Shown here piece after piece: positions 1-64,000 of a stretch of 64,000 nt of DNA. Origin of the DNA: Lancefieldella parvula DSM 20469 (lineage in GTDB: Bacteria; Actinomycetota; Coriobacteriia; Coriobacteriales; Atopobiaceae); assembly GCF_000024225.1 (NCBI RefSeq), contig NC_013203.1:806001-870000 (forward strand). Direction: 5' to 3'. How positions within the stretch are numbered: position 1 is the first letter of the stretch; every line of letters begins with the position of its first letter. The position numbers were made by a program, and so were the translations under genes. The notes beneath the pieces were generated by a model, which did no database searches, was not told where the DNA came from, and was given only the letters and a program-made list of their open reading frames with translations.

Positions 1-1058
1 GCTTTATGGCCATGCTGCCAGAAGACATGCGTCCTTCACTTTCTATTAGAGATGACGATTATCGCCTGAGTTTCTTGCAGGGCAATTTTGTTACCCTCAC
101 TAACCTCACTGATGAGGATGTTGAGCGCATCATTTCTCATAAGCTTGAGCCTATGAACGTCTCGCTGCATGCAATTTCATCTGATGTCCGTCGCAATCTT
201 ATTGGTCCTCATGCTGCTCGAGGTATTGAAGTTCTTAAGAAACTTATGGATGCTGGAATTGAGATTCATGGTCAGATTGTCCTGTGTCCTAATATCAATG
301 ACGGTGAAGAGCTTGATAAAACACTTGATTGGGTAGAGGCTCATCAGCAGATTACCTCTTTAGCCATTGTTCCGCTTGGCTATACCAAAGACTCCAAGCG
401 CTTTACGCATTCTTATTCTGATGACGTAGAGCTGTCCCGCTCTGTAGTCAAAATTGTTGAGCCATATCAGGAGCGTGCGCATGCTTCTTTAGGTATTACA
501 CGCTTTCAGCTCTCTGACGAGTTTTATGTAGATGCTCAGCTTCCTATTCCACCTGCATATACGTATGACGGCTACCCACAGTTCTACGATGGCATTGGTA
601 TGCTCAGAAGCTTCCTCGACGAGGCTGAAGAGGTCTGCAACTCTATGCGTACCGCTCTCGATGAGGCAGATACCTATCTTTCTGTCCGATCTCGCAAGAT
701 TTTGCTAATCGTAGGCGAAGCTGCTCAACAAACTATTCAGACTTTTTGCGACAACTGGTCAGCTAACGGAAACGTTTCTACCTTTGCCGTGCGCAACGAT
801 TTCTTTGGTGGAGACGTTAATGTCACAGGGCTTATCTGCGCCGTTGATCTTCTCGCCCAGGTACCAGAGGACCTTACTAACGTTTTGATAGTACTTCCTG
901 AGGTCATGTTTAACTTTGACAAAGTTACTCTTGATGGCATGTCACTGGCCGATTTAACTGCGCAGCTAGAGACTCGCGGAGCAAAGGTAATCATGTCAAT
1001 TCCTGGTCCCACAAATATTGCCAAGTCTTGCATTAAAGCACTCAAAGAGTGGGATTAG
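1..1058 (+). CDS. DUF512 radical-SAM-like protein, 5' end cut by window edge
   Basis: The C-terminal part of a DUF512-family protein, usually a PDZ-like domain followed by a radical-SAM-like FeS region. The visible protein opens with FMAMLPEDMRPSL and DDDYRLSFLQGNFVTLTNLT, which align with the family stretch just after its CxxxCxxC cluster. The incomplete codon at the left edge (?GC) could be the last cluster cysteine, so the true start lies upstream and the ATG at position 6 is internal. The CPNINDGEELD and PLGYTKDSKR stretches are also typical. The biochemical role of the family is unproven. It sits 46 bp upstream of der, a pairing that is common in Clostridia and Coriobacteriia as far as I recall. 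Family confidence is good; function is unknown. Confidence 0.8.
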   Translation, partial: FMAMLPEDMRPSLSIRDDDYRLSFLQGNFVTLTNLTDEDVERIISHKLEPMNVSLHAISSDVRRNLIGPHAARGIEVLKKLMDAGIEIHGQIVLCPNINDGEELDKTLDWVEAHQQITSLAIVPLGYTKDSKRFTHSYSDDVELSRSVVKIVEPYQERAHASLGITRFQLSDEFYVDAQLPIPPAYTYDGYPQFYDGIGMLRSFLDEAEEVCNSMRTALDEADTYLSVRSRKILLIVGEAAQQTIQTFCDNWSANGNVSTFAVRNDFFGGDVNVTGLICAVDLLAQVPEDLTNVLIVLPEVMFNFDKVTLDGMSLADLTAQLETRGAKVIMSIPGPTNIAKSCIKALKEWD

Positions 1059-1104
1059 CCACGTATTGCTGGTATTATTAAACCAACTGAATGAAAGGTG
1101 AGAC

Positions 1105-2430
1105 ATGGCTAAGCCCATTGTTGCTATTGTTGGACGTCCAAATGTTGGTAAGTCCACCCTGGTAAATAGAATTGCCGAGAAACGCGATGCAATTGTGCAC
1201 GAGTCAAGGGGAGTAACCCGAGACCGTTCATATCACGATGCTGACTGGAATGGTCGTGAGTTTAAACTTATTGATACCGGCGGTATTGAGTCAATCAAAT
1301 CTCAGGATCGCTTTGCTCCACACATTCGCGAGCAGGCTCTTCTTGCTTGCGATGAAGCCGACGTTATTGTCTTTGTGGTAGACGGTACTACCGGTGTTAC
1401 CGACGAAGACGAAGAAGTTGCACGCATTGTTCGCAAAAGCACTAAGCCCGTGTTCCTGGTTGTAAACAAGAAAGATAACCCTGCTACTGAGCAGGATGGT
1501 CTTTGGGACTTCTACGCACTTGGTTGCGGAGAGCCTATGCCACTGTCTGCTTCACATGGTCATGGTACTGGTGATTTGCTGGATGACATTGTTAACGCAT
1601 TCCCTGAGGCAGATGAAGAGCCAGAGGATGACGGTATTTTAAACCTTGCAATTATTGGTCGTCCAAACGTAGGTAAGTCATCACTTGCAAATCGTCTTGC
1701 AAATAAGAAGCGCTCTATTGTCTCTGATGTTGCCGGTACTACGCGCGACGCTATTGACACCATGATTGAGTGGAAGGGAACTCCCATTCGTCTTGTTGAT
1801 ACTGCGGGCATTCGTAAGAAAAGCCAGGTACATGAAGACGTTGAGTACTATAGTCTAGTTAGAGGCTTGCAGGCAATGGATCGCGCAGACATCTGTCTTC
1901 TTGTTGTTGACGCCTCTGTTGGTGTTACTGAGCAAGACCAAAAACTTGCTAATATGGCCGTAGAGCGTGGATGTGCGCTGGTGCTCTTGCTTAACAAGTG
2001 GGATCTTATTGATTCTGAGACAAAGCGAGATGAGGTTGCAGCCTCTGTGGCAAAACGCCTTGCGTTTGCACCATGGATTGCGTCCATCAACGTTTCTGCT
2101 CTTACTGGTCGCTCTATTGATAAGGTGCTTGCTGCCGCTCTTTCAGCTGCAGAATCTCGTGCTATTCAGCTTAAGACCTCTGAGCTTAACGAACTTCTCG
2201 CCCAGATTAGAGAGGGTGGGCATACCGTTTCTGATCGTGGCCGCCGTCTCAAGATTCAGTACGCCACTCAGACGGGCTCTAAGCCTCCTGTTGTTTCGTT
2301 CTGGTGTAACGCACCAGACCTTGTTGATGACAACTACGAGCGCTTTATTGAAAACAGACTTCGCGAGAAGTTCTCTCTGGTTGGCACACCTATTCGTTTG
2401 AAGTTCCGTAAGAAGGTTGAATCTAACTAA
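1105..2430 (+). CDS. der: Ribosome biogenesis GTPase Der (EngA)
   Basis: Essential tandem GTPase that assists 50S subunit maturation. Two G domains are visible: the first P-loop GRPNVGKSTLVNR begins near residue 10, with a DTGG switch II and NKKD; the second P-loop GRPNVGKSSLANR is near residue 187, with DTAG and NKWD. The C-terminal KH-like domain follows from about residue 350. The 441-residue length is normal. The start is supported by AAAGGTGAG six to seven bases upstream. It is translationally coupled to plsY through a TAATG overlap. It heads a der-plsY-gpsA-rpe run, linking ribosome assembly and phospholipid precursor synthesis. Confidence 0.97.
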   Translation: MAKPIVAIVGRPNVGKSTLVNRIAEKRDAIVHESRGVTRDRSYHDADWNGREFKLIDTGGIESIKSQDRFAPHIREQALLACDEADVIVFVVDGTTGVTDEDEEVARIVRKSTKPVFLVVNKKDNPATEQDGLWDFYALGCGEPMPLSASHGHGTGDLLDDIVNAFPEADEEPEDDGILNLAIIGRPNVGKSSLANRLANKKRSIVSDVAGTTRDAIDTMIEWKGTPIRLVDTAGIRKKSQVHEDVEYYSLVRGLQAMDRADICLLVVDASVGVTEQDQKLANMAVERGCALVLLLNKWDLIDSETKRDEVAASVAKRLAFAPWIASINVSALTGRSIDKVLAAALSAAESRAIQLKTSELNELLAQIREGGHTVSDRGRRLKIQYATQTGSKPPVVSFWCNAPDLVDDNYERFIENRLREKFSLVGTPIRLKFRKKVESN

Positions 2431-3092
2431 TGTCTGGAATTGTTGTTGCTCTGATTTTTGGACTTATTGCATTTGGTTTTGGTAGCATTCCATTTGGCTT
2501 GATTATTGCAAGCGTTATGGCTCATGAGGATATTCGTAAGCTTGGATCAGGGAACATTGGAACTACCAATGTGGCTCGCAATGCTGGTAAAGCCGCGGGT
2601 ATTTTTACGCTTTTGTGTGACGCAGGTAAAGGCATTATCAGTGTCATGTTGGTCCGTTGGTTCTTGTCTACCCAGGGATTTACTCCTGTTATTACAGGAA
2701 ATACATCCGCTGAAGCTGAACTCATCATTTCTTTTGTGTATGCCTGTTGTGTGCTTGGTCATATTTTCTCACCCTGGCTTCATTTTCATGGGGGTAAGGG
2801 AATTGCTGTTGGATTTGGCGGTGGTCTGGCGGTTAATCCGCTTGCTGCCTTAGTAGCTCTTGCAGTGTTTATCACACTTGCAGTGCCAACTAAATATGTA
2901 TCTCTCGGTTCCATTGGCGCAGCAGTAGCTATACCTCTTTTTTGCCTTTTATTTGGCATGGATCCAGTAGCTACTATCCCCGTATTTGTAGTAGCTATTG
3001 CGGTTATTTGGGCTCATCGCGAGAATATCAAAAAACTTAATGCTGGTAACGAGCGTAAATTTTCATTTGGTGATAAGAAAAAGGACAAGTAA
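2430..3092 (+). CDS. plsY: Acyl-phosphate:glycerol-3-phosphate acyltransferase PlsY
   Basis: Membrane enzyme that transfers an acyl group from acyl-phosphate to glycerol-3-phosphate, the first acylation of phospholipid synthesis. Signature loops are GSIPFG near residue 19, GSGNIGTTNVAR near residue 40 and HGGKGIAVGFGG near residue 120. About five hydrophobic segments span the 220-residue protein, which ends in a lysine-rich cytoplasmic tail. The start overlaps the der stop as TAATG, so no separate ribosome site is needed. gpsA, which makes its substrate glycerol-3-phosphate, starts two bases downstream. Confidence 0.95.
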   Translation: MSGIVVALIFGLIAFGFGSIPFGLIIASVMAHEDIRKLGSGNIGTTNVARNAGKAAGIFTLLCDAGKGIISVMLVRWFLSTQGFTPVITGNTSAEAELIISFVYACCVLGHIFSPWLHFHGGKGIAVGFGGGLAVNPLAALVALAVFITLAVPTKYVSLGSIGAAVAIPLFCLLFGMDPVATIPVFVVAIAVIWAHRENIKKLNAGNERKFSFGDKKKDK

Positions 3093-3094
3093 TC

Positions 3095-4105
3095 ATGAAA
3101 AAAGTTGCTGTTATTGGTTCGGGATCATGGGGTACCGCACTTTCAACACTACTTGCTTCAACATCTGATGAGGTAGTCATCTGGTCCAGGGAGGCCGATG
3201 TTGCCGAGTCTATCAATAAAGAGCACGTCAACTGCAGACATCTTTCTGACTCTGAACTGCCACACAATATTGTTTCTACCACTAGTGAAGTTGAGGCTCT
3301 CATAAATGTAGATGCTGTTGTCATGGCAGCTCCATCTGCATTTCTTCGTTCTGTTTGCACTGCTTGCGCGCCTTATCTTGACCCTCAGGTTGACGTTTTG
3401 ATTCTCTCTAAGGGTATGGAGGCAGGATCTCACAAGCTTATGCATGAAGTGGCTATTGACGAGCTTGGAAACCCTGCACGAATTGCGGTACTTTCTGGCC
3501 CAAACCATGCAGAAGAGGTCATTAAACAGGGAATCTCTGCGGCCGTTGTAGCGTCTGAGGATGCTGAGGTTGCCAAGCGTTTCCAGTCATTACTTTCTCG
3601 TCCATACTTCAGAACTTACATTAGCTCTGATGTTCGTGGTGTTGAGGCCTGTGCAGCAGCTAAGAACGTTGTAGCTATTGCATGCGGTATTGCTGTTGGT
3701 TTGGGTAATGGTGACAATGCGCTTGCAGCTCTTATGACACGCGGTCTGGCAGAACTTGGCCGCGTGGTTTGCGCTATTGGTGGAGACCCACTAACTTGTA
3801 TGGGTCTTGCGGGCATGGGCGACCTTGTAGCAACCTGTACCTCCGAGCATTCTAGAAATAGGACGTTTGGAGAAGCTCTGGTCAAGGGTAAGACGCTTCA
3901 ATCTTATCAGGAAGAAACAGGTATGGTTGTTGAGGGTGCTCAGGCTGTCATTGGCCTTTATGAGCTTGGCCAGCAAATGAATGTTGAAATGCCTATTACT
4001 GCAGCCGTCCATGCTGTTCTCTATGAGGGAGAGAGTCCAGAGGACATCACTTCTCGTCTGATTAACCGTCTTCCAAGTGAAGAATTTTATGGAATGACTC
4101 GATAG
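3095..4105 (+). CDS. gpsA: Glycerol-3-phosphate dehydrogenase [NAD(P)+]
   Basis: Reduces dihydroxyacetone phosphate to sn-glycerol-3-phosphate for phospholipid synthesis. The N-terminal Rossmann fold shows GSGSWGTALSTLLA (residues 7-20). LSKGMEAG and LSGPNHAEEV follow. The catalytic-lysine region is AAKNVVAIACGIAVGLG near residue 188, and the C-terminal all-helical domain includes GMGDLVATCTS. The 336-residue length fits the family. It starts two bases after plsY and is followed nine bases later by rpe, so it is probably cotranscribed. The pairing with PlsY provides substrate and acceptor in one operon. Confidence 0.96.
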   Translation: MKKVAVIGSGSWGTALSTLLASTSDEVVIWSREADVAESINKEHVNCRHLSDSELPHNIVSTTSEVEALINVDAVVMAAPSAFLRSVCTACAPYLDPQVDVLILSKGMEAGSHKLMHEVAIDELGNPARIAVLSGPNHAEEVIKQGISAAVVASEDAEVAKRFQSLLSRPYFRTYISSDVRGVEACAAAKNVVAIACGIAVGLGNGDNALAALMTRGLAELGRVVCAIGGDPLTCMGLAGMGDLVATCTSEHSRNRTFGEALVKGKTLQSYQEETGMVVEGAQAVIGLYELGQQMNVEMPITAAVHAVLYEGESPEDITSRLINRLPSEEFYGMTR

Positions 4106-4114
4106 GAGAGTTTA

Positions 4115-4789
4115 ATGAATAACGTTCTGGTAGCACCGTCTGTTCTATCTACAGATTTTTCCAAGCTTAAAAGTGAGCTTGATTCAATTGCAAACGCTGA
4201 TTACATTCATTACGACGTCATGGATGGTCACTTTGTCCCTAATATTTCCTTTGGTCCAGATATTTTCTCGTACTGCAAAAAGTCCTCTGATCTGCCCATT
4301 GATGTCCACCTGATGGTAACTAATCCGGCTGAGATTGCTCCTTTATTCCTAGACCGTGGTGCTGACGTTGTTACCTTCCACTACGAGGCCGAACTTCATG
4401 CTCATCGTCTCGTTCACCTTATCAAGGATTCTGGCGCTAAGGCCGGTATTTCGCTTTGCCCGGGAACTCCTGTAAGCGTTCTTGAGGATCTTATCGAAGA
4501 TCTTGATCTGGTGCTTATCATGACAGTTAATCCTGGCTTTGGTGGACAGAAGTTTATTCCTCACTCAATTGAAAAGCTAAAGGCTCTTAAGGAACTCTGC
4601 CGTAAACACAACGTTAATCCTCTGATTGAGGTTGATGGTGGTATCAGTGAAGCTAATGCGGCTGACGTTGTAGTTGCTGGTGCCAATATGCTTGTTGCAG
4701 GCAGTGCGGTGTTTGGCCAGGTAGATCGTGGTTCAACTATTGAGACAATCCGCTCTGCTGGAGAGTCTGTTCTAACCATTCAGGGCTAG
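4115..4789 (+). CDS. rpe: Ribulose-phosphate 3-epimerase
   Basis: Interconverts ribulose-5-phosphate and xylulose-5-phosphate in the pentose phosphate pathway. It is a TIM barrel with family motifs APSVLSTDF at the N terminus, HYDVMDGHFVPNISFGP (metal-binding His and Asp), HLMVTNP, VNPGFGGQKF and EVDGGI. The phosphate-binding end is VAGSAVFG. Its 224 residues are full length. A GGAGAG ribosome site precedes the ATG. It closes the der-plsY-gpsA-rpe run; a 66-bp gap separates it from the cysteine desulfurase gene. Confidence 0.96.
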   Translation: MNNVLVAPSVLSTDFSKLKSELDSIANADYIHYDVMDGHFVPNISFGPDIFSYCKKSSDLPIDVHLMVTNPAEIAPLFLDRGADVVTFHYEAELHAHRLVHLIKDSGAKAGISLCPGTPVSVLEDLIEDLDLVLIMTVNPGFGGQKFIPHSIEKLKALKELCRKHNVNPLIEVDGGISEANAADVVVAGANMLVAGSAVFGQVDRGSTIETIRSAGESVLTIQG

Positions 4790-4855
4790 ACAAAAGGTTC
4801 AAACTTCACTGGTGCAAACACAAACTATCAAGACTGAACTAACAGAAATCACGTT

Positions 4856-6004
4856 ATGAATTACGTTTACCTAGACTATGCAGCTTCAGCACCAATGCGT
4901 ACAGAAGCGCTTTATGCTGAGAAAACCTATGAGGCTTCACCTATTGCGGGGGTGAACCCAAACTCTTTGCACTCACTTGGTCGTCAAGCGGCACGAGAGC
5001 TTGATAGTGCTCGAAGCGTTATTGCAAACGCTGTGGGTGGCAAGTTTAGATCTCCTGACGTAATTTTTTGCTCTGGTGGAACTGAGGGCAATAACCTCTC
5101 TGTTCTTGGTATGGCAGAAGGTATTCGCAACAAGGATCATAAACGCAACGTGGTGGTTTTCTCGGCAATTGAACATGATTCTGTTTTGGATCTTGCACCT
5201 GTTCTTCGCGAGAAGGGTTTTGAAGTAAGAATTGTTCAACCTAACCGTCAGGGAAAGATTGAAGGTTCTGTACTTGAAGGTCTTTTGGACCAGTCGGTGG
5301 CTCTTGTTTCAGTTATGTATGCCAACAATGAAACGGGTGTTATTCAGCCAGTTGCTGAGCTTGCTCGCATTACTCATAGGGCGGGCGCACTTTTCCACAC
5401 TGATGCTGTTCAAGCGTTTGGTCGTATTTGTCTTGAAGTGACAGACGTAGATGCTCTAACTATTGCTGCCCATAAGATTGGTGGCCCTCTTGGTATTGCT
5501 GCTGTGCTTATGCGCTCTAAGGTTCCGTTTCAGGCACAGAGTTACGGCGGGGGACAAGAGTCTGGTAGACGTCATGGTACTCAGGATGTTCGAGGCGCTC
5601 TAGCCTTTGCTGCAGCAACCAGATGGTGCCAGGATAACCTTACACAAACGCAAGAGATTGTTTCTATGCGCGCCAATAAGGTGTATGAGACTCTCTGCTC
5701 GTCTCCCAAGATTAAGCCAACCACAGCGGCTTACGCTGGCACAGACCACATGCCTGGTACAGTAAGTATTATGGTTCCATCAATGGACTCTGAAACGCTT
5801 ATTTTAAAGCTTGATCAAGCAGGTTATGAGGTTTCAGCTGGATCCGCCTGTTCTTCAGGTTCTCTTAATGCAAGTCATGTTCTAACTGCAATGGGAATCT
5901 CAAGGAACGAGGCACTAGGTAGCTTACGCATTACTTTTGACGAGCGCGTTTCTGAGAGTGATCTTAATGCCTTCTGTACAACTTTGCTGCGTATTGTTGG
6001 ATAA
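4856..6004 (+). CDS. Cysteine desulfurase (NifS/IscS-like)
   Basis: PLP-dependent enzyme that removes sulfur from L-cysteine as a persulfide for FeS clusters or tRNA thiolation. The N terminus YLDYAASAPMR is typical. Cofactor binding shows as GGTEGNN and HTDAVQAFG. The Schiff-base lysine lies in AAHKIGGPLG near residue 206 and the sulfur-accepting cysteine in SAGSACSSG near residue 331. At 382 residues it is full length. No clear Shine-Dalgarno sequence is seen before the ATG, and no scaffold gene (iscU/sufU) or mnmA lies nearby, so the acceptor pathway cannot be decided from this window. Confidence 0.9.
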   Translation: MNYVYLDYAASAPMRTEALYAEKTYEASPIAGVNPNSLHSLGRQAARELDSARSVIANAVGGKFRSPDVIFCSGGTEGNNLSVLGMAEGIRNKDHKRNVVVFSAIEHDSVLDLAPVLREKGFEVRIVQPNRQGKIEGSVLEGLLDQSVALVSVMYANNETGVIQPVAELARITHRAGALFHTDAVQAFGRICLEVTDVDALTIAAHKIGGPLGIAAVLMRSKVPFQAQSYGGGQESGRRHGTQDVRGALAFAAATRWCQDNLTQTQEIVSMRANKVYETLCSSPKIKPTTAAYAGTDHMPGTVSIMVPSMDSETLILKLDQAGYEVSAGSACSSGSLNASHVLTAMGISRNEALGSLRITFDERVSESDLNAFCTTLLRIVG

Positions 6005-6101
6005 TTTTTTTTACATACTAATTTATACATTAGTTGTGTTTTGCACCTGATACGTCCTTATTTACGGTAGACTAGATGAGAACCGTATATGAGGAGGCCC
6101 T

Positions 6102-6821
6102 ATGAGTGAGTCTGTTAATTTGATGCAGCTCCAGAATATTGATTTAAAGCTGCTAAAACTCACATCCAACTTGGCCTCACTGCCACAAGCACAAAAGATT
6201 AAGAACGCCCAGCTTGCAAAGAAAAAGATTGCTTCTCAGCTTAAGCAGGTACTTGGCGTTAAAAAAGATGTTGAAATTGATATTTCAGACCTCAATGAAC
6301 AGCGTGCTCATTATGTTCTTAAGACAGAGGAAGTTTCTGCTGCTGTAGAAACTGCTACTAATCATCGTGCCATTAGAGATTTTGATCAGCAACTTTCTTC
6401 TTTAGCAAAGAATATTGAGAAGTGCGATTTCAAACTTGCAGAAAAAGCAAAAGAGCTTGAAAAATGTAAGAAGGCTTATCAGGCCGCACAAGATTTACAG
6501 GTAAAACTTATGAGAGAGTGTGAGAGCCTCTCTGAGTCTCTTGAGATTGATTCTACGGCACTTCGTGCAGAGATTATTGAGCTTTCTAAGTCTCGAGAAG
6601 AACTTGCTGTTCAGATTTCTGTAGAAACACTTGAGCGCTATGAAACTGCACGTAAGCGTTTTAAAGGTTTGGCAGTTGAGCATCTTGTGGGTAATGTTCC
6701 AAGCGTTTGTCGCGTCAAACTGCAGCCAAGCTCGTTTTACGATCTTCAACACAGCACTGAAATTGCTGAGTGCCCTTATTGCCATAGGATGCTTATTACT
6801 TCTACAACGTTTGAAGAATAA
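6102..6821 (+). CDS. Coiled-coil zinc-ribbon protein (C4-type family), one ligand missing
   Basis: This protein matches the bacterial family with a long N-terminal coiled coil and a C-terminal C4 zinc ribbon. Residues 5-195 are rich in heptad-like Leu/Lys/Glu patterns. The C-terminal CPYC (Cys224, Cys227) is intact, but the upstream pair normally written CxxC reads CRVK, with Lys206 where the second cysteine is expected. The start has GAGGAGG four bases upstream. coaBC begins 14 bases downstream, so they are probably cotranscribed. Function of the family is not established; a nucleic-acid or protein-contact role is only inference. Confidence 0.75.
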   Translation: MSESVNLMQLQNIDLKLLKLTSNLASLPQAQKIKNAQLAKKKIASQLKQVLGVKKDVEIDISDLNEQRAHYVLKTEEVSAAVETATNHRAIRDFDQQLSSLAKNIEKCDFKLAEKAKELEKCKKAYQAAQDLQVKLMRECESLSESLEIDSTALRAEIIELSKSREELAVQISVETLERYETARKRFKGLAVEHLVGNVPSVCRVKLQPSSFYDLQHSTEIAECPYCHRMLITSTTFEE

Positions 6822-6835
6822 AGGAATTTATTGCC

Positions 6836-8062
6836 ATGTTGGATAAAACCACTCAACCCTCTGTATGCCTTGTAATATGCGGAGGTATTGCTGCATATAA
6901 AGCCTGTGAGGTTCTCAGAGGTCTTCAGAAAGCAAACTGCGACGTTCGTGTTGTTATGACAGAAGATGCAGCTCAGTTTGTAGGAAAGACTACTTTTGAG
7001 GCCCTTACACATCATGAGGTAGTTCAGTCTCTCTATAACAATACTGAGACTCCTGTTGCCCACGTTGATCTTGCTGACTGGGCAGATTGCATGGTAGTTG
7101 TACCAGCTACCGCCAACATTATGGCAAAGATGGCACATGGCATTGCCGATAATGCTGCGAGCGCAACGCTTCTAGCTGCTCACACACCGGTCCTTGTGGC
7201 TCCTGCTATGAATACACACATGTGGATAAATCCAGCCACTCAGGCAAATGTGGCGCTACTGCGCCAACGTGGCATCCAGATGGTTATGCCTGAGTCAGGT
7301 CATCTTGCCTGTGGTTATACCGGTGATGGAAAGCTAGCACCAGTACAACAAATTGTGGACTCTGCACTGAAGGTTCTTTCTGGCAAAGATACTGTGTCAG
7401 CCAAACAAGATCTAGCAGGTAAAAAACTCCTTATCACAGCTGGACCAACTCACGAGAAGATCGATCCAGTTCGCTTCATCGCCAACTGTTCAACAGGCAA
7501 ACTTGGCTATACCATAGCTAGAGTTGCTGCAAGCCGTGGTGCAGACGTCACACTTATCTCTGGTCCCACATATCTTGAGGCTCCTGAAGGTGTCATTATT
7601 CAAAGAGTAGTATCCGCTGAAGACATGTATAAGGCATGTATGAGCGTCTTTGATGACGTAGATGCAGCTATTTTGACGGCAGCTGTTGCCGATTACACAC
7701 CAGCTCATCCAGCAGACCATAAGCTCAAGAAATCATTAGAGTATCTTGAGTCCATAGACCTTAAAGAAACCACCGATATTCTCGCCAGCCTGTCTAAAGC
7801 AAAGAAAGGCCAGGTTGTCGTAGGTTTTGCAGCTGAGACAAATAACGTCTTGGAGCATGCTCAGGCTAAACTTGAGCGTAAAGGTTGCTCCATGATTGTG
7901 GCAAATGACGTATCTAGACCAGATTCAACCTTTGGTTCAGATACAGATAGAGTTGCTTTTGTAACTCCTCAAGGTATAGAACAGCTTGAGACTTTGCCGC
8001 TGTCGGATGTGGCTTCAGAGCTTTTAGACCGTGTGGCCAAGATGCTTGAGGAGCGTGCATAG
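6836..8062 (+). CDS. coaBC: Bifunctional phosphopantothenoylcysteine decarboxylase/synthetase CoaBC
   Basis: Performs two steps of coenzyme A synthesis: CoaB joins cysteine to phosphopantothenate and CoaC decarboxylates the product using FMN. The CoaC half carries CGGIAAYKACEVLRGL, PAMNTHMW and the cysteine-containing ACGYTGDGKLA (to about residue 170). The CoaB half begins with ITAGPTHEKIDPVRF and NCSTGKLGY, and contains AAVADYTP and the lysine-rich KLKK. Its 408 residues are full length. The downstream nfo gene starts one base after the stop, suggesting translational coupling. Confidence 0.96.
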   Translation: MLDKTTQPSVCLVICGGIAAYKACEVLRGLQKANCDVRVVMTEDAAQFVGKTTFEALTHHEVVQSLYNNTETPVAHVDLADWADCMVVVPATANIMAKMAHGIADNAASATLLAAHTPVLVAPAMNTHMWINPATQANVALLRQRGIQMVMPESGHLACGYTGDGKLAPVQQIVDSALKVLSGKDTVSAKQDLAGKKLLITAGPTHEKIDPVRFIANCSTGKLGYTIARVAASRGADVTLISGPTYLEAPEGVIIQRVVSAEDMYKACMSVFDDVDAAILTAAVADYTPAHPADHKLKKSLEYLESIDLKETTDILASLSKAKKGQVVVGFAAETNNVLEHAQAKLERKGCSMIVANDVSRPDSTFGSDTDRVAFVTPQGIEQLETLPLSDVASELLDRVAKMLEERA

Positions 8063-8063
8063 C

Positions 8064-8915
8064 GTGCAGCCAGAAGAACTTTTTATTGGATGCCATCTCT
8101 CTGCAGCTAAGGGTTGGGAAGCAATGGGTAAGGATGCTCTTTCAATTGGGGCAACCACCTTTGCTTTCTTTACTAGAAATCCTCGTGGAGGTAATGCTAA
8201 GGCTTTGGATGAGGTTGATATTGCAAAGCTCAGAACACTGCTTGAGGCTCATCATTTTGGACCTCTGGTAGCACATGCTCCCTACACTATGAACCTCTGC
8301 TCCGCTAAAGAGGAGACTAGGGATTTTGCCCGTCGAGCACTTGCAGAAGACCTTGAGCGCATGGAGTATCTGCCAGGTAATTACTACAATTTCCATCCTG
8401 GAAGTCATGTTGGTCAAGGCTCTGGAGTAGCAATTGAACAAATCTCGGAGGCGCTTAACAGCTGTCTCTTCGAAGGTCAGCATACTTGCGTACTTCTTGA
8501 AACTATGGCTGGTAAAGGCACAGAAGTTGGTAAAACGTTTGAAGAGATTGCCTCAATTCTAGATAAGGTGGAATATCCAGAGCTTATGGGTGTGTGTCTT
8601 GACACCTGTCATGTTCATGACGGTGGCTATGAGATTGTAGAAAATCTTGATGAGGTTCTAGACACGTTTGACCAGATTGTTGGCTTGGAAAAGCTCAAAG
8701 CATTGCATCTTAATGACTCCAAAAATCCTCTTGGAGCTCATAAAGATAGACACGAGCAGATTGGCAAAGGCTTTATTGGTTTAGATACGTTCCGCTCTGT
8801 TGTAACTAATTCGCGCATAAACACGCTTCCTATGATTTTGGAAACTCCTCATTCTGAGCTTTCTGGGTGGAGAGAAGAAATTGCGTTACTTCGCTCTTTT
8901 TTAGGTGATAACTAG
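8064..8915 (+). CDS. nfo: Deoxyribonuclease IV (endonuclease IV)
   Basis: AP endonuclease of base-excision repair, a TIM barrel with three zinc ions. Motifs run in family order: IGCHLSAAKGW, FFTRNPRG, HAPYTMNLCS, FHPGSHVGQG, LETMAGKGTEVG, CLDTCHVHDGGY, LHLNDSKNPLGAHKDRH, IGKGFIG and ETPHSE. I chose the GTG at 8064: GAGGAG lies ten bases upstream and the family N terminus begins just there. An in-frame ATG at 8031 would add eleven unrelated residues inside coaBC. The resulting 283 residues is normal. Its stop overlaps the next start (TAGTG). Confidence 0.95.
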   Translation: MQPEELFIGCHLSAAKGWEAMGKDALSIGATTFAFFTRNPRGGNAKALDEVDIAKLRTLLEAHHFGPLVAHAPYTMNLCSAKEETRDFARRALAEDLERMEYLPGNYYNFHPGSHVGQGSGVAIEQISEALNSCLFEGQHTCVLLETMAGKGTEVGKTFEEIASILDKVEYPELMGVCLDTCHVHDGGYEIVENLDEVLDTFDQIVGLEKLKALHLNDSKNPLGAHKDRHEQIGKGFIGLDTFRSVVTNSRINTLPMILETPHSELSGWREEIALLRSFLGDN

Positions 8916-10807
8916 TGGGAATTTTGGTAGGTTGTGAACAAATCTCTATGGAATGGCCTGGTAAGAAGGTTCTTACCAACCAAACCATTGGTGTTAATGA
9001 GGACGACCGTATTGGTGTTGTCGGTAAAAACGGCGATGGTAAATCAACTCTCTTGAATCTTATAGCTCATAGAATTGAGCCTGATTCTGGTAACGTGATT
9101 TGGAGAAGTGGCATCCAGGTAGGCTATATGGGTCAAACTGATTCACTCTCTGATACACAGACGGTTTGCAATGCTGTTGTGGGTGACACGCCAGGGTACG
9201 AGTGGGCATCTGATGCTCGCATCCGCAAAATTATTGATGAGCTCATTGGAGATTTGGACTGGAATGGCCTAGTAGGAGAGCTCTCTGGAGGTCAGCGTAG
9301 ACGCTGCGACTTAGCTCGTTTGCTGGTGGGTACCTGGGATTTAATGCTTATTGACGAGCCAACCAACCACCTTGATCTTCATGCTATTCAGTGGCTTGCT
9401 AATCATCTAAAAAACCGCTGGCCAGAAGGAAGCGGTGCGCTTATCATGGTCACGCATGACCGCTGGTTCTTGGATGAAGTCTGTGACCATATGTGGGAAG
9501 TCCACGACGGTGTAATTGACCCGTTTGACGGTGGTTACTCTGCTTACATTCAAACTCGAGTTGAACGTGATAGACAGGCTGTGGTGGCAGAAGAGCGTCG
9601 CCAAAATACGTTGAGAAAAGAGCTCAACTGGCTTGCTCATGGCGCAAAAGCACGCACGTCAAAACCTAAATTTAGAATTGATGCCGCCATGGAACTTCTC
9701 GCCGAAGATCCTCCACTTAGAAATACACTTGAGCTCAAACGTATGGCAGTCTCTAGGTTGGGCAAGCAGGTTATTGAGATGCATGACGTTTCATTTGCCT
9801 ATAAGAACGCTGGAGCAAATGCGGTGGATGATTCAAATGCACGGACAGACATATCAAAGGCTCAAACAGATGTCATCAAGCACGTTGAGTGGCTCATTGG
9901 CCCTGGCGACCGTTATGGCATTCTAGGCGAGAATGGCGCTGGTAAATCTACACTTCTTGAGCTGATGACGCAGCAACTGCAGCCGACCTCTGGTCTGGTG
10001 AAGGTAGGAAAGTCTGTCAAATTTGGTTGGCTTTCTCAACAGATTGACACGTTTGCTACTAAAGAGACCTGGACCGTTCTTGAACTGTTGAGCCAGTACA
10101 AGACCAGCTATCTGGTAAACGGTAAAATGCAAAGCCCTACACAGCTGCTTGAAAGCTTAGGCTTTGATCGCCGTGAGTTCACTAATCGCTTGCAAGACCT
10201 TTCCGGAGGTCAACGTAGGCGCTTGGCACTTTTGTGCGTCCTTCTAGAAGAGCCAAATGTGCTGGTACTGGACGAGCCGGGCAATGATCTTGACACGGAT
10301 ATGCTTGCTGTTCTGGAAGACCTTCTGGATTCGTGGTCTGGAACGCTTCTGGTTGTAAGTCACGATCGCTTCTTGATTGAGCGTGTTACCGACGACCAAT
10401 ATGCCCTCATAGACGGTCATATTCGTCATGTTCCTGGTGGCGTTGACGAGTACCTCAAGCTTGTTGATGCTGCAAAGCAGACGGCGAGAAAAGCGGGGGA
10501 GCTGTCGGGTACACACGAAAGTTCAGGTTCAAATGAGCTGCAACTAGACGGGGCTTCTCGCCAGAAGGATGCGGTGCTGAGCAACGCTGAGCGTCGCGAG
10601 CTGAAGAAGCGCGTTGACTCAATTGAGCGTCGAATGGGCAAGGCTCAGGAGCTGCCTGAGCAGATTAGAGAGCAGATGAACTCTGCTGATGCTACTGACG
10701 CACAGCGTTTGATGGAGTTGCAACAACAGCTTAATGACGCAGAGGCGGCACTTACGGAGCTGGAAGACGAGTGGTTAACACTTTCAGAGAAACTTGGTGA
10801 GGCGTAA
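8915..10807 (+). CDS. ABC-F family ATPase (Uup/EttA-like)
   Basis: Soluble protein with two ABC ATPase domains and no membrane segment, so an ABC-F factor, probably acting on the ribosome or on nucleic acid. Domain 1: Walker A GKNGDGKST, signature LSGGQRRR and Walker B LIDEPTNHLD. Domain 2: GENGAGKST, LSGGQRRR and LVLDEPGNDLD, where glycine replaces the usual threonine. A charged coiled-coil C terminus (about residues 545-630) favours the Uup type over EttA. Start is GTG, overlapping the nfo stop by one base. The following exporter gene starts directly after its stop. Antibiotic-protection roles cannot be excluded. Confidence 0.9.
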   Translation: MGILVGCEQISMEWPGKKVLTNQTIGVNEDDRIGVVGKNGDGKSTLLNLIAHRIEPDSGNVIWRSGIQVGYMGQTDSLSDTQTVCNAVVGDTPGYEWASDARIRKIIDELIGDLDWNGLVGELSGGQRRRCDLARLLVGTWDLMLIDEPTNHLDLHAIQWLANHLKNRWPEGSGALIMVTHDRWFLDEVCDHMWEVHDGVIDPFDGGYSAYIQTRVERDRQAVVAEERRQNTLRKELNWLAHGAKARTSKPKFRIDAAMELLAEDPPLRNTLELKRMAVSRLGKQVIEMHDVSFAYKNAGANAVDDSNARTDISKAQTDVIKHVEWLIGPGDRYGILGENGAGKSTLLELMTQQLQPTSGLVKVGKSVKFGWLSQQIDTFATKETWTVLELLSQYKTSYLVNGKMQSPTQLLESLGFDRREFTNRLQDLSGGQRRRLALLCVLLEEPNVLVLDEPGNDLDTDMLAVLEDLLDSWSGTLLVVSHDRFLIERVTDDQYALIDGHIRHVPGGVDEYLKLVDAAKQTARKAGELSGTHESSGSNELQLDGASRQKDAVLSNAERRELKKRVDSIERRMGKAQELPEQIREQMNSADATDAQRLMELQQQLNDAEAALTELEDEWLTLSEKLGEA

Positions 10808-12553
10808 ATGGGAGAGTTGCTCTCTAAGTTTGTATGGCCAAAGTATGGTCGTAAGAGTTTTGTTGCCTTACTTTGTAAAGTCGTTGAAGTTATTGGTGAT
10901 CTTCTTACACCATTAATTATTGCGCGCATGATTGACCTAGGTATTCACGGGGCAAACATGTATGACATTATTCGTTATGGCATTTTACTGGTAATCATTG
11001 CTGTTGTAGGCTTCTGTTTTACAATCGTCTGTCAGAAAATTGCCTCTATTGTGTCTCAACGCACGGGAACTGACCTGCGTAATGAGTTATTCAAGAAGAT
11101 TCAAGAACTCTCAAGTGCTGATATTTATACACTTGGAACAGACACCTTAGTAACAAGGCTCATCAACGATGTTAATCAAGTGCAGGTAACTGTTGCTCTA
11201 GGCATACGTCAGCTGGTCAGATGGCCAATCCTTGCCGCTGGTTCCATTATTGCAACCCTTATGCTTGACGCTCAGCTTGGTATGGTCTTTTTACTGGCAA
11301 CTGTACTAGTAGCAGCTATTTTCTTCTTTGTCGCACGTAAATCTACTGCACTTTTTACTGAACTGCAGAAACGCCTTGATGCTGTTTCTTTGTATATGCG
11401 ACAAATGCTTTCTGGTATTCGCGTAATTAGAGCATTTAGACATGAGGCAGAAGAGAAGGCTCAGTTCTCCGAGGCAGTTTTAGCTCAGACAGACGCGGCA
11501 ACTAATGCTGCAAATTATTCGGCTCTTCTAAACCCCGCAACCTTCCTTGTCATGTACCTGGGAATTGCGGTAACACTTTGGCTTGCAGCTCCTCAGATTA
11601 CCTCTGGTACGCTGTCTCAAGGCACTGTAGTTGCTCTTGTCAGTTATATGACCAGCGCGCTTTTAGCTATTGGATACGTTGCCAACCTAGTTATTATCAT
11701 CACACGTGGAACCGCATCTGCTGCACGTGTTATGGAAGTGCTTAACACTAAACCAACGCTCACCGATGAGGAAAACAAGCGGATCAACCTCACTGAATCT
11801 GACTTTTCCGCCAATGCCGTCGTGTTCAAGGATGCCTCGCTTGTCTATGACGGTGGAGGAGAACCCGCTCTCTCTGATATTAATCTCTCACTACAGGCTG
11901 GTCAGACGTTGGGTATTATCGGCGGTACTGGTTCTGGTAAGTCCAGTTTTGCTGCCCTTATCCCGCGTCTTTTTGACACAGAGACTGGCTCAGTAAGCGT
12001 CTTTGGTCACGACGTCAAAACTTATACGTTTGAGCAGCTACGCTCCCTTATTGGCTACGTTCCGCAGCACACCTCGCTGGTCAGCGGTACTATCCGCACA
12101 AACCTTTGCTGGAAGAATCCAAACGCTACCGACGAGGAACTTTGGAAAGCTCTTGAAGTTGCTCAAGCAGCAGACTTTGTCCGGGAGAAACCCGATCAGC
12201 TTGATAGCATTGTTGAGCGTGGTGGAAAGAACTTCTCGGGTGGTCAGCGTCAACGTTTGACCATCGCTCGCGCTTTGGTGGGAAGCCCACGCATTGTCAT
12301 CTTGGACGACGCTGCCTCCGCACTTGATTTTGCTACGGATGCTCACCTCCGTGCGGCACTCCGCAAACTCAGTGCAACCACTACGAGCATCATTATTTCG
12401 CAACGTGTAGCTGCGGTTATGCAGGCAGACAAGATTCTTGTTCTTGACCATGGCAAACAAGTGGGACTGGGAACACACAAAGAACTTCTCGCCACATGCC
12501 CACTCTATAAAGAGATTTGTCTCTCACAGCTTCGTCCTGAGGAGGTGGAGTAA
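10808..12553 (+). CDS. ABC exporter half-transporter, degenerate-site partner
   Basis: Type IV ABC exporter half: six predicted membrane helices in residues 1-310, then a nucleotide-binding domain. Walker A is GGTGSGKSS, the signature FSGGQRQRLTIARAL, and Walker B ILDDAASALD. Aspartate replaces the catalytic glutamate after Walker B, the hallmark of the degenerate subunit in heterodimeric exporters such as TM287/288 and BmrCD. The gene ends in a TAATG overlap with its partner, ensuring paired synthesis. Substrate is unknown; drugs, lipids or peptides are all possible. No regulator sits beside the pair. Confidence 0.9.
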   Translation: MGELLSKFVWPKYGRKSFVALLCKVVEVIGDLLTPLIIARMIDLGIHGANMYDIIRYGILLVIIAVVGFCFTIVCQKIASIVSQRTGTDLRNELFKKIQELSSADIYTLGTDTLVTRLINDVNQVQVTVALGIRQLVRWPILAAGSIIATLMLDAQLGMVFLLATVLVAAIFFFVARKSTALFTELQKRLDAVSLYMRQMLSGIRVIRAFRHEAEEKAQFSEAVLAQTDAATNAANYSALLNPATFLVMYLGIAVTLWLAAPQITSGTLSQGTVVALVSYMTSALLAIGYVANLVIIITRGTASAARVMEVLNTKPTLTDEENKRINLTESDFSANAVVFKDASLVYDGGGEPALSDINLSLQAGQTLGIIGGTGSGKSSFAALIPRLFDTETGSVSVFGHDVKTYTFEQLRSLIGYVPQHTSLVSGTIRTNLCWKNPNATDEELWKALEVAQAADFVREKPDQLDSIVERGGKNFSGGQRQRLTIARALVGSPRIVILDDAASALDFATDAHLRAALRKLSATTTSIIISQRVAAVMQADKILVLDHGKQVGLGTHKELLATCPLYKEICLSQLRPEEVE

Positions 12554-14397
12554 TGGCTGATATGTATTCCGGCGGAAGCACCTCTGCTATCACATCCAGC
12601 GCACCTGAGCATGGCAAAGGTGGCTCGGCAGACGTTATCTCTATGTCCGCGGCTGAAGTTACGCGCCGACTAGCTGCATGGATTTCTCCACACGGGGGAT
12701 TTCTTGTTTTAGCAGCAACCTCGTCTATTGCAACCGTGCTGCTACAACTTTGGGTGCCCATCATTGTTGGTAGCGCCATTGACCAGCTCATCAAACTAGT
12801 GCAAAGCGGCGAGGCAGCACTTTTGCCAACGCTCGCTCAGCTCTCACTGGTAGTTTTGCTTGCAAGTGCAACGCAGTGGCTTGCTTCCTGGTCAACTAAC
12901 AAGCTCACCTATCTGGTCACACGTGACCTTAGAGACGCGGCTCATTCCAAGGTGGCAAACCTGCCGCTCTCGTATATTGATACACATTCTCAGGGAGATT
13001 TGCTCTCTAGGGTAGTAAACGATGTGGATCAGCTTGGCGACGGCCTCCAGCAGGGCCTCACGCAGTTCCTTACGGGCGTGGTAACCATTATTGGAACCTT
13101 ATGCTTCATGTTCTATATGTCGGTCCCTATGGGCCTTGTAGTTGCTCTGGCTACGCCGCTCTCTATTATTGCAGCGGCCTTGGTTACCAAGTATGCAAGC
13201 TCTTCTTTTGGCAAGCAGCAAGGTTACCAGGGCCAGCTTAGCGGATACGCAGAAGAGATGGTCTCTAACCAGAAACTTATTACCGCATTTGCTCACAAGG
13301 ACGCCGTTATTGAGCAGTTTGAAGCTATTAACGAGAAACTCCGTGTAGTAGGAGAGCGTGCACAATTTGCATCATCACTTTCTAATCCCTCTACGCGTTT
13401 GGTAAATAACTTCATTTACGCTCTGGTAGCTGGTCTTGGCTGCATTTGCGTACTAACGGGCATTCCTTCTCCGCTTACCATCGGTCAGGTACAGAGCTTT
13501 CTCTCATACGCTAACCAGTACATGAAGCCTTTTAACGCAATATCTGCAGTTGTTACGCAGGTCCAAACCGCCTACGCAAGTGCTCGTCGAGTCTTTGATC
13601 TTCTCGACGCAAAAGAAATCAAACCTGATCCAGCCGACGCTGAAGTCATCCAGGATCCACAGGGCTCCATTGAATTTGACGACGTAGCGTTCTCCTACGA
13701 CGTTAAGCACCCATTGCTCAACCATATTTCATTCAAGGCAGAACCTGGTCAGAAGATTGCTCTTGTTGGTCCAACCGGCTGCGGAAAGACCACCCTTATT
13801 AACCTGCTACTTAGATTCTATAGCATTGATTCTGGTGCAATTTATGTAGACGGTCATAACACGCAAAAGCTCACGCGAGCTTCGCTCAGAGAACAGTTTG
13901 GCATGGTGCTGCAGGATACCTGGCTCTTTAAGGGAACCATCAAAGAAAACATCCGTTATGCAAAGCCTGATGCTACTGATGAAGAGGTTATTGCCGCAGC
14001 TCAAAAGGCTCAGGCTCACCAGTTTATCCAACAACTTCCACAAGGTTATGACACTATGGTGGGAGAGTCTGGCGGATCCCTTTCTCAGGGCCAGCAACAA
14101 CTTCTTTGCATTGCTCGCGTTATGCTAGCTAATCCACCTATTCTGCTTCTGGATGAAGCAACCTCAAGCATTGATACACGTACGGAGCAGCTGGTACAGA
14201 AGGCATTTGACACCATCATGAATGGCAGAACTTCGCTGGTTGTTGCCCATAGACTTTCTACCATCCAAGGAGCAGACTGCATTCTTGTCCTTAAGGATGG
14301 CTCAATTCTTGAGCGTGGTACTCACGATGAGCTTTTGGCCAAAGGTGGCTTCTATGCCAAACTATACGAGAGCCAGTTTGAGGGTACTAACGCTTAA
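12553..14397 (+). CDS. ABC exporter half-transporter, catalytic partner
   Basis: Second half of the heterodimeric exporter. It has a roughly 45-residue N-terminal extension, six membrane helices to about residue 345, and a nucleotide-binding domain with Walker A GPTGCGKTT, signature LSQGQQQLLCIARVM and Walker B LLLDEATSSID with a normal catalytic glutamate. Its signature is altered (LSQGQ instead of LSGGQ), which fits the degenerate site formed with the Asp-type Walker B of the upstream partner. The two genes overlap by one base. The 614 residues are full length. Substrate is not predictable. Confidence 0.9.
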   Translation: MADMYSGGSTSAITSSAPEHGKGGSADVISMSAAEVTRRLAAWISPHGGFLVLAATSSIATVLLQLWVPIIVGSAIDQLIKLVQSGEAALLPTLAQLSLVVLLASATQWLASWSTNKLTYLVTRDLRDAAHSKVANLPLSYIDTHSQGDLLSRVVNDVDQLGDGLQQGLTQFLTGVVTIIGTLCFMFYMSVPMGLVVALATPLSIIAAALVTKYASSSFGKQQGYQGQLSGYAEEMVSNQKLITAFAHKDAVIEQFEAINEKLRVVGERAQFASSLSNPSTRLVNNFIYALVAGLGCICVLTGIPSPLTIGQVQSFLSYANQYMKPFNAISAVVTQVQTAYASARRVFDLLDAKEIKPDPADAEVIQDPQGSIEFDDVAFSYDVKHPLLNHISFKAEPGQKIALVGPTGCGKTTLINLLLRFYSIDSGAIYVDGHNTQKLTRASLREQFGMVLQDTWLFKGTIKENIRYAKPDATDEEVIAAAQKAQAHQFIQQLPQGYDTMVGESGGSLSQGQQQLLCIARVMLANPPILLLDEATSSIDTRTEQLVQKAFDTIMNGRTSLVVAHRLSTIQGADCILVLKDGSILERGTHDELLAKGGFYAKLYESQFEGTNA

Positions 14398-14463
14398 ATA
14401 GTCACAGGTGTGTGGTCGGTTGTTTACAGCGATTGGCCACTTTGTTTTTGCAGCTTACACATT

Positions 14464-14474
14464 GGGTTTCTCGC
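14464..14474 (-). repeat. Copy of the GCGAGAAACCC motif
   Basis: Intergenic copy, read on the minus strand, between the exporter operon and the tRNA terminator. It is one of six exact copies in the window and extends to a 12-mer with a leading G (to 14475). Confidence 0.6.
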
Positions 14475-14490
14475 CGTGTTCTTTGCAAAT

Positions 14491-14514
14491 AAAAAAGCCA
14501 GGAATACTCCTGGC
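14491..14514 (-). terminator. Rho-independent terminator of tRNA-Pro
   Basis: On the minus strand a perfect 7-bp stem GCCAGGA/TCCTGGC with a 4-base loop is followed by six T residues. It lies ten bases past the tRNA CCA end. Confidence 0.9.
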
Positions 14515-14523
14515 GAGAAATTC

Positions 14524-14600
<77 letters not shown>

Positions 14601-14612
14601 TTTGCTTTTGAT

Positions 14613-14641
14613 ACGATAGCATTCCAGCATAAAATGGGCAA
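14613..14641 (-). promoter_or_regulatory. Promoter of tRNA-Pro
   Basis: On the minus strand TTGCCC (14641-14636) and TATCGT (14618-14613) are separated by 17 bases. The start site would fall near 14606, about six bases before the tRNA 5' end. Confidence 0.65.
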
Positions 14642-14679
14642 GCAATTCCCGGTAACCGTGAAGATAGAGTGAGTATCAG

Positions 14680-14991
14680 ATGGACAACTTCTTTCAGCGT
14701 GCATTTTCAGTAGTCAAACAGATTCCTAAGGGCAGAGTCAGCACGTATGGGCAGATAGCTCACATGATAGGGGAGCCAAGAAAGGCTCGGTATGTGGGAT
14801 TTGCTATGCATCAAAGTCCGGGCGTTGCTGGAGGCGTGCCTTGTCATCGAGTGGTCTTCAAAGACGGTTCGCTTGCTCCCGGCTTTGCATTTGGTGGACC
14901 TGATGCTCAAAGAGAACTTCTTGAGGCAGAAGGTGTACGGTTTCTAGAAAACGGCAAGGTAGATATGAAACACTTTCTGTGGGAAGCTTAA
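14680..14991 (+). CDS. MGMT/alkyltransferase-like DNA-binding protein
   Basis: Short 103-residue protein equal to the C-terminal DNA-binding and active-site domain of O6-alkylguanine-DNA alkyltransferases. IPKGRVSTYGQIA is the helix-turn-helix entry and VPCHRVV the active-site motif with the acceptor cysteine present. True alkyltransferase-like (ATL) proteins usually have Trp in place of that Cys. The usual N-terminal domain is absent, so this is a single-domain member that may directly dealkylate DNA or flag lesions for repair. The ribosome site is weak. A strong hairpin terminator follows. Confidence 0.8.
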   Translation: MDNFFQRAFSVVKQIPKGRVSTYGQIAHMIGEPRKARYVGFAMHQSPGVAGGVPCHRVVFKDGSLAPGFAFGGPDAQRELLEAEGVRFLENGKVDMKHFLWEA

Positions 14992-15002
14992 AAAGTTGAA
15001 AT

Positions 15003-15034
15003 AAAAAGGAGCTCGTTTCAGTGAGCTCCTTTTT
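15003..15034. terminator. Bidirectional rho-independent terminator
   Basis: A 7-bp stem GGAGCTC/GAGCTCC flanked by A5 on the left and T5 on the right lies between the convergent alkyltransferase-like gene and msrA and can serve both. Confidence 0.9.
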
Positions 15035-15054
15035 ATAAATATATAACTAGCTGC

Positions 15055-15543
15055 TTATGAAAGCGGCTTATATGCATCATCAACATTGATGTGGCAATAA
15101 CCACCTGGATTTTTCTTCAGGTAGTCCTGATGATATTCCTCAGCAAGTACATAGTTGTCCAGAGGCTCAACTTCAACGGCAAGCTTCTGATCAAAGAGAG
15201 ACTCCTGCTCAGACATAATGCGCTCGATAACAGGCAAGTCATTATCGTTTGTGTAATAGATGCCAGTGCGATACTGCCTGCCAACGTCGTTACCCTGCTT
15301 GTTTACTGAAAGAGGATCGATAACCCTAAAGTAATAACGCAGAATGTCATAAAGGCTTACGATGTGCTCGTCATAGGTTACGTGCACCGTTTCTGCGTGA
15401 TCTGTAGCCTTGACCTCTTGATAGTTGGTATCCAGTGTCTTTCCGTTTGCATAACCAACAGTGGTTGCTGTAACACCATTAATTCTGGAGAAGTACTCTT
15501 CAAGGCCCCAGAAACATCCACCTGCTAAATAAATTTCTGCCAT
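15055..15543 (-). CDS. msrA: Peptide-methionine (S)-S-oxide reductase MsrA
   Basis: Reduces methionine-S-sulfoxide in oxidised proteins. The active-site motif GCFWG places the catalytic cysteine at residue 10, followed by EEYF, GYANG, YQEVKATDHAETVHV and the YHQDYL motif near the C terminus. Its 162 residues are the short single-domain form without MsrB. It lies 26 bases downstream of the Crp/Fnr-type gene on the same strand and could be cotranscribed with it, linking peroxide and nitrosative stress responses. It ends at a shared bidirectional terminator. Confidence 0.95.
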   Translation of the reverse strand: MAEIYLAGGCFWGLEEYFSRINGVTATTVGYANGKTLDTNYQEVKATDHAETVHVTYDEHIVSLYDILRYYFRVIDPLSVNKQGNDVGRQYRTGIYYTNDNDLPVIERIMSEQESLFDQKLAVEVEPLDNYVLAEEYHQDYLKKNPGGYCHINVDDAYKPLS

Positions 15544-15569
15544 AAAAGCCCCCTTAGGCTAAATTGCTG

Positions 15570-16238
15570 TTATAAAAGTTTGAAGTGACTTCGCTTTACT
15601 TCAAAGACGCCTTCTTTACTTAAAGAAGATATTACTGCGCTTAAAGCGCTTCTATCTACACCAAGATAATCGGCAAGCTGTTGGCGATTGTAGGGGATAT
15701 CAAACTCAGATGAACCCGTAGCTTGCGAGCGTGTATTCAAGTATGCCATCAGTTTGCCGCGAATACTTTTTGGTGCAGCATCTTGAATACGACGGCTCAG
15801 CATAATGTTTTTTCTCGCAATAGAAGCCATAAGGTTTCTGGTGATAATATCCACACCACCGCAGATGTCACACGTTCTGGTAGTGATCTGTCGCACATCG
15901 AGCAGCAGAATATCTGATTTCTCTGTGGCAACAACTGAGGTCAAAAGTGGTACGTTTCCAAGAGCCGCGTATGCCTCTCCAAAGGTTTCTCCTGTATTAA
16001 AAGCACCCATCACAGAGATATTACCTTGAGAATCTGAGCCTTCTACGTGAATGGCGCCAGAGATGACAATGCCAAATTGGTGAGCCTTATCGCCAGCACA
16101 TAGAATGATTTCTCCAGGTTCATATGTACGCACTACTGCACGTAGATGTTTTAAAAGTAGCTCTAACTGCTCTGGTTTTACTCCTTTAAACACCACAGTG
16201 TTGAGTAAAAACGAAGGCTTGATATCTTGCAAGTTCAT
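15570..16238 (-). CDS. Crp/Fnr-family transcription regulator (HcpR/Dnr-like candidate)
   Basis: A 222-residue regulator with an N-terminal cyclic-nucleotide-type beta barrel (about 20-125, including GEIILCAGD and GETFGEAYA) and a C-terminal Crp-type winged helix (about 160-220, with YNRQQLADYLGVDRSALS as recognition helix). It lacks the N-terminal cysteine cluster of Fnr; the only paired cysteines are CDIC near residue 127. The start at 16238 is preceded by GGAG five bases upstream; a longer in-frame start would add 26 unlike residues. It diverges from hcp with a perfect palindrome between, so control of hcp in response to nitric oxide or anaerobiosis is the best inference. Confidence 0.85.
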   Translation of the reverse strand: MNLQDIKPSFLLNTVVFKGVKPEQLELLLKHLRAVVRTYEPGEIILCAGDKAHQFGIVISGAIHVEGSDSQGNISVMGAFNTGETFGEAYAALGNVPLLTSVVATEKSDILLLDVRQITTRTCDICGGVDIITRNLMASIARKNIMLSRRIQDAAPKSIRGKLMAYLNTRSQATGSSEFDIPYNRQQLADYLGVDRSALSAVISSLSKEGVFEVKRSHFKLL

Positions 16239-16273
16239 ATACACTCCGAAAATTTCATTATTAGAATCGTTTT

Positions 16274-16289
16274 TGTTGTAATTACAACA
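16274..16289. promoter_or_regulatory. 16-bp perfect palindrome, likely Crp/Fnr-type operator for hcp
   Basis: TGTTGTAATTACAACA is fully symmetric and lies between the divergent regulator gene and hcp. Its centre (16281.5) is 41.5 bp before a predicted hcp start near 16323, with AATCAT at 16311-16316 as a -10. That is the class II activator position of Fnr-type proteins. Confidence 0.6.
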
Positions 16290-16323
16290 TATCTTATTCC
16301 ACATTCCTGCAATCATGAAACCC

Positions 16324-16343
16324 AGAAGAGTTAAAACTCTTCT
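16324..16343 (+). other. Perfect inverted repeat in hcp 5' leader
   Basis: AGAAGAGTT and AACTCTTCT flank two bases, giving an RNA stem of about eight pairs with a small loop. If transcription starts near 16323 the hairpin would be the first thing on the hcp mRNA. It has no T-run, so it is not a terminator. A second operator is the alternative. Confidence 0.5.
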
Positions 16344-16370
16344 TGCTATATGGTTTTACGGAGAGGAAAA

Positions 16371-17966
16371 ATGGTGGATAACAAGATGTTCTGTTTCCAG
16401 TGCGAGCAGACTGCTGCTTGTACTGCATGTACTGGCGCTGCTGGCGTCTGTGGTAAGCCTTTTGACGTTGCTTTTGCTCAGGATGAGCTTACCGGCGCTC
16501 TGGTTGGTCTTTCTCGCACCGAGCTTGCTGCTGGCAAGCGCTCTAATCGTGCGGACCAGCTGATTGTTGACGGTCTGTTTACCTGCATTACTAACGTCAA
16601 CTTTGACAAGGCTGCTGTTGACGCAATTACTGCTCAGGTTCGTGACGAGAAGAACCGTCTAGCTGCAGAGGCTGGCGTGGAGCCTGTTGAGGATCTTCCA
16701 CTTGGAGGCGTTTGGTCCGACAACGAGGATATTAGATCTCTCAAGTCCCTCATTCTCTTTGGTATCCGCGGTATGGCTGCTTATGCCTATCACGCTCGCG
16801 TTCTTGGCAAGACTGATGACGCAGTTGACGCTTTCTTTGTAAAGGCTCTTGCTGCTCTTGCAACCGAGTCCTCCGTTGACGTTTTGCTGCCTCTAACTCT
16901 TGAGGTAGGCGAGGTTAACCTCAAGTGCATGGCTCTTCTCGACAGCGCAAATACCGGCGCTTATGGTACTCCAGTTCCAACTGAGGTTCCTCTGACTATT
17001 GAGCCAGGTCCCTTCATTGTCGTTTCCGGTCACGACCTTCTTGACCTTCAGATGATTCTTGAGCAGACCGAGGGAACTGGCGTTAACGTCTACACCCACG
17101 GTGAGATGCTCCCAGCTCACGGTTACCCAGAGCTCAAAAAGTATCCACAGCTCAAAGGTAACTTTGGTACTGCATGGCAGAACCAGCAAAAGGAGTTCAA
17201 GGACATTCCTGCTCCTGTTGTCTTCACCACTAACTGCCTCATGCCACCTCGTCCTAGCTATAAGGACCGCGTCTACACTACCGAGCTTGTTGCCTTCCCA
17301 GAGCTCGTTCACATTGACGAGGATGCTAACGGCAAGAAGGACTTTAGCGCTGTTATCAAGCAGGCTCAGGAGCTTGGTGGATACACTGAGGCTCAGGAGC
17401 TCACCGGCATTAATGGTGGCCACAAAGTAACCACCGGCTTTAGCCACGGCGCAGTTCTTGGCATTGCCGATAAGATTATCGATGCTGTTAAGCAGGGTGC
17501 TATCAAGCACTTCTTTGTTGTTGGCGGCTGCGACGGCGCTCGCCCTGGACGTAACTACTACACCGAGTTTGTTGAGCAGACTCCTGCAGACTCCGTTGTT
17601 CTCACTGTTGCTTGCGGTAAGTTCCGCTTTAACGACCTTGACCTGGGCACCATTGGTGGTATTCCTCGTATTCTTGACGTTGGTCAGTGCAACGATGCAT
17701 ACGGCGCTGTTCAGATTGCAACCGCTCTTGCAGAGGCATTCAACTGTGGTGTTAACGACCTACCACTGAGCTTTGTTCTTTCTTGGTACGAGCAGAAGGC
17801 AGTTTGCGTCCTTCTGACTCTGCTGCACCTTGGCATCAAGAACATCAAGCTTGGACCAACCCTTCCTGCATTTGTCAGTCCTAACGTTCTTAATATTCTT
17901 GTTGAGAACTACGGTATTGGCCCAATTGGCGATGCTTCCGAGGATCTTGCTCAGATGCTTGCTTAA
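16371..17966 (+). CDS. hcp: Hydroxylamine reductase / hybrid cluster protein
   Basis: Hybrid cluster protein, a cytoplasmic FeS/hybrid FeSO enzyme implicated in nitric oxide and hydroxylamine detoxification and protein S-nitrosylation. The N-terminal cysteine pattern CFQC, CTAC and VCGK (Cys8, 11, 20 and 27 among them) fits the [4Fe-4S] site of the family. Hybrid-cluster ligands are visible as TGFSHG with His, TTNCLMPP, GGCDGARPGRNYYTEF, ACGKFRFN and the downstream GQCNDAYGAVQIA. I chose 16371 because GGAGAGG lies four to five bases upstream and the family N terminus begins there; 531 residues is normal. Divergent from the Crp/Fnr gene; a terminator follows. Confidence 0.95.
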   Translation: MVDNKMFCFQCEQTAACTACTGAAGVCGKPFDVAFAQDELTGALVGLSRTELAAGKRSNRADQLIVDGLFTCITNVNFDKAAVDAITAQVRDEKNRLAAEAGVEPVEDLPLGGVWSDNEDIRSLKSLILFGIRGMAAYAYHARVLGKTDDAVDAFFVKALAALATESSVDVLLPLTLEVGEVNLKCMALLDSANTGAYGTPVPTEVPLTIEPGPFIVVSGHDLLDLQMILEQTEGTGVNVYTHGEMLPAHGYPELKKYPQLKGNFGTAWQNQQKEFKDIPAPVVFTTNCLMPPRPSYKDRVYTTELVAFPELVHIDEDANGKKDFSAVIKQAQELGGYTEAQELTGINGGHKVTTGFSHGAVLGIADKIIDAVKQGAIKHFFVVGGCDGARPGRNYYTEFVEQTPADSVVLTVACGKFRFNDLDLGTIGGIPRILDVGQCNDAYGAVQIATALAEAFNCGVNDLPLSFVLSWYEQKAVCVLLTLLHLGIKNIKLGPTLPAFVSPNVLNILVENYGIGPIGDASEDLAQMLA

Positions 17967-17969
17967 TTA

Positions 17970-17980
17970 GCGAGAAACCC
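17970..17980 (+). repeat. Copy of the GCGAGAAACCC motif
   Basis: Exact 11-mer starting four bases after the hcp stop codon and before its terminator. Confidence 0.6.
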
Positions 17981-17993
17981 CTCTGGTTCTTAC

Positions 17994-18031
17994 AAAAACA
18001 CCTCCTGGCCATGTGCTGGGAGGTGTTTTTT
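17994..18031 (+). terminator. Terminator of hcp
   Basis: The stem CACCTCC/GGAGGTG is flanked by A5 and T6. Hairpin plus T-run lie 27 bases past the hcp stop. Confidence 0.9.
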
Positions 18032-18174
18032 GATTGTTTTTCTCGCCACTGTATAAAGATTTTTAGCTAAATTGCTTCACGAACTCCAAATGTTTGATTT
18101 ATTAAAGAACGTTCAAGGATGACGCTCTTCTCTATAACAGAATATGGCATAATGCCACTGTCAAAGTAACAATT

Positions 18175-18196
18175 AATGTTAGTCATTAGTAACATT
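18175..18196. promoter_or_regulatory. Inverted repeat upstream of NADH oxidase gene
   Basis: AATGTTA and TAACATT are separated by eight bases and end 16 bases before the nox start. A second symmetric element, TGGCAT-A-ATGCCA, lies at 18145-18157. They look like operator sites; the regulator is unknown. A redox regulator such as Rex is tempting, but the spacing does not match its usual site. Confidence 0.4.
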
Positions 18197-18212
18197 TAAC
18201 AGAAGGATTTCT

Positions 18213-19556
18213 ATGGCTAAAGTTGCAGTTATCGGTTGTACCCACGCAGGCGTTTTTGCCACTTCTTCAATCTTGGCTGCACATCCAGATTGGGAAGTTC
18301 ACGTCTTTGAGCGTAATGACACGGTTTCCTTTTTGTCTTGCGGTATTGCTCTTTGGGTAGGTGACCACGTAAGCGATCCTAACAAGATGTTCTACAGTTC
18401 TCCAGAAGCCCTTACAGAGGCTGGCGCTCACGTTCACATGACCACCGACGTCACTTCCGCAGACGTTAAGACCAAGCATATTGTTTGGAAAGATCTCAAA
18501 ACTGGCGAAACTTTTGAAGATGATTTTGATTACCTTGTGATTACCACCGGCTCTAAGCCAATTGTTCCACCACTACCTGGTATCGACGGGCCTCGCGTTC
18601 TTCAATGTAAAAACTGGGCTGACGGTCGTCGTATTCACGACACCATGGCAGCTTCCAAGTCCGCCATTGTCATCGGCGCAGGCTACATTGGTGCGGAGCT
18701 TGCAGAACAACTCTCAGAGCGTCAGAAGGACGTTACCCTCATTGATATGCTTCCTCGCGTTCTTGCAAAGAACTTTGACAAGGCAATTACTGACCAGGTA
18801 GAAGCAGCTTACACTGAGCACGGCGTCACACTTGCGCTTGGCGAGAAGGTCATGAGCTTTGAGGACAATGGTAATTCCATCACAGTTGTCACCGATAAGG
18901 GCTCCTACACTGCAGATTACGCAATTCTGGGAATTGGCTTCCTTCCTCGTACTGATCTCTTTGACGGTCAGCTTGAAATGCTTTCTAACGGCGCTATCAA
19001 GGTTGACGAGTACATGCGCACCAGTGAGCCTGGCGTTTTTGCAGCTGGTGACTCTGCTTCCATCATCTTTAACGTCACTGGTAAAGAGGACTACATTCCA
19101 CTGGCTACCAACGCTGTTCGCCAAGGCCTGCACGTTGGTCCTAACATGCTTGAGCCAACCGCTGCTTACGCTGGTACCCAGGCTTCCAGCGCTGTTCAGC
19201 TCTACAACTACTCCATGGCAGCAACAGGTCTCACCGTTGCGGGTGGCAAGGTTCGTGGCTACGAGTACGATTCCATCTCCATTACAGAGAACTATCGTCC
19301 TGAGTTCATGTTGACTACCGAGCCAGTTACCGCAACACTTGTCTGGGATCCAGAAACTCGCCTTATCAAAGGCGCACAGTTCTTCTCGACACATGACGAT
19401 GTTGCTCAAGCAGCAAACGTCGTCTCAGTTGCTATTGCCGCTGGTATGACCATTGATAATCTTGCAGCTGTTGACCTTCTGTTCCAGCCAAACTTCACCA
19501 ACCCAATCAATTACATTGGTTCCGTTGCTATGGCTGCCTGCGCAAAGGCAAAATAG
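18213..19556 (+). CDS. nox: NADH oxidase/peroxidase family flavoprotein (probable water-forming Nox)
   Basis: Cytoplasmic FAD enzyme of the pyridine nucleotide-disulfide oxidoreductase class 3 family, which reduces oxygen to water with NADH. His11 in GCTHAG and the redox cysteine Cys43 in SFLSCGIALWVG match the His10/Cys42 active site of streptococcal and enterococcal Nox. The NAD-binding GAGYIGAELAE is near residue 154 and the FAD-binding VFAAGDSA near 275. The C-terminal dimerisation domain (from about 325) is complete. CoA-disulfide reductase and NADH peroxidase are close relatives and cannot be fully excluded. Its place next to hcp and msrA fits oxygen defence in a fermenter. Confidence 0.9.
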   Translation: MAKVAVIGCTHAGVFATSSILAAHPDWEVHVFERNDTVSFLSCGIALWVGDHVSDPNKMFYSSPEALTEAGAHVHMTTDVTSADVKTKHIVWKDLKTGETFEDDFDYLVITTGSKPIVPPLPGIDGPRVLQCKNWADGRRIHDTMAASKSAIVIGAGYIGAELAEQLSERQKDVTLIDMLPRVLAKNFDKAITDQVEAAYTEHGVTLALGEKVMSFEDNGNSITVVTDKGSYTADYAILGIGFLPRTDLFDGQLEMLSNGAIKVDEYMRTSEPGVFAAGDSASIIFNVTGKEDYIPLATNAVRQGLHVGPNMLEPTAAYAGTQASSAVQLYNYSMAATGLTVAGGKVRGYEYDSISITENYRPEFMLTTEPVTATLVWDPETRLIKGAQFFSTHDDVAQAANVVSVAIAAGMTIDNLAAVDLLFQPNFTNPINYIGSVAMAACAKAK

Positions 19557-19581
19557 GCTTCGCACATAACACGCATCAAAT

Positions 19582-19619
19582 AAGAAGGAAGCTGGTATAA
19601 ATATCAGCTTCCTTCTTTG
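19582..19619. terminator. Bidirectional terminator between nox and a methyltransferase gene
   Basis: A long stem (AAGAAGGAAGCTG paired with CAGCTTCCTTCTT) encloses a ten-base loop. T-rich ends exist on both strands between the convergent genes. Confidence 0.8.
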
Positions 19620-19683
19620 CTATCGAGCCCGAGTCTAGCCCGATGGATACGTGTTTTAGTCTGTGCCCGCCTTAAGACGATGC

Positions 19684-20430
19684 CTATTTTGGCTTTCTAC
19701 TCACTACGGCAATGTAGTTGAGATCGTTGGCGTAATCGTTAAAGAACGTAAACATGCTGGTAAACATCTTGGTGTTCTCGGGCTTGAGACCATTTCTGAT
19801 AACCCTTAAAGCGCCATCTGCGCCCTCGTCAGCGATGAGTCCTGCTGGATTCATAAGCGTCATCTTGCCGCTCTTAGTTTCTGACGAGAAACCCGCTGAC
19901 TCAAAGAGACTCTTCCAATCTGCAAGGGTAAGTGGCTTCACATTAACGTTAATAGTTCGCGAGAGCTCATGGACTAGCTCATCATTTTCTTTGAGCAAAA
20001 GAACGTCATGAGTGAGTAGCACACCACCTGGCTTCAGTACGCGTGCATACTCTTTTACGGCTGCCTCTTTCTGCTGTTCAGAGAGCATAGTGAGCATTGC
20101 TTCGTTGATAACAACATCAAAGCTATTATCGGGGTAGGAGAGGTTTGTAGCGTCTCCTTGTTCCACCGTTACGTACTCTGAGATATTGTTTCTCGCGATG
20201 TTTTCTCTTGTTTTGGAGAGCACGTCTGCATTGAGATCAATTGCCGTTACATGGCAGTGAAAACGTTTTACCAGCTCAACCGTAGTTGTTCCAATATTAC
20301 AAGCCACCTCAAGAATCTGAGTTTCTGGCGTGATATCCACAGAATTAAGCAGCCAGTTGGTTGCCTCAATACCTCCAGGACGCAGTCTTGTTTTGCCCAT
20401 ACGAAGTAAAAACTCGTGACCAGCTTCCAT
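19684..20430 (-). CDS. Class I SAM-dependent methyltransferase
   Basis: A 248-residue methyltransferase with the Rossmann-fold SAM site ILEVACNIGTTTVEL (motif I, near residue 40), the acidic VTAIDLN (motif II), GDATNLSYPDNSFDVVINEA (motifs III-IV) and VLKPGGVLLTHDV. It looks like the UbiE/methyltransferase-11 group; the substrate is not evident. AAGGAGG precedes the start. Its promoter region carries an inverted repeat (20455-20472). Monocistronic, convergent with nox and divergent from oleate hydratase. Confidence 0.8.
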   Translation of the reverse strand: MEAGHEFLLRMGKTRLRPGGIEATNWLLNSVDITPETQILEVACNIGTTTVELVKRFHCHVTAIDLNADVLSKTRENIARNNISEYVTVEQGDATNLSYPDNSFDVVINEAMLTMLSEQQKEAAVKEYARVLKPGGVLLTHDVLLLKENDELVHELSRTINVNVKPLTLADWKSLFESAGFSSETKSGKMTLMNPAGLIADEGADGALRVIRNGLKPENTKMFTSMFTFFNDYANDLNYIAVVSRKPK

Positions 20431-20454
20431 ACTAAGACCTCCTTCATGTTATAA

Positions 20455-20472
20455 AGTTAGCTTTATCTAACT
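20455..20472. promoter_or_regulatory. Operator-like inverted repeat upstream of methyltransferase gene
   Basis: AGTTAG and CTAACT are separated by six bases. The element lies next to a TATAAC -10-like sequence (minus strand, about 20453-20448), 25 bp upstream of the methyltransferase start, as a repressor site would. Confidence 0.4.
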
Positions 20473-20585
20473 AATACAAGTTAAACACATCAGCTCCTGC
20501 AAAAGAAGGCTAATTAATTGCTATTTTTGAAACAATTTTTTTGATGCTGGTTATAAATCTTGTCTTTATATGACCGCTGTAATCT

Positions 20586-20623
20586 GAGTGGACTGTCACT
20601 TTATCGGACAATCCACTCTTTTT
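20586..20623 (+). terminator. Orphan terminator-like hairpin upstream of oleate hydratase gene
   Basis: GAGTGGA pairs with TCCACTC, extended by TGTC/GACA across a single C-A mismatch, and is followed by five T residues. No gene on the plus strand lies before it. It could end a short RNA started near 20578 (TTGATG and TTTATA at 20541-20570), or act as an attenuator in the leader of the oleate hydratase gene. The rest of the 20431-20723 gap holds only promoter-like AT-rich DNA. Confidence 0.55.
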
Positions 20624-20723
20624 GTGTATTTTCTTTAGCAGTTTATAAGTTTATAGTGGACGCGAGGTAAGGGTAACTTACTAATTTTCGCAGGTATTAA
20701 TGCGGAAAACTAAGGAGGAAGTT

Positions 20724-22517
20724 ATGTACTACTCTGCTGGAACGTATGAATCGTTCGCTAAACCAGAAAAACCCAAAGATGCCGACAAAAAATCAGCCTA
20801 TATCATTGGAACAGGTCTTGCAGGTCTAGCTGCTGCGTTTTATCTTGTCCGCGATGGTCAGGTTAAAGGTTCAAGAATTCACCTGCTAGAAAAACTTGAA
20901 CTTGCAGGAGGAAGCTGTGATGGCCGCAAAGATATAACCAAGGGTTTCTATATGCGCGGTGGCCGTGAGATGGACAACCACTTTGAATGTATGTGGGATA
21001 TGTTCAGAGACGTTCCATCTATTGAAACGCCTGGCATCTCGGTACTTGATGAGTACTATTGGCTCAACAAGCACGACCCTAATTACTCCCTGTGCAGAGC
21101 TTCTGAGAAGTGTGGCAAAGACGCTCACACAGACAAGAAGTTCAAGCTTGATAGAGAGTCATCACTTGCGCTCGCTAAGCTCTTTATGACTCCCGAGAAG
21201 GACCTTGAGGACAAGAAGATTAGCGAGGTGCTTCCTGATTCATTCTGGAATACTAACTTCTGGCTTTATTGGCAGACTATGTTTGCATTCCAAAGATGGT
21301 CCTCAGCTCTTGAAATGAAGCGTTATTTATGCAGGTATTGTCATCATATTGATGGCCTCCCTGACTTTACCGCTTTACGTTTTACTAAATACAACCAGTA
21401 TGAGAGCATGATTTTGCCGTTGGTAAGGTATCTTGAGGACCATGGCGTCACCGTTGATTATGGTATGGATGTCAAAAACGTTATCATCAACGATACCAAC
21501 GGTAAAAAGGTAGCTACTCAGATTGTTTACAAGAAGGACGGCTCGCAGCAAACCATCGATCTTACTGAAGACGATTTAGTGTTTATTACCAATGGTTGCT
21601 GCACCGATACCTCTTGCTATGGTGATCAGAACACAGCTCCCGATATTAGTAACGTGAGAAATGGCGTGGGAGAGTCCTGGGATTTGTGGAAAAACATCGC
21701 AACTCAGGCTAAACATGGTGAGTACGGTAATCCTGAAAATTTCTGCAGTGACTTTGAGGCAACCAACTGGATGAGCGCCACTATCCAGACAAAAGATGAA
21801 GAGATTATCAAGAAAATCATTGGCGTCTGCAAGAGAGATCCAAGAGAAGGTAAAGTCACAACCGGTGGCATTGTAACCGTCAAAGATAGCACCGATAACT
21901 GGTACCTCTCGTGGACTATTAACCGTCAGCCACAATTTAGAGCACAGGACAAAGACACTGTACTTATCTGGGTCTATGCTCTGAGCACCAACAAACCTGG
22001 TAATTTTGTTAAGAAAGCTATGCGTAACTGCACTGGCGAAGAAGTGTGCCAGGAATGGCTCTATCACATTGGCGTTCCAACCAAGAAGATTGAGGACTGG
22101 GCAAAGAATCGCTGTAACACTACTACATGCTTTATGCCTTATATCAACGCATTCTTCCAGCCGAGAAAAGCAGAAGATCGACCTCTAGTTGTACCTGAGG
22201 GATCTGTTAACTTTGCCTTTATTGGACAGTTTGCCGAGACTCCTCGAGATACTATCTTTACTACAGAGTATTCAATCCGTACTGGTATGGAGTCCGTCTA
22301 CACTCTAATGAATGTTGATAGGGGTGTGCCAGAGGTTTGGGGTTCTCAGTACGACATCAGAGAGCTTCTTAGAGCAACCTACTATGCCCTGGACAAGAAA
22401 ACTCTTGATAAGGCCCCTCTCTCATTCAAAGAGAAAATGCTTTTGAAGGTAGCTCTCAAGGCTGTCAAGGGCACTGATATTGAACTACTTTTAAGGAACA
22501 GCGGACTGATTAAGTAG
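20724..22517 (+). CDS. ohyA: Oleate hydratase (myosin-cross-reactive antigen family)
   Basis: FAD-dependent enzyme that adds water to cis-9 double bonds of unsaturated fatty acids, giving 10-hydroxy acids; it detoxifies host oleate and linoleate. The N-terminal dinucleotide fold is GTGLAGLAAAFYLVRDG (from about residue 30), followed by HLLEK and the FAD-contact loop RGGREMDNHFECMWD. EFAETPRDTIFTTEYS-like residues (QFAETPRDTIFTTEYS) near 505 and GVPEVWGSQYD are typical. I chose 20724 because AAGGAGG lies upstream; 597 residues is full length. It is monocistronic with a strong terminator after it. Confidence 0.95.
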   Translation: MYYSAGTYESFAKPEKPKDADKKSAYIIGTGLAGLAAAFYLVRDGQVKGSRIHLLEKLELAGGSCDGRKDITKGFYMRGGREMDNHFECMWDMFRDVPSIETPGISVLDEYYWLNKHDPNYSLCRASEKCGKDAHTDKKFKLDRESSLALAKLFMTPEKDLEDKKISEVLPDSFWNTNFWLYWQTMFAFQRWSSALEMKRYLCRYCHHIDGLPDFTALRFTKYNQYESMILPLVRYLEDHGVTVDYGMDVKNVIINDTNGKKVATQIVYKKDGSQQTIDLTEDDLVFITNGCCTDTSCYGDQNTAPDISNVRNGVGESWDLWKNIATQAKHGEYGNPENFCSDFEATNWMSATIQTKDEEIIKKIIGVCKRDPREGKVTTGGIVTVKDSTDNWYLSWTINRQPQFRAQDKDTVLIWVYALSTNKPGNFVKKAMRNCTGEEVCQEWLYHIGVPTKKIEDWAKNRCNTTTCFMPYINAFFQPRKAEDRPLVVPEGSVNFAFIGQFAETPRDTIFTTEYSIRTGMESVYTLMNVDRGVPEVWGSQYDIRELLRATYYALDKKTLDKAPLSFKEKMLLKVALKAVKGTDIELLLRNSGLIK

Positions 22518-22582
22518 AAGTGCGGAGAAACCCGCAGAACTCAATACGATTGACTATGCACGATTAGACACGTGCGAGTAAC

Positions 22583-22627
22583 AAAAAAGTGGCTGCAGAA
22601 AACACATTAAATGCAGCCACTTTTTTT
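22583..22627. terminator. Terminator of oleate hydratase gene
   Basis: GTGGCTGCA pairs with TGCAGCCAC over a 13-base loop, flanked by A6 on the left and T7 on the right. Confidence 0.9.
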
Positions 22628-22718
22628 ACGATTCAGATATAACACTTTGAGATAAGACTATATGTACTAGGTTGCATGCTATTTCAACTTGTAAAAAATA
22701 GCTAAAAAATGGTATGTG

Positions 22719-22751
22719 TTACAAACAACGAGAAAACAAATTATAATTTGT
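22719..22751 (+). promoter_or_regulatory. Promoter overlapped by a 16-bp palindrome
   Basis: TTACAA (22719-22724) and a consensus TATAAT (22742-22747) are 17 bases apart. The -10 is embedded in the perfect palindrome ACAAATTATAATTTGT (22736-22751), so a dimeric repressor could occlude it. It drives the low-GC methyltransferase gene at 22826. The rest of the 22628-22825 gap is AT-rich with no other feature seen. Confidence 0.6.
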
Positions 22752-22825
22752 AGAAGCTAGAAAACTGTAACAGTAATACATCCAACTTAAGCCGAAATAC
22801 AATAATATTTTGAGGAGATTATAAG

Positions 22826-23590
22826 GTGAATGACTATATAAAATTAAATCAAAATAGATGGAATAATGTAAAAAATGACTATACCGAGCCGTTGACACAT
22901 GAGGAATTAGAAGAAGTTAAAAATAATCCAATTTCTGTCGCATTAACGGTTGGGAAAAAAGTTCCAAAAGAATGGTTTGGAAAAGCCAACGGAAAAAAGA
23001 TATTAGGTTTAGCTTGTGGTGGTGGACAGCAAGGTCCAGTTTTTGCTGCAAAAGGTTATGACGTAACCATAATGGATTTTTCTACATCACAATTACAAAA
23101 AGATGAGATGGTTGCTAAAAGAGAAGGCTTAAAAATCAATACCGTTCAAGCTGACATGACAAAACCATTTCCATTTGAAGATGAAACTTTCGATATTATT
23201 TTTAATCCAGTTTCGAATGTATACATTGAAGACTTAGAAAACATGTATAAAGAAGCAGCTCGCGTATTGAAAAAGGGTGGGCTGTTAATGGTCGGCTTCA
23301 TGAATCCTTGGACGTACATGTATGACGCTGACGTTGTATGGGACCACCCCGATGAGGAATTACTTTTAAAGTTTTCGATCCCTTTTAATTCAAAAGAGCT
23401 TGAAGAGCAGGGCAAAATAACCATAGATCCAGAATATGGATATGAATTTAGCCATACCTTAGAAACTCAGATTAGAGGCCAACTTAAAAATGGCCTTGCT
23501 ATGATAGATTTTTATGAGTCATGTGATAAAAGAAATCGATTATCACAGTATGGAAATGACTATATTGCCACGCTTTGCATCAAGCTCTAA
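22826..23590 (+). CDS. Class I SAM-dependent methyltransferase, AT-rich and probably acquired
   Basis: A 254-residue methyltransferase with motif I ILGLACGGGQQGPVFAAKG near residue 60, VTIMDFS, a QADMTKPFPFEDETFDIIFNP core and VLKKGGLLMVGFMNPW. Substrate is unknown. The start is GTG with GAGGAGA seven bases upstream. Base composition is clearly more AT-rich than its neighbours (many AAA, ATA, TTA and AGA codons), suggesting transfer from a low-GC Firmicute. It has its own palindrome-covered promoter and ends two bases before the convergent HAD gene. Confidence 0.8.
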   Translation: MNDYIKLNQNRWNNVKNDYTEPLTHEELEEVKNNPISVALTVGKKVPKEWFGKANGKKILGLACGGGQQGPVFAAKGYDVTIMDFSTSQLQKDEMVAKREGLKINTVQADMTKPFPFEDETFDIIFNPVSNVYIEDLENMYKEAARVLKKGGLLMVGFMNPWTYMYDADVVWDHPDEELLLKFSIPFNSKELEEQGKITIDPEYGYEFSHTLETQIRGQLKNGLAMIDFYESCDKRNRLSQYGNDYIATLCIKL

Positions 23591-23592
23591 TT

Positions 23593-24483
23593 CTATAGAG
23601 TTCTCTTCAGGACAGCCTGGACAACCTCAGAATCAAAGTCTCCCTGAGCCTCTGTAAGCGCTTCTAAGAGCTGAGCTACGCCTTCCTCATACACGCTAGG
23701 CAACAGGTACTTTGAAACTTCCTTGGCCTCGTCAGTACCGTTTTCCATGCAGCATGAATATGGGGCAAGCTTAAGAAGGTCCAAGTCATTTCCAGAATCA
23801 CCACAAACAATGACTTCTTCCGGTTTAAGGCCCATAGCTTCAACAAGCGTTTTAAATCCTTGTGCCTTATTCCAGCCACGATAATTGATATCAAACCAAC
23901 CCGAATATGGGGAAACTAGTTCAACCTCTGGAACTGCGCTGGTAACCGCTTCATAGATTTCTTGCTGCCGTTTTTCATCTTGAGGGATGAGTAGACCTCC
24001 TGCATACATAGGAACATCTTTTGGGACGAACTGAGGTCCAAGTCCTGGCACAAAAGTGTTGAACGAGGCTGCAAGATAATCAACTACCTCTTGAGTGGTA
24101 TTAACTATTTTCCAAGTAGATACAAATGAAGCATCTAAAGGCTGCTCAAGTGGTCCTTCTTCATAATATGTAAGCAAGCAGTCTTGCATTGGAGAAATTA
24201 CTTCGAAGATTTTTTCCATAATTTCATAGGTAAATTGTTTCTTAAAAATGAGTTGACCATTAAAGTAGAGAAGCTTTCCGCTAGCAAACAAGCCGGTATC
24301 GGTCAGAGAAACGTCTGATTTGAGATAAGACAGAGCATCGTATACTGGCCTTCCAGTAGAAAGACCAAACGCAATACCTACAGCCTTAAGGTTCTTAATT
24401 GCCTGATGAGTTCTTTCTGAAATAGACGGATTTTCTGCTGGTTTTAATGTTTGATCCATATCGGAAAGAACAAGCTTAATCAT
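23593..24483 (-). CDS. Cof-type HAD-IIB phosphatase
   Basis: Haloacid-dehalogenase-type sugar or cofactor phosphatase. Motif I is DMDQTL near residue 8, motif II STGRP near residue 41, and motif III/IV includes the conserved lysine region and VIVCGDSGNDLDLLK near residue 225. A C2B cap domain lies between. The start at 24483 is preceded by GGAG; the ATG nine codons earlier lacks a ribosome site. At 296 residues it is slightly longer than typical Cof proteins. Substrate cannot be read from the sequence. Confidence 0.88.
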   Translation of the reverse strand: MIKLVLSDMDQTLKPAENPSISERTHQAIKNLKAVGIAFGLSTGRPVYDALSYLKSDVSLTDTGLFASGKLLYFNGQLIFKKQFTYEIMEKIFEVISPMQDCLLTYYEEGPLEQPLDASFVSTWKIVNTTQEVVDYLAASFNTFVPGLGPQFVPKDVPMYAGGLLIPQDEKRQQEIYEAVTSAVPEVELVSPYSGWFDINYRGWNKAQGFKTLVEAMGLKPEEVIVCGDSGNDLDLLKLAPYSCCMENGTDEAKEVSKYLLPSVYEEGVAQLLEALTEAQGDFDSEVVQAVLKRTL

Positions 24484-24612
24484 CAAGACTCCAAACTCCA
24501 TATACAACAAATGAGTGTTTTGTTAATTCTATCAGCAAGAGTAGAGAAACGAATATAGATTGCCATTATTATTACGTTATTACATTAAGACCACGAGATT
24601 AGTAGAGAGTCT

Positions 24613-26010
24613 ATGAATATTTATGACCACTTTGCTCACGAGGATGAATATCCAGAGCTCAACATAGAGGCGATGTCTGAACGACTAGCAAAGGCTCTGT
24701 CTTTTAAGACGGTATATGTAGACGCTGATACAACTGATTGGACGCAATTTGATGGCCTGCAACAGCACATTGTTGATAGTTTCCCATATGTTATGACCGC
24801 AGCTTCCAACGTTGAAGTGATTGGTCACTCGCTACTCATTGAAATTCCAGGATCTAACCATGAGCTTCCTGCATTGATGCTTATTGCACACCAAGACGTT
24901 GTTCCTGTTGTACCTGGAACGGAAGATGCATGGACGCATGACCCCTTTGGCGGAGATGTCGACGACACCTATATTTGGGGGCGAGGCGCGCTCGACATCA
25001 AAGATATGCTCATGGGAGAGCTTGAGGCATTGGAGTATCTGCTTTCACAGGGTTTCTCGCCAAAACGCTCTATCTACCTGGCATTTGGCGAGGACGAAGA
25101 GGTCTTAAGCCACGGCGCCACCAAGCTTGCAGAGGTAATGGCCGCACGAGAAATGCGTGCAGCTTGCCTGTTAGACGAAGGTACCACCACATTTTTTGAC
25201 GGCAGTGCATACGGTGCACCTAAGGCCACGGTGGCCGACATCTGTATCTCACAAAAGGGTTTCTTGAACGTTAAGCTCACCGCACTCGGACATGGAGGAC
25301 ATTCCTCTAATCCGTTTGGTGGAACATCACTTGAGCATTTGACCTGCGCGCTTGCAGCTCTTTCTAAAGCTAAACCTCAACCTGAGCTTAATGATATTGT
25401 CAAAGAAACCTTTAAAGTTCTTGCACCAGAAATTACAGAAGAACCTTTTGTATCCCTGGTACATGATGTTGATACAAATGCAGATAAAATTGCAGTTGCA
25501 GCAGCTCAGATTAAAGAGATCTATCCATTTGTCACTACAACATATGCCTTTAATATGCTTGAGGGTTCAAGCAGTGCGGCTAATGTTATGCCTGGTAATG
25601 TCAATGCAATCATCAACATCAGGCTGCTTCCTGGTGTAAGCGTCAACAAAACTGTTGAGCACATTAAACAGGTGGTGGCTCAAGTTGACCCTAACATCGA
25701 CGTTGAGGTTTTGCACTCCACTTCTGCGGGAAGAATTGATTCTCCAATTGGAGCCGGCTATCAAGAACTCAAGGCCATCATGGAACATTACCATCCAGGC
25801 GTTACTTTTGTTCCATCGTTTGTATGTGGTGGTACCGATTCCGTTCGATATGAGGGAATCTGCGATTCTATTCTGCGTATTTGTCCTTTTAGGCCAACAC
25901 CAGAAGATGAGGCAAACGGCGTTCACGGCATTGATGAACGTATCGAGAAACGCGTTTATGCCCAAGGTATCCGCGTTCTTGTGGCCTTTGTTAAACAAAT
26001 GTGCCAATAA
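24613..26010 (+). CDS. M20-family metallopeptidase (carboxypeptidase/dipeptidase)
   Basis: Zinc exopeptidase of the M20 clan. The metal site shows as HQDVVPV (His near 94), GRGALDIKDM (bridging Asp), GEDEE (general base and ligand) and a late CGGTDSVRY segment. The lid/dimerisation domain begins with HGGHSSNPFG near residue 236. The arrangement resembles the CNDP/PM20D1-like group more than PepT. Its 465 residues are complete and no signal peptide is seen, so it probably works on cytoplasmic peptides or N-acyl amino acids. Confidence 0.88.
   Translation: MNIYDHFAHEDEYPELNIEAMSERLAKALSFKTVYVDADTTDWTQFDGLQQHIVDSFPYVMTAASNVEVIGHSLLIEIPGSNHELPALMLIAHQDVVPVVPGTEDAWTHDPFGGDVDDTYIWGRGALDIKDMLMGELEALEYLLSQGFSPKRSIYLAFGEDEEVLSHGATKLAEVMAAREMRAACLLDEGTTTFFDGSAYGAPKATVADICISQKGFLNVKLTALGHGGHSSNPFGGTSLEHLTCALAALSKAKPQPELNDIVKETFKVLAPEITEEPFVSLVHDVDTNADKIAVAAAQIKEIYPFVTTTYAFNMLEGSSSAANVMPGNVNAIINIRLLPGVSVNKTVEHIKQVVAQVDPNIDVEVLHSTSAGRIDSPIGAGYQELKAIMEHYHPGVTFVPSFVCGGTDSVRYEGICDSILRICPFRPTPEDEANGVHGIDERIEKRVYAQGIRVLVAFVKQMCQ
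25050..25060 (-). repeat. Copy of the GCGAGAAACCC motif
   Basis: Exact copy, minus orientation, inside the M20 peptidase coding sequence; extends to the 12-mer (to 25061). Confidence 0.6.
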
Positions 26011-26076
26011 TTTGCTATCGCACAACTTACGTTAAAATAGAAACATGTTATGTTCTACAAAAAGGGGAGAATCACG

Positions 26077-26808
26077 TTGCAAACTAGGCAGCAGCTAGCT
26101 AATCAAGTAGCATCCCAAATTAAAGAAGCAGCAGACGCTAATGCAGCAAAAGCTCAGGCAGAAGGTACTATTACTGATCCAGTTGGTAGTTCTAACAATC
26201 CTTCCAATGCTATTTTTACCGTTGCAAACGTTATTACATTTTGCAGATTGATTCTTACAATTGTCTTCCTCGTTCTCTTCTCAACAGGTGGAAATCGTTG
26301 GGTTGCGCTTGGTTGTTATGTAACCGCAGCTGTCACTGACTTTCTTGACGGTCAGATTGCTCGTAGAACACAGACCGTCAGCTGGCTGGGTAAAATCATG
26401 GATCCTATCATGGATCGAGTCCTTCTTATTACTGGTGTTCTCGGGCTCCTAATTATTGGTGAGCTTCCTCTTTGGATTCCGCTGTTTGTTATTGGACGAG
26501 ACGTTTACCTTACCCTGGGTGCACTTGTAGTTCGCAAATTCCGTAGACGTCCCATTGATGTTGCCTTTGTAGGTAAAGCTGCAACTGCATTTTTGATGAC
26601 TGGCTTTAGCCTGCTTCTCCTAGGCATTCCCGTTGTTTCCGGACTTGGACTAGTAAACGTTAACTGGCTTCCAGGTCTTAATTCTGAAAGTAGTGCTCTA
26701 GGCATCTTCTTTGTGTACATAGGAATTATTTTCTCGGCAATTACCGCCATTGTTTATACTGTTGAAGCGGCTAAAATAGTTAAAGATAGTAAAATCACTC
26801 AAGCATAA
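26077..26808 (+). CDS. CDP-alcohol phosphatidyltransferase family protein
   Basis: Integral membrane enzyme that joins a CDP-linked lipid to an alcohol. The signature DGQIAR, G and DPIMD (a DGxxAR...G...D...D pattern) is complete near residues 90-112, with about five hydrophobic helices. I chose the TTG at 26077, as AAAGGGGAG sits seven bases before it; the in-frame ATG at 26050 adds nine residues but has no ribosome site. This is a second copy beside pgsA at 54998, with a longer 70-residue N-terminal extension. It may be a cardiolipin- or glycolipid-type synthase; the exact alcohol is unknown. Confidence 0.85.
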   Translation: MQTRQQLANQVASQIKEAADANAAKAQAEGTITDPVGSSNNPSNAIFTVANVITFCRLILTIVFLVLFSTGGNRWVALGCYVTAAVTDFLDGQIARRTQTVSWLGKIMDPIMDRVLLITGVLGLLIIGELPLWIPLFVIGRDVYLTLGALVVRKFRRRPIDVAFVGKAATAFLMTGFSLLLLGIPVVSGLGLVNVNWLPGLNSESSALGIFFVYIGIIFSAITAIVYTVEAAKIVKDSKITQA

Positions 26809-26820
26809 GTTAGGTTGTTT

Positions 26821-28044
26821 ATGACTTTCCTCCAGCACAACCATGTATCTTTGCGCCAGCTCTCTTATAAGACGCTGGCTTTTCTTGTAAGTTTGCTGCT
26901 TGTGATTGTCCTCACCGCTCCTTTTATACCTGCATCTAAGGTTCTGGCAGAAAATACCTCTTCTAACAAGTCTTCTGTAACCGATGAACCAAAACTTACC
27001 GAGGCAACTACTGCAATTGTTACTGATTCACAGGGAAACGTTCTTTGGAGTAAAAATCCCGATCAAGAGCTTCCTATGGCATCCATCACTAAGGTCATGA
27101 CTGCGATTGTTGCACTTGATTCAGGTGTTAATCTTGATGAGCCTTGTAAAATCACTGTTCCAGATCTTGAAGAAGGCTCACAGGTTGCAGGTTTAACCTC
27201 GGACGATACTCCAACACTCAGGCAGCTTATTATGATGATGTTGGTATATTCGGCAAATGACGCTGCTTATAACATTGCCATCAACGTATCCGGCTCTCAG
27301 CAGGCCTTTGCTGATCAAATGAACAAGAAAGCCGCTGAGATTGGCATGACTCATACGCAATTTCAGAATCCTCACGGCTTAGATGCCGACGGTCATTATT
27401 CAACGGCACGAGACCTTGCTCTGATGGGTCGTTATGCTCGAGAACATTACCCACTAATCGCAAGTGCTGTTCATACCAGGTCATACACCACAACGGTAGG
27501 AGGGGAGCAACGTACATTCCACTCAACTGATGATCTTATGGATACTTATCGTGGTCTTCTCGGCATCAAAACAGGCGCAGAAGATTCTGGTACCGCTTTC
27601 TTAGGAGCTTCCAAGCGTGGAAACATCACGCTTTATACCTGCGTGCTTGGTTGCGAGACCATACAAGGTCGTTTTGACGATACAGCCATACTGATGAACT
27701 GGGCTTATCGCAATTACAACCGTATAAGCGTTCAGCGTGCTGACCAGATTATTCAAATCCGTCCCAGTGAAGATAATTTCTTGTTCTCTACAGTAGTTAA
27801 ACCACTAACCTCCACTACGTATATGGCTTGGCCAGGATCTAAAGATTTTACGTATCAGACAACTATGCTTTCACTCAACTACCCAGTAGCTGATGAGCAA
27901 CTGATTTCTTCAACAGACTGGTCGCAGGATTCTGCGAGAGTAGGAACTACCATTACTCAGGCGCATGTCACACTTTGGACTATTCCAGCCTACAACCTCT
28001 TTGACCTCCATTCGGTTGCTCCGTATCTCTTTGGAGAAAACTAA
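26821..28044 (+). CDS. D-alanyl-D-alanine carboxypeptidase (DacA-type PBP)
   Basis: Exported low-molecular-weight penicillin-binding protein trimming pentapeptides in peptidoglycan. A signal peptide covers about residues 1-45 (hydrophobic core LAFLVSLLLVIVLTAPF). Active-site motifs appear in order: SITK (Ser near 89), SAND near 142 and KTG near 250. A C-terminal all-beta region follows, but the amphipathic anchor is not obvious. ATG 26821 was preferred over a TTG six bases earlier. The stop overlaps the next start (TAATG), linking it to a GcvT-like gene and ridA. Confidence 0.92.
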   Translation: MTFLQHNHVSLRQLSYKTLAFLVSLLLVIVLTAPFIPASKVLAENTSSNKSSVTDEPKLTEATTAIVTDSQGNVLWSKNPDQELPMASITKVMTAIVALDSGVNLDEPCKITVPDLEEGSQVAGLTSDDTPTLRQLIMMMLVYSANDAAYNIAINVSGSQQAFADQMNKKAAEIGMTHTQFQNPHGLDADGHYSTARDLALMGRYAREHYPLIASAVHTRSYTTTVGGEQRTFHSTDDLMDTYRGLLGIKTGAEDSGTAFLGASKRGNITLYTCVLGCETIQGRFDDTAILMNWAYRNYNRISVQRADQIIQIRPSEDNFLFSTVVKPLTSTTYMAWPGSKDFTYQTTMLSLNYPVADEQLISSTDWSQDSARVGTTITQAHVTLWTIPAYNLFDLHSVAPYLFGEN

Positions 28045-28886
28045 TGTCTGAGCAGAAACGCTCTATCCTCCATACCGAGCTTGAATATCTTGGCGCGCAA
28101 TTCTCAACCTCACCTGAAGGCTTCGACTTAGCCCAATCTTTCTATGGCGAGAAACCCCTTGAGGATGCTCTAAAGGACTGCGTCCTTGTTGATCTCAGTG
28201 GTATTAGTTACACACTTGTAAGTGGAGCGTCAGCTCAGAATTTTGTTGAAGCTGTCTTTGCAGGTAAACAGCTTGAGATAGGGGAGACTTCTTTTGAGTG
28301 TGTGCTCACAGGAGATGGATCTCTATCTTCCATCGCACTTCTCGCGCGTTCTGGTCAAAACGAGTACGTTGTACTTGATGCTTCTAAGCGCTCACTTATC
28401 CTTGAAGAGTGGCTTTCTATCATTGCTTCTGTTGAACAAAACGGCATAGCTCCTTATGCTGAGGTGTCTTTGGAAAATGCAACTCCGCTGCTGACGCCAC
28501 TTCTTCTTGCTGGTAAAAAAATAGAAAAAGTTCTTATGGACTATCTTGGTGAGCAACAGCTTCCAGAAGAGTCAAAACTTTGTAACCTTATGCTTGACCA
28601 GACAATCCCAGCTCTTGTAGCTAATGTTTCAACTAAGAAAGTTCCTGCATATTTAGTTATGATTCCTCCGGTTCATACGGTAATTCTTTTTAGGAGTCTA
28701 CTTTCTTTTGAGACAGTTCATCCTCTTGGACACAAACAACTTGCTAAAGGTTTGAAAACGTATCTTCCATGGTTTTCAGAACTTGCAAGTAACACTAAAG
28801 TAGTATTAGCTAAAGATAAACTTGAGGGTTGGGGTTTACTTAGAACCTCCGATGATTTCATTGGTGCAAGAGGAGATCTTCTATGA
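28044..28886 (+). CDS. GcvT-like (aminomethyltransferase-fold) protein
   Basis: A 280-residue protein whose N-terminal half resembles the folate-binding domain of glycine cleavage T proteins: CVLVDLSGISYTLVSGASAQ and FAGKQLEIGE, then TGDGSLSSIALLAR near residue 90. No KGCYxGQE motif of the YgfZ family is present, and no other glycine-cleavage genes are nearby. It is coupled to dacA by TAATG and to ridA by an ATGA overlap, so all three are made together. Whether it binds folate is unknown; assignment rests on fold-like motifs only. Confidence 0.55.
   Translation: MSEQKRSILHTELEYLGAQFSTSPEGFDLAQSFYGEKPLEDALKDCVLVDLSGISYTLVSGASAQNFVEAVFAGKQLEIGETSFECVLTGDGSLSSIALLARSGQNEYVVLDASKRSLILEEWLSIIASVEQNGIAPYAEVSLENATPLLTPLLLAGKKIEKVLMDYLGEQQLPEESKLCNLMLDQTIPALVANVSTKKVPAYLVMIPPVHTVILFRSLLSFETVHPLGHKQLAKGLKTYLPWFSELASNTKVVLAKDKLEGWGLLRTSDDFIGARGDLL
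28147..28157 (+). repeat. Copy of the GCGAGAAACCC motif
   Basis: Exact copy inside the GcvT-like coding sequence, extended by a leading G (28146) to the 12-mer. Confidence 0.6.
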
Positions 28887-29263
28887 AATATGCAATTAAT
28901 GCAGTAGGTGTCCCAACTCCTATGGGGCCATACTCCCAAGGTACTACTGCAGGTAGATTAGTATTTGTAACTGGTCAAATTGCAGTATCTGCAGAAAATC
29001 CAAACAAATTAATTGACGGTGGAGTTGAAGAACAGACAACTCGCATCATTCATCTTGCTCAGTCAATTCTGGCAGAAGCAGGATGTACGCTTTCTGATGT
29101 TGCTCAGACAACTATCTACCTTGCCGATATCAATGATTTACCTAAAGTAAATGAGATTTACAGACAGTATTTTGTCCTTCCAGCGCCTAGTCGAGCAGTT
29201 GTTGAAGTTTCTGCGTTACCACTTGGTGCGCTCATCGAAATGAACTGCATCGCGTGCCGTTAA
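28883..29263 (+). CDS. ridA: RidA family enamine/imine deaminase
   Basis: Hydrolyses reactive enamines and imines released by PLP enzymes, protecting them from 2-aminoacrylate. The YSQGT, FVTGQI, AGCTLSDVAQTTIYL and PAPSRAVVEV stretches are typical; the last carries the catalytic arginine, followed by PLGALIEMNCIA with the acid residue. Its 126 residues are full length and likely form a trimer. The start overlaps the GcvT-like gene by four bases (ATGA). Confidence 0.93.
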   Translation: MKYAINAVGVPTPMGPYSQGTTAGRLVFVTGQIAVSAENPNKLIDGGVEEQTTRIIHLAQSILAEAGCTLSDVAQTTIYLADINDLPKVNEIYRQYFVLPAPSRAVVEVSALPLGALIEMNCIACR

Positions 29264-29302
29264 GCGTTATTATTATCTTGTAACCAAAATTAAGGAGAAA
29301 CT

Positions 29303-29719
29303 ATGTCAACTGACGACATCAAACAGCAGTCACCAGACTCGACAGAGATTTTCCGCATGCCATCAGCTGACGCTACGGTTCCAGACCTCATGGCTCAACA
29401 AAAGCCATCTCATCCTGTCCTTACCATTGTTAAGGGACCACAGACTGGTCAAACTTTTGAGCTTAATCTTCCACAGATTTCTCTTGGTAGAGATCCAAAG
29501 AGCAGCGTTTTCTTAAATGACATGACGGTATCCAGAAATCATGCCACTATTGATCTTTCTAACCTTTCCCTTGGTTACGCAACTATTGAAGACCTCGATT
29601 CTCTCAATGGTACTTGGGTTGATGGTGCCATTATCAATAAAGCTACGCTACGCGATGGTTCAACCATTCAGATTGGCACGTTCCGTATGGTCTTTCATAC
29701 CAGTAGAGTTTCAGCTTAA
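29303..29719 (+). CDS. FHA-domain protein, GarA/OdhI-like
   Basis: Small soluble phosphopeptide-binding protein. The FHA domain (about residues 48-130) shows LGRDPKSSVFLNDMTVSRNHATI and DLDSLNGTWVDG. The N-terminal tail contains DSTEIFRMP, resembling the phosphorylated ETTSVFR segment of mycobacterial GarA and corynebacterial OdhI, which are switched by Ser/Thr kinases and control 2-oxoglutarate metabolism. The downstream neighbour is an FtsR-type MerR regulator, as in other Actinobacteria. No kinase gene lies in the window, so the phosphorylation switch is inference. AAGGAG precedes the start. Confidence 0.82.
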   Translation: MSTDDIKQQSPDSTEIFRMPSADATVPDLMAQQKPSHPVLTIVKGPQTGQTFELNLPQISLGRDPKSSVFLNDMTVSRNHATIDLSNLSLGYATIEDLDSLNGTWVDGAIINKATLRDGSTIQIGTFRMVFHTSRVSA

Positions 29720-29736
29720 AGTTAAAGGATAACTTT

Positions 29737-30600
29737 ATGGCTGATTCAAGCTTTCTTACCATCGGTAAAGTAGTCAAGAAATTACAGACACTCTATCCAG
29801 ACTTGAGTGTTTCTAAAGTCAGATACCTACAAAATGAGGGCTTAATTACCCCCATTAGGACCGCTGGTGGCTATCGTTTGTATTCTCAAAATGACGTTAA
29901 ACGCCTTGAGACCATTCTGTATTTGCAGAAAAATCGCTTTATGCCGCTCTCCGTCATTAAAGAAGAACTTGATAGACAAGATAAAAACCTTGAAGCTGAA
30001 CTACAAGTCCATGATCAAGCTGTTGAAGCCACTAACACTGAGGCTCAAGCTACACCAGAAGCTCAAGGTTCTTCTCGCGAGGTTCAATCACCACTTGATG
30101 GAAAACAAGTTTCCCAAGCAATTCTTGGCGCAACACATGCTGACGCTATTGTTGTTCCTGTGGATGACCCTGAAATTGTCCAGAAATATCACGCCATTGA
30201 TCGCATTCCAGAAATTGTGGGATGCTCTGTAGGATTTGTTCGTCAGCTTTCCGAAGCAGGCGTTATTACCCTTAAACGATCTCCACATGGTAGAGACCTT
30301 GTAGACGGCAAAGATCTTACGTTGATTCGCCTTTGTAGTGATCTTCGTCACTTTGGTTTTGAGCCTAAAAACCTGCGACAATACGTTATGGCTGCAAACC
30401 GAGAGTCTAGTATGTTTGCTAAATCACTTGTCGTATATGCCAAAAAAGGTGGGGGAGTTGAAGTTGACTATACTGATGAAACTCGTCAGAAGTTTATGGC
30501 AGCTCTAACCCGCATGTTAGGCCTTACTAATGCAATTAGAAATGAACTTATCACTAAATTAGTTCGTGAATCTTTTAAGGATATGCGCCTAGACGAGTAA
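29737..30600 (+). CDS. MerR-family regulator, FtsR-like
   Basis: A 287-residue DNA-binding protein. The N-terminal MerR winged helix (residues 4-75) reads TIGKVVKKL, SKVRYLQNEGLITP and GGYRLYSQNDVKRL, close to actinobacterial FtsR, which activates ftsZ in Corynebacterium. The central region (about 80-140) is a Gln/Glu/Ala-rich linker. A second helical segment with GFVRQLSEAGVI near 165 resembles another HTH. Location directly after the GarA-like gene matches the odhI-ftsR order. Direct control of ftsZ cannot be tested here. Confidence 0.8.
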   Translation: MADSSFLTIGKVVKKLQTLYPDLSVSKVRYLQNEGLITPIRTAGGYRLYSQNDVKRLETILYLQKNRFMPLSVIKEELDRQDKNLEAELQVHDQAVEATNTEAQATPEAQGSSREVQSPLDGKQVSQAILGATHADAIVVPVDDPEIVQKYHAIDRIPEIVGCSVGFVRQLSEAGVITLKRSPHGRDLVDGKDLTLIRLCSDLRHFGFEPKNLRQYVMAANRESSMFAKSLVVYAKKGGGVEVDYTDETRQKFMAALTRMLGLTNAIRNELITKLVRESFKDMRLDE

Positions 30601-30652
30601 TCTAGGTGTATATAACTATTCATTAATTTTTGATTTTGAATGTGAGGACACT

Positions 30653-31186
30653 GTGTCTACGTATGATTATGAGAGTCATATCATTAGCATTCCTGATTAT
30701 CCAGAGCCAGGTGTTATCTTTAAAGATGTAACTCCACTTTTTAAAGACCCTGAGTGCTTCCACGCAGTTGTCGATGACATTGCAGAGCACTTTGCAGATG
30801 CAGGAATTACAAAGGTTATTGGTGCTGAGGCTCGTGGTTTTCTTGTTGGAACCCCTGTAGCCTACAGACTAGGTGCAGGCTTTGTTCCTGCTCGTAAGCC
30901 TGGCAAGCTACCTCGTGAGGTGTACGCTCAAGCTTATGATCTTGAGTACGGTACTAGTGAGCTTCAAATTCATACTGACGCACTTACCCCCGACGACGTA
31001 GTTCTTATTGCTGATGATCTTGTTGCTACTGGCGGTACCTGTGTTGCTTGTGCTCAACTTGCCGAGAAGGCCGGTGCAAAAGTAGCTGGTTTTGCATTTG
31101 CACTTGAGCTTTGCTATCTTCACCCAAGAGAAATTATTGGTAAATGCTTTGATCAAGAGGTCTACACCCTTATTAAGGTTCAATAA
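30653..31186 (+). CDS. apt: Adenine phosphoribosyltransferase
   Basis: Salvages adenine to AMP using PRPP. The PRPP loop VVLIADDLVATGGT lies near residue 118. Purine-side motifs are PDYPEPGVIFKDVTPL at the N terminus and GAEARGFLVGTPVAYRLG near 62, followed by RKPGKLPREVY. The start is GTG with GAGGA six to seven bases upstream. Length is 177 residues, as expected. A hairpin terminator follows, so it ends its transcription unit. Confidence 0.95.
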   Translation: MSTYDYESHIISIPDYPEPGVIFKDVTPLFKDPECFHAVVDDIAEHFADAGITKVIGAEARGFLVGTPVAYRLGAGFVPARKPGKLPREVYAQAYDLEYGTSELQIHTDALTPDDVVLIADDLVATGGTCVACAQLAEKAGAKVAGFAFALELCYLHPREIIGKCFDQEVYTLIKVQ

Positions 31187-31214
31187 GCATAATTGCTTAC
31201 ATCAAACTCACTTT

Positions 31215-31248
31215 AGGCTGGCAAGATTGTATGCTTGTCAGCCTTTTA
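31215..31248 (+). terminator. Terminator of apt
   Basis: AGGCTG-G-CAAG pairs with CTTG-T-CAGCCT (one G-U) over an eight-base loop, followed by TTTTATT. Confidence 0.85.
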
Positions 31249-31578
31249 TTTTGTATACATAAGCATTTTGTTAATTAAAGTAAACTTGTTTGCAATGCAT
31301 AGATTTTCTCCATAATCGCAGGTCAAAGTTAAATTTATGCAATGTTATTTACTTATCACACGTTAAATAGCTGCGTAAATGTTCTTTCAAGTTTGTATGA
31401 AATACCATTTTCGGGGTAAACTATTCAAATACTCAATAGGGTAGCTTCCTGTCAACATGGGTTTCTCGCTAAGAAATCGGCAAATTGACTTTGATTTTTT
31501 ATCAAATGAGCTATCCTAGATGACAAAGCAAAGCAACACGTAGCCCAATTGTTTTCGTGCTTTGCGGAAGGAGCTTAT
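31249..31578 (+). other. Long upstream region of the NlpC/P60 gene
   Basis: This 330-bp non-coding stretch holds a CATAAT -10-like box near 31312, the fragment GGGGTAAAC with a CTATT/AATAG stem and AATAGGGTA (about 31415-31450), one GCGAGAAACCC copy (31459-31469), and a TTTGAT-N5-ATCAAA inverted repeat (31490-31506). A closer promoter (TTGATT with TATCCT) is possible. AAGGAGC precedes the start codon. Confidence 0.45.
31459..31469 (-). repeat. Copy of the GCGAGAAACCC motif
   Basis: Exact copy, minus orientation, in the non-coding region upstream of the NlpC/P60 gene. Confidence 0.6.
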
Positions 31579-32775
31579 ATGTCACAGCGCCGATCTTTCA
31601 CAAGACGAGACGCTCTCTTATTTGCAGGTCTTGGTGTAGCTGCTACGCTGCTTACTCCAGCTAGGCTATTCGCAGACCCACAAAGCGATCTTGAGGCCGC
31701 ATCTGCCCAGTTAGACTCACTTGGTGCAGCTCTTGCAGAAGCCATGGATAACCTTAACGAGAAAACCTATGCACTTGACGCTACCAACAACAAGATTGGT
31801 GAAGTTCAAGAGCAGATTGCAGAAACCACAAACCAGCTCAATCAGCAGCGCCTGGTCCTTTCTGCAGCAATGAGGAGTGCTTATAAAGCAGGCCCACAGG
31901 AAACTTTGGACTTCCTCCTTGGAGCATCAAGCCCAGAGGACTTTGTCAGCCGTGTCTATTATATGGACCGCACTAGCAAGCAAGAGGCTGACTCCATTAA
32001 TACGGTTAAGACTCTTGGCGATCAACTTCAGGCTCAGCAGCTTGAGCTTCAAGCCGAGCAAGAGAATCTCCAAGCTCAGGTCGCAGAAATGAAAACAACC
32101 GCAGATGGTCTTCAAAGCCAAGTTGCGGAAGCTAAGGCTTACTATGACTCTCTTGATGCAGAGGTAAAAGCACAGCTTGCCGCTCAAGAGGCTGCATCAG
32201 CAAATAACAACGTTGCTTATGCAATTGAGACTGTTACTCGTGAGAACCCCTCTAACAGCTCTGAGTCCAACGATAGCCCCTCTAACAGTTCAAATTCAAA
32301 CTCCAGCTCTTCGAGCTCTAGCAACTCCAGTAGCAGTTCTAACTCTGGTAGTGGCTCTAACTCTAGTAGTGGGTCTGGTTCAGGCAGCGGATCACACTCC
32401 AGCGGTGGTGGCGGTGGTTATCCAGCCGCAGGCGGCGGCGTTGCCACTGCTTATGCTTGCATTGGCTATCCATACGTTTGGGGTGGAGCTTCTCCTGCTT
32501 CTGGCTTTGACTGCGGTGGTCTGGTCTATTACTGCTTCCTTGGTTATCGCAAAGGTACTGCAGGAACCATTGGACGCGCCATTCGTGCTGCTGGTAACTG
32601 GCACGATTCCATGGATGAGCTCAATTATGGTGACATCATCTTTACCCGTGCAGGCTACGAGCATGTTGGAATCTATATCGGCGGTGGTCGCATGATTCAT
32701 GCAGCCAACGAGTCTGTCGGCGTCATCGAGGGTCCTGTTTACGCTTGCTATGGTGGAGGACCATTCTCTGGCTAA
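31579..32775 (+). CDS. Secreted NlpC/P60 peptidoglycan hydrolase with coiled coil and Ser-rich linker
   Basis: Cell-wall endopeptidase of 398 residues. The N terminus has SFTRRDALLFAGLGVAATLL, a twin-arginine-like export signal ending near FA-D (about residue 33). Residues 35-215 form a PcsB/RipA-like coiled coil. Residues 225-285 are a low-complexity Ser/Asn/Gly linker. The NlpC/P60 domain follows, with catalytic Cys in SGFDCGGL (near 311) and His in YEHVGIYIGGG (near 360). I chose ATG 31579 as AAGGAGC lies eight bases upstream. Role is probably daughter-cell separation. Tat rather than Sec export is an inference from the two arginines. Confidence 0.9.
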   Translation: MSQRRSFTRRDALLFAGLGVAATLLTPARLFADPQSDLEAASAQLDSLGAALAEAMDNLNEKTYALDATNNKIGEVQEQIAETTNQLNQQRLVLSAAMRSAYKAGPQETLDFLLGASSPEDFVSRVYYMDRTSKQEADSINTVKTLGDQLQAQQLELQAEQENLQAQVAEMKTTADGLQSQVAEAKAYYDSLDAEVKAQLAAQEAASANNNVAYAIETVTRENPSNSSESNDSPSNSSNSNSSSSSSSNSSSSSNSGSGSNSSSGSGSGSGSHSSGGGGGYPAAGGGVATAYACIGYPYVWGGASPASGFDCGGLVYYCFLGYRKGTAGTIGRAIRAAGNWHDSMDELNYGDIIFTRAGYEHVGIYIGGGRMIHAANESVGVIEGPVYACYGGGPFSG

Positions 32776-32833
32776 TCATAGTTGGGTACGCGCCCTCAAC
32801 TACGTACAAATTTTGTACAAATTTTAACTATAC

Positions 32834-32879
32834 GCACGTAAAGTCGTACAATATCCAAGTACGCTTTACGTGCTTTTTT
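32834..32879 (+). terminator. Terminator of NlpC/P60 gene
   Basis: A 15-bp stem (GCACGTAAAG then CGTAC, with one bulged T, paired to GTACG and CTTTACGTGC) is followed by six T residues. Confidence 0.92.
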
Positions 32880-32904
32880 CAACCATTAACCGCTAGGGGA
32901 GATT

Positions 32905-34491
32905 GTGGCGTTTCATCTCAAACATAAGACAAACGTTATTGAGCGTCACTTTTCTCGAAGATTCCAGGTAGCACTCATTGGAGAAGGCCTACTTGTTGGC
33001 CTTATGGGTGGTGGCGTAGTAACACTGTATCGGCTTTGTCTCTCTTTCGCTGAAGTACAAATGCGCTCCATTACCCAATCAATTGCAGGTAATTGGCCTT
33101 ATATGGCTCTTTGGTTTGGCATCCTGCTCATTCTTATGATAGCCGTCTGCTTGCTCATGAAATTTGAGCCCTATACGTCCGGCTCCGGAATTCCTCAGAC
33201 CAATGCTGAAGTCATGGGGTCTGCCGATATGCCCTGGTATCGAGTTCTTCCCGTCAAGTTTATCCAAGGCGTTCTGGTTGCCTTTGGCGGACTGTCTATG
33301 GGTCGAGAAGGTCCATCAGTCCAGTTAGGCGCTGTTTCCGGTAAAGCAGTCTCCAAGCTCCTCAAGCGCAAAAGGGGAGAAGAACGTCTTCTAGTTACCT
33401 GTGGTGCTGCTGCGGGCATGTCTGCTGCTTTTCATGCGCCTCTTACCGGCACACTCTTTGCTATCGAAGAGATCCAGAAAGAATTTCATGCTCCATTGAT
33501 TATCTCGGCAATGACCGCCTCAGTAGGCGCTGACTTTCTTGTATCAAACGTCCTTGGAATGAAGCCAGTACTTCAGCTTCCATACGTAGCACCGCTGCCG
33601 CACGTTGATTACGCCTTTGTACTTTTTGTAGGTGTTATCTGCGGCTTATTGGGTGCACTTCACAATAAGGGAATGTTCTTTGCACAGAGGCTTTACAAAA
33701 AAATTACCAAATTTGTGCCTTTCTCGAGGCTTATTATTCCTTTTATGCTTGCAGGAATTATGGCGTTTACCTGGCCAGATCTCCTTTGTGGCGGCGATGC
33801 CATTATCGAGAAAATCAAAGAGCCAGCAGCGCTTACTGAGCTCATGGTAATAGTGCTTTTACTGGGCAAATATTTCTTTACTACAACATGTTTTGCTGCA
33901 GGAACTCCTGGTGGAACGCTCTTTCCAATGGTTGTTATGGGAACACTTGTTGGAACACTGTTTGCCCTGGTAGCTACCCATATTTTTGGTATCCCAATGG
34001 CGTATGCGCCAAATTTTATTGCCATGGGTGTCGCAGGAATATTTGCCGGGGCAGTGAGAGCTCCTGTTACCGGGGTAGTGCTCATTTTTGAGCTTACAGG
34101 TTCTCTTGAAGCCCTTATGGCTATGTCTGCAGTTGCAATTGTGTCCTATGTAACCGCAAATATCCTGCGTGTTGACCCATTCTACGAGCACTTACTTGCA
34201 GAATTCTTAGCTTCGCAGCAAGGGGAGTCTAAACCAACGCTAGATTTTGGCGAGAAAATCCTTCATGAATTTACTATTGGCCAAGGAAGCCTTATTGAAG
34301 GCAAGCTGCTGCAAGACATCCCATGGCCAGACAAAGTTAGAATTGTAACTATTGATCGCGCGGGTTTGGAAATTATTCCAACTGGACAAACAGAACTGAT
34401 GGCTCTCGACAAGATTCTTGTTATTTATGATGAGATATATGAAAGTGATGTCATTCTTAAACTAAATGTCATGACTGATTCGTCGGTGTAA
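32905..34491 (+). CDS. ClC-family chloride channel/antiporter with RCK_C domain
   Basis: Membrane transporter of about ten helices. Selectivity-filter motifs are GSGIPQ near residue 92, GREGPSVQLG near 133 (with the gating glutamate) and GIFAGAVRAPVTG near 376. The internal proton-path glutamate is kept in LFAIEEIQ, so a Cl-/H+ antiporter is likely rather than a channel. Residues 450-528 form a TrkA-C (RCK_C) regulatory domain. The start is GTG, preceded by AGGGGAGA. It may aid acid resistance. A terminator follows and then the gene-poor gap begins. Confidence 0.93.
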   Translation: MAFHLKHKTNVIERHFSRRFQVALIGEGLLVGLMGGGVVTLYRLCLSFAEVQMRSITQSIAGNWPYMALWFGILLILMIAVCLLMKFEPYTSGSGIPQTNAEVMGSADMPWYRVLPVKFIQGVLVAFGGLSMGREGPSVQLGAVSGKAVSKLLKRKRGEERLLVTCGAAAGMSAAFHAPLTGTLFAIEEIQKEFHAPLIISAMTASVGADFLVSNVLGMKPVLQLPYVAPLPHVDYAFVLFVGVICGLLGALHNKGMFFAQRLYKKITKFVPFSRLIIPFMLAGIMAFTWPDLLCGGDAIIEKIKEPAALTELMVIVLLLGKYFFTTTCFAAGTPGGTLFPMVVMGTLVGTLFALVATHIFGIPMAYAPNFIAMGVAGIFAGAVRAPVTGVVLIFELTGSLEALMAMSAVAIVSYVTANILRVDPFYEHLLAEFLASQQGESKPTLDFGEKILHEFTIGQGSLIEGKLLQDIPWPDKVRIVTIDRAGLEIIPTGQTELMALDKILVIYDEIYESDVILKLNVMTDSSV

Positions 34492-34525
34492 TACTCGTTA
34501 CTGGCACAGCGTATGTAAATACGAA

Positions 34526-34555
34526 GGAGAGGGGCTCAAAATCCTTCTCCTTTTC
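34526..34555 (+). terminator. Terminator of ClC transporter gene
   Basis: GGAGAGGG pairs with CCTTCTCC (one G-U) over a nine-base loop, followed by TTTT. Confidence 0.8.
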
Positions 34556-35135
34556 TTCCAATTCATTAGTTTACATAATATCGATTATCAGACTTTTATA
34601 TACTATTATATAAATAGTATCAACTGCAATAGTATACAGAGCCTCAATCACATTATTATTACCCAGAAAATGAGCCTCTGAGAGCCTTTCTAAGCCACGA
34701 TATTAATTGCTTATGAGTAATTACACCTACAGCTCCAGAAACTATACTTGATGCCATGATAAATTTGATGATTTTTCAATTTGATAAGTTGGCGACAATA
34801 CTGAATCTTTTATTTATAAAATGGTTTTCTTTGTCTATCTCTCTTAAATTTATTTTAAAACTAATCAATTTTTTATAGTTATACTTATTGATAAATCGTC
34901 TTGAAATAATTTAATAACAAGAGCTTTATATATTCAATGTTGTGATAATACAAAAATTACACAGCTTAACGCTTCATTGTATGTTTTAACCTTTTACTCC
35001 CCTTTTATATATAAAATAAGCAATCTACCTGCATAAATATAATAAATAAGCAGGTAGATTAGGTAAAAATTGTTCTATACAGTCAAACAATATACAATAA
35101 TTGTATGTCATAAAATCATGGTCTTAAGGAAACCT
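34556..35135. other. AT-rich gene-free gap opening the accessory array
   Basis: No convincing gene is seen. Visible structure: ATACTATT-N5-AATAGTAT (34600-34620) with a further AATAGTAT at 34628-34635, and an 11-bp inverted repeat AATCTACCTGC/GCAGGTAGATT (35022-35060, 17-base loop) 76 bp before the first array gene. The only small reading frame noted (minus, 34757-34659, 32 codons) lacks a ribosome site. Composition is far more AT-rich than the core genome here. Confidence 0.5.
35022..35060. repeat. 11-bp perfect inverted repeat upstream of methyltransferase gene
   Basis: AATCTACCTGC at 35022-35032 is repeated in inverted form at 35050-35060. It could be a leader hairpin, an operator, or a terminator for minus-strand transcription, since T-rich sequence follows it on that strand. 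Confidence 0.5.
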
Positions 35136-35897
35136 ATGGAAAAACAGGCACTTCTCACCCAATGGCTACATGAACAAGAAATCGCTCATATCAAAGGATG
35201 GGATTTCTCTCACATTAGGGACAGATATAAAGAAGAGGATGATCTTCCGTGGGACTTTGGAAGTATCATCAAATCCTATCTACACGATACTGATTATCTA
35301 TTAGATATGGAAACGGGCGGCGGAGAATTTCTTTTGTCTTTTCTTGCCAATCCTGAACATACTGCAGCAATCGAAGGCTATGCGCCAAACATCAAACTAT
35401 GCGAAGAAAGACTTCTTCCTTTAGGGATAGATTTTAAGGCAGCTGACGGAGGAGATGAGCTTCCGTTTGAAGATGATTACTTCGATCTTGTTACCAACAG
35501 GCACGGTAAATACAACATACAAGAACTAAAAAGAATTCTTAAAAGTGGAGGTATATTTCTTACGCAACAAGTTGGCGCTGAGAATGATAGAGACCTAGTA
35601 GAGCTTCTACTAGGCAATGTCGAGCTTCCCTTTCCTAAAGCTTATTTGAGTATTGCCAGACAGGAATTCATAGACAATGGATTTGACATTATTGAGGAAG
35701 CTGAAGCCTATAGACCGATAGAATTTTATGATGTAGGTGCTCTCGTTTGGTTTGCAAGAATCATTGACTGGGAATTCCCGTACTTTGAAGTCAAAAAATA
35801 CCAAGAGAATCTCTTTAAAGCTCAGAAAATTATTGAGCAAGATGGCGTAATCAAGGGAAAAATTCATCGATACTACTTTGTGGCGAGGAAAAAGTAA
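35136..35897 (+). CDS. Class I SAM-dependent methyltransferase, accessory array
   Basis: A 253-residue methyltransferase. Motif I is LLDMETGGGEFLLSFLA near residue 53; ELPFEDDYFDLVTNRH and ILKSGGIFLTQQVG follow. The start was set to 35136, with AAGGA five bases upstream, which removes 22 leading residues of an in-frame extension. Composition is AT-rich with many AGA/ATA codons, as throughout this array. Related proteins are scattered in Firmicutes; substrate unknown. It leads seven co-directional genes. Confidence 0.78.
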   Translation: MEKQALLTQWLHEQEIAHIKGWDFSHIRDRYKEEDDLPWDFGSIIKSYLHDTDYLLDMETGGGEFLLSFLANPEHTAAIEGYAPNIKLCEERLLPLGIDFKAADGGDELPFEDDYFDLVTNRHGKYNIQELKRILKSGGIFLTQQVGAENDRDLVELLLGNVELPFPKAYLSIARQEFIDNGFDIIEEAEAYRPIEFYDVGALVWFARIIDWEFPYFEVKKYQENLFKAQKIIEQDGVIKGKIHRYYFVARKK

Positions 35898-35944
35898 TAT
35901 ATCAAGACAAAATTAGGAGACTATCAAAGAAGGAAAAGAAACCT

Positions 35945-36517
35945 ATGAAAGTAGAAAAAGAACTATCAGAAATGTCTCTGAACGAATTATGGGAACTTTT
36001 CCCAATATTTCTTGTCGAACACAATGACAAATGGGATGCATTTTATAGTGAAATGGAAGCCAAGCTACAATATATTTTACCTCAACACTCTATAAAAAGG
36101 ATTAGTCATATTGGTAGTACCGCAGTTCCTGGAATATGGGCAAAAGATATAGTCGACGTTCTTGTTGAAATTTCAACGGATTCTAATATCGAATGTATTG
36201 CGCAACTTATCGAGCGCAGTGGACTTCTGCGAATGTCAACGGAAGATCGCAGAATATCTTTGAACTCTGGTTATACTAAAAATGGGTTTGCCGATAAGGT
36301 CTTTCACATTCATCTCCGATATGTCGGAGATAACGATGAACTGTATTTTCGAGATTACCTGAAAGACCATCCACAGATTGCAAAAGAATACGAAACGTTG
36401 AAATTGGGTTTATGGAAACAATTTGAACACAATAGAGATGCTTATACAGAAGCTAAAACAAAATTCATCAGAAAATGGACTGCTATAGCAAAGAGTGACT
36501 ACGCTGGGCGTTATTGA
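35945..36517 (+). CDS. GrpB family (UPF0157) nucleotidyltransferase-fold protein
   Basis: A 190-residue protein with the GrpB core ISHIGSTAVPGIWAKDIVDVLVEI near residues 55-78, which carries the nucleotidyltransferase-like GS and DxD elements, and later FHIHLRYVGDN and YFRDYLKDHP. The biochemical role of the family is not settled; some members are fused to dephospho-CoA kinase. It is AT-rich and lies 47 bp after the methyltransferase gene. AAGGAAAAG precedes its ATG. Confidence 0.85.
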   Translation: MKVEKELSEMSLNELWELFPIFLVEHNDKWDAFYSEMEAKLQYILPQHSIKRISHIGSTAVPGIWAKDIVDVLVEISTDSNIECIAQLIERSGLLRMSTEDRRISLNSGYTKNGFADKVFHIHLRYVGDNDELYFRDYLKDHPQIAKEYETLKLGLWKQFEHNRDAYTEAKTKFIRKWTAIAKSDYAGRY

Positions 36518-36559
36518 CTAGAAGAACAAAATGCAGCTATAGATTTTTCGGAGACAGCC

Positions 36560-36943
36560 ATGAGAATTGAACATATCGCACTGTATGTAAATGACCTAGA
36601 GGGCGCTCGACGGTTTTTTGTGAAGTACTTTGGGGCAACACCTAACGACGGCTATCATAATCCTCAAACGGATTTTCGCTCATATTTTCTCTCCTTTGAT
36701 AACGGCGCACGACTTGAAATCATGAACAAACCGGAAATGCCAGACTTGCCCAAAGAACTCAACCGCACAGGATATGCCCATATTGCTTTCAGTGTAGGAA
36801 GTAAAGAAAAGGTAGATGCTCTCACTGCAGAGTTGAAGGCAGACAACTATAAAGTCATCAGCGGACCAAGGACAACCGGAGATGGCTATTATGAAAGTTG
36901 CATTGTTGCCATTGAACAGAATCAAATTGAAATTACGGTTTAA
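36560..36943 (+). CDS. VOC (glyoxalase/bleomycin-resistance fold) protein
   Basis: A 127-residue two-repeat VOC protein: [20 protein letters not shown] opens the first beta-alpha-beta-beta-beta module, and [18 protein letters not shown] the second near residue 72. Candidate metal ligands are His5, Glu in LEIMNKPE, His in YAHIAF and Glu in QIEITV. This could be a lactoylglutathione lyase-like or antibiotic-binding member; substrate is not predictable. It is one of the single-gene units of the array. Confidence 0.85.
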
Positions 36944-36972
36944 CTAAAAAATTTGAATAGATAATATTGGAT

Positions 36973-37569
36973 ATGAAAAAAACAATTTGGGATTGGTATG
37001 CCCCGTTCTATCGCCAATCCATGCTTCCTGATAAAAAAGCATATCAATGGATGTACGATCGTATCTCACACGTTGTAAAAGACAAAACTGTTCTTGAAAT
37101 TGCAACTGGACCAGGACTTATAGCAAAACATATTGCCTCTGTAGCAAAGAGCATTACTGCGACAGATTATTCTGCTGATATGATTAAAGAGGCTCAAAAG
37201 GATACATATCCAGAAAACCTTACCTTTGAAATTGCTGATGCTACTTGTCTCCCCTATGCAAACCAGTCTTTTGACGTTGTTGTTATTGCAAATGCGCTGC
37301 ACATCATGGAACACTCGGACAAAGCCTTACAAGAGATAAGACGTGTCTTAAAAAATGGAGGCATGCTAATTGCTCCAAACTTTGTCAATCATACTGAAGT
37401 TAATACGTTCTGGAAATCTTTTCTAAAAATCGTCGGTGTTAGTTTTGAACACCATTGGACAGAAGATACTTATCCTCAGTATCTTGAATCACAAGGGTGG
37501 AAAATAGAGTTTTCTAAAACTATCGTAGCTAGACTCCCTCTATGTTATGTCGAATGCAGTCAAAAATAA
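36973..37569 (+). CDS. Class I SAM-dependent methyltransferase, UbiE/PMT-like
   Basis: A 198-residue methyltransferase with motif I VLEIATGPGLIAKHIAS near residue 42, ITATDYSADM, FEIADATCLPYANQSFDVVVIAN and VLKNGGMLIAPNF. The family resembles phosphatidylethanolamine or quinone methyltransferases, but no lipid or quinone genes surround it. I used ATG 36973 in preference to a TTG two codons before it; no strong ribosome site is visible for either. It starts 29 bp after the VOC gene. Confidence 0.8.
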   Translation: MKKTIWDWYAPFYRQSMLPDKKAYQWMYDRISHVVKDKTVLEIATGPGLIAKHIASVAKSITATDYSADMIKEAQKDTYPENLTFEIADATCLPYANQSFDVVVIANALHIMEHSDKALQEIRRVLKNGGMLIAPNFVNHTEVNTFWKSFLKIVGVSFEHHWTEDTYPQYLESQGWKIEFSKTIVARLPLCYVECSQK

Positions 37570-37646
37570 TACAAACCACTTATAAATAATGTATTCTTTT
37601 AATTAATTATATCAATCAAATGCATGTTCTCTCAAAAGGACTCACC

Positions 37647-38489
37647 GTGGATGACAAGCTACAGATACGGCCCGGAACGGCGCAAGAAACGCTCATCATT
37701 CCGCTTTATGCCCGAAAGAAATGTGGCGACAAGTTTCCTGAACTCTACGCAGATCCTGCAGCAACAGAAATTTGTGACAGGCTGGACTATGATTTTTCAA
37801 AACTCAATAAGAAATATGACACAGCGTTCTATGAATTTGGCGCACTTGAAGGTGCCATGCGACAGCTCGACATGATGTATGAAATAAACGATTACCTCAG
37901 AAACCATCCAAATGCCTCAATCGTATGTCTTGGGTGTGGACTCGATCTTGACACCAGGAGATGTGGAAACCAACAAAACAAAATATTCAATGTGGACTTC
38001 CCAGATGTTATTGCCATGCGAGAAGAACTGGCAGGTACCGATCAAAGGGAAACCAACATTGTCTCCGATTTGACGGATCTCTCTTGGATGGATCAAGTTG
38101 ATGCACGCAATGGCGCTGTTTTTTACGCAGCAGGTGTCTTTCACTATTTGAAAAAAGAAGATGTCAAAGCCATTGTCTTAAAAATGACTGAGCTTTTTCC
38201 TGGATGTAGACTCGTCTTTGATGCGGTTGGAACTTTAGGCTACAAACTCATGATGAGAGTCATCCTAAAAAAGCATGGAATGAATGATTTTGGCAATCTG
38301 TTTTACACCAACAATGCTGTAAAAGATCTCTCCTCCTGGGCAGATAAGATTTCCGTTTCATCCAAAGGATACATGCTGGGTTATTACGATATGAAATTAC
38401 CAAGTATCAAAGGCATTCATCGTCTTCTGGCAAACATGGGAGACAATATAATGCACATGCAGATTGTTAAGATAGAATTGCTGTATTAA
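37647..38489 (+). CDS. LCMT/PPM-type class I methyltransferase
   Basis: A 280-residue methyltransferase of the leucine carboxyl methyltransferase-like family (also seen in polyketide O-methyltransferases). Diagnostic stretches are FYEFGALEGAMRQLDMM, VCLGCGLDLDTRR near residue 92 and NVDFPDVIAMREEL. Substrate unknown. The GTG at 37647 is preceded by AAAAGGA six bases upstream; an ATG at 37620 adds nine residues but lacks such a site. It is the third methyltransferase of the array. Confidence 0.8.
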   Translation: MDDKLQIRPGTAQETLIIPLYARKKCGDKFPELYADPAATEICDRLDYDFSKLNKKYDTAFYEFGALEGAMRQLDMMYEINDYLRNHPNASIVCLGCGLDLDTRRCGNQQNKIFNVDFPDVIAMREELAGTDQRETNIVSDLTDLSWMDQVDARNGAVFYAAGVFHYLKKEDVKAIVLKMTELFPGCRLVFDAVGTLGYKLMMRVILKKHGMNDFGNLFYTNNAVKDLSSWADKISVSSKGYMLGYYDMKLPSIKGIHRLLANMGDNIMHMQIVKIELLY

Positions 38490-38524
38490 AAGGAATAGAA
38501 AGCTTAACAGGCTCAGGGAGTTAC

Positions 38525-39052
38525 ATGAATATCACCCTTATAAAACCAAGCGAGAAAACCAAAGCACAGCTCTTTGACATGCTTGAAGAATGGACACAAG
38601 ACATCGAGTCAAACCATACAAACTCTTCTCCTCGAAGAATATTTCTGTATGACTATCATAATTTCGAACAGTATCTAAATTTCTTAGAAACCAAAGAAGA
38701 AACCTCAGACGGAAGAGTTCCTAGTACGACCCTCTTTTGTTTTGACTTTGACAGAAATATCTTTGTTGGCGCAGTTGATATCCGTCATTATCTTAATGAT
38801 GGTCTTCTTTTAAGTGGTGGACACATTGGAGATGGTATCCGTCCAAGTGAGAGAAGAAAGGGATATGCAACGGCAATGATTGCTCTTGCGCTCAAAGAAT
38901 GCAAAAAATTAGGGATTGACCGTGTTTTAATGTGTTGCCGTAAAGATAATATTGGCTCGGCAAAGTCCATTATTAATAACGGTGGGATCTTAGAAAATGA
39001 AGTCTTTGATGAGGATGGCATTCTCACTCAAAGATATTGGATTACTCTTTAA
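38525..39052 (+). CDS. GNAT-family N-acetyltransferase
   Basis: A 175-residue acetyltransferase with the acetyl-CoA pyrophosphate-binding loop GDGIRPSERRKGYATAMIALAL near residues 101-122, the family's R/QxxGxG/A motif being RRKGYA. CRKDNIGSAKSIINNGG and the C-terminal ILTQRYWI complete motifs A and B. Similar proteins acetylate small molecules or peptides; no substrate can be assigned. GGGAG lies six bases before the ATG. Confidence 0.87.
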   Translation: MNITLIKPSEKTKAQLFDMLEEWTQDIESNHTNSSPRRIFLYDYHNFEQYLNFLETKEETSDGRVPSTTLFCFDFDRNIFVGAVDIRHYLNDGLLLSGGHIGDGIRPSERRKGYATAMIALALKECKKLGIDRVLMCCRKDNIGSAKSIINNGGILENEVFDEDGILTQRYWITL

Positions 39053-39141
39053 AGGTGCTTCTCACTTGTCTACGAGGCTTGATATACGTTGAAAAGGATT
39101 TATATATATCCATATTTCCACATGAAACAAAGGAGAGCCTA

Positions 39142-39810
39142 ATGATTCAGGATGAGCTCTTTGCACTTCAAGATACAGAATATGCCGCTTTTCAAAGTAA
39201 ACTCATGCCCAATGTACCGAGAGAATTAATCATTGGTGTACGCGTACCTCAACTCAGAAAGTTTGCCAAAAAACTTGGGAAAAGCAAAGAAGCTCAAGAG
39301 TTTCTTCTCGCCCTCCCGCATGCCTACTATGACGAAAACATGCTACATAGCCTACTTGTTTCCGAGATTAAAGACTTTGACGACTGTATTTCAGCAATTG
39401 ATGCATTTCTTCCTTATGTCGATAACTGGGCCGTGTGTGACATCTTGTCGCCGCAGGTTTTCAAAAAGAATCGCACACAACTTTTAACTGAAATTCCAAG
39501 GTGGACATCTTCTAGCCACGTATATACCTGTCGCTTTGGTATAGAGATGCTTATGACTCATTTTCTGGATGAAGATTTTGACTCAAAATACCTTGAGATT
39601 CCTGCGCAAATTCACTCAGACGAATACTACGTTAACATGATGATTGCTTGGTTCTTTGCAACGGCTCTGGCCAAACAGTGGGATTCTACACTACCCTATC
39701 TTGAAACCAAAAAGCTGGACACGTGGGTGTTTAATAAAACGATTCAAAAAGCATGTGAAAGCTATCGAATTACTAAAGAACAAAAAATTTATCTTAGAAG
39801 TTTGAAATAA
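39142..39810 (+). CDS. AlkD-type DNA alkylation repair protein
   Basis: A 222-residue HEAT-like repeat protein of the DNA_alkylation family, which removes bulky or cationic alkylated bases. Typical segments are GVRVPQLRKFAKKL near residue 32, DNWAVCDILSPQ with the Trp-Asp of the active site, and TCRFGIEMLMTHFL and WFFATALAKQWD further on. AAAGGAG six bases before 39142 fixes the start, removing 35 leading residues of the open frame, part of which overlaps the GNAT gene. It closes the array. Together with nfo and the alkyltransferase-like gene it suggests a need for alkylation repair. Confidence 0.88.
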   Translation: MIQDELFALQDTEYAAFQSKLMPNVPRELIIGVRVPQLRKFAKKLGKSKEAQEFLLALPHAYYDENMLHSLLVSEIKDFDDCISAIDAFLPYVDNWAVCDILSPQVFKKNRTQLLTEIPRWTSSSHVYTCRFGIEMLMTHFLDEDFDSKYLEIPAQIHSDEYYVNMMIAWFFATALAKQWDSTLPYLETKKLDTWVFNKTIQKACESYRITKEQKIYLRSLK

Positions 39811-39859
39811 TACTTTGAAAATAGCTGATATGGCTTTTTAGTAGTCTATCTAAATATTT

Positions 39860-39884
39860 AGGGGATCGAATAGCTCGATCCCCT
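39860..39884. terminator. Hairpin between convergent alkD-like and trxB genes
   Basis: A perfect 10-bp stem AGGGGATCGA/TCGATCCCCT with a five-base loop. Neither side has a clear T-run, so termination would be inefficient or protein-aided. Confidence 0.55.
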
Positions 39885-39914
39885 ATCAAATATCTATAAA
39901 TATGAAATAAAAAT

Positions 39915-40865
39915 TTATCCTTCGACAGGCTGTCCAAGATATGACGCTACAGAAGTTGCAGCAATAGCTCCATCTGCAGCAGCGGTAATAATCTGTCGTA
40001 GTGGCTTCTTATTAAGGTCCCCTGCAGTAAAGAGACCAGGTGTTTTGGTAGCCATACGCTCATCAGCAAGAACATACCCCTGCTCGTCAAGGTCTACAAG
40101 GTCTGTTAGAAGCTCAGTTGAAGGTACGCGACCTACCAAAACAAAGACACCAAAGCTACCCTCATCGAAGGTCTCTGTAGTCTCTTCTCCCGTCTGGTTA
40201 TTGCGGAAGGTTATAGAAGTAAGTAAATCATTACCATCAACTGCAGTAATGCTGGTTAGATAACGAATCTCTGTCTTAGGATTCTCCTCAAACTGCTTAA
40301 TTGCAGTAGCGTTTGCTCTTAGATGATCTTTACGAACGATAAGAGTTACTTTGTCAGCAAAACGAGCTAGGAACTGAGACTCCTCCACAGCGGTATTGCC
40401 ACCACCAATAACAAATACCTGCTTACCACGATAGAACATGCCATCACAAGTAGCGCAGTAAGAAACACCCTTGCCGGTAAATTTCTCTTCGTTAGTAAAT
40501 CCAGCATGACGAGGATTAGCACCGCCTGAAACAATGACGGCCTTTGCGTGATAGATGCCTTCAGAAGTCTCTAACACAAAAAGATTAGTCTCTGGGTCCT
40601 TAACGATCGAAAGGACATTAGCCATAACAATCTCTGCGCCGAGGTCTGTAGCCTGCTTCTGAAGAGTATCTGTAATAGTGAAGCCATCAGTGTTTGGCAT
40701 GCCAGGATAATTCTCAACCTCAGTTGTAGTGATAACCTGACCACCAACGGCCTGTTTCTCTAAAACAACGGTATCGAGAAGAGCGCGTTTTGCATAAATT
40801 GCAGCTGAAAGTCCTGCAGGACCACCACCTACAATAACAAGGTCTTTAGTAATAACGTCTGCCAT
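39915..40865 (-). CDS. trxB: Thioredoxin reductase
   Basis: FAD/NADPH enzyme that reduces thioredoxin. FAD motif GGGPAGLSAAIYAKR near residue 14; redox pair CATC in SYCATCDG near 136-139; NADPH motif GGGNTAVEESQFLA near 155; and C-terminal GLFTAGDLNKKPLRQI. The 316-residue length is typical. The start at 40865 has GGAG six bases upstream; an earlier in-frame start adds four residues. Thioredoxin itself is not in the window. It probably supports MsrA and ribonucleotide reductase. Confidence 0.95.
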   Translation of the reverse strand: MADVITKDLVIVGGGPAGLSAAIYAKRALLDTVVLEKQAVGGQVITTTEVENYPGMPNTDGFTITDTLQKQATDLGAEIVMANVLSIVKDPETNLFVLETSEGIYHAKAVIVSGGANPRHAGFTNEEKFTGKGVSYCATCDGMFYRGKQVFVIGGGNTAVEESQFLARFADKVTLIVRKDHLRANATAIKQFEENPKTEIRYLTSITAVDGNDLLTSITFRNNQTGEETTETFDEGSFGVFVLVGRVPSTELLTDLVDLDEQGYVLADERMATKTPGLFTAGDLNKKPLRQIITAAADGAIAATSVASYLGQPVEG

Positions 40866-40978
40866 GATTGGCTCCAATCGTATAAATCGTGACTGGCCTT
40901 GTTATACCCTACTGGCGACAATCATTATCAGTTATCTCTTAAAAATAAATTGTACACAATCTATTCATAGATAAAGAA

Positions 40979-41014
40979 GGAGGCATGCCAAAACCTCACC
41001 TTGGACACGCCTCC
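40979..41014 (-). terminator. Terminator of purine permease gene
   Basis: On the minus strand GGAGGC and GCCTCC enclose an imperfect inner stem (CCAA with TTGG), followed by TTCTTT. Confidence 0.65.
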
Positions 41015-41028
41015 TCTAGTATTAAAAA

Positions 41029-42345
41029 CTAATTAGCAATGATGAAGTAAGCAACAAACGCAAGAGTTGCAACCCACATCAGAGGCTTAACCTTCTTAAC
41101 GTTACCGGTTACAAGAGCAACGACAACATAGAAGATGAAACCAAAACCAATGCCGTCAGAAATTGAATAAGTCATTGGAATACCAGCAATAACCATGAAA
41201 GCTGGAAAACCTTCGAGAAGATCGTTCCAATCAATCTCAGTGACCTCGGACATCATCAGGAAGCCAACGAGGACTAATGCTCCGCAGGTAGCTGCAGAGC
41301 TGACGATAGAAATAAGAGGCGCAATAAACGCTGCTGAAATAAAGAGCAGACCGGTAAAGATAGAAGAAAGACCAGTACGACCACCATCAGCAGCACCAGA
41401 TGCAGACTCAATAAAGGTGGTAATAGAAGAAGCACCAAAGAGACCACCCGCAGCAGCTGCAGCGGAATCAACAATAAGGATCTGCTTGATGTCTTTGACA
41501 TTGCCATCCTCTGTGAGGAAGTCTCCCTGCTTAGCAATAGCCATAGCAGAACCCATGGTGTCAAAGAAGTCTGACATCATCAAAGAGAACGCAAATACAA
41601 GAAGAACTGGAGTTGTCAGAGCCTTAACAATACCCATGACACCAGCTTCATCGGTCAAGAATGGTGCACCAAAAGTAGAAAAATCAAGACCAGAAACAAT
41701 GCCTGTAGGGCTTGCAGTAACACCAAGAGGAATACCAGCAAGTACTGCAAGAATAATACCGATAAGCAGAGAACCCTTAACACGAGCAGAGTAAAGAACA
41801 ACTGTTGCAACGATAGAAATTACACCAACAATAAAGGATGGAGAGAAAATATTGCCAAGAGCAACAAGTGTAGACTCATTTGCGACGATAATACCGCTGT
41901 TCTTGAGACCAATCATGGCAATAAAAAGACCTAGGCCAACTGAAATTGCGTGGCGTAGGTTTACAGGAATTGCATCCATGATGGCTTCACGAAGACCGCA
42001 AAGAACTAGAAGCAGAATAGCAACGCCTTCAATAAAGATTACTGCCATTGATGCGTGCCAATCTCCACCTGTAATTGGAGTTAGAGAAAAAGCAACAACA
42101 GCATTTACACCCATACCAGATGCGCAAGCAAGTGGGCGGTTAGAGAAAAGACCCATCAAAATGGTCATAATGCCGCCGCCAAGACAGGTAGCAGTAATGG
42201 CCGCTGAAATTGGAACTCCTGCAGCAGCAAGAAGAGCTGGGTTTACTGCAATGATATATGCCATTGCAAGGAATGTAGTAATTCCAGCCCTAAACTCTTG
42301 AGCGGGATTGCTACCACGCTCAGCTATCTTAAAGAACTTCTCCAT
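41029..42345 (-). CDS. NCS2-family purine permease (AzgA/PbuG-like)
   Basis: A 438-residue membrane transporter of the nucleobase-cation-symport-2 class. The N terminus FRAGITTFLAMAYIIAVNP is diagnostic of the AzgA/PbuG branch (guanine, hypoxanthine, adenine). Motifs ATCLGGGIMTILMG, GMGVNAVVAFSL and SASGAADGGRTGLSSIFTG (the substrate region near residue 310) follow, with about 12-14 helices. GGAAGGAAGAG precedes the start. It supplies bases to enzymes such as apt. No purine riboswitch fits in the short 69-bp leader. Confidence 0.9.
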   Translation of the reverse strand: MEKFFKIAERGSNPAQEFRAGITTFLAMAYIIAVNPALLAAAGVPISAAITATCLGGGIMTILMGLFSNRPLACASGMGVNAVVAFSLTPITGGDWHASMAVIFIEGVAILLLVLCGLREAIMDAIPVNLRHAISVGLGLFIAMIGLKNSGIIVANESTLVALGNIFSPSFIVGVISIVATVVLYSARVKGSLLIGIILAVLAGIPLGVTASPTGIVSGLDFSTFGAPFLTDEAGVMGIVKALTTPVLLVFAFSLMMSDFFDTMGSAMAIAKQGDFLTEDGNVKDIKQILIVDSAAAAAGGLFGASSITTFIESASGAADGGRTGLSSIFTGLLFISAAFIAPLISIVSSAATCGALVLVGFLMMSEVTEIDWNDLLEGFPAFMVIAGIPMTYSISDGIGFGFIFYVVVALVTGNVKKVKPLMWVATLAFVAYFIIAN

Positions 42346-42414
42346 TAAGCTCTTCCTTCCTAAAGAGACTTTTCTTTATGCAAGCGCTGCAGCGCTTATC
42401 GCAAAATTAAAAAA

Positions 42415-42864
42415 TTATTGAACGCCGCTTGAGCCAAATCCGCCAGTACCACGATCAGTCTGATCAAGTTCATCAACCTCAATAAGTTCTACAACAGGAA
42501 CTTGTTGAATCACAAGCTGTGCAATACGCTCGCCACGCTCAATATGAATAGTTTCTTTACTATCAAGGTTAATGGCACAGACCTTAAGTTCACCACGATA
42601 ATGAGCATCGATAAGACCTGGAGTATTTGCCATAGAAAGGCCCTTCTTAAAGGCAAGTCCACTTCTGGGCTGAACAAATCCTGCATAGCCATCAGGAATT
42701 GCAATAGCTAGACCAGTAGAAATAAGTTTGCGCTCAAAAGGAGCAAGATCAACATCTTCGGCACTTCTAAGATCTAATCCAGCGTCTCCTGTATAAGCAT
42801 ACGAAGGAAGTTCAACGGTAGGATCAAGGCGTTTAATAGATAACTGGATGTCAAAATTGCTCAT
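42415..42864 (-). CDS. dut: dUTP diphosphatase
   Basis: Hydrolyses dUTP to dUMP, keeping uracil out of DNA. The five trimeric dUTPase motifs are present: [25 protein letters not shown] (with the uracil-binding Tyr), ERIAQLV and the P-loop-like [10 protein letters not shown] at the C terminus. Its 149 residues are normal. Its start overlaps the nrdR stop as TAATG, so both are translated together; they share control of nucleotide supply. Confidence 0.96.
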
Positions 42865-43310
42865 TAATTAAGGCTCCTTAACTCTGCGCTAAATTCATCA
42901 ACATCTTTGAAGTCTCTATAGACAGAAGCAAACCTAATGTATGCAACCTTATCAAGCATAACGAGGTTTTTAAGCACAATGCTTCCAAGGTCTTCAGATT
43001 TAATCTCGTATTGACCTTTATCTCTAATCTGAGACTCAATTCCATCAATAAAGTGATCAAGAGAGGCAACAGAGATATCTCTCTTTACTGTTGCAGCTAC
43101 AAGACCTCTCATAAGTTTCTGCCTATCAAAAGGCTCCTTGTGACCGTCCTTCTTTACAACGGTGATAGGAATCTCTTCTAAGCGCTCATAAGTTGTAAAA
43201 CGAAACTTACAGGACATGCATTCGCGACGCCTTCTAATAGCATCGTTATTCTCAGATGAACGAGAATCAATAACCTTTGACTCTTCGTGACCGCATTTTG
43301 GACAACGCAT
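42864..43310 (-). CDS. nrdR: Transcriptional repressor NrdR
   Basis: ATP/dATP-sensing repressor of ribonucleotide reductase genes. An N-terminal zinc ribbon uses CPKC and CMSC (residues 3-34), with [18 protein letters not shown]; an ATP-cone domain follows from about residue 46 with [19 protein letters not shown]. At 148 residues it is typical. Start 43310 is preceded by GGGGAT; the upstream in-frame start adds 12 residues. dut follows by TAATG. NrdR boxes were not looked for exhaustively. Confidence 0.96.
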
Positions 43311-43407
43311 GGAATCCCCTTTTTTCGTATAAAAGGAAGATACCATTTTACGCAGGTATTGAGTGTTATCAACACAGAATTCCGAGAGAAATTTACATAA
43401 ATATTTA

Positions 43408-43854
43408 CTATTTAGACACAGATGGGATCTCTAAGGTTTGTCCAACTCTTAAAAGAGAAGTATCAAGATTATTTCTTTCCCTAATCCAATTAACTTGCTG
43501 CTCTGTAGAAACGCCTTCAATTGGATTATTCTCTGCAATTGACCACAGCGTATCACTGCTTTGAACGGTAATTGTTTCTGAAGCACTATCCATTACAGAG
43601 GTTGCAAATGAATTAATAGCAGTTGTACGAAGAAAAGAAACTGCAAACATAAAAACAAAAGATGCAGTAACAATGAGACCAGCAATAAATGACTCTTTGC
43701 TTGTTAATGTCTTTATATAAGAAACTTCTTTACGCTGAGGTACAACAAAGCCCTTCTTTGCTCCACCCTCAATAACCTTAAAGGCAGATCTATAAGAAGC
43801 AAGTGCTGAAGTTCCACTAACTTGATACATCTTTGACTGGTACATACGCCTCAT
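43408..43854 (-). CDS. LysM membrane protein, YneA/ChiZ-like SOS division suppressor
   Basis: A 148-residue protein with one transmembrane helix (SFIAGLIVTASFVFMFAVSF, about residues 55-76) and an extracellular LysM domain (about 94-146, from ITVQSSDTLWSIAENN to RVGQTLEIP). It is divergent from lexA, exactly the place of Bacillus yneA and mycobacterial chiZ (Rv2719c), which delay division during DNA damage. Its promoter (TTGACA-N17-TATTAT) carries a LexA-type box in the spacer and another at the start site. The start 43854 has GGAAGGA upstream. No hydrolase domain is seen. Confidence 0.82.
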   Translation of the reverse strand: MRRMYQSKMYQVSGTSALASYRSAFKVIEGGAKKGFVVPQRKEVSYIKTLTSKESFIAGLIVTASFVFMFAVSFLRTTAINSFATSVMDSASETITVQSSDTLWSIAENNPIEGVSTEQQVNWIRERNNLDTSLLRVGQTLEIPSVSK

Positions 43855-43923
43855 ATCATTTCCTTCCGTAACAGTTTTTACGGAACTAGTTATATCTAAT
43901 ACACCGGACAAAAAGTCATGTAC

Positions 43924-43935
43924 GAACGTTTGTAC
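43924..43935. promoter_or_regulatory. LexA box 1 (LysM gene start site)
   Basis: GAAC-GTTT-GTAC fits the Gram-positive/actinobacterial form GAAC-N4-GTTC with one change and overlaps the predicted LysM gene start near 43931. Confidence 0.75.
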
Positions 43936-43937
43936 TA

Positions 43938-43966
43938 ATAATATTTAGTACATTTGTTCGTGTCAA
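43938..43966 (-). promoter_or_regulatory. Promoter of LysM gene with LexA box 2
   Basis: TTGACA (43966-43961) and TATTAT (43943-43938) are 17 bases apart on the minus strand. The spacer contains GTAC-ATTT-GTTC (43948-43959), a LexA box that would block the promoter. Confidence 0.8.
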
Positions 43967-43976
43967 GAAGAAAATA

Positions 43977-43988
43977 GAACATTCGTTT
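43977..43988. promoter_or_regulatory. LexA box 3 at lexA -35
   Basis: GAAC-ATTC-GTTT overlaps the lexA -35 region. It differs from the palindromic form in the last base. Confidence 0.6.
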
Positions 43989-44015
43989 GATTATTTTTTA
44001 GAACACGTGTATTAT
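43987..44015 (+). promoter_or_regulatory. lexA promoter with LexA box 4
   Basis: TTGATT (43987-43992) and TATTAT (44010-44015) are separated by 17 bases. GAAC-ACGT-GTAT (44001-44012) overlaps the -10. The predicted start near 44022 excludes the ATG at 44017 as a translation start. Confidence 0.75.
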
Positions 44016-44040
44016 TATGAAAAAGAAAAAGGAGGCTCAT

Positions 44041-44694
44041 ATGCCAAAAGGCAAACTTAGCAAGCGTCAAGCAGCAATTTATGACTATATCTGTTCCTAC
44101 ACAGATCAGCATGGCTATCCCCCTTCAGTAAGAGAAATTGGTACTGCAGTTAACCTTGCGTCTCCTTCAACAGTGCACATGCATCTCAAAGTTCTTGAGC
44201 AGTTCGGACTTATTGATAGAGATCCAAAGAAGCCTCGTACTATGAAGATTGTTTCTCAAGCTTCTAACGCCTCTGATACAGCAAAACTTGCCCCAGTGAC
44301 TCAAGATGTAGCTAATAACGTTATCAGCCTTCCTCTTGTTGGACGTGTTGCTGCAGGTACGCCCATTCTTGCCGAGCAAAACGTTGAAGAGTCGCTATCT
44401 CTTCCAACAAGTATTGTTGGAGATTCAAGCTCCTTTATTCTTCGTGTACGCGGAGAATCAATGATTAACGCTGGCATTTTTGATGGTGACTATATTGTTG
44501 TCAAAGAGCAGCAAGATGCTCATGATGGAGAAATTGTTGTCGCTCTCATTGATGACTCTGCAACGGTTAAAACGTTTTACAGAGAAAATGATCGCATTCG
44601 TCTCCAGCCAGAAAATGATTTTATGGAGCCAATCTACGTAAAAAATCCCGTTATTTTAGGTAGAGTTACTGCACTTATTAGGTCAATTTCATAG
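44041..44694 (+). CDS. lexA: LexA repressor
   Basis: SOS repressor, 217 residues. An N-terminal winged helix (KLSKRQAAIYDYICSYTDQ, then PPSVREIG and SPSTVHMHLK) recognises the GAAC boxes. The S24 peptidase half has the cleavage site Ala105-Gly106 in VAAGTP and the catalytic dyad Ser140 (RGESMINAG) and Lys177 (ATVKTFY). GGAGG lies six to seven bases before 44041. It is divergent from the LysM gene, with boxes controlling both; autoregulation is expected. An upstream in-frame ATG at 44017 is rejected as it precedes the predicted transcription start. Confidence 0.96.
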   Translation: MPKGKLSKRQAAIYDYICSYTDQHGYPPSVREIGTAVNLASPSTVHMHLKVLEQFGLIDRDPKKPRTMKIVSQASNASDTAKLAPVTQDVANNVISLPLVGRVAAGTPILAEQNVEESLSLPTSIVGDSSSFILRVRGESMINAGIFDGDYIVVKEQQDAHDGEIVVALIDDSATVKTFYRENDRIRLQPENDFMEPIYVKNPVILGRVTALIRSIS

Positions 44695-44701
44695 TCATAG
44701 T

Positions 44702-45466
44702 ATGGGTGTGAAATTAGAAGAATCCAAAGGTAGGGTAACGTTCTTTGATACTATTCGAGGACTCTCGGTAGTTTCAATGATTCTATTTCACTTTACCTAT
44801 GATTTGTTCTTCATTTCACATATCAAACTTACTTGGTTTACTCCATTACTCATGCAAATCTGGATTCCATCAATTTCTTATCCTTTTATTTTTATCGCTG
44901 GTTGCATGTGTGCTTTTTCAAAGAACTCTTTTAAGCGTGCAGGGGTATACAGTCTTGTTGCTCTTGCGATATTCACAGCTACCACCTTTGCAAAAGTTGA
45001 TACACCTATTACTTTTGGTATTTTCTTTTGCATGGCGTCATGTACCCTTGTAGAAGCTCTTATTTCACGCTTTATTGTTATGCCAAAAGGATATGCAGCG
45101 GCAATTCTTTTTCTTTTAATTTTTGTTATTTGCATTCCAATTTCTGCTGGACACATTGGTGTAGGCAACATGATTTTCTCGTTACCTAAAGAGCTGTATC
45201 AAACACCGTATTTAGCCTGGGCTGGATTTCCTTCTCCAACTTTTTCATCAGGAGATTACTATCCGCTACTCCCCTATTTGTTCTTGTATTTAAGCGGCGC
45301 TGCTTTTAATAGACAATTCAAAGAAGGGGGCTATCCTGACTGGATGAAAACGTTTTCCCTTCCCTTAGTAACAGAAATGGGAAAACATTCGCTTCTCATT
45401 TATATTTTGCATCAACCAATTTTGCTGCTTATTGCCTTATTCATCAGTCAAAATATTGTCCTCTGA
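44702..45466 (+). CDS. DUF1624 / heparan-alpha-glucosaminide acetyltransferase-like membrane protein
   Basis: A 254-residue membrane protein with about seven helices. The N-terminal VTFFDTIRGLSVVSMILFHF matches the acyltransferase-like HGSNAT catalytic domain, with His in the FHFTYDL helix as the probable catalytic residue. The C terminus HSLLIYILHQP is characteristic of membrane acyltransferases. It may acetylate a surface glycan. No Shine-Dalgarno is evident; the gene follows lexA by seven bases and may be cotranscribed. Its last 30 bases overlap the convergent hflX 3' end. Confidence 0.8.
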   Translation: MGVKLEESKGRVTFFDTIRGLSVVSMILFHFTYDLFFISHIKLTWFTPLLMQIWIPSISYPFIFIAGCMCAFSKNSFKRAGVYSLVALAIFTATTFAKVDTPITFGIFFCMASCTLVEALISRFIVMPKGYAAAILFLLIFVICIPISAGHIGVGNMIFSLPKELYQTPYLAWAGFPSPTFSSGDYYPLLPYLFLYLSGAAFNRQFKEGGYPDWMKTFSLPLVTEMGKHSLLIYILHQPILLLIALFISQNIVL

Positions 45467-46750
45467 TATAACATAAGGCTCTAAAAGTGCCTGCATATAG
45501 GTGTCAGCTTTAACTGATAGTAAAAGTCCCTCAGCAACATATTGCTCATGTAAAAGTTGACATCTCTCGTGAACTGATTTAACAAGAGCACCCTTATTAA
45601 ATGGAATAAGAGCACTAACAACCTTATCACCGGTACTAGCTATCTCTTGAATTTTGTGGAGAAGACCATTAATGCCTGTGCCTTTCTGAGCAGAAATAAA
45701 CACAGCATCTGGATAAAGCGCCTTAAGCATTTGAAGTTCTTGCTCAGAGAGAAGATCAACCTTGTTTAATACAAGAACCTGATCGCTTTTATCGGCTTCG
45801 ATATCTTTCAAGATACTACGAACAACTGCAATTTCTTTAGAAAGATTCTTATCTGTTGCATCAGCAACCAACAGCAAAAGATCTGCCTCCTGAGCCTCTA
45901 TCAGCGTAGATTTAAAAGACTCAATCAGATTTGTTGGAAGCTTTTGAATAAATCCAACGGTATCTGTAAGAACAATTTTTCTACCCTCATCAAGAGATAA
46001 TGCCCTGGTAGTTGGATCAAGTGTTGCAAAGAGTTCATCTTTTGCATATACATCTGCACCAGTTAGCTGATTCAGAAGCGTAGATTTACCTGCATTGGTA
46101 TAACCAACAAGTGAAACGCTGAAAGTGCCAGAATTCCATCTAGACTTAGACTGAATTTCTCGCCTTTGGCCAAGCTGTTTAAGCTCATTTTTAAGAGTTG
46201 AAATGCGCTTTCTTATAAGACGACGGTCAACCTCAAGCTGACTTTCACCCTGACCAAAACGACTACCAATACCACCGCGGGTTTGCTCTCCCACAAGATG
46301 ACTCCACATGCCACGAAGCCTTGGAAGTACGTACTGGAGCTGAGCAAGCTGTACCTGAAGTCGCCCTTCTTTAGTGCGAGCGTGAATACCAAAGATATCA
46401 AGAATAAGTGCTGTACGGTCAATAACTTTAACCGGTTCACCAAGCAGTTTCTCTAAATTAGATTGCTGAGAAGGTGTAAGTTCATCATCAAAAATGACCA
46501 CATCAGCATCAGTGTTTTTCACAAGAGAAACAAGCTCTTCTGTTTTACCTTTACCAATAAATGTCTTAGGCACAGGGGCATCAAGTTTCTGCGTAATACG
46601 CATAAAGACTTCAGCGCCATCAGTTTGCGTCAGTCGTTCCAACTCGTCCATTGATTCTTCAAGTGACCAATCGCTTTTACCGTGATCAACGCCTACAAGA
46701 ATTGCGCGTTCGACTTTTGGAGCAGTTGAAAATGGAACAAATCGACCCAT
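45437..46750 (-). CDS. hflX: GTPase HflX
   Basis: Ribosome-associated GTPase that splits stalled or heat-damaged ribosomes. The N-terminal domain includes VGVDHGKSDWSLEESMDEL and FIGKGKTEEL; a long linker carries GRLQVQLAQLQYVLPRLRGMW and GGIGSRFGQGESQLEVDRR-like residues. The G domain has GYTNAGKSTLLNQL near 207, DTVGFIQKLP and NKVD. At 437 residues it is complete. Adjacent to miaA/miaB in the usual hfq-miaA-hflX type order, although no hfq is seen here. Confidence 0.95.
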   Translation of the reverse strand: MGRFVPFSTAPKVERAILVGVDHGKSDWSLEESMDELERLTQTDGAEVFMRITQKLDAPVPKTFIGKGKTEELVSLVKNTDADVVIFDDELTPSQQSNLEKLLGEPVKVIDRTALILDIFGIHARTKEGRLQVQLAQLQYVLPRLRGMWSHLVGEQTRGGIGSRFGQGESQLEVDRRLIRKRISTLKNELKQLGQRREIQSKSRWNSGTFSVSLVGYTNAGKSTLLNQLTGADVYAKDELFATLDPTTRALSLDEGRKIVLTDTVGFIQKLPTNLIESFKSTLIEAQEADLLLLVADATDKNLSKEIAVVRSILKDIEADKSDQVLVLNKVDLLSEQELQMLKALYPDAVFISAQKGTGINGLLHKIQEIASTGDKVVSALIPFNKGALVKSVHERCQLLHEQYVAEGLLLSVKADTYMQALLEPYVISEDNILTDE

Positions 46751-46796
46751 AAACTCCCTATCTAAGACAAGGTAAATACGTTAGATTTTGATGCAT

Positions 46797-46862
46797 CCTA
46801 CTGGCATTGTACGTCAGAATGCTGCGCAACCTACTGGCATTGTACGTCAGAATGCTGCGCAA
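46797..46862. repeat. 33-bp tandem duplication spanning the miaA stop codon
   Basis: Two exact back-to-back copies of a 33-base unit (46797-46829 and 46830-46862), each beginning CCTACTGGCA on the plus strand. The right copy encodes the last miaA codons and stop; the left copy duplicates that tail, including the stop, in the same frame just downstream. Confidence 0.95.
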
Positions 46863-47769
46863 TAATCATTTTAAGTGCATCTTCAGGTGTAAGTTGATCC
46901 ATATCAAGCCACCTGACTCGACCATCGCGTTTAAGCCAAGAAATCTGCCGCTTAGCATACTGTCTGGTGTGCTGCTTAATAAGCTCACACGTTTGCTCAA
47001 GTGATTGCTCTCCTGCAAAGTACGCAAAGAACTCTTTGTAGCCAATTGCCTGGCCAGCTGTGCAATGCTCAGATAAACCAGTCTCAATAAGGCACTGAAC
47101 CTCTTCAACAAGTCCTTGTTTAAACATAAGGTCAACTCGGAAGTTGATTCGCTCATACAGCCGCTGACGATCCATCGTAAGACCCCATATCTGAGCGTCA
47201 AAATACGGTGTATGAGCCTTTAGTCCCTTATGATGAATAGCATACGACTTGCCCTCTTCCAAGAGCTCTAAAGCCCTTACAATACGTCGTACGTTATTTG
47301 GGTGAATGAGCTCTGCGCTTGCTGCATCTTTTGAAGCGAGAAAATCGTGCAAGCCCTCTGCACCCAGTTCTTCTGCAAGCTTTTCATATCGAGTTCTTAC
47401 TGGAGACTCAATTGATCCAGAAGGAAACTCCATCTGATCAATAATTGAATCAAGGTAGAGGCCTGTTCCACCACAAAATACGGGGGTTTTACCAGCATCA
47501 ATGAGCTTATGAGCTTCTGCGCGAGCTGCCATCTGAAACATCTGAACAGAGTATTCTTCTGAGATGTTGGCACAATCTACCATCAGAAGAGGAACTTCTC
47601 GCTCCTCAATAGGAGTTTTAGCAGTACCGATATTCATGCCACAGTAGATCTGCATTGCGTCAACAGAAATGACAGAAGTCTCAAGCTGCTTAGCTACCAG
47701 CTCAGACAAGGAGCTTTTGCCCGAAGCCGTAGGACCTACAATGCAGATAACTGAGCCATGAGAGCTCAT
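46831..47769 (-). CDS. miaA: tRNA dimethylallyltransferase MiaA
   Basis: Adds a dimethylallyl group to A37 of tRNAs that read UNN codons, the substrate for MiaB. The P-loop is GPTASGKSSLSELV near residue 12; DAMQIYCGMNIGTAK and GGTGLYLDSIIDQ follow, with RIVRALELLEEG and the C-terminal QYAKRQISWLKRD. Its 312 residues are normal. Start overlaps the miaB stop by four bases (ATGA). The 3' end lies in a 33-bp tandem duplication that repeats the last ten codons and the stop. Confidence 0.95.
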   Translation of the reverse strand: MSSHGSVICIVGPTASGKSSLSELVAKQLETSVISVDAMQIYCGMNIGTAKTPIEEREVPLLMVDCANISEEYSVQMFQMAARAEAHKLIDAGKTPVFCGGTGLYLDSIIDQMEFPSGSIESPVRTRYEKLAEELGAEGLHDFLASKDAASAELIHPNNVRRIVRALELLEEGKSYAIHHKGLKAHTPYFDAQIWGLTMDRQRLYERINFRVDLMFKQGLVEEVQCLIETGLSEHCTAGQAIGYKEFFAYFAGEQSLEQTCELIKQHTRQYAKRQISWLKRDGRVRWLDMDQLTPEDALKMIIAQHSDVQCQ

Positions 47770-49133
47770 CGTGGATCAGACTCCATGGTTCCACGCAGGT
47801 ACCAAGTACGAGCCTCATCAATATGGACATCAACAATTTTTCCGATAAGGTCTTTTGACGTGTAGCCTTCTGGCAAATTGAAGTGAACTGTTTGGTTCTT
47901 CTCGCTATGTCCCACCATAACGGTATCGTCACGTTTAGAAGTTCCCTCAACAAGAACTGCCTGTGTAGTATTCAGATCTACCTGGTTAGCTTCATGTGCC
48001 TGCTGAGCAACGAGCTCTGCAAGTCTGTCAAAGCGCTCTTGGATGACCTCATGAGGCGTATTGTCCTCATATTTTGCTGCAGGAGTTCCTGGACGCTTAG
48101 AGTAAATAAAGGTGTACGCAGAAGAGTAACCGGCTTCTTTGACCAAAGAAAGCGTTTCCTCAAAGTCTTCTTCAGTCTCTCCTGGGAAGCCAACAATAAT
48201 ATCAGTTGAAAGCGCTAGTCCTGGAATAGCCGCGCGAAGACGAGAAACTACATCAAGATACTCTTCTCGCGTATAGCTGCGGTTCATCTTCTTGAGAACA
48301 CGCGTAGATCCGCTTTGAACCGCAAGATGAAGATGAGGCATGACAGCTGGTGTTTCCTTCATAGCTGCAATAGTCTCATCAGTAAGGTCTTTTGGATTTG
48401 ACGAGGTAAAACGAATACGCTCAACACCCGTCTGACCAACAGCGCGTAAAAGCTCTGCAAAACGAGGCTTGCCATAGAGGTCACGGCCATAAGAGTTAAC
48501 GTTTTGACCAAGAAGAGTAATCTCACGAACGCCATCCGCAACAAGACGCTCGCATTCACCAATGACGGCCTCAAAGGTTCGGCTGCGCTCACGACCACGA
48601 ACGTAAGGAACAATGCAATACGTGCAAAAATTGTTGCAGCCGGTCATAATAGGCACCCAAGCATGATACTGCTGAGCGCGGTTACTTGGCAGGTCTGTGG
48701 AGAAGCCTTTGCCCTCCTCAGAAATATCTACGGCCACACGGTCATTCTCGCCCCTAAATGCGCTGGTGAGAAGTGCTGGCAAACTTGCAAGCGCACTGGT
48801 ACCAAACACAACGTCAACAGCTGGGACCTTTTCGCGGAGCTTCTCACCATCGCGCTGCGCAATGCAACCACCAATAGCAACAATACGCTTGCCGGATGGA
48901 GGCGTTGGAGCACTGACCATTGCAGAAGCCTGTCCGTAGAGTCGCTGATCAGCGTTCTCACGAACGCTACAGGTCATGAAAATGACAATATCAGCGTCAT
49001 CGGTATCTGAAACCTCATTACAGCCGCAAGCCTCAAGCAGACCAGAAACACGTTCTGTATCGTGAAGGTTCATCTGGCAGCCAAAAGTTTTAATGTGATA
49101 TGTTTTTCCTACGAGCTCGGAATTTTCAATCAT
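47766..49133 (-). CDS. miaB: tRNA-2-methylthio-N6-dimethylallyladenosine synthase MiaB
   Basis: Radical-SAM methylthiotransferase acting on i6A37 made by MiaA. The N-terminal MTTase domain begins with KTFGCQMNLHDTERVSGLL and has further cysteines at TCSVRE and GGCIAQ. The radical-SAM cluster is CNNFCTYCIVPYVRGRERSR near residue 150. A C-terminal TRAM domain from about 380 (VEGTSKRDDTVMVGHSEKN) binds tRNA. Full length at 455 residues. Overlaps miaA by four bases and follows the SpoVS-like gene by two. Confidence 0.96.
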   Translation of the reverse strand: MIENSELVGKTYHIKTFGCQMNLHDTERVSGLLEACGCNEVSDTDDADIVIFMTCSVRENADQRLYGQASAMVSAPTPPSGKRIVAIGGCIAQRDGEKLREKVPAVDVVFGTSALASLPALLTSAFRGENDRVAVDISEEGKGFSTDLPSNRAQQYHAWVPIMTGCNNFCTYCIVPYVRGRERSRTFEAVIGECERLVADGVREITLLGQNVNSYGRDLYGKPRFAELLRAVGQTGVERIRFTSSNPKDLTDETIAAMKETPAVMPHLHLAVQSGSTRVLKKMNRSYTREEYLDVVSRLRAAIPGLALSTDIIVGFPGETEEDFEETLSLVKEAGYSSAYTFIYSKRPGTPAAKYEDNTPHEVIQERFDRLAELVAQQAHEANQVDLNTTQAVLVEGTSKRDDTVMVGHSEKNQTVHFNLPEGYTSKDLIGKIVDVHIDEARTWYLRGTMESDPR

Positions 49134-49135
49134 GC

Positions 49136-49459
49136 TTAAAGTACCTCATCATACTCAGTGGGACTAACCGCTGGTGCCTGCGCCTCAGGAGCAGACAGTG
49201 TGTGGACATAAACGGCAATTTTAATTGCAGTTCTACTCTCCCCTGCAATTTCAATATCAGAAAAAGTTGGAGCACAAGTAATATCCAGGCCACAAGGAAT
49301 CAGAAAACCACGCGCAATAGCAATAGCCTTAATGCCCTGGTTAACTGCGCCAGCTCCAATACATTGAAGCATTACAGGCTCATTATCTTTAACTAGTCCC
49401 GCAATAGCTCCTGCTACAGAAGCTGGTGAAGACTTACTTGAAACTTTAAGCAAACCCAT
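49136..49459 (-). CDS. SpoVS-like (stage V sporulation protein S family) protein
   Basis: Small 107-residue protein of the SpoVS/Alba-like fold, known in Bacillus for septum and spore-coat roles. LKVSSKSSPASVAGAIAGLV, QCIGAGAVNQGIKAIAIARGFL and ESRTAIKIAVYVH match the family. A short acidic tail follows. The organism is not expected to sporulate, so the protein probably has a general nucleoid or division function; that is inference. It sits between a GHKL ATPase gene and miaB. Confidence 0.9.
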   Translation of the reverse strand: MGLLKVSSKSSPASVAGAIAGLVKDNEPVMLQCIGAGAVNQGIKAIAIARGFLIPCGLDITCAPTFSDIEIAGESRTAIKIAVYVHTLSAPEAQAPAVSPTEYDEVL

Positions 49460-49486
49460 GAGTGCTCCAATTATTGTGCGTTTGTT

Positions 49487-50572
49487 CTACTCTTGCGACT
49501 CAATATCAAAAGTCACAACAATTTTATTTTTACTTACACGAACACGAGGCTCAGTTGTCAAAGAAACATAGTATTTCTCGGACAGCTCAGAAAAACTCTG
49601 CTCCATTTTTCGAGAAAAGCTGCTGATATCAGCTTTGCTCATCTTGAGACCACGATGATCTTTCATCAAATCAACTTCGCGAGAAACTCCATCAGTCTCA
49701 ACAGAATGACTAACTTGTGCATACACACTACGTAAAGGCTTAATCTGCTCAGCAATAATTCTGTGAGCGGTTCTATCTGACATTGAAAGACCAAGAGTCT
49801 TACAAACCTCAGAAAGTTCTGTTGCATCTGACGCAGCCCTAAAGCGCTCAAGAACAGGAACATTTTCAAAGCCTTCAACAAACAAAAGGTCAGCAATATC
49901 AAGAGTCTGAGCAATCCTACGACGCGCAGTTGCCGCAATCTCTGCAGCAGAGCCCAGCATTACCTCGCATGAACCTTTGACCTCAAGAGCAAAGTCACAG
50001 CAGGTACGAATAATGTTGTGAGGACCTTTTACGGTTGTCTTAAGTCCATCCTCATTTAAACCACAAACTGGCCAAGTAGATTGATCTACTCGCTCAGAAA
50101 TTTTAGTGGTATCCACCACAACCTGAATAACCGAACCAAGTCCAGGAGCTGAAGACAAAACTTGAGCAAACTCACAGTTTTCTTTGATTGAATAAAGAGC
50201 CATACCTCGACCATGGATTCCCCAGCGGTCCATGTGCATACTCTCAAGCTTTGAAGTAACGCGAGCTTCAAAGATCTTCTCTTGCATATCTTTTGGAATA
50301 CCTTGGCCATCATCAAGTATGGTGATGGTTCTAAGTGCACCCTCTTTTGACGTTGCAACATAAATGTGACGGGCACCAGCATCACGAGAATTTCTTAAGA
50401 GCTCGATAACAATATCTTCTACAGAACGAATATCGTGCTTTGCCTGTCTACGCTCAGCTTCCGCTACACGTAAACGAACGAACCCCGCGCCGAGAGATTC
50501 CTCGACACGGAGTGCGCGCTCGCCTCCCATGGAGGCGACAAAACCTGTTAAATCAGTAGAAAAGACTGCCAT
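49487..50572 (-). CDS. GHKL-type ATPase of unknown function
   Basis: A 361-residue protein with a GHKL (histidine-kinase/MutL-type) ATP site: IELLRNSRDAGARHI (N box) near residue 56, DDGQGIP (G1) near 92 and WGIHGRGMALYSI (G2) near 118. No histidine-kinase dimerisation or response-regulator part is seen and the rest of the protein has no recognised domain. It lies three bases after rny and just before the SpoVS-like gene, suggesting a shared role, which remains unknown. Confidence 0.75.
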   Translation of the reverse strand: MAVFSTDLTGFVASMGGERALRVEESLGAGFVRLRVAEAERRQAKHDIRSVEDIVIELLRNSRDAGARHIYVATSKEGALRTITILDDGQGIPKDMQEKIFEARVTSKLESMHMDRWGIHGRGMALYSIKENCEFAQVLSSAPGLGSVIQVVVDTTKISERVDQSTWPVCGLNEDGLKTTVKGPHNIIRTCCDFALEVKGSCEVMLGSAAEIAATARRRIAQTLDIADLLFVEGFENVPVLERFRAASDATELSEVCKTLGLSMSDRTAHRIIAEQIKPLRSVYAQVSHSVETDGVSREVDLMKDHRGLKMSKADISSFSRKMEQSFSELSEKYYVSLTTEPRVRVSKNKIVVTFDIESQE

Positions 50573-50575
50573 GGA

Positions 50576-52129
50576 TTATTTAGCTACATCTACGGCACGA
50601 GACTCACGAATAACAACAACGCGAACCTGTCCTGGATATTCCATCTCATCCTCAATTTGCTTAGCAATATCATGAGCAAGAACAGTTGCCTCGGAATCAC
50701 TAATCATTTGAGGCTCAACCATTACATGAAGCTCACGGCCAGCCTGCATTGCGTAAGTACGCTCAACGCCCTCATGAGCATTAGAGATTGCCTCAAGCTT
50801 CTCTAGACGCTTAATGTAGTTTTCAGCGGACTCACGACGAGCACCAGGACGAGCAGCAGAAATTGCATCTGCGGCCATGACAAGCATGTCAAGAACGGTG
50901 TTTGGCTCAATATCTGCGTGGTGAGCTTCAATTGCATGAACAATCTCTGGACGCTCACCATAACGACGAGCAAGATCTGCACCAATTACAGCGTGTGGAC
51001 CTTCGACTTCGTGATCGATTGCCTTACCAAGGTCATGGAGAAGACCGGCCCGCTTTGCTGGAGCAGGTTCAAGACCAAGCTCTTCAGCCATAATGCCACA
51101 AAGTACTGCAACCTGAACTGAGTGGGCAAGAACATTCTGACCATAAGAAGTGCGGTAACGAAGCTTACCAAGCGTCTTAACAATCTCTGGATGTAGATCA
51201 TGAATACCACAATCAAATGCGGCCTGCTCACCAGCCTCAAGAACACGCTCGTTAACGAGGGCTTCAGCTTTCTTATAGAGCTCCTCAATACGTGCAGGAT
51301 GAATACGACCATCTGCAATAAGATTCTCAAGAGCAACGCGAGCAGTCTCACGACGGACGGGGTCAAAACTGGAAAGAACAACAGTCTCTGGAGTGTCATC
51401 AATAACAAGAGAAACACCAGATACTTGCTCAAAAGTACGAATGTTGCGGCCTTCGCGTCCAATAATCCTACCCTTTAAATCATCGGATGGAATATGAACA
51501 GAAGTAACGGTAATCTCAGAAGCCTGATCTGCAGCAACACGCTGAATGGCAGTAGAAATAATCTCACGAGCAGTTTTATCTGCCTGTGCACGAACGCGCT
51601 GCTCAGACTCACGAAGAATCATTGCCTCATCACGAACGCTTTCTGAACGAACACGAGCTAGAAGCTCATCATGAGCTTCGTCTTTTGTAAGAGCTGCAAT
51701 GCGCTCAAGCTCTTGAGATTGCTGAGACACAAGAGAGTCTAAATCGTTCTTACGACGATCAAGCTGACCTTGAAGACTAGAAAGTTGATGCTCACGCTTT
51801 TCTAATGCGTCGGTACGGTGATCAAGAGATTCTTCACGCTGAAGAATACGATTCTCCATGCTGCGAAGCTCGCTCTTGCGCTTCTTCTCGTCTGCCTCTG
51901 CTGCCTGCTTAAGCTGAAGAACCTCTTCTTTAGCCTCAAGAACAGCTTCCTTTTTAACTGTTTCTGCCTGGCGAGTTGCTTCAGAAGCAATACGATCTGC
52001 ATTAGTCTGAGCATCTTTTAACTGCTGCTCTGCAGTTTTAATCTTTGAATTACTGATGTTAGAGAGCACGCCGTATGCAAGGCCTACTCCCACAAGAAGG
52101 CAAACAATGCCAACTCCTGCTAATTCCAT
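50576..52129 (-). CDS. rny: Ribonuclease Y
   Basis: Membrane-anchored endoribonuclease that starts mRNA decay in many Gram-positive bacteria. An N-terminal transmembrane helix (ELAGVGIVCLLVGVGLAYGV) is followed by a long coiled coil to about residue 190. The KH domain has GRIIGREGRNIRTFEQ near 218 and the HD domain HDLGKAIDHE near 350 with the metal-binding His-Asp pair; HADIEPN follows. Its 517 residues are full length. A strong promoter and an approximately 185-nt structured leader precede it. RNase J and PNPase also occur in the window. Confidence 0.96.
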   Translation of the reverse strand: MELAGVGIVCLLVGVGLAYGVLSNISNSKIKTAEQQLKDAQTNADRIASEATRQAETVKKEAVLEAKEEVLQLKQAAEADEKKRKSELRSMENRILQREESLDHRTDALEKREHQLSSLQGQLDRRKNDLDSLVSQQSQELERIAALTKDEAHDELLARVRSESVRDEAMILRESEQRVRAQADKTAREIISTAIQRVAADQASEITVTSVHIPSDDLKGRIIGREGRNIRTFEQVSGVSLVIDDTPETVVLSSFDPVRRETARVALENLIADGRIHPARIEELYKKAEALVNERVLEAGEQAAFDCGIHDLHPEIVKTLGKLRYRTSYGQNVLAHSVQVAVLCGIMAEELGLEPAPAKRAGLLHDLGKAIDHEVEGPHAVIGADLARRYGERPEIVHAIEAHHADIEPNTVLDMLVMAADAISAARPGARRESAENYIKRLEKLEAISNAHEGVERTYAMQAGRELHVMVEPQMISDSEATVLAHDIAKQIEDEMEYPGQVRVVVIRESRAVDVAK

Positions 52130-52313
52130 ACCTACTCCTCAAATGGCGATTACAAAAGTGTTCAGGAGACTTTAGACAAAACAGTATCTAAAGAACCCGC
52201 CATGAGCAGGATTCATTGGCTGGTCATGCCACATGCAGAGATAGATCATGTATATGAGATACCTACTGTATACGTGACGCTGGTTGCCCAGCGGAAATGA
52301 GCCTATTCATGGC
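52130..52313 (-). ncRNA. Putative structured 5' leader of rny
   Basis: From the predicted start near 52313 to the rny ATG the RNA can fold into several stems: CGCUGG-GCAA-CCAGCG (GNRA loop), GUAUA/UAUAC, CCUGC/GCGGG and CUUUAGA/UCUAAAG. CAUGCCA at the extreme 5' end can also pair with UGGCAUG to enclose the first two. No known riboswitch class is recognised. It may be a cis-regulator of rny, but that is inferred from folding by eye. Confidence 0.45.
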
Positions 52314-52319
52314 ATGTTT

Positions 52320-52348
52320 ATCGTATAGAGCATTGTGGCTTTTGTCAA
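52320..52348 (-). promoter_or_regulatory. Promoter of rny
   Basis: TTGACA (52348-52343) and TACGAT (52325-52320) on the minus strand are 17 bases apart. The start should lie near 52313, within the gap between recX and rny. Confidence 0.8.
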
Positions 52349-52412
52349 TAAATAGCAGGTAGGAAAAGTAAAACACACCAATACAACAGACTTATAAACT
52401 AAGCAAATACAA

Positions 52413-53087
52413 TTACTTAGATGTGGCGTTTTCATCTAAGATTTTTTTAGCAACTAATGAAGCTATAGAAAATGAATATCCCCTTGCAGCAAGAAACCTC
52501 ACAAGTTTCTCATAATCATTTTTTCCAGACAGGTGTTTTCTTTGGGCTAGAGAATACGCAACTTCAATTTCATCCACATCAGAAAAATAAGAATCAGGCC
52601 ACCCAGAAAGCTTCTCAACTTCAATTCCTTTTTTTGAAATCTCGGTTTTAATTTTAAGAGGACCCCATCCTTGCGAAATTTTAGATCGTATATAGACATC
52701 TGCAAAACGACTGTCATTAACTAAGCCAACTTCAACAGCTCTCTGTACTGCAGCGTCTCTTACATTCTTCTGATAACCATCGAGCATGAGTTTTTTCTGA
52801 AGCTCAGCTGTAGAGTAATCCCTTTTTACAATCAAAGTCTCAATGCGAGCTTTAATGCACTGCGTTGAAATCTCTTTTAACTCATACAAAAACTCATTAC
52901 GAGAAGAAGGCGTAAAAACACCATCTTTCTCTTTGCCCTGAAGAACGCGGGCTACTGTTGGAGGGACAAAGAATTCCTCCGTCCCTCCAACTTCAGTTTC
53001 TAAAATTATCTTTGCCTTAGGCTTTGCCTGGCCTAGAACTGCTTGTTTCTTTTGTGGAGGCTCAATTGTCCAAGAAATTTCTGACAT
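52413..53087 (-). CDS. recX: Regulatory protein RecX
   Basis: Modulator of RecA filament activity. The C-terminal half has the RecX three-helix repeats: RDYSTAELQKKLMLDGYQ near residue 95, VGLVNDSRFADVYIRSKIS and SLAQRKHL. The N-terminal approximately 75 residues form an unusual basic/beta-rich extension. At 224 residues it is long for the family. The TAATG overlap with recA means coupled translation and shared SOS control. Confidence 0.9.
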   Translation of the reverse strand: MSEISWTIEPPQKKQAVLGQAKPKAKIILETEVGGTEEFFVPPTVARVLQGKEKDGVFTPSSRNEFLYELKEISTQCIKARIETLIVKRDYSTAELQKKLMLDGYQKNVRDAAVQRAVEVGLVNDSRFADVYIRSKISQGWGPLKIKTEISKKGIEVEKLSGWPDSYFSDVDEIEVAYSLAQRKHLSGKNDYEKLVRFLAARGYSFSIASLVAKKILDENATSK

Positions 53088-54175
53088 TATTCAGCAGAAT
53101 CTTCCGTTGCAACTGGAGTACCAACTTCAGAATCCTCATCGAATACAAGGCCACAAGCAACTCGTACTTTATGATCAATCTCTTCCATGAGATCTGGATT
53201 GGCAGTAAGGAAAGATTTAGCTGCTTCTCTACCTTGGCCAAGACGCTCTCCCTCATAGGTAAACCAAGCACCAGACTTGTTAACAATCTCAAAGTCAACA
53301 GCCATATCAAGAATAGAGCCTTCTTTAGAGATGCCCTGGCCGTACATAATGTCAAACTCAGCAACCTTAAAAGGTGGAGCAACCTTATTCTTTACAACCT
53401 TAACGCGAACACGGTTACCAACGTTTTCTCCGTTGACCTTAATGCTGTCAACGCGGCGAATATCCATACGAACAGTGGAGAAGAATTTAAGAGCCCTACC
53501 ACCAGAAGTAGTCTCTGGACTTCCAAACATAACACCAATCTTCTCTCTAAGTTGGTTAATGAAAATACAAAGAGTATTAGACTTTGAAAGAGAACCAGCT
53601 AATTTACGAAGAGCTTGACTCATAAGACGTGCCTGAAGACCAACGCTAGAATCGCCTATTTCTCCCTCAATCTCTGCACGAGGAACAAGGGCAGCAACGG
53701 AGTCTACGACTACAACGTCAATGGCACCTGAACGAACAAGCATGTCACAAATTTCCAAAGCCTGCTCACCAGTATCTGGCTGAGAAATAAGAACGTCATC
53801 AATATCAACGCCAATACGAGCTGCATAGCCTGGGTCTAGTGCGTGCTCCGCGTCAATAAAAGCTACGACGCCACCTAATGCCTGGGCTTCTGCAAGAATT
53901 TCTAGTGAAAGAGTTGTCTTACCAGAAGACTCTGGGCCATAAATCTCTACGATACGACCACGAGGAACACCACCAATACCCAGTGCTGCATCAAGAGCAA
54001 GTGAGCCAGTTGGAATAGCCTGAATATCAAAGGCAGGACCACCCTCACCTAAACGCATAATGGCGCCTGCACCAAATTTTTTCTCGATTTCCGCTGTGGT
54101 TGAAGAGATAACCTCATCCCTCTCATCACCAGTGGTACGAGCCTTAATCTCTTTTGAAACTGACTTTTTAGCCAT
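53087..54175 (-). CDS. recA: Recombinase RecA
   Basis: DNA strand exchange and LexA coprotease. Walker A is [10 protein letters not shown] near residue 65-74, Walker B-like region [19 protein letters not shown]2 loop and the DNA-binding [12 protein letters not shown]. The C terminus is acidic ([11 protein letters not shown]). 362 residues is normal. I chose ATG 54175, with AAGGAG five bases upstream, rather than the GTG at 54181. A LexA box between -35 and -10 (54214-54225) makes it a SOS gene; recX is coupled downstream. Confidence 0.97.
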
Positions 54176-54204
54176 GGGCACTCCTTGCTCTTTTTGTTAC
54201 TAAA

Positions 54205-54233
54205 ATAATATAAGAACAGACGTTCTATGTCAA
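54205..54233 (-). promoter_or_regulatory. recA promoter with LexA box
   Basis: TTGACA (54233-54228) and TATTAT (54210-54205) are 17 bases apart. The spacer holds GAAC-AGAC-GTTC (54214-54225), a full match to GAAC-N4-GTTC. Confidence 0.85.
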
Positions 54234-54352
54234 CGTCAAACATATAGTCTATAGAGGGAATTTATCTGAAATCTTACTTATATTTTTCTGCTTTTGAGCA
54301 ACAAATTTCTTCTGAATAATAAAATTTACTGTATAAGTCCTGTAAAGCAACA

Positions 54353-54388
54353 TAAAAAAGAAGTCCTAAACAAATTTGTTTGGGACTT
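54353..54388 (-). terminator. Terminator of cinA-like gene
   Basis: On the minus strand AAGTCC and GGACTT enclose a palindromic AAACAAATTTGTTT inner arm, followed by CTTTTTT. It separates the cinA-like transcript from recA. Confidence 0.85.
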
Positions 54389-54406
54389 TCCTATTAAAAG
54401 TAATTT

Positions 54407-54904
54407 TTAAGCCTTCACAATTGCTTCATGAATTAATTGCAAAGCCTGCAAAACAGCAGCTTCTCGCACCTGTTCCCTATTACCAGAAAAATGTTTACAG
54501 ACCGTATGGGTAAAGTTTTTGCTGTTAATGCCAAACCAAACTGTTCCAACTGGTTTACCAGGCTCTTCTCCTGTTGGGCCAGCTATTCCTGTAACGGAAA
54601 CTGCAATATCTGAGCCAATAACCTCTCTAACACCTAAAGCCATCTGCGCTGCGCAGGGCTCAGAAACAGCACCAAGGGATGGATCATCAAAAATATCTTT
54701 TGATACGCCAAGTACCTTTTGCTTAATCTCAATGGTATAGCTTACAACAGAGCCTTTAAGCACGCTCGATGACCCCGAGATTGCCGTAAGAGCACCTGCA
54801 ACAAGACCTCCTGTACAAGACTCAGCAGAAGCCACCGTAAGACCAGCCGCAAGAGCCTCTGAAACAACCTGTTGAGCTTCTGAAAGAACTTCAGATGAAA
54901 ACAT
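54407..54904 (-). CDS. CinA C-terminal-domain protein (nicotinamide-nucleotide amidase, PncC-like)
   Basis: A single CinA C-terminal domain of 165 residues, predicted to convert nicotinamide mononucleotide to nicotinic acid mononucleotide. Motifs are TVASAESCTGGLVAGALTAI with the catalytic Ser/Cys region, GAVSEPCAAQMALGVREVI and SVTGIAGPTGEEPGKPVG. The N-terminal MoCF-like domain of full CinA is absent. ATG 54904 is used; a GTG three codons earlier is possible. Its place between pgsA and recA matches other Actinobacteria. Confidence 0.9.
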   Translation of the reverse strand: MFSSEVLSEAQQVVSEALAAGLTVASAESCTGGLVAGALTAISGSSSVLKGSVVSYTIEIKQKVLGVSKDIFDDPSLGAVSEPCAAQMALGVREVIGSDIAVSVTGIAGPTGEEPGKPVGTVWFGINSKNFTHTVCKHFSGNREQVREAAVLQALQLIHEAIVKA

Positions 54905-54972
54905 ACGAATCACAACTTTTCATTCTGCATCAGAACATTCGACTTGAAACCACGCTTATCTTATACAAATAA

Positions 54973-54991
54973 GGCGCCTCAGCGAGACGCC
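54973..54991 (-). terminator. Weak hairpin terminator after pgsA
   Basis: GGCG and CGCC with an inner GAG/CTC pair around a three-base loop, followed on the minus strand by TTATTTG. Confidence 0.5.
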
Positions 54992-54997
54992 ATATTG

Positions 54998-55609
54998 TTA
55001 AACTTCAGCAATGTATTGCCAAGACTTTACAAAGTAGTCAATTCCTGACCAAGCAGTAAGAACTACCGCAACCCACATAAATGTATTAAAGATAGAGAAC
55101 AAAACAAAAACATCCTGAATCATTCCACCGGGAATACTAGGCAAGAAAAGCAGGCCACAGATAGCAACCATAGTTGTTGCAGTTTTCCACTTTCCCAAGC
55201 TAGATGCCGCAATAACAACACCCTTTGAAGCAACAACCATTCTAAGACCCGATACCAAAAACTCTCGTGCAACAATCACTAAGAGTACCCATGGAGAAAC
55301 CATATGCCACTCCAGAAGTACAAAAAGCGCTACAACAACAGCGAGTTTATCGGCAATTGGATCTAAGAACTTACCAAAGGTGGTGACTTCATTTCTACTA
55401 CGTGCAAGGTAACCATCAAGCTTATCGGTCAAAGAAATGACAACATAGACGATAAAGACAAGAAAAGCTCCAAGTTTAAAACCAGGTGTTGACAGAGAAT
55501 CCACCAGAGATACGCCTAAAAGCTGTGCAAGGAGAAGCCAAAAGGGTACCAGGACTACTCGAGCACAGGTAACAATATTTGCAGGTGTCCAAATTGTCTT
55601 TGATGACAT
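54998..55609 (-). CDS. pgsA: CDP-diacylglycerol-glycerol-3-phosphate 3-phosphatidyltransferase
   Basis: Makes phosphatidylglycerophosphate, the precursor of phosphatidylglycerol. The CDP-alcohol motif appears as DKLDGYLARS, then GKFLDPIADKLAVV, near residues 64-92, with about five helices. Its 203 residues fit PgsA. It begins 13 bases after rimO and is likely cotranscribed; the order rimO-pgsA-cinA is conserved in Actinobacteria. A longer paralogue lies at 26077. Confidence 0.94.
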   Translation of the reverse strand: MSSKTIWTPANIVTCARVVLVPFWLLLAQLLGVSLVDSLSTPGFKLGAFLVFIVYVVISLTDKLDGYLARSRNEVTTFGKFLDPIADKLAVVVALFVLLEWHMVSPWVLLVIVAREFLVSGLRMVVASKGVVIAASSLGKWKTATTMVAICGLLFLPSIPGGMIQDVFVLFSIFNTFMWVAVVLTAWSGIDYFVKSWQYIAEV

Positions 55610-55622
55610 GACGCATCCTCAA

Positions 55623-57029
55623 CTAAACGGTTTTCTCGCCAGATTGTTTGTCTGTAGTATCTACAATCTCGCCAATCATTTCATAGCAGAACGAATCTAC
55701 CAGATCACATAAAACAATGTCTCCAACTGACGCTTCTCCCTCTGCGATGTGAACAGCACCATCGCAGTCTGGAGCCTGGAACCAAGTATGACCGATAAGC
55801 TCAGTGCCCTCGTCGGATTCTTCAATTCCGTCAATAATGACCTCGCAGCGCTCACCAACGTGACGGGCAGTTGCTGCAAAGCCAAGCTGCTCTACAAGGT
55901 CAAGCAGGCGCTGCGTGCGCTCAATCTTTACCTCATCTGGGACCTGATCAGACATCTTTGCGCCCAAAGTTCCCTCTTCTGGCGAATAGGTAAAGACAGA
56001 TGTGTAATCAAACTCCTGCTCCTGAATAAAGTCATAGAGCTCGTCAGATTCTTCGTCAGTCTCACCCGGAAAACCGCACATTCCGGTAGTACGAAGAACC
56101 ATACCAGGAATCTCAGATCTCAAGCGATCAAAAAGCTTACGAAGCTCCTGTATAGATCCAGAGCGACCCATGCGCTTAAGAATGCGCTCGTTACAGTGCT
56201 GAATTGGAATATCAATGTAAGGTAGAACCTCAGGTGTATCACGAATTGTGCTAATGAGCTCATCGGTCATACCTTCTGGTTGCAGATACAAAACGCGAAT
56301 CCAACCCTTATAGGAACGAACTACCTCAGCCACCTTCTGCATAAGCTTGGCAAGCGTTGGAGTCTGACCGTCTTCTGTGTCAGGCATATCCGAGCCCCAA
56401 ATACCAGTATCCTGACCAATCAGAATGACCTCACGGACGCCACCATCCATCAGCTCTTTTACTTCTTGAAGAATCTCTTCAGCAGGTCTTGAGTGATAGT
56501 GACCACGAATGTACGGGATGGCACAGAATGCACAGAATCTGTCACAACCCTCAGAAATCTTTACAAATGCACTGGCTCCGTCAATGGTGCGTAGCATTCC
56601 ATGAGCAGCAACAATAGACTGCGTTGGTTCAGGGATATTCAAAACGTCCGCAACAATGCTGACAATACCGTCCTCTTGATCTGCAGGAACAAAGGCAGCA
56701 ACTTCAGGGAGCTGCTCGTTAAGCTCTGCGCCATATCGAGATGGAACGCAGCCACACATAATAATGGGCAGCTTACGCACTCCCTCGGAAGCGCCTTCAG
56801 CAATTTCAAGCGTAGTCTCAATAGACTCCTCTGTTGCGGAAGCCAAGAACGAACAGGTGTTGATAATTGCAACGTCTGCTGATTCAGGATCTGCAACTTC
56901 ACCAAAACCAGAGGCCAAAAGAAGCGCACGCATGCGGTCTGTATCAACCTCGTTTTTAGCGCATCCTAACGTGATGTATAGGACGTTGTAGCCCCTATCG
57001 ATAGTTGTTGAACTGGAGGGGCTGGCCAT
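55623..57029 (-). CDS. rimO: Ribosomal protein uS12 methylthiotransferase RimO
   Basis: Radical-SAM methylthiotransferase modifying Asp of ribosomal protein S12. The MTTase domain opens with ITLGCAKNEVDTDRMRALLL; the radical-SAM cluster is CDRFCAFCAIPYIRGHYHSR near residue 155, and a TRAM domain ends the protein. The TGMCGFPGETDEE segment is typical. Start 57029 has AAGGAG eight bases upstream; its first 35 bases overlap the end of yajQ. 468 residues is complete. Confidence 0.95.
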   Translation of the reverse strand: MASPSSSTTIDRGYNVLYITLGCAKNEVDTDRMRALLLASGFGEVADPESADVAIINTCSFLASATEESIETTLEIAEGASEGVRKLPIIMCGCVPSRYGAELNEQLPEVAAFVPADQEDGIVSIVADVLNIPEPTQSIVAAHGMLRTIDGASAFVKISEGCDRFCAFCAIPYIRGHYHSRPAEEILQEVKELMDGGVREVILIGQDTGIWGSDMPDTEDGQTPTLAKLMQKVAEVVRSYKGWIRVLYLQPEGMTDELISTIRDTPEVLPYIDIPIQHCNERILKRMGRSGSIQELRKLFDRLRSEIPGMVLRTTGMCGFPGETDEESDELYDFIQEQEFDYTSVFTYSPEEGTLGAKMSDQVPDEVKIERTQRLLDLVEQLGFAATARHVGERCEVIIDGIEESDEGTELIGHTWFQAPDCDGAVHIAEGEASVGDIVLCDLVDSFCYEMIGEIVDTTDKQSGEKTV

Positions 57030-57492
57030 AGTCTTTCTCCTTAAGGCTTGCAATCACAGACTGAAGAACATCGCGAGAAGCGCTAGAAACACGCAGCTTA
57101 TCGCCCTCAACGGTTGCCTTAGCCTTAACTTTCATATCACGAATATCTTTAGCGATCTTCTTGGCAGTCTCCTGGTCAATTCCAGAAACAATAGAGCCAA
57201 TCTGACGCACGGTAGAGCCTGCTGCAGGAATGGGGTCTCCCCAACGAATAGCAGTAAGATCAATTCCGCGCTTTACCAGCTTGGAGCCAAGAACATCCCT
57301 CACCTGAGATGCAACAAAATCTGCAGGAGCCTCAATAGTGAACTTACCCTCTTTCTTTGAGAGCTCAAGGGTTGCACCCGAATCTTTAAGATCGTAGCGC
57401 TGTGTAAGCTCACGAGCTGCCTGCTGAAACGCATTATCAACTTCCATCATGTCCACTTCAGACACAACGTCAAAACTTGATTCTTTAGCCAT
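56995..57492 (-). CDS. yajQ: YajQ family nucleotide-binding protein
   Basis: A 165-residue cytoplasmic protein of the DUF520/YajQ family with two ferredoxin-like domains. SSFDVVSEVDMMEVDNAFQQA, SQVRDVLGSKLVKRGIDL, GIDQETAKKIAKDIRD and VSSASRDVLQSVIASL are characteristic. Relatives bind tRNA, GTP or cyclic-di-GMP; none is decidable here. Its 3' end overlaps rimO by 35 bases. Confidence 0.93.
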   Translation of the reverse strand: MAKESSFDVVSEVDMMEVDNAFQQAARELTQRYDLKDSGATLELSKKEGKFTIEAPADFVASQVRDVLGSKLVKRGIDLTAIRWGDPIPAAGSTVRQIGSIVSGIDQETAKKIAKDIRDMKVKAKATVEGDKLRVSSASRDVLQSVIASLKEKDYGQPLQFNNYR

Positions 57493-57539
57493 TTCCCCTC
57501 CGTATTACCTAGGCGAGAAAAACTTCTTGCCCATGGCGT

Positions 57540-59045
57540 TTAGTTGCTTGTATTACTGTTGGAATTCTGATTATTAGTTGTGCCAGAAGTTCCACTGGTA
57601 GTACTTGATGTCGTGCTGTTTGTTTGAGCTCCAGATGCGTTAGTTCCATTAGCATCAGCAGACTTAGTACCCTGAATGGTCAAGGTACCAATACCAGAAG
57701 CATTTGCATCAAATGGTTTAGCAGTACCGTTAACGGTAACAGCAACAGCACCAGGAGTGCCTGCAAGAACGCTCATGGAATCCGTAACGGTATACGTCTG
57801 AGACCATGGACCAGTAATTGCATCAGCCTCGACGCTCTTGCCGTCAACAGTAATCTCAACCCAGCTGGTCTGACCATCTGCAACAGTAACTACAACGGTA
57901 GTCTGTTTAGGAGTCTCTTCTTTTTTAGACTCGGTTGTAGTGGTGCTCTTAGAAGCATCTGTAGAATCCTTCTTAGAAGTATCCGTATTGCTATTTGTGG
58001 TAGTGGAATTCTTAGAAGAATCATTTGTTGAATTATTAACGCTTACCGTCTTTGTAGTAGTAGGCGTAGTTCGAGCAGTCATACAAGAGCGAACGCTATA
58101 CAGTAAAACAGCGGTGATGATAATTACAACAAGAGCAAACACAGTTGCAACAGTACGACCTGTATCAGAGAAGTAGTTCTGAAGTGCACCCATAACGCCT
58201 GATCTTTGAGGAGCACGACGCTGCTGATTACCTGTGCTAGAAGACTGACGACGGCGAACGTTAGGCCTGTCAACCTGTGCAATATTTCTAGAACCACGAC
58301 GACCAGAGATAGTTGAAGCGCGCTCATAAGGAGCGGTTACGTTGTCATAGCGAAGGTCATCAGTGTAATCACTTGGAGCAACAGTTCTTCTAGTTACATC
58401 GTCTTTATAAGCTGGCATACTTACGCCAGCAATACCAACGCGCCTACGTTGAACGCCACCGCGCGTACGACTTGCCATAGTCTTCTGACGAGAGGCTTCT
58501 TCAATACCTGCATTGTAGGCATGACCGGTGGCATAGCGAGAATACGAGTAGCCGCCGGCATCCTCTTCAGATGCCTGAGCGCCCAAAGGTACACCCGTTT
58601 GTCTAGAGCGAACACCGGACGTAGTTGCAAATGCACCCATATCGCCAGCTGGTCCTCCCGATGTAGGGAGAAGACCGTGATACTGTACGTATGCCTTTGG
58701 CCTACTTTCAGACTCATTTATAACGTCATATCCTGCAATTCCACGGCCAGACTGGGTATCACGGGTGCGACGACGCAACTCATGAGAATAAGTGCCATTT
58801 TCAAACTCGTAGCTCTCTTCTTGAAACAAATCTACAATCTCACGCGGATTTAATCCCAAATAACGAGCATACGAAGAAAGCATGCCTTGAGCATAGCCAC
58901 TCTGAGGCATGTTCTTGAAATCACCTTCCTCAAAAGCAATGAGTGCCTGCTCCTTAAGACGAAGAATCTTTGATGCTTGAGCGATAGAAAGTCCGAGTTG
59001 ACGTCGACGTTCTACGAGCATCTCACTAAAACGAGGGCGTGGCAT
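57540..59045 (-). CDS. RodZ-like membrane protein with N-terminal HTH and DUF4115
   Basis: A 501-residue single-pass protein. The N-terminal HTH_25 domain (RRQLGLSIAQASKIL to YARYLGLNPREIVDLF, residues 10-70) is cytoplasmic. Residues 75-270 are a basic low-complexity linker rich in Arg/Gly/Ser. A single membrane helix (TVATVFALVVIIITAVLLY) lies near 285-305. The outside portion is Ser/Thr/Lys/Asn-rich, then a beta-rich DUF4115-like region (about 385-450). It probably ties cell-shape or division machinery to the nearby ftsK and may be O-glycosylated. Confidence 0.82.
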   Translation of the reverse strand: MPRPRFSEMLVERRRQLGLSIAQASKILRLKEQALIAFEEGDFKNMPQSGYAQGMLSSYARYLGLNPREIVDLFQEESYEFENGTYSHELRRRTRDTQSGRGIAGYDVINESESRPKAYVQYHGLLPTSGGPAGDMGAFATTSGVRSRQTGVPLGAQASEEDAGGYSYSRYATGHAYNAGIEEASRQKTMASRTRGGVQRRRVGIAGVSMPAYKDDVTRRTVAPSDYTDDLRYDNVTAPYERASTISGRRGSRNIAQVDRPNVRRRQSSSTGNQQRRAPQRSGVMGALQNYFSDTGRTVATVFALVVIIITAVLLYSVRSCMTARTTPTTTKTVSVNNSTNDSSKNSTTTNSNTDTSKKDSTDASKSTTTTESKKEETPKQTTVVVTVADGQTSWVEITVDGKSVEADAITGPWSQTYTVTDSMSVLAGTPGAVAVTVNGTAKPFDANASGIGTLTIQGTKSADANGTNASGAQTNSTTSSTTSGTSGTTNNQNSNSNTSN

Positions 59046-59047
59046 GC

Positions 59048-61540
59048 TTACTCTACCTCCCTATAGGCAGCGTCTTGAACTTTAAGCTCTTCAAGAGCAT
59101 CTTTATCGATGAGAACTTCTCGAGGTTTTGATCCGTTGGCTGGACCAACAATACCTTTTGCCTCTAACATATCCATAATTCTACCAGCACGAGCATACCC
59201 AACAGAGAGTGCTCTTTGCAAACTAGATGTAGAACCTAGCTGAGAATCCACAATTATGCGAGCAGCTTCCCAAATGAGAGGATCATCTGCTTGCGTCATG
59301 CCACCAACTCCCCCAACGCCATCAGCTTGTGTTGGAGTTGCAACAGTCAAAATATTGTCGTGATATTCGGCCACGCGCTGAGTACGAATGTACTTGACGG
59401 TCTCCTCGATTTCCTCGTCAGAAACCCAGCAACCCTGCGCGCGATTAGGCTTCTTACCACGAAGCTTAACCAACATGTCGCCCTTACCCAGAAGCTGCTC
59501 AGCGCCCTTTTGATCCAAAATAATGCGAGAGTTCAAAGAGTTATCAACTGAAAGTGCAACACGGTTATCAATGTTCGCACGGATCAGACCAGTTACAACG
59601 TCTGCAGAAGGACGTTGAGTTGCCACGATAAGGTGAATACCAGCTGCACGACCGAGCTGAGCAATACGAACAATGGAAGACTCAACGTCTTTACCAGCAA
59701 CCATCATAAGGTCTGCAAGCTCGTCGATGACAATGACAAAGTATGGCATGTGCTTTGGAGGATTCTCCATGTCAGCGTACTTATCACCATCAACATTTCT
59801 ATTGTACGTCTTAATATCACGTACTTTATAGTGCTCAAACACCTTTAGGCGTCGCTCCATCTCGGTAACACCCCACTGAAGCGCACTTGCCGCCTGCCTT
59901 GGCTCGGTAACAACAGGAACATACAGGTGTGGAAGACCGGCATAACCCGTAAACTCAACACGCTTTGGGTCAACCATAATAAGACGAACCTGCTCTGGAG
60001 TTGCGCGCATGAGCATAGACATAACAATAGCGTTGAGCAGGACGGATTTACCAGAACCGGTGGTACCTGCTACCAGCAAGTGAGGAAGGCTGGCAAGGTC
60101 AACAACAATTGGCTTGCCCTCAGAATCACGACCAAAGGCACACTCAAGAGGGCCGCCCTTTGCAAACGGAAGAACGTCAGCTAAATTAACTGCCTGGGCC
60201 TTCTCGTTAGGAATCTCAATACCAACCAGAGAAGTTCCAGGAATTGGTGCAAAAATACGAACAGACTTTGCAGCAAGCGAAAGCGCAATGTCATCCTCAA
60301 GATTAGTAATTTTGTTGACGCGTTCACCTTCGCCCATCGAAATCTTAAACGTAGTAACAGAAGGTCCCGCAGTCCAACCAACCACCTGGCTCGAAAGACC
60401 AAACTCTTCAAGCGTGGCCTGGAGTCTCTGAGCAGTAGCTTCAAGCTCATCATCGCTTACAGCAGAAGTTGCCGAGTTTTTATTTGACTTCAAAATAGTA
60501 AACGGCGGCAACTCATACGACTCATCATCATCGCCAGGCCTTTTAAGCTGGTTAGGTGTAGCGAGAAAATCAGGCGTTGTTTTAGATTTGCTCTTAGGTT
60601 TAGCCTGCTTTGTTGTAGGAGCAGGTCCTGCTACTGCAGCATCGTCTTTCTCGACAACTGCATCATCTATCTGGTCCTTCTTCTTAGAACGCAGTTTATT
60701 CTTTGCCTTATCAAGCAGTGTAGTAGGAGCATCACCTGCATCCTCTTGTGCCTCTTGTTCCTCGTAAAGACGAGCGTCGCGCTTAATGACAGAAGTCTTA
60801 CGATTGCCAAGATAGGTAGTCTCCCCTTCACCAGTCTCGTCAAAGAGAGAAGACTGGTTGTTGGCACCGCGCCTACCCTGTTTTTTTGCTGGCTGAGGTG
60901 CATTTGCGGCGTAGAGCGCCTCCTCTTTTGCAAGTGCACGCTCTTCTTTACGGTAGCGATGATTCTCGCGAACCTCATCTAAGCGGAAGCCTACGCGCTC
61001 AACCATATCGGAAATAGAAAAACCGCAAATAACAACACCAGCAATGATAAAGCCTACTAAAAGAACATTGCCCACCACGCGGCCAACAAAGCGCAACAAA
61101 ACCCAAGCAATACCGCCGCCCACATAACCACCAGCAGCCTCCAAGACTTTTGTGCCCAGAAGCATATCTGGAGCAGCCTCAGCGCCTGGAAAGTTAAGTG
61201 AGATAAGAGCAAGAGCAGCAAGAACATCCAACGTTAGACCAATAGCAATACGCGTAGAGATTCCCTGATCATCACGCATAAAGAAGGTCATAGCAAAGAC
61301 AAAAACTGCAATGGGAAAAAGCAAGGCACCCGTACCAAAGCAAAGTTTGAGTCCATGACCCATCGCGCTGGTAATAACAGCATTAGAGGGGACGATGATG
61401 GACAAAAACATGGCAATAGCAATCACGGCAAGAACAACACCAATGATGTCGTTCTGCAGCGGACTTAAGCCTACTGCTTGGGCAGAAGAGGCATTTCTAG
61501 AATTTCTTTTTGCTGCGTTTGAAGTGCGTTTAGAGGGCAT
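59048..61540 (-). CDS. ftsK: DNA translocase FtsK/SpoIIIE
   Basis: Septal DNA pump of 830 residues. Four N-terminal membrane helices (about 25-180) are followed by a charged linker, then the motor: FtsK alpha domain LPPFTILK, Walker A GTTGSGKSVLLNAI near 507, Walker B VIVIDELADLMM and RPSADVVTGLIRANI. The C-terminal winged-helix gamma domain (SSLQRALSVGYARAGRIMD) reads orienting sequences. Start 61540 has GGAGG ten bases upstream; the in-frame ATG at 61600 lies inside rnj. Next gene is RodZ-like, two bases away. Confidence 0.94.
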   Translation of the reverse strand: MPSKRTSNAAKRNSRNASSAQAVGLSPLQNDIIGVVLAVIAIAMFLSIIVPSNAVITSAMGHGLKLCFGTGALLFPIAVFVFAMTFFMRDDQGISTRIAIGLTLDVLAALALISLNFPGAEAAPDMLLGTKVLEAAGGYVGGGIAWVLLRFVGRVVGNVLLVGFIIAGVVICGFSISDMVERVGFRLDEVRENHRYRKEERALAKEEALYAANAPQPAKKQGRRGANNQSSLFDETGEGETTYLGNRKTSVIKRDARLYEEQEAQEDAGDAPTTLLDKAKNKLRSKKKDQIDDAVVEKDDAAVAGPAPTTKQAKPKSKSKTTPDFLATPNQLKRPGDDDESYELPPFTILKSNKNSATSAVSDDELEATAQRLQATLEEFGLSSQVVGWTAGPSVTTFKISMGEGERVNKITNLEDDIALSLAAKSVRIFAPIPGTSLVGIEIPNEKAQAVNLADVLPFAKGGPLECAFGRDSEGKPIVVDLASLPHLLVAGTTGSGKSVLLNAIVMSMLMRATPEQVRLIMVDPKRVEFTGYAGLPHLYVPVVTEPRQAASALQWGVTEMERRLKVFEHYKVRDIKTYNRNVDGDKYADMENPPKHMPYFVIVIDELADLMMVAGKDVESSIVRIAQLGRAAGIHLIVATQRPSADVVTGLIRANIDNRVALSVDNSLNSRIILDQKGAEQLLGKGDMLVKLRGKKPNRAQGCWVSDEEIEETVKYIRTQRVAEYHDNILTVATPTQADGVGGVGGMTQADDPLIWEAARIIVDSQLGSTSSLQRALSVGYARAGRIMDMLEAKGIVGPANGSKPREVLIDKDALEELKVQDAAYREVE

Positions 61541-61545
61541 TGGGC

Positions 61546-63210
61546 TTATACCTCCATAATGACCGGAATAACCATTGGTCGAGTACGAGTTTTGCTCCAA
61601 AGGAAGTTAGAAAGAGCATTGCGAACACTCTTCCTCATTGCTTCAATATTTGCACCTTCGGACTTAGAGGCTTTCTCGATTGAATTTCTCACAAGATTCT
61701 GTGCGTCGTTCATGAGCTCATCATCATCAGCAAATGAAACACCACGACCAGAAATCTCAACAACGCCTGGTTTAAGATTACGACCAACAAGGGTTACCAC
61801 AGCTGTAACAATACCGTCCTGGGAAAGACGCTGACGATCACGAAGAACAACAGGGTTAGCATCAGTGACAGACAGGCCATCAACGTACACTACACCAGAC
61901 TCAACCGTCTTACCACGCGTAACTTTTCCGTTTCTCATCTCAAGCGTGTCGCCGTTATCCAGAATGAAAATACGGTTAGCAGGAACGCCCATCTGCTGAG
62001 CAAGCTCTGCATGGGCACGCAGGTGAACAGCTTCGCCGTGGACTGGCATGAAGTTCTTTGGACGAGCCATACCAAGCATCAGCTTGAGTTCTTCCTGACT
62101 TCCATGACCAGAAACATGAACAAGTGCCTTTGACTTGTCGTAAATCTCGCAACCAATCTTAGAGAGCGCGTTAATAATGGACTGAACGCTCTTCTCGTTA
62201 CCTGGTACAGGAGTTGCAGAGATAATTACGGTGTCTTGAGGACGGATGGAAAGCGATTTATGCTCTCCATTTGCCATACGCGCCAAAGCACTTAGAGGCT
62301 CTCCCTGAGAACCGGTACACAAAACAACAATGCGATCATCTGCAAGTTTATCAACATCGTAAGCATCAATGATGTCTTTATCAGCAATATTAAGATAGCC
62401 AAGCTCACGCGCAATCTTTGTGTTGGTAATCATAGAGCGACCAGTAACAACAACCTTACGCTTTACCGCCACAGAGGCATCACACACCTGCTGCAGACGG
62501 TGAATGTGGCTTGAGAACGACGCAACAAAGACACGACCAGTTGCATTCTTAATGATGTGACGAAGTGCCGCACCAACAGAAGCCTCAGATGGAGTCATAC
62601 CTGGGCGGTTGGCGTTAGTCGAGTCAGAAAGCAGCAGGTCAAGCCCCTCAGAGGCAAACTTAGTAATAGCAGCGTAATTTGGACGCACGCCATCAATAGG
62701 AGTCTGATCAAGCTTAAAGTCACCAGAGTGAATAAGTGTTCCCGCAGGGGTCTTCATGTGAATTCCAAAAGCTGCAGGAATAGAGTGGGTCATCGAGAAG
62801 AACGTGATGTCAAAGGCACCAAGCTGTACCTTAGAGCCATCAGTAACCTCACGAAGCTTAGTGCCCACAATCTTGTGCTCAGCAAGCTTACCTTCAATAA
62901 AGCCAAGCGAGAGCTTACTGGAATAAATTGGTACCTTACGAGTAAGATCCATAAGCAGGTACGGAAGAGCACCAATGTGATCCTCATGACCGTGGGTAAT
63001 CAAAATACCGCGAAGCTTATCTTCGTTTTCTAGTACATAGGTGTAGTCTGGCAAAACAAGGTCAATACCAGGCTGTTCGTCATCTGGGAACATCAAACCA
63101 GCATCAACAAGCACCATATCATTACCGTACTCAAAAACGGTCATGTTCTTGCCAATGCCATCAAGTCCGCCCATAGGAATGACTTTAAGAGCTGGGTCTT
63201 TCTTAGGCAT
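61546..63210 (-). CDS. rnj: Ribonuclease J
   Basis: Metallo-beta-lactamase/beta-CASP nuclease with endo- and 5'-exoribonuclease activity. ILITHGHEDHIGALPYLL carries the HxHxDH metal site near residue 75; HSGDFKLDQTP and DSTNANRPG follow; the beta-CASP motif is VHVSGHGSQEELKLML and the C-terminal dimer domain is complete. 554 residues is typical. A ribosome site AAAGGAA precedes the ATG. The pnp gene lies upstream in the same direction. Confidence 0.96.
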   Translation of the reverse strand: MPKKDPALKVIPMGGLDGIGKNMTVFEYGNDMVLVDAGLMFPDDEQPGIDLVLPDYTYVLENEDKLRGILITHGHEDHIGALPYLLMDLTRKVPIYSSKLSLGFIEGKLAEHKIVGTKLREVTDGSKVQLGAFDITFFSMTHSIPAAFGIHMKTPAGTLIHSGDFKLDQTPIDGVRPNYAAITKFASEGLDLLLSDSTNANRPGMTPSEASVGAALRHIIKNATGRVFVASFSSHIHRLQQVCDASVAVKRKVVVTGRSMITNTKIARELGYLNIADKDIIDAYDVDKLADDRIVVLCTGSQGEPLSALARMANGEHKSLSIRPQDTVIISATPVPGNEKSVQSIINALSKIGCEIYDKSKALVHVSGHGSQEELKLMLGMARPKNFMPVHGEAVHLRAHAELAQQMGVPANRIFILDNGDTLEMRNGKVTRGKTVESGVVYVDGLSVTDANPVVLRDRQRLSQDGIVTAVVTLVGRNLKPGVVEISGRGVSFADDDELMNDAQNLVRNSIEKASKSEGANIEAMRKSVRNALSNFLWSKTRTRPMVIPVIMEV

Positions 63211-63370
63211 TAAAACGCTTTCCTTTCAAAAAAACTTTCTATAACAGACGCTACCCATAGGGCCGTCTACAAGACTTTTTGCAAAATCTACATGTTGTTT
63301 AATTATATAAAAAATCAGCACGTATTACGCTATATATTCTCAAAGAATCAAAATCTCAACAGAATAACAA

Positions 63371-63398
63371 GAGAGCTCCGACATGCATCGAAGCTCTC
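63371..63398 (-). terminator. Terminator of pnp
   Basis: GAGAGCT and AGCTCTC pair with an inner TCG/CGA and one mismatch around a loop; TTGTTATT follows on the minus strand. Confidence 0.65.
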
Positions 63399-63432
63399 TT
63401 TACAATCTCATGTGTATATAAGGTCTCGCGTG

Positions 63433-63443
63433 GCGAGAAACCC
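63433..63443 (+). repeat. Copy of the GCGAGAAACCC motif
   Basis: Exact copy (12-mer with a leading G from 63432) between rnj and the pnp stop codon. Confidence 0.6.
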
Positions 63444-63461
63444 TTTGAGTTCAAGCGTACC

Positions 63462-64000
63462 TTATGCGTCGTGATGACGGCGTGGTTGTCTACGCTCGGA
63501 GCTGCCAGTATCGTTCTGACGACGTGAGCGGTGCTCCTCACGGTCCTTCTTTGAAGCACCCTGCGGTGCCTCAGGCTTATCAAGACGGTCAAGAGAAATC
63601 TTGCCCTTCTCGTCTACCTCAAGAACCTTAACCTTAACCTCGTCACCAATAGCCAGAACATCCTCGATCTTCTCGACACGTCCTTGTGCTACGCGAGAAA
63701 TATGGAGCAGGCCATCTTTACCAGGAAGAAGCTCAACAAAGGCGCCGAATGGCTGAAGACCAACAACGCGACCGGTGTACTCCTCGCCTACCTCTGGAAC
63801 CTTAACGATAGCCTTGATGCGCTCTGCGGCAGCCTCAGCAGCACCGTTAGTACCAGCGATAAAGACGGTGCCATCCTCCTGAATATCAACAGTTGCACCT
63901 GTATCCTCCTGGATGCCACGAATAACCTTGCCACCAGAACCGATGACGTCACGAATCTTATCGATTGGAATAGAAAGCGAGATAATCTGAGGAGCGGTCT
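63462..64000 (-). CDS. pnp: Polyribonucleotide nucleotidyltransferase, C-terminal part
   Basis: The 3' end of pnp, read on the minus strand, with the 5' part beyond the window. About 179 codons show a KH domain (IPIDKIRDVIGSGGKVIRGI) and an S1 RNA-binding domain (GEEYTGRVVGLQPFGAFVEL to GKISLDRLDK), followed by a charged Arg/His-rich tail ending RRHHDA. It degrades RNA 3' to 5' with phosphate. It is followed by rnj in the same direction after a 250-bp gap holding its terminator and the rnj promoter region. Confidence 0.96.
   Translation of the reverse strand, partial: TAPQIISLSIPIDKIRDVIGSGGKVIRGIQEDTGATVDIQEDGTVFIAGTNGAAEAAAERIKAIVKVPEVGEEYTGRVVGLQPFGAFVELLPGKDGLLHISRVAQGRVEKIEDVLAIGDEVKVKVLEVDEKGKISLDRLDKPEAPQGASKKDREEHRSRRQNDTGSSERRQPRRHHDA

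Follow-up and report, generated by a model that had tools for sequence, protein, structure and literature searches.

The window analysed here, a stretch of 64,000 nt from the complete genome (1,543,805 bp) of Lancefieldella parvula DSM 20469, carries on its minus strand the coding sequence of RNase Y (rny; 517 aa, 50576-52129), preceded on the same strand by recX (52413-53087). RNase Y starts much of the mRNA decay in bacteria without RNase E, and a search of this genome gave no match to RNase E/G. RNase J (TIGR00649, 566 bits) is encoded at 61555-63189 (minus strand), about 9 kb from rny. To our knowledge, how the dose of RNase Y is set has been worked out in detail for little beyond Bacillus subtilis. 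Transcription of rny is predicted to begin with a leader of 185 nt (52313-52130, minus strand), which places a structured 5′ untranslated region (5′ UTR) directly before the gene of a decay endonuclease.

The leader follows a promoter made up of a −35 element (TTGACA, 52343-52348), a 17-nt spacer and a −10 element (TACGAT, 52320-52325), all on the minus strand. This promoter had been proposed in a sequence-only reading of the window, and comparison with relatives bears it out. In our genome set, the families labelled f1, f3 and f4 are taken to be the Atopobiaceae, Coriobacteriaceae and Eggerthellaceae, respectively. We found RNase Y in 133 of 140 Atopobiaceae genomes and compared the DNA in front of it at 127 loci: nearly all of these regions contain TTGACA-N16-18-TANNNT, exact TTGACA is the best −35 box in 105 of the 127, and the −10 element is conserved as well. 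Promoter and leader are conserved together across the family. A covariance model of the rny leader (R1) finds matches in 113 of the 140 genomes, once per genome, and 112 of its 115 matches in the family lie directly upstream of rny; of the other three, two are weak and lie elsewhere, and one is in a genome for which no rny match was listed. Outside the family, R1 yields only two weak matches (E = 4e-4 and 0.008), neither of them convincing. A few Atopobiaceae genera, g9 (loci L118-L121), g11, g14, g15 and g16, have no R1 match (L099, L104, L110, L117, L122 and L118-L121); in g15, the rny upstream sequence is different and lacks the usual promoter.

At its 5′ end, the leader carries the sequence GCCAUGA (arm A, 52313-52307), which pairs with UCAUGGC (52205-52199) in a downstream segment that we designate arm B (CUCAUGGC, 52199-52206, minus strand). 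The resulting helix, P1, is already present in the minimum-energy fold of the window's leader, which folds better than expected by chance (z = −2.6; 5 of 200 shuffles are as good). The sequence-only reading had closed the domain with CAUGCCA and UGGCAUG instead, suspecting that the predicted start might cut this stem short. Fold and alignment both replace that helix with P1, and nothing is cut short, as the first base of P1 is the predicted +1. The 65 non-redundant Atopobiaceae leaders show P1 at 93.9% pairing, and six of its ten pairs vary on both sides; when partners are slid out of register, pairing of the whole structure falls to 28-48%. These figures count anchored pairs, because gappy middle regions reduced RNAalifold on the raw MAFFT alignment to a single hairpin. 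In a tree-based null (a self-written substitution-shuffling test modelled on the idea behind R-scape), one P1 pair is significant in Atopobiaceae and none in Eggerthellaceae, the remaining Atopobiaceae pairs being too conserved or changing on one side only. Mapping onto an RNase Y protein tree of 55 loci gives 12.8 compensatory branch events for P1 in register, against 0.7-5.7 in the shifted registers tried. A spacer of 6 or 7 nt separates the −10 box from arm A in every one of the 65 aligned Atopobiaceae leaders and in 31 of 33 Coriobacteriaceae leaders; in 33 of 37 Eggerthellaceae leaders it measures 6-9 nt. Given an ordinary start site, this constant spacing would make arm A the first sequence transcribed, and we infer that it forms the 5′ end of the transcript.

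In the other families of the class, a leader stands at the same place before rny with a diverged sequence. The sequence-only reading had suggested aligning the rny upstream region of related Coriobacteriia and checking it for covariation, and doing so uncovers conserved pairing with compensatory changes. Coriobacteriaceae leaders begin with GUCAUUUG, which pairs with CAAAUGUC; this helix contains one U-U mismatch and varies little. In Eggerthellaceae, GCNUGAG pairs with CUCANGC, and the pairs just outside this core are compensatory (U-G in 19, C-G in 9 and A-U in 6 leaders at one; A-U in 17 versus U-A in 8 at the other). P1 is 92.1% paired in this family (38 rows, including one mis-cut sequence, L245). 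L245 opens alignment A2 and had been excised at guessed coordinates; this figure and the Eggerthellaceae covariance model (R2) include it, and the spacing and U-run counts, the tree-based null, the RNase Y tree and the promoter scan leave it out. With R2, each genome again has a single strong match, and rny follows the match in all 59 testable cases. Neither R1 nor R2 finds a strong second copy of the leader before another gene in Atopobiaceae or Eggerthellaceae. In further families and orders, GGCA... pairs with ...UGCC at 22 loci (78% paired), a value that is biased upward because the arms were hand-picked with pairing in view; whole-arm shuffles average 64% (0 of 1000 reach 78%), and slid registers, the fairer control, give 29-34%. 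RNAduplex comparisons with shuffled regions from the other families give weak z-scores (mean −1.3), these shuffles being less informative than the register and whole-arm controls. P1 is thus present in family after family of the class Coriobacteriia, compensatory changes included, and covariation supports it; the rny leader contains a conserved base-paired domain.

Atopobiaceae leaders share one order of blocks: arm A, a hairpin (P2), a U-rich stretch, a variable region, arm B (CUCGGAUGGC-like) and a second, platform hairpin (PH), followed by UCUCC(U/A)GAAC, then CAUCUGAGGAG and then the start codon. In the window, P2 is CGCUGG-GCAA-CCAGCG (52278-52293, minus strand). The position is about 80% paired in relatives, with both-side changes at all pairs but one. 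This hairpin of the sequence-only reading is real, but the GNRA loop singled out there is not conserved: GCAA occurs in 2 of about 50 P2 loops and is restricted to this species and its nearest relative. The tetraloop was therefore rejected as a functional element. In Atopobiaceae, U makes up 57% of the single strand after P2, compared with 28% of the leader as a whole; in Eggerthellaceae, A and U together account for about three quarters of this strand. The window's own stretch is less U-rich than that of its relatives. PH (CUUUAGA...UCUAAAG, 52170-52193, minus strand) is 92.7% paired in the 65 leaders; all six pairs covary and four are significant under the tree-based null. This hairpin, too, had been noticed from the sequence and holds up well, but it lies about 30 nt before the Shine-Dalgarno (SD) sequence rather than just before it.

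The conserved segment 3′ of PH (UCUCCUGAAC, 52160-52169, minus strand) is an anti-SD-like tail and occupies the site taken by the terminator U-run in Eggerthellaceae. An upstream open reading frame was considered and rejected: AUGGCGG is found in 73 of 119 leaders and the conserved UGAAC is its first in-frame stop in only 16, and the occurrence of CCAGAAC in many leaders disfavours it further. In part of genus g35 (L058, L060, L067, L069 and L070), the GGUUCC at the base of PH is replaced by GGUGCC, GGAGCC or similar forms, and the same leaders keep the 3′ UCC(U/A)GAAC. Conservation of GAAC therefore has another cause than its pairing with GUUC.

Arm B has a second potential partner, which differs between families. 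In Atopobiaceae, it is complementary to CAUCUGAGG, the SD plus its upstream flank (79% of cells paired, 65 leaders); the corresponding segment in the window, arm C (CGCCAUUUGAGGAG, 52135-52148, minus strand), includes the SD GAGGAG (52140-52135). None of the nine B:C pairs covaries under the tree-based null in Atopobiaceae; the SD is itself constrained, hence covariation cannot support this helix. Going by complementarity, arm B may pair with the rny SD region as an OFF alternative to P1 in this family. In 35 of 37 Eggerthellaceae leaders, arm B leads into a GC-rich hairpin with a U-run directly behind it (5 or more U among the next 8 nt), the signature of an intrinsic terminator. Only 1 of 65 Atopobiaceae leaders has such a U-run; UCUCC(U/A)GAAC takes its position. 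In Coriobacteriaceae, arm B also precedes a hairpin, the U-run is weak, and no pairing of arm B with the SD is evident in the leaders of this family. A scan of the Eggerthellaceae leaders found no promoter-like site above chance between terminator and rny, which means that transcription from the leader promoter must pass the terminator. Arm B is thus common to P1 and to either the predicted SD pairing (Atopobiaceae) or the terminator (Eggerthellaceae), and these shared bases would make the putative ON and OFF helices mutually exclusive. The layout resembles an on/off switch, with translation as its apparent target in Atopobiaceae and transcription in Eggerthellaceae; the output platform was swapped during evolution. 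Folding predictions agree with a modest effect of arm A removal across Atopobiaceae. Without the first 12 nt, predicted SD accessibility is 0.40 rather than 0.94 for the window's leader and averages 0.240 rather than 0.315 across the family (Wilcoxon p = 2.6e-5); a control deletion causes a small drop in the mean, to 0.300 (p = 0.035).

We consider it most likely that the leader holds RNase Y at a set level, as a cis-acting attenuator in which P1 competes with an OFF structure and RNase Y is the preferred trigger (a probability of roughly 0.6). Arm A pairs with arm B, closing a domain that holds P2; being made first, arm A would render P1 and the ON state the default. Free RNase Y may then cut or occupy the U-rich single strand just 3′ of P2, separating arm A from arm B, upon which arm B would close the SD or terminator structure and rny expression would fall, resulting in negative autoregulation. 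More generally, anything that removes or masks arm A would free arm B for the OFF structure, and the mechanism class, a switch on rny, is more certain than its trigger. RNase Y is suggested as the most economical trigger because the element is found only before rny, because of the U-rich stretch, and by analogy with B. subtilis, in which RNase Y keeps the level of its mRNA down, in part through cuts in the 5′ UTR of that mRNA (PMC10303841). Its cleavage sites follow only a weak consensus (PMC11780869) and its specificity is diffuse (PMC11780869, PMC11321564); we therefore predict no cut site in the leader. The sequence-only reading had already proposed a cis-element controlling RNase Y, though it overlooked both the switch-like arrangement and the terminator form of sister families. 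The structured cis leader is now strongly supported by conserved pairing, covariation and its single copy before rny, and control of the RNase Y level is what the B. subtilis analogy suggests.

The arrangement of P1 against a terminator or an SD helix is typical of riboswitches, and conserved unpaired stretches occur within families (e.g. UAUAGA..ACAA..CAUA in Eggerthellaceae and UUCAUA..GGGUG in Coriobacteriaceae). A small molecule bound in the P1-closed domain could thus stabilise P1 and keep rny on, with platforms swapped between families, a swap that known riboswitches show too. We find this unlikely: only rny carries the element, once per genome, which fits a gene-specific loop rather than a metabolite regulon, and the conserved interior varies between families, with no class-wide aptamer core evident. 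In a wider reading, a class-wide and so far undescribed riboswitch-like RNA of the Coriobacteriia would respond to RNA-decay load, sensed as a decay product, a nucleotide or free RNase Y, and would set how much RNase Y is made, through termination or SD sequestration depending on the family; we give this somewhat less than even odds.

The same architecture would also suit a protein ligand, either a different protein or RNase Y itself, bound through its KH domain without cutting, that shifts the balance between P1 and the OFF structure, and the U-rich stretch after P2 would be a plausible site; with no candidate protein and no common protein-binding motif seen across families, we rate this lower still than a small-molecule riboswitch. 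Arm A at the predicted +1 in a genome encoding RNase J would be expected if the 5′-terminal helix merely protected the mRNA from attack at its 5′ end (by RNase J or a pyrophosphohydrolase) without any switching. Such protection needs neither the fusion of arm B to a terminator in 35 of 37 Eggerthellaceae leaders nor the SD match in Atopobiaceae, and we regard it as improbable. Least probable is a free-standing small RNA gene upstream of rny. In Eggerthellaceae, a promoter plus a terminator would provide one, and a terminated leader could act in trans, but no promoter-like site above chance lies between terminator and rny in that family, and in Atopobiaceae the terminator is missing and arm B faces the rny SD.

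The autoregulatory attenuator that we favour resembles known systems in part. The rny gene of B. subtilis has a 5′ UTR of 160-164 nt with structure near the ribosome-binding site; there, control is decay-based, with many cuts mainly in the 5′-terminal 50 nt and trimming by RNase J1, and the available part of that report describes no conserved 5′-end helix, terminator or SD switch (PMC10303841). The autoregulatory 5′ UTR element of rne (RNase E) is likewise a structured leader of the gene of a decay-initiating endonuclease, in which the enzyme's binding to a stem-loop speeds up cutting at other places in the transcript (PMC10303841); enzyme and RNA are different, and the window's leader has no match to it in Rfam at E up to 10. 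Dual-platform riboswitches and attenuators share the anti-OFF P1 set against a terminator or SD-sequestering helix, as well as the lineage-dependent platform swap, but the rny leader has no known ligand and is restricted to one gene. Rfam 15 holds no credible match for the window's leader at E up to 10, nor for any of 20 relatives drawn from many families when E values up to 1 are admitted, and the open-licence literature, the part that could be searched, yielded no published report of the motif. We regard the leader as a new cis-regulatory RNA family of the attenuator type, probably autoregulatory, with an unusual class-wide range and platform swap. It adds an RNA family to annotate in gut and oral Coriobacteriia, by which we mean relatives of Eggerthella, Collinsella, Olsenella and Atopobium. 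As a single-gene, class-wide leader with two interchangeable platforms, it would also be a clean natural test of the idea that a nuclease, by removing one strand, can flip a switch made of RNA. Elsewhere in the window, a near-consensus promoter (TTGACA-N17-TATTAT, 54233-54205, minus strand) stands directly before the recA-like open reading frame at 53087-54181.
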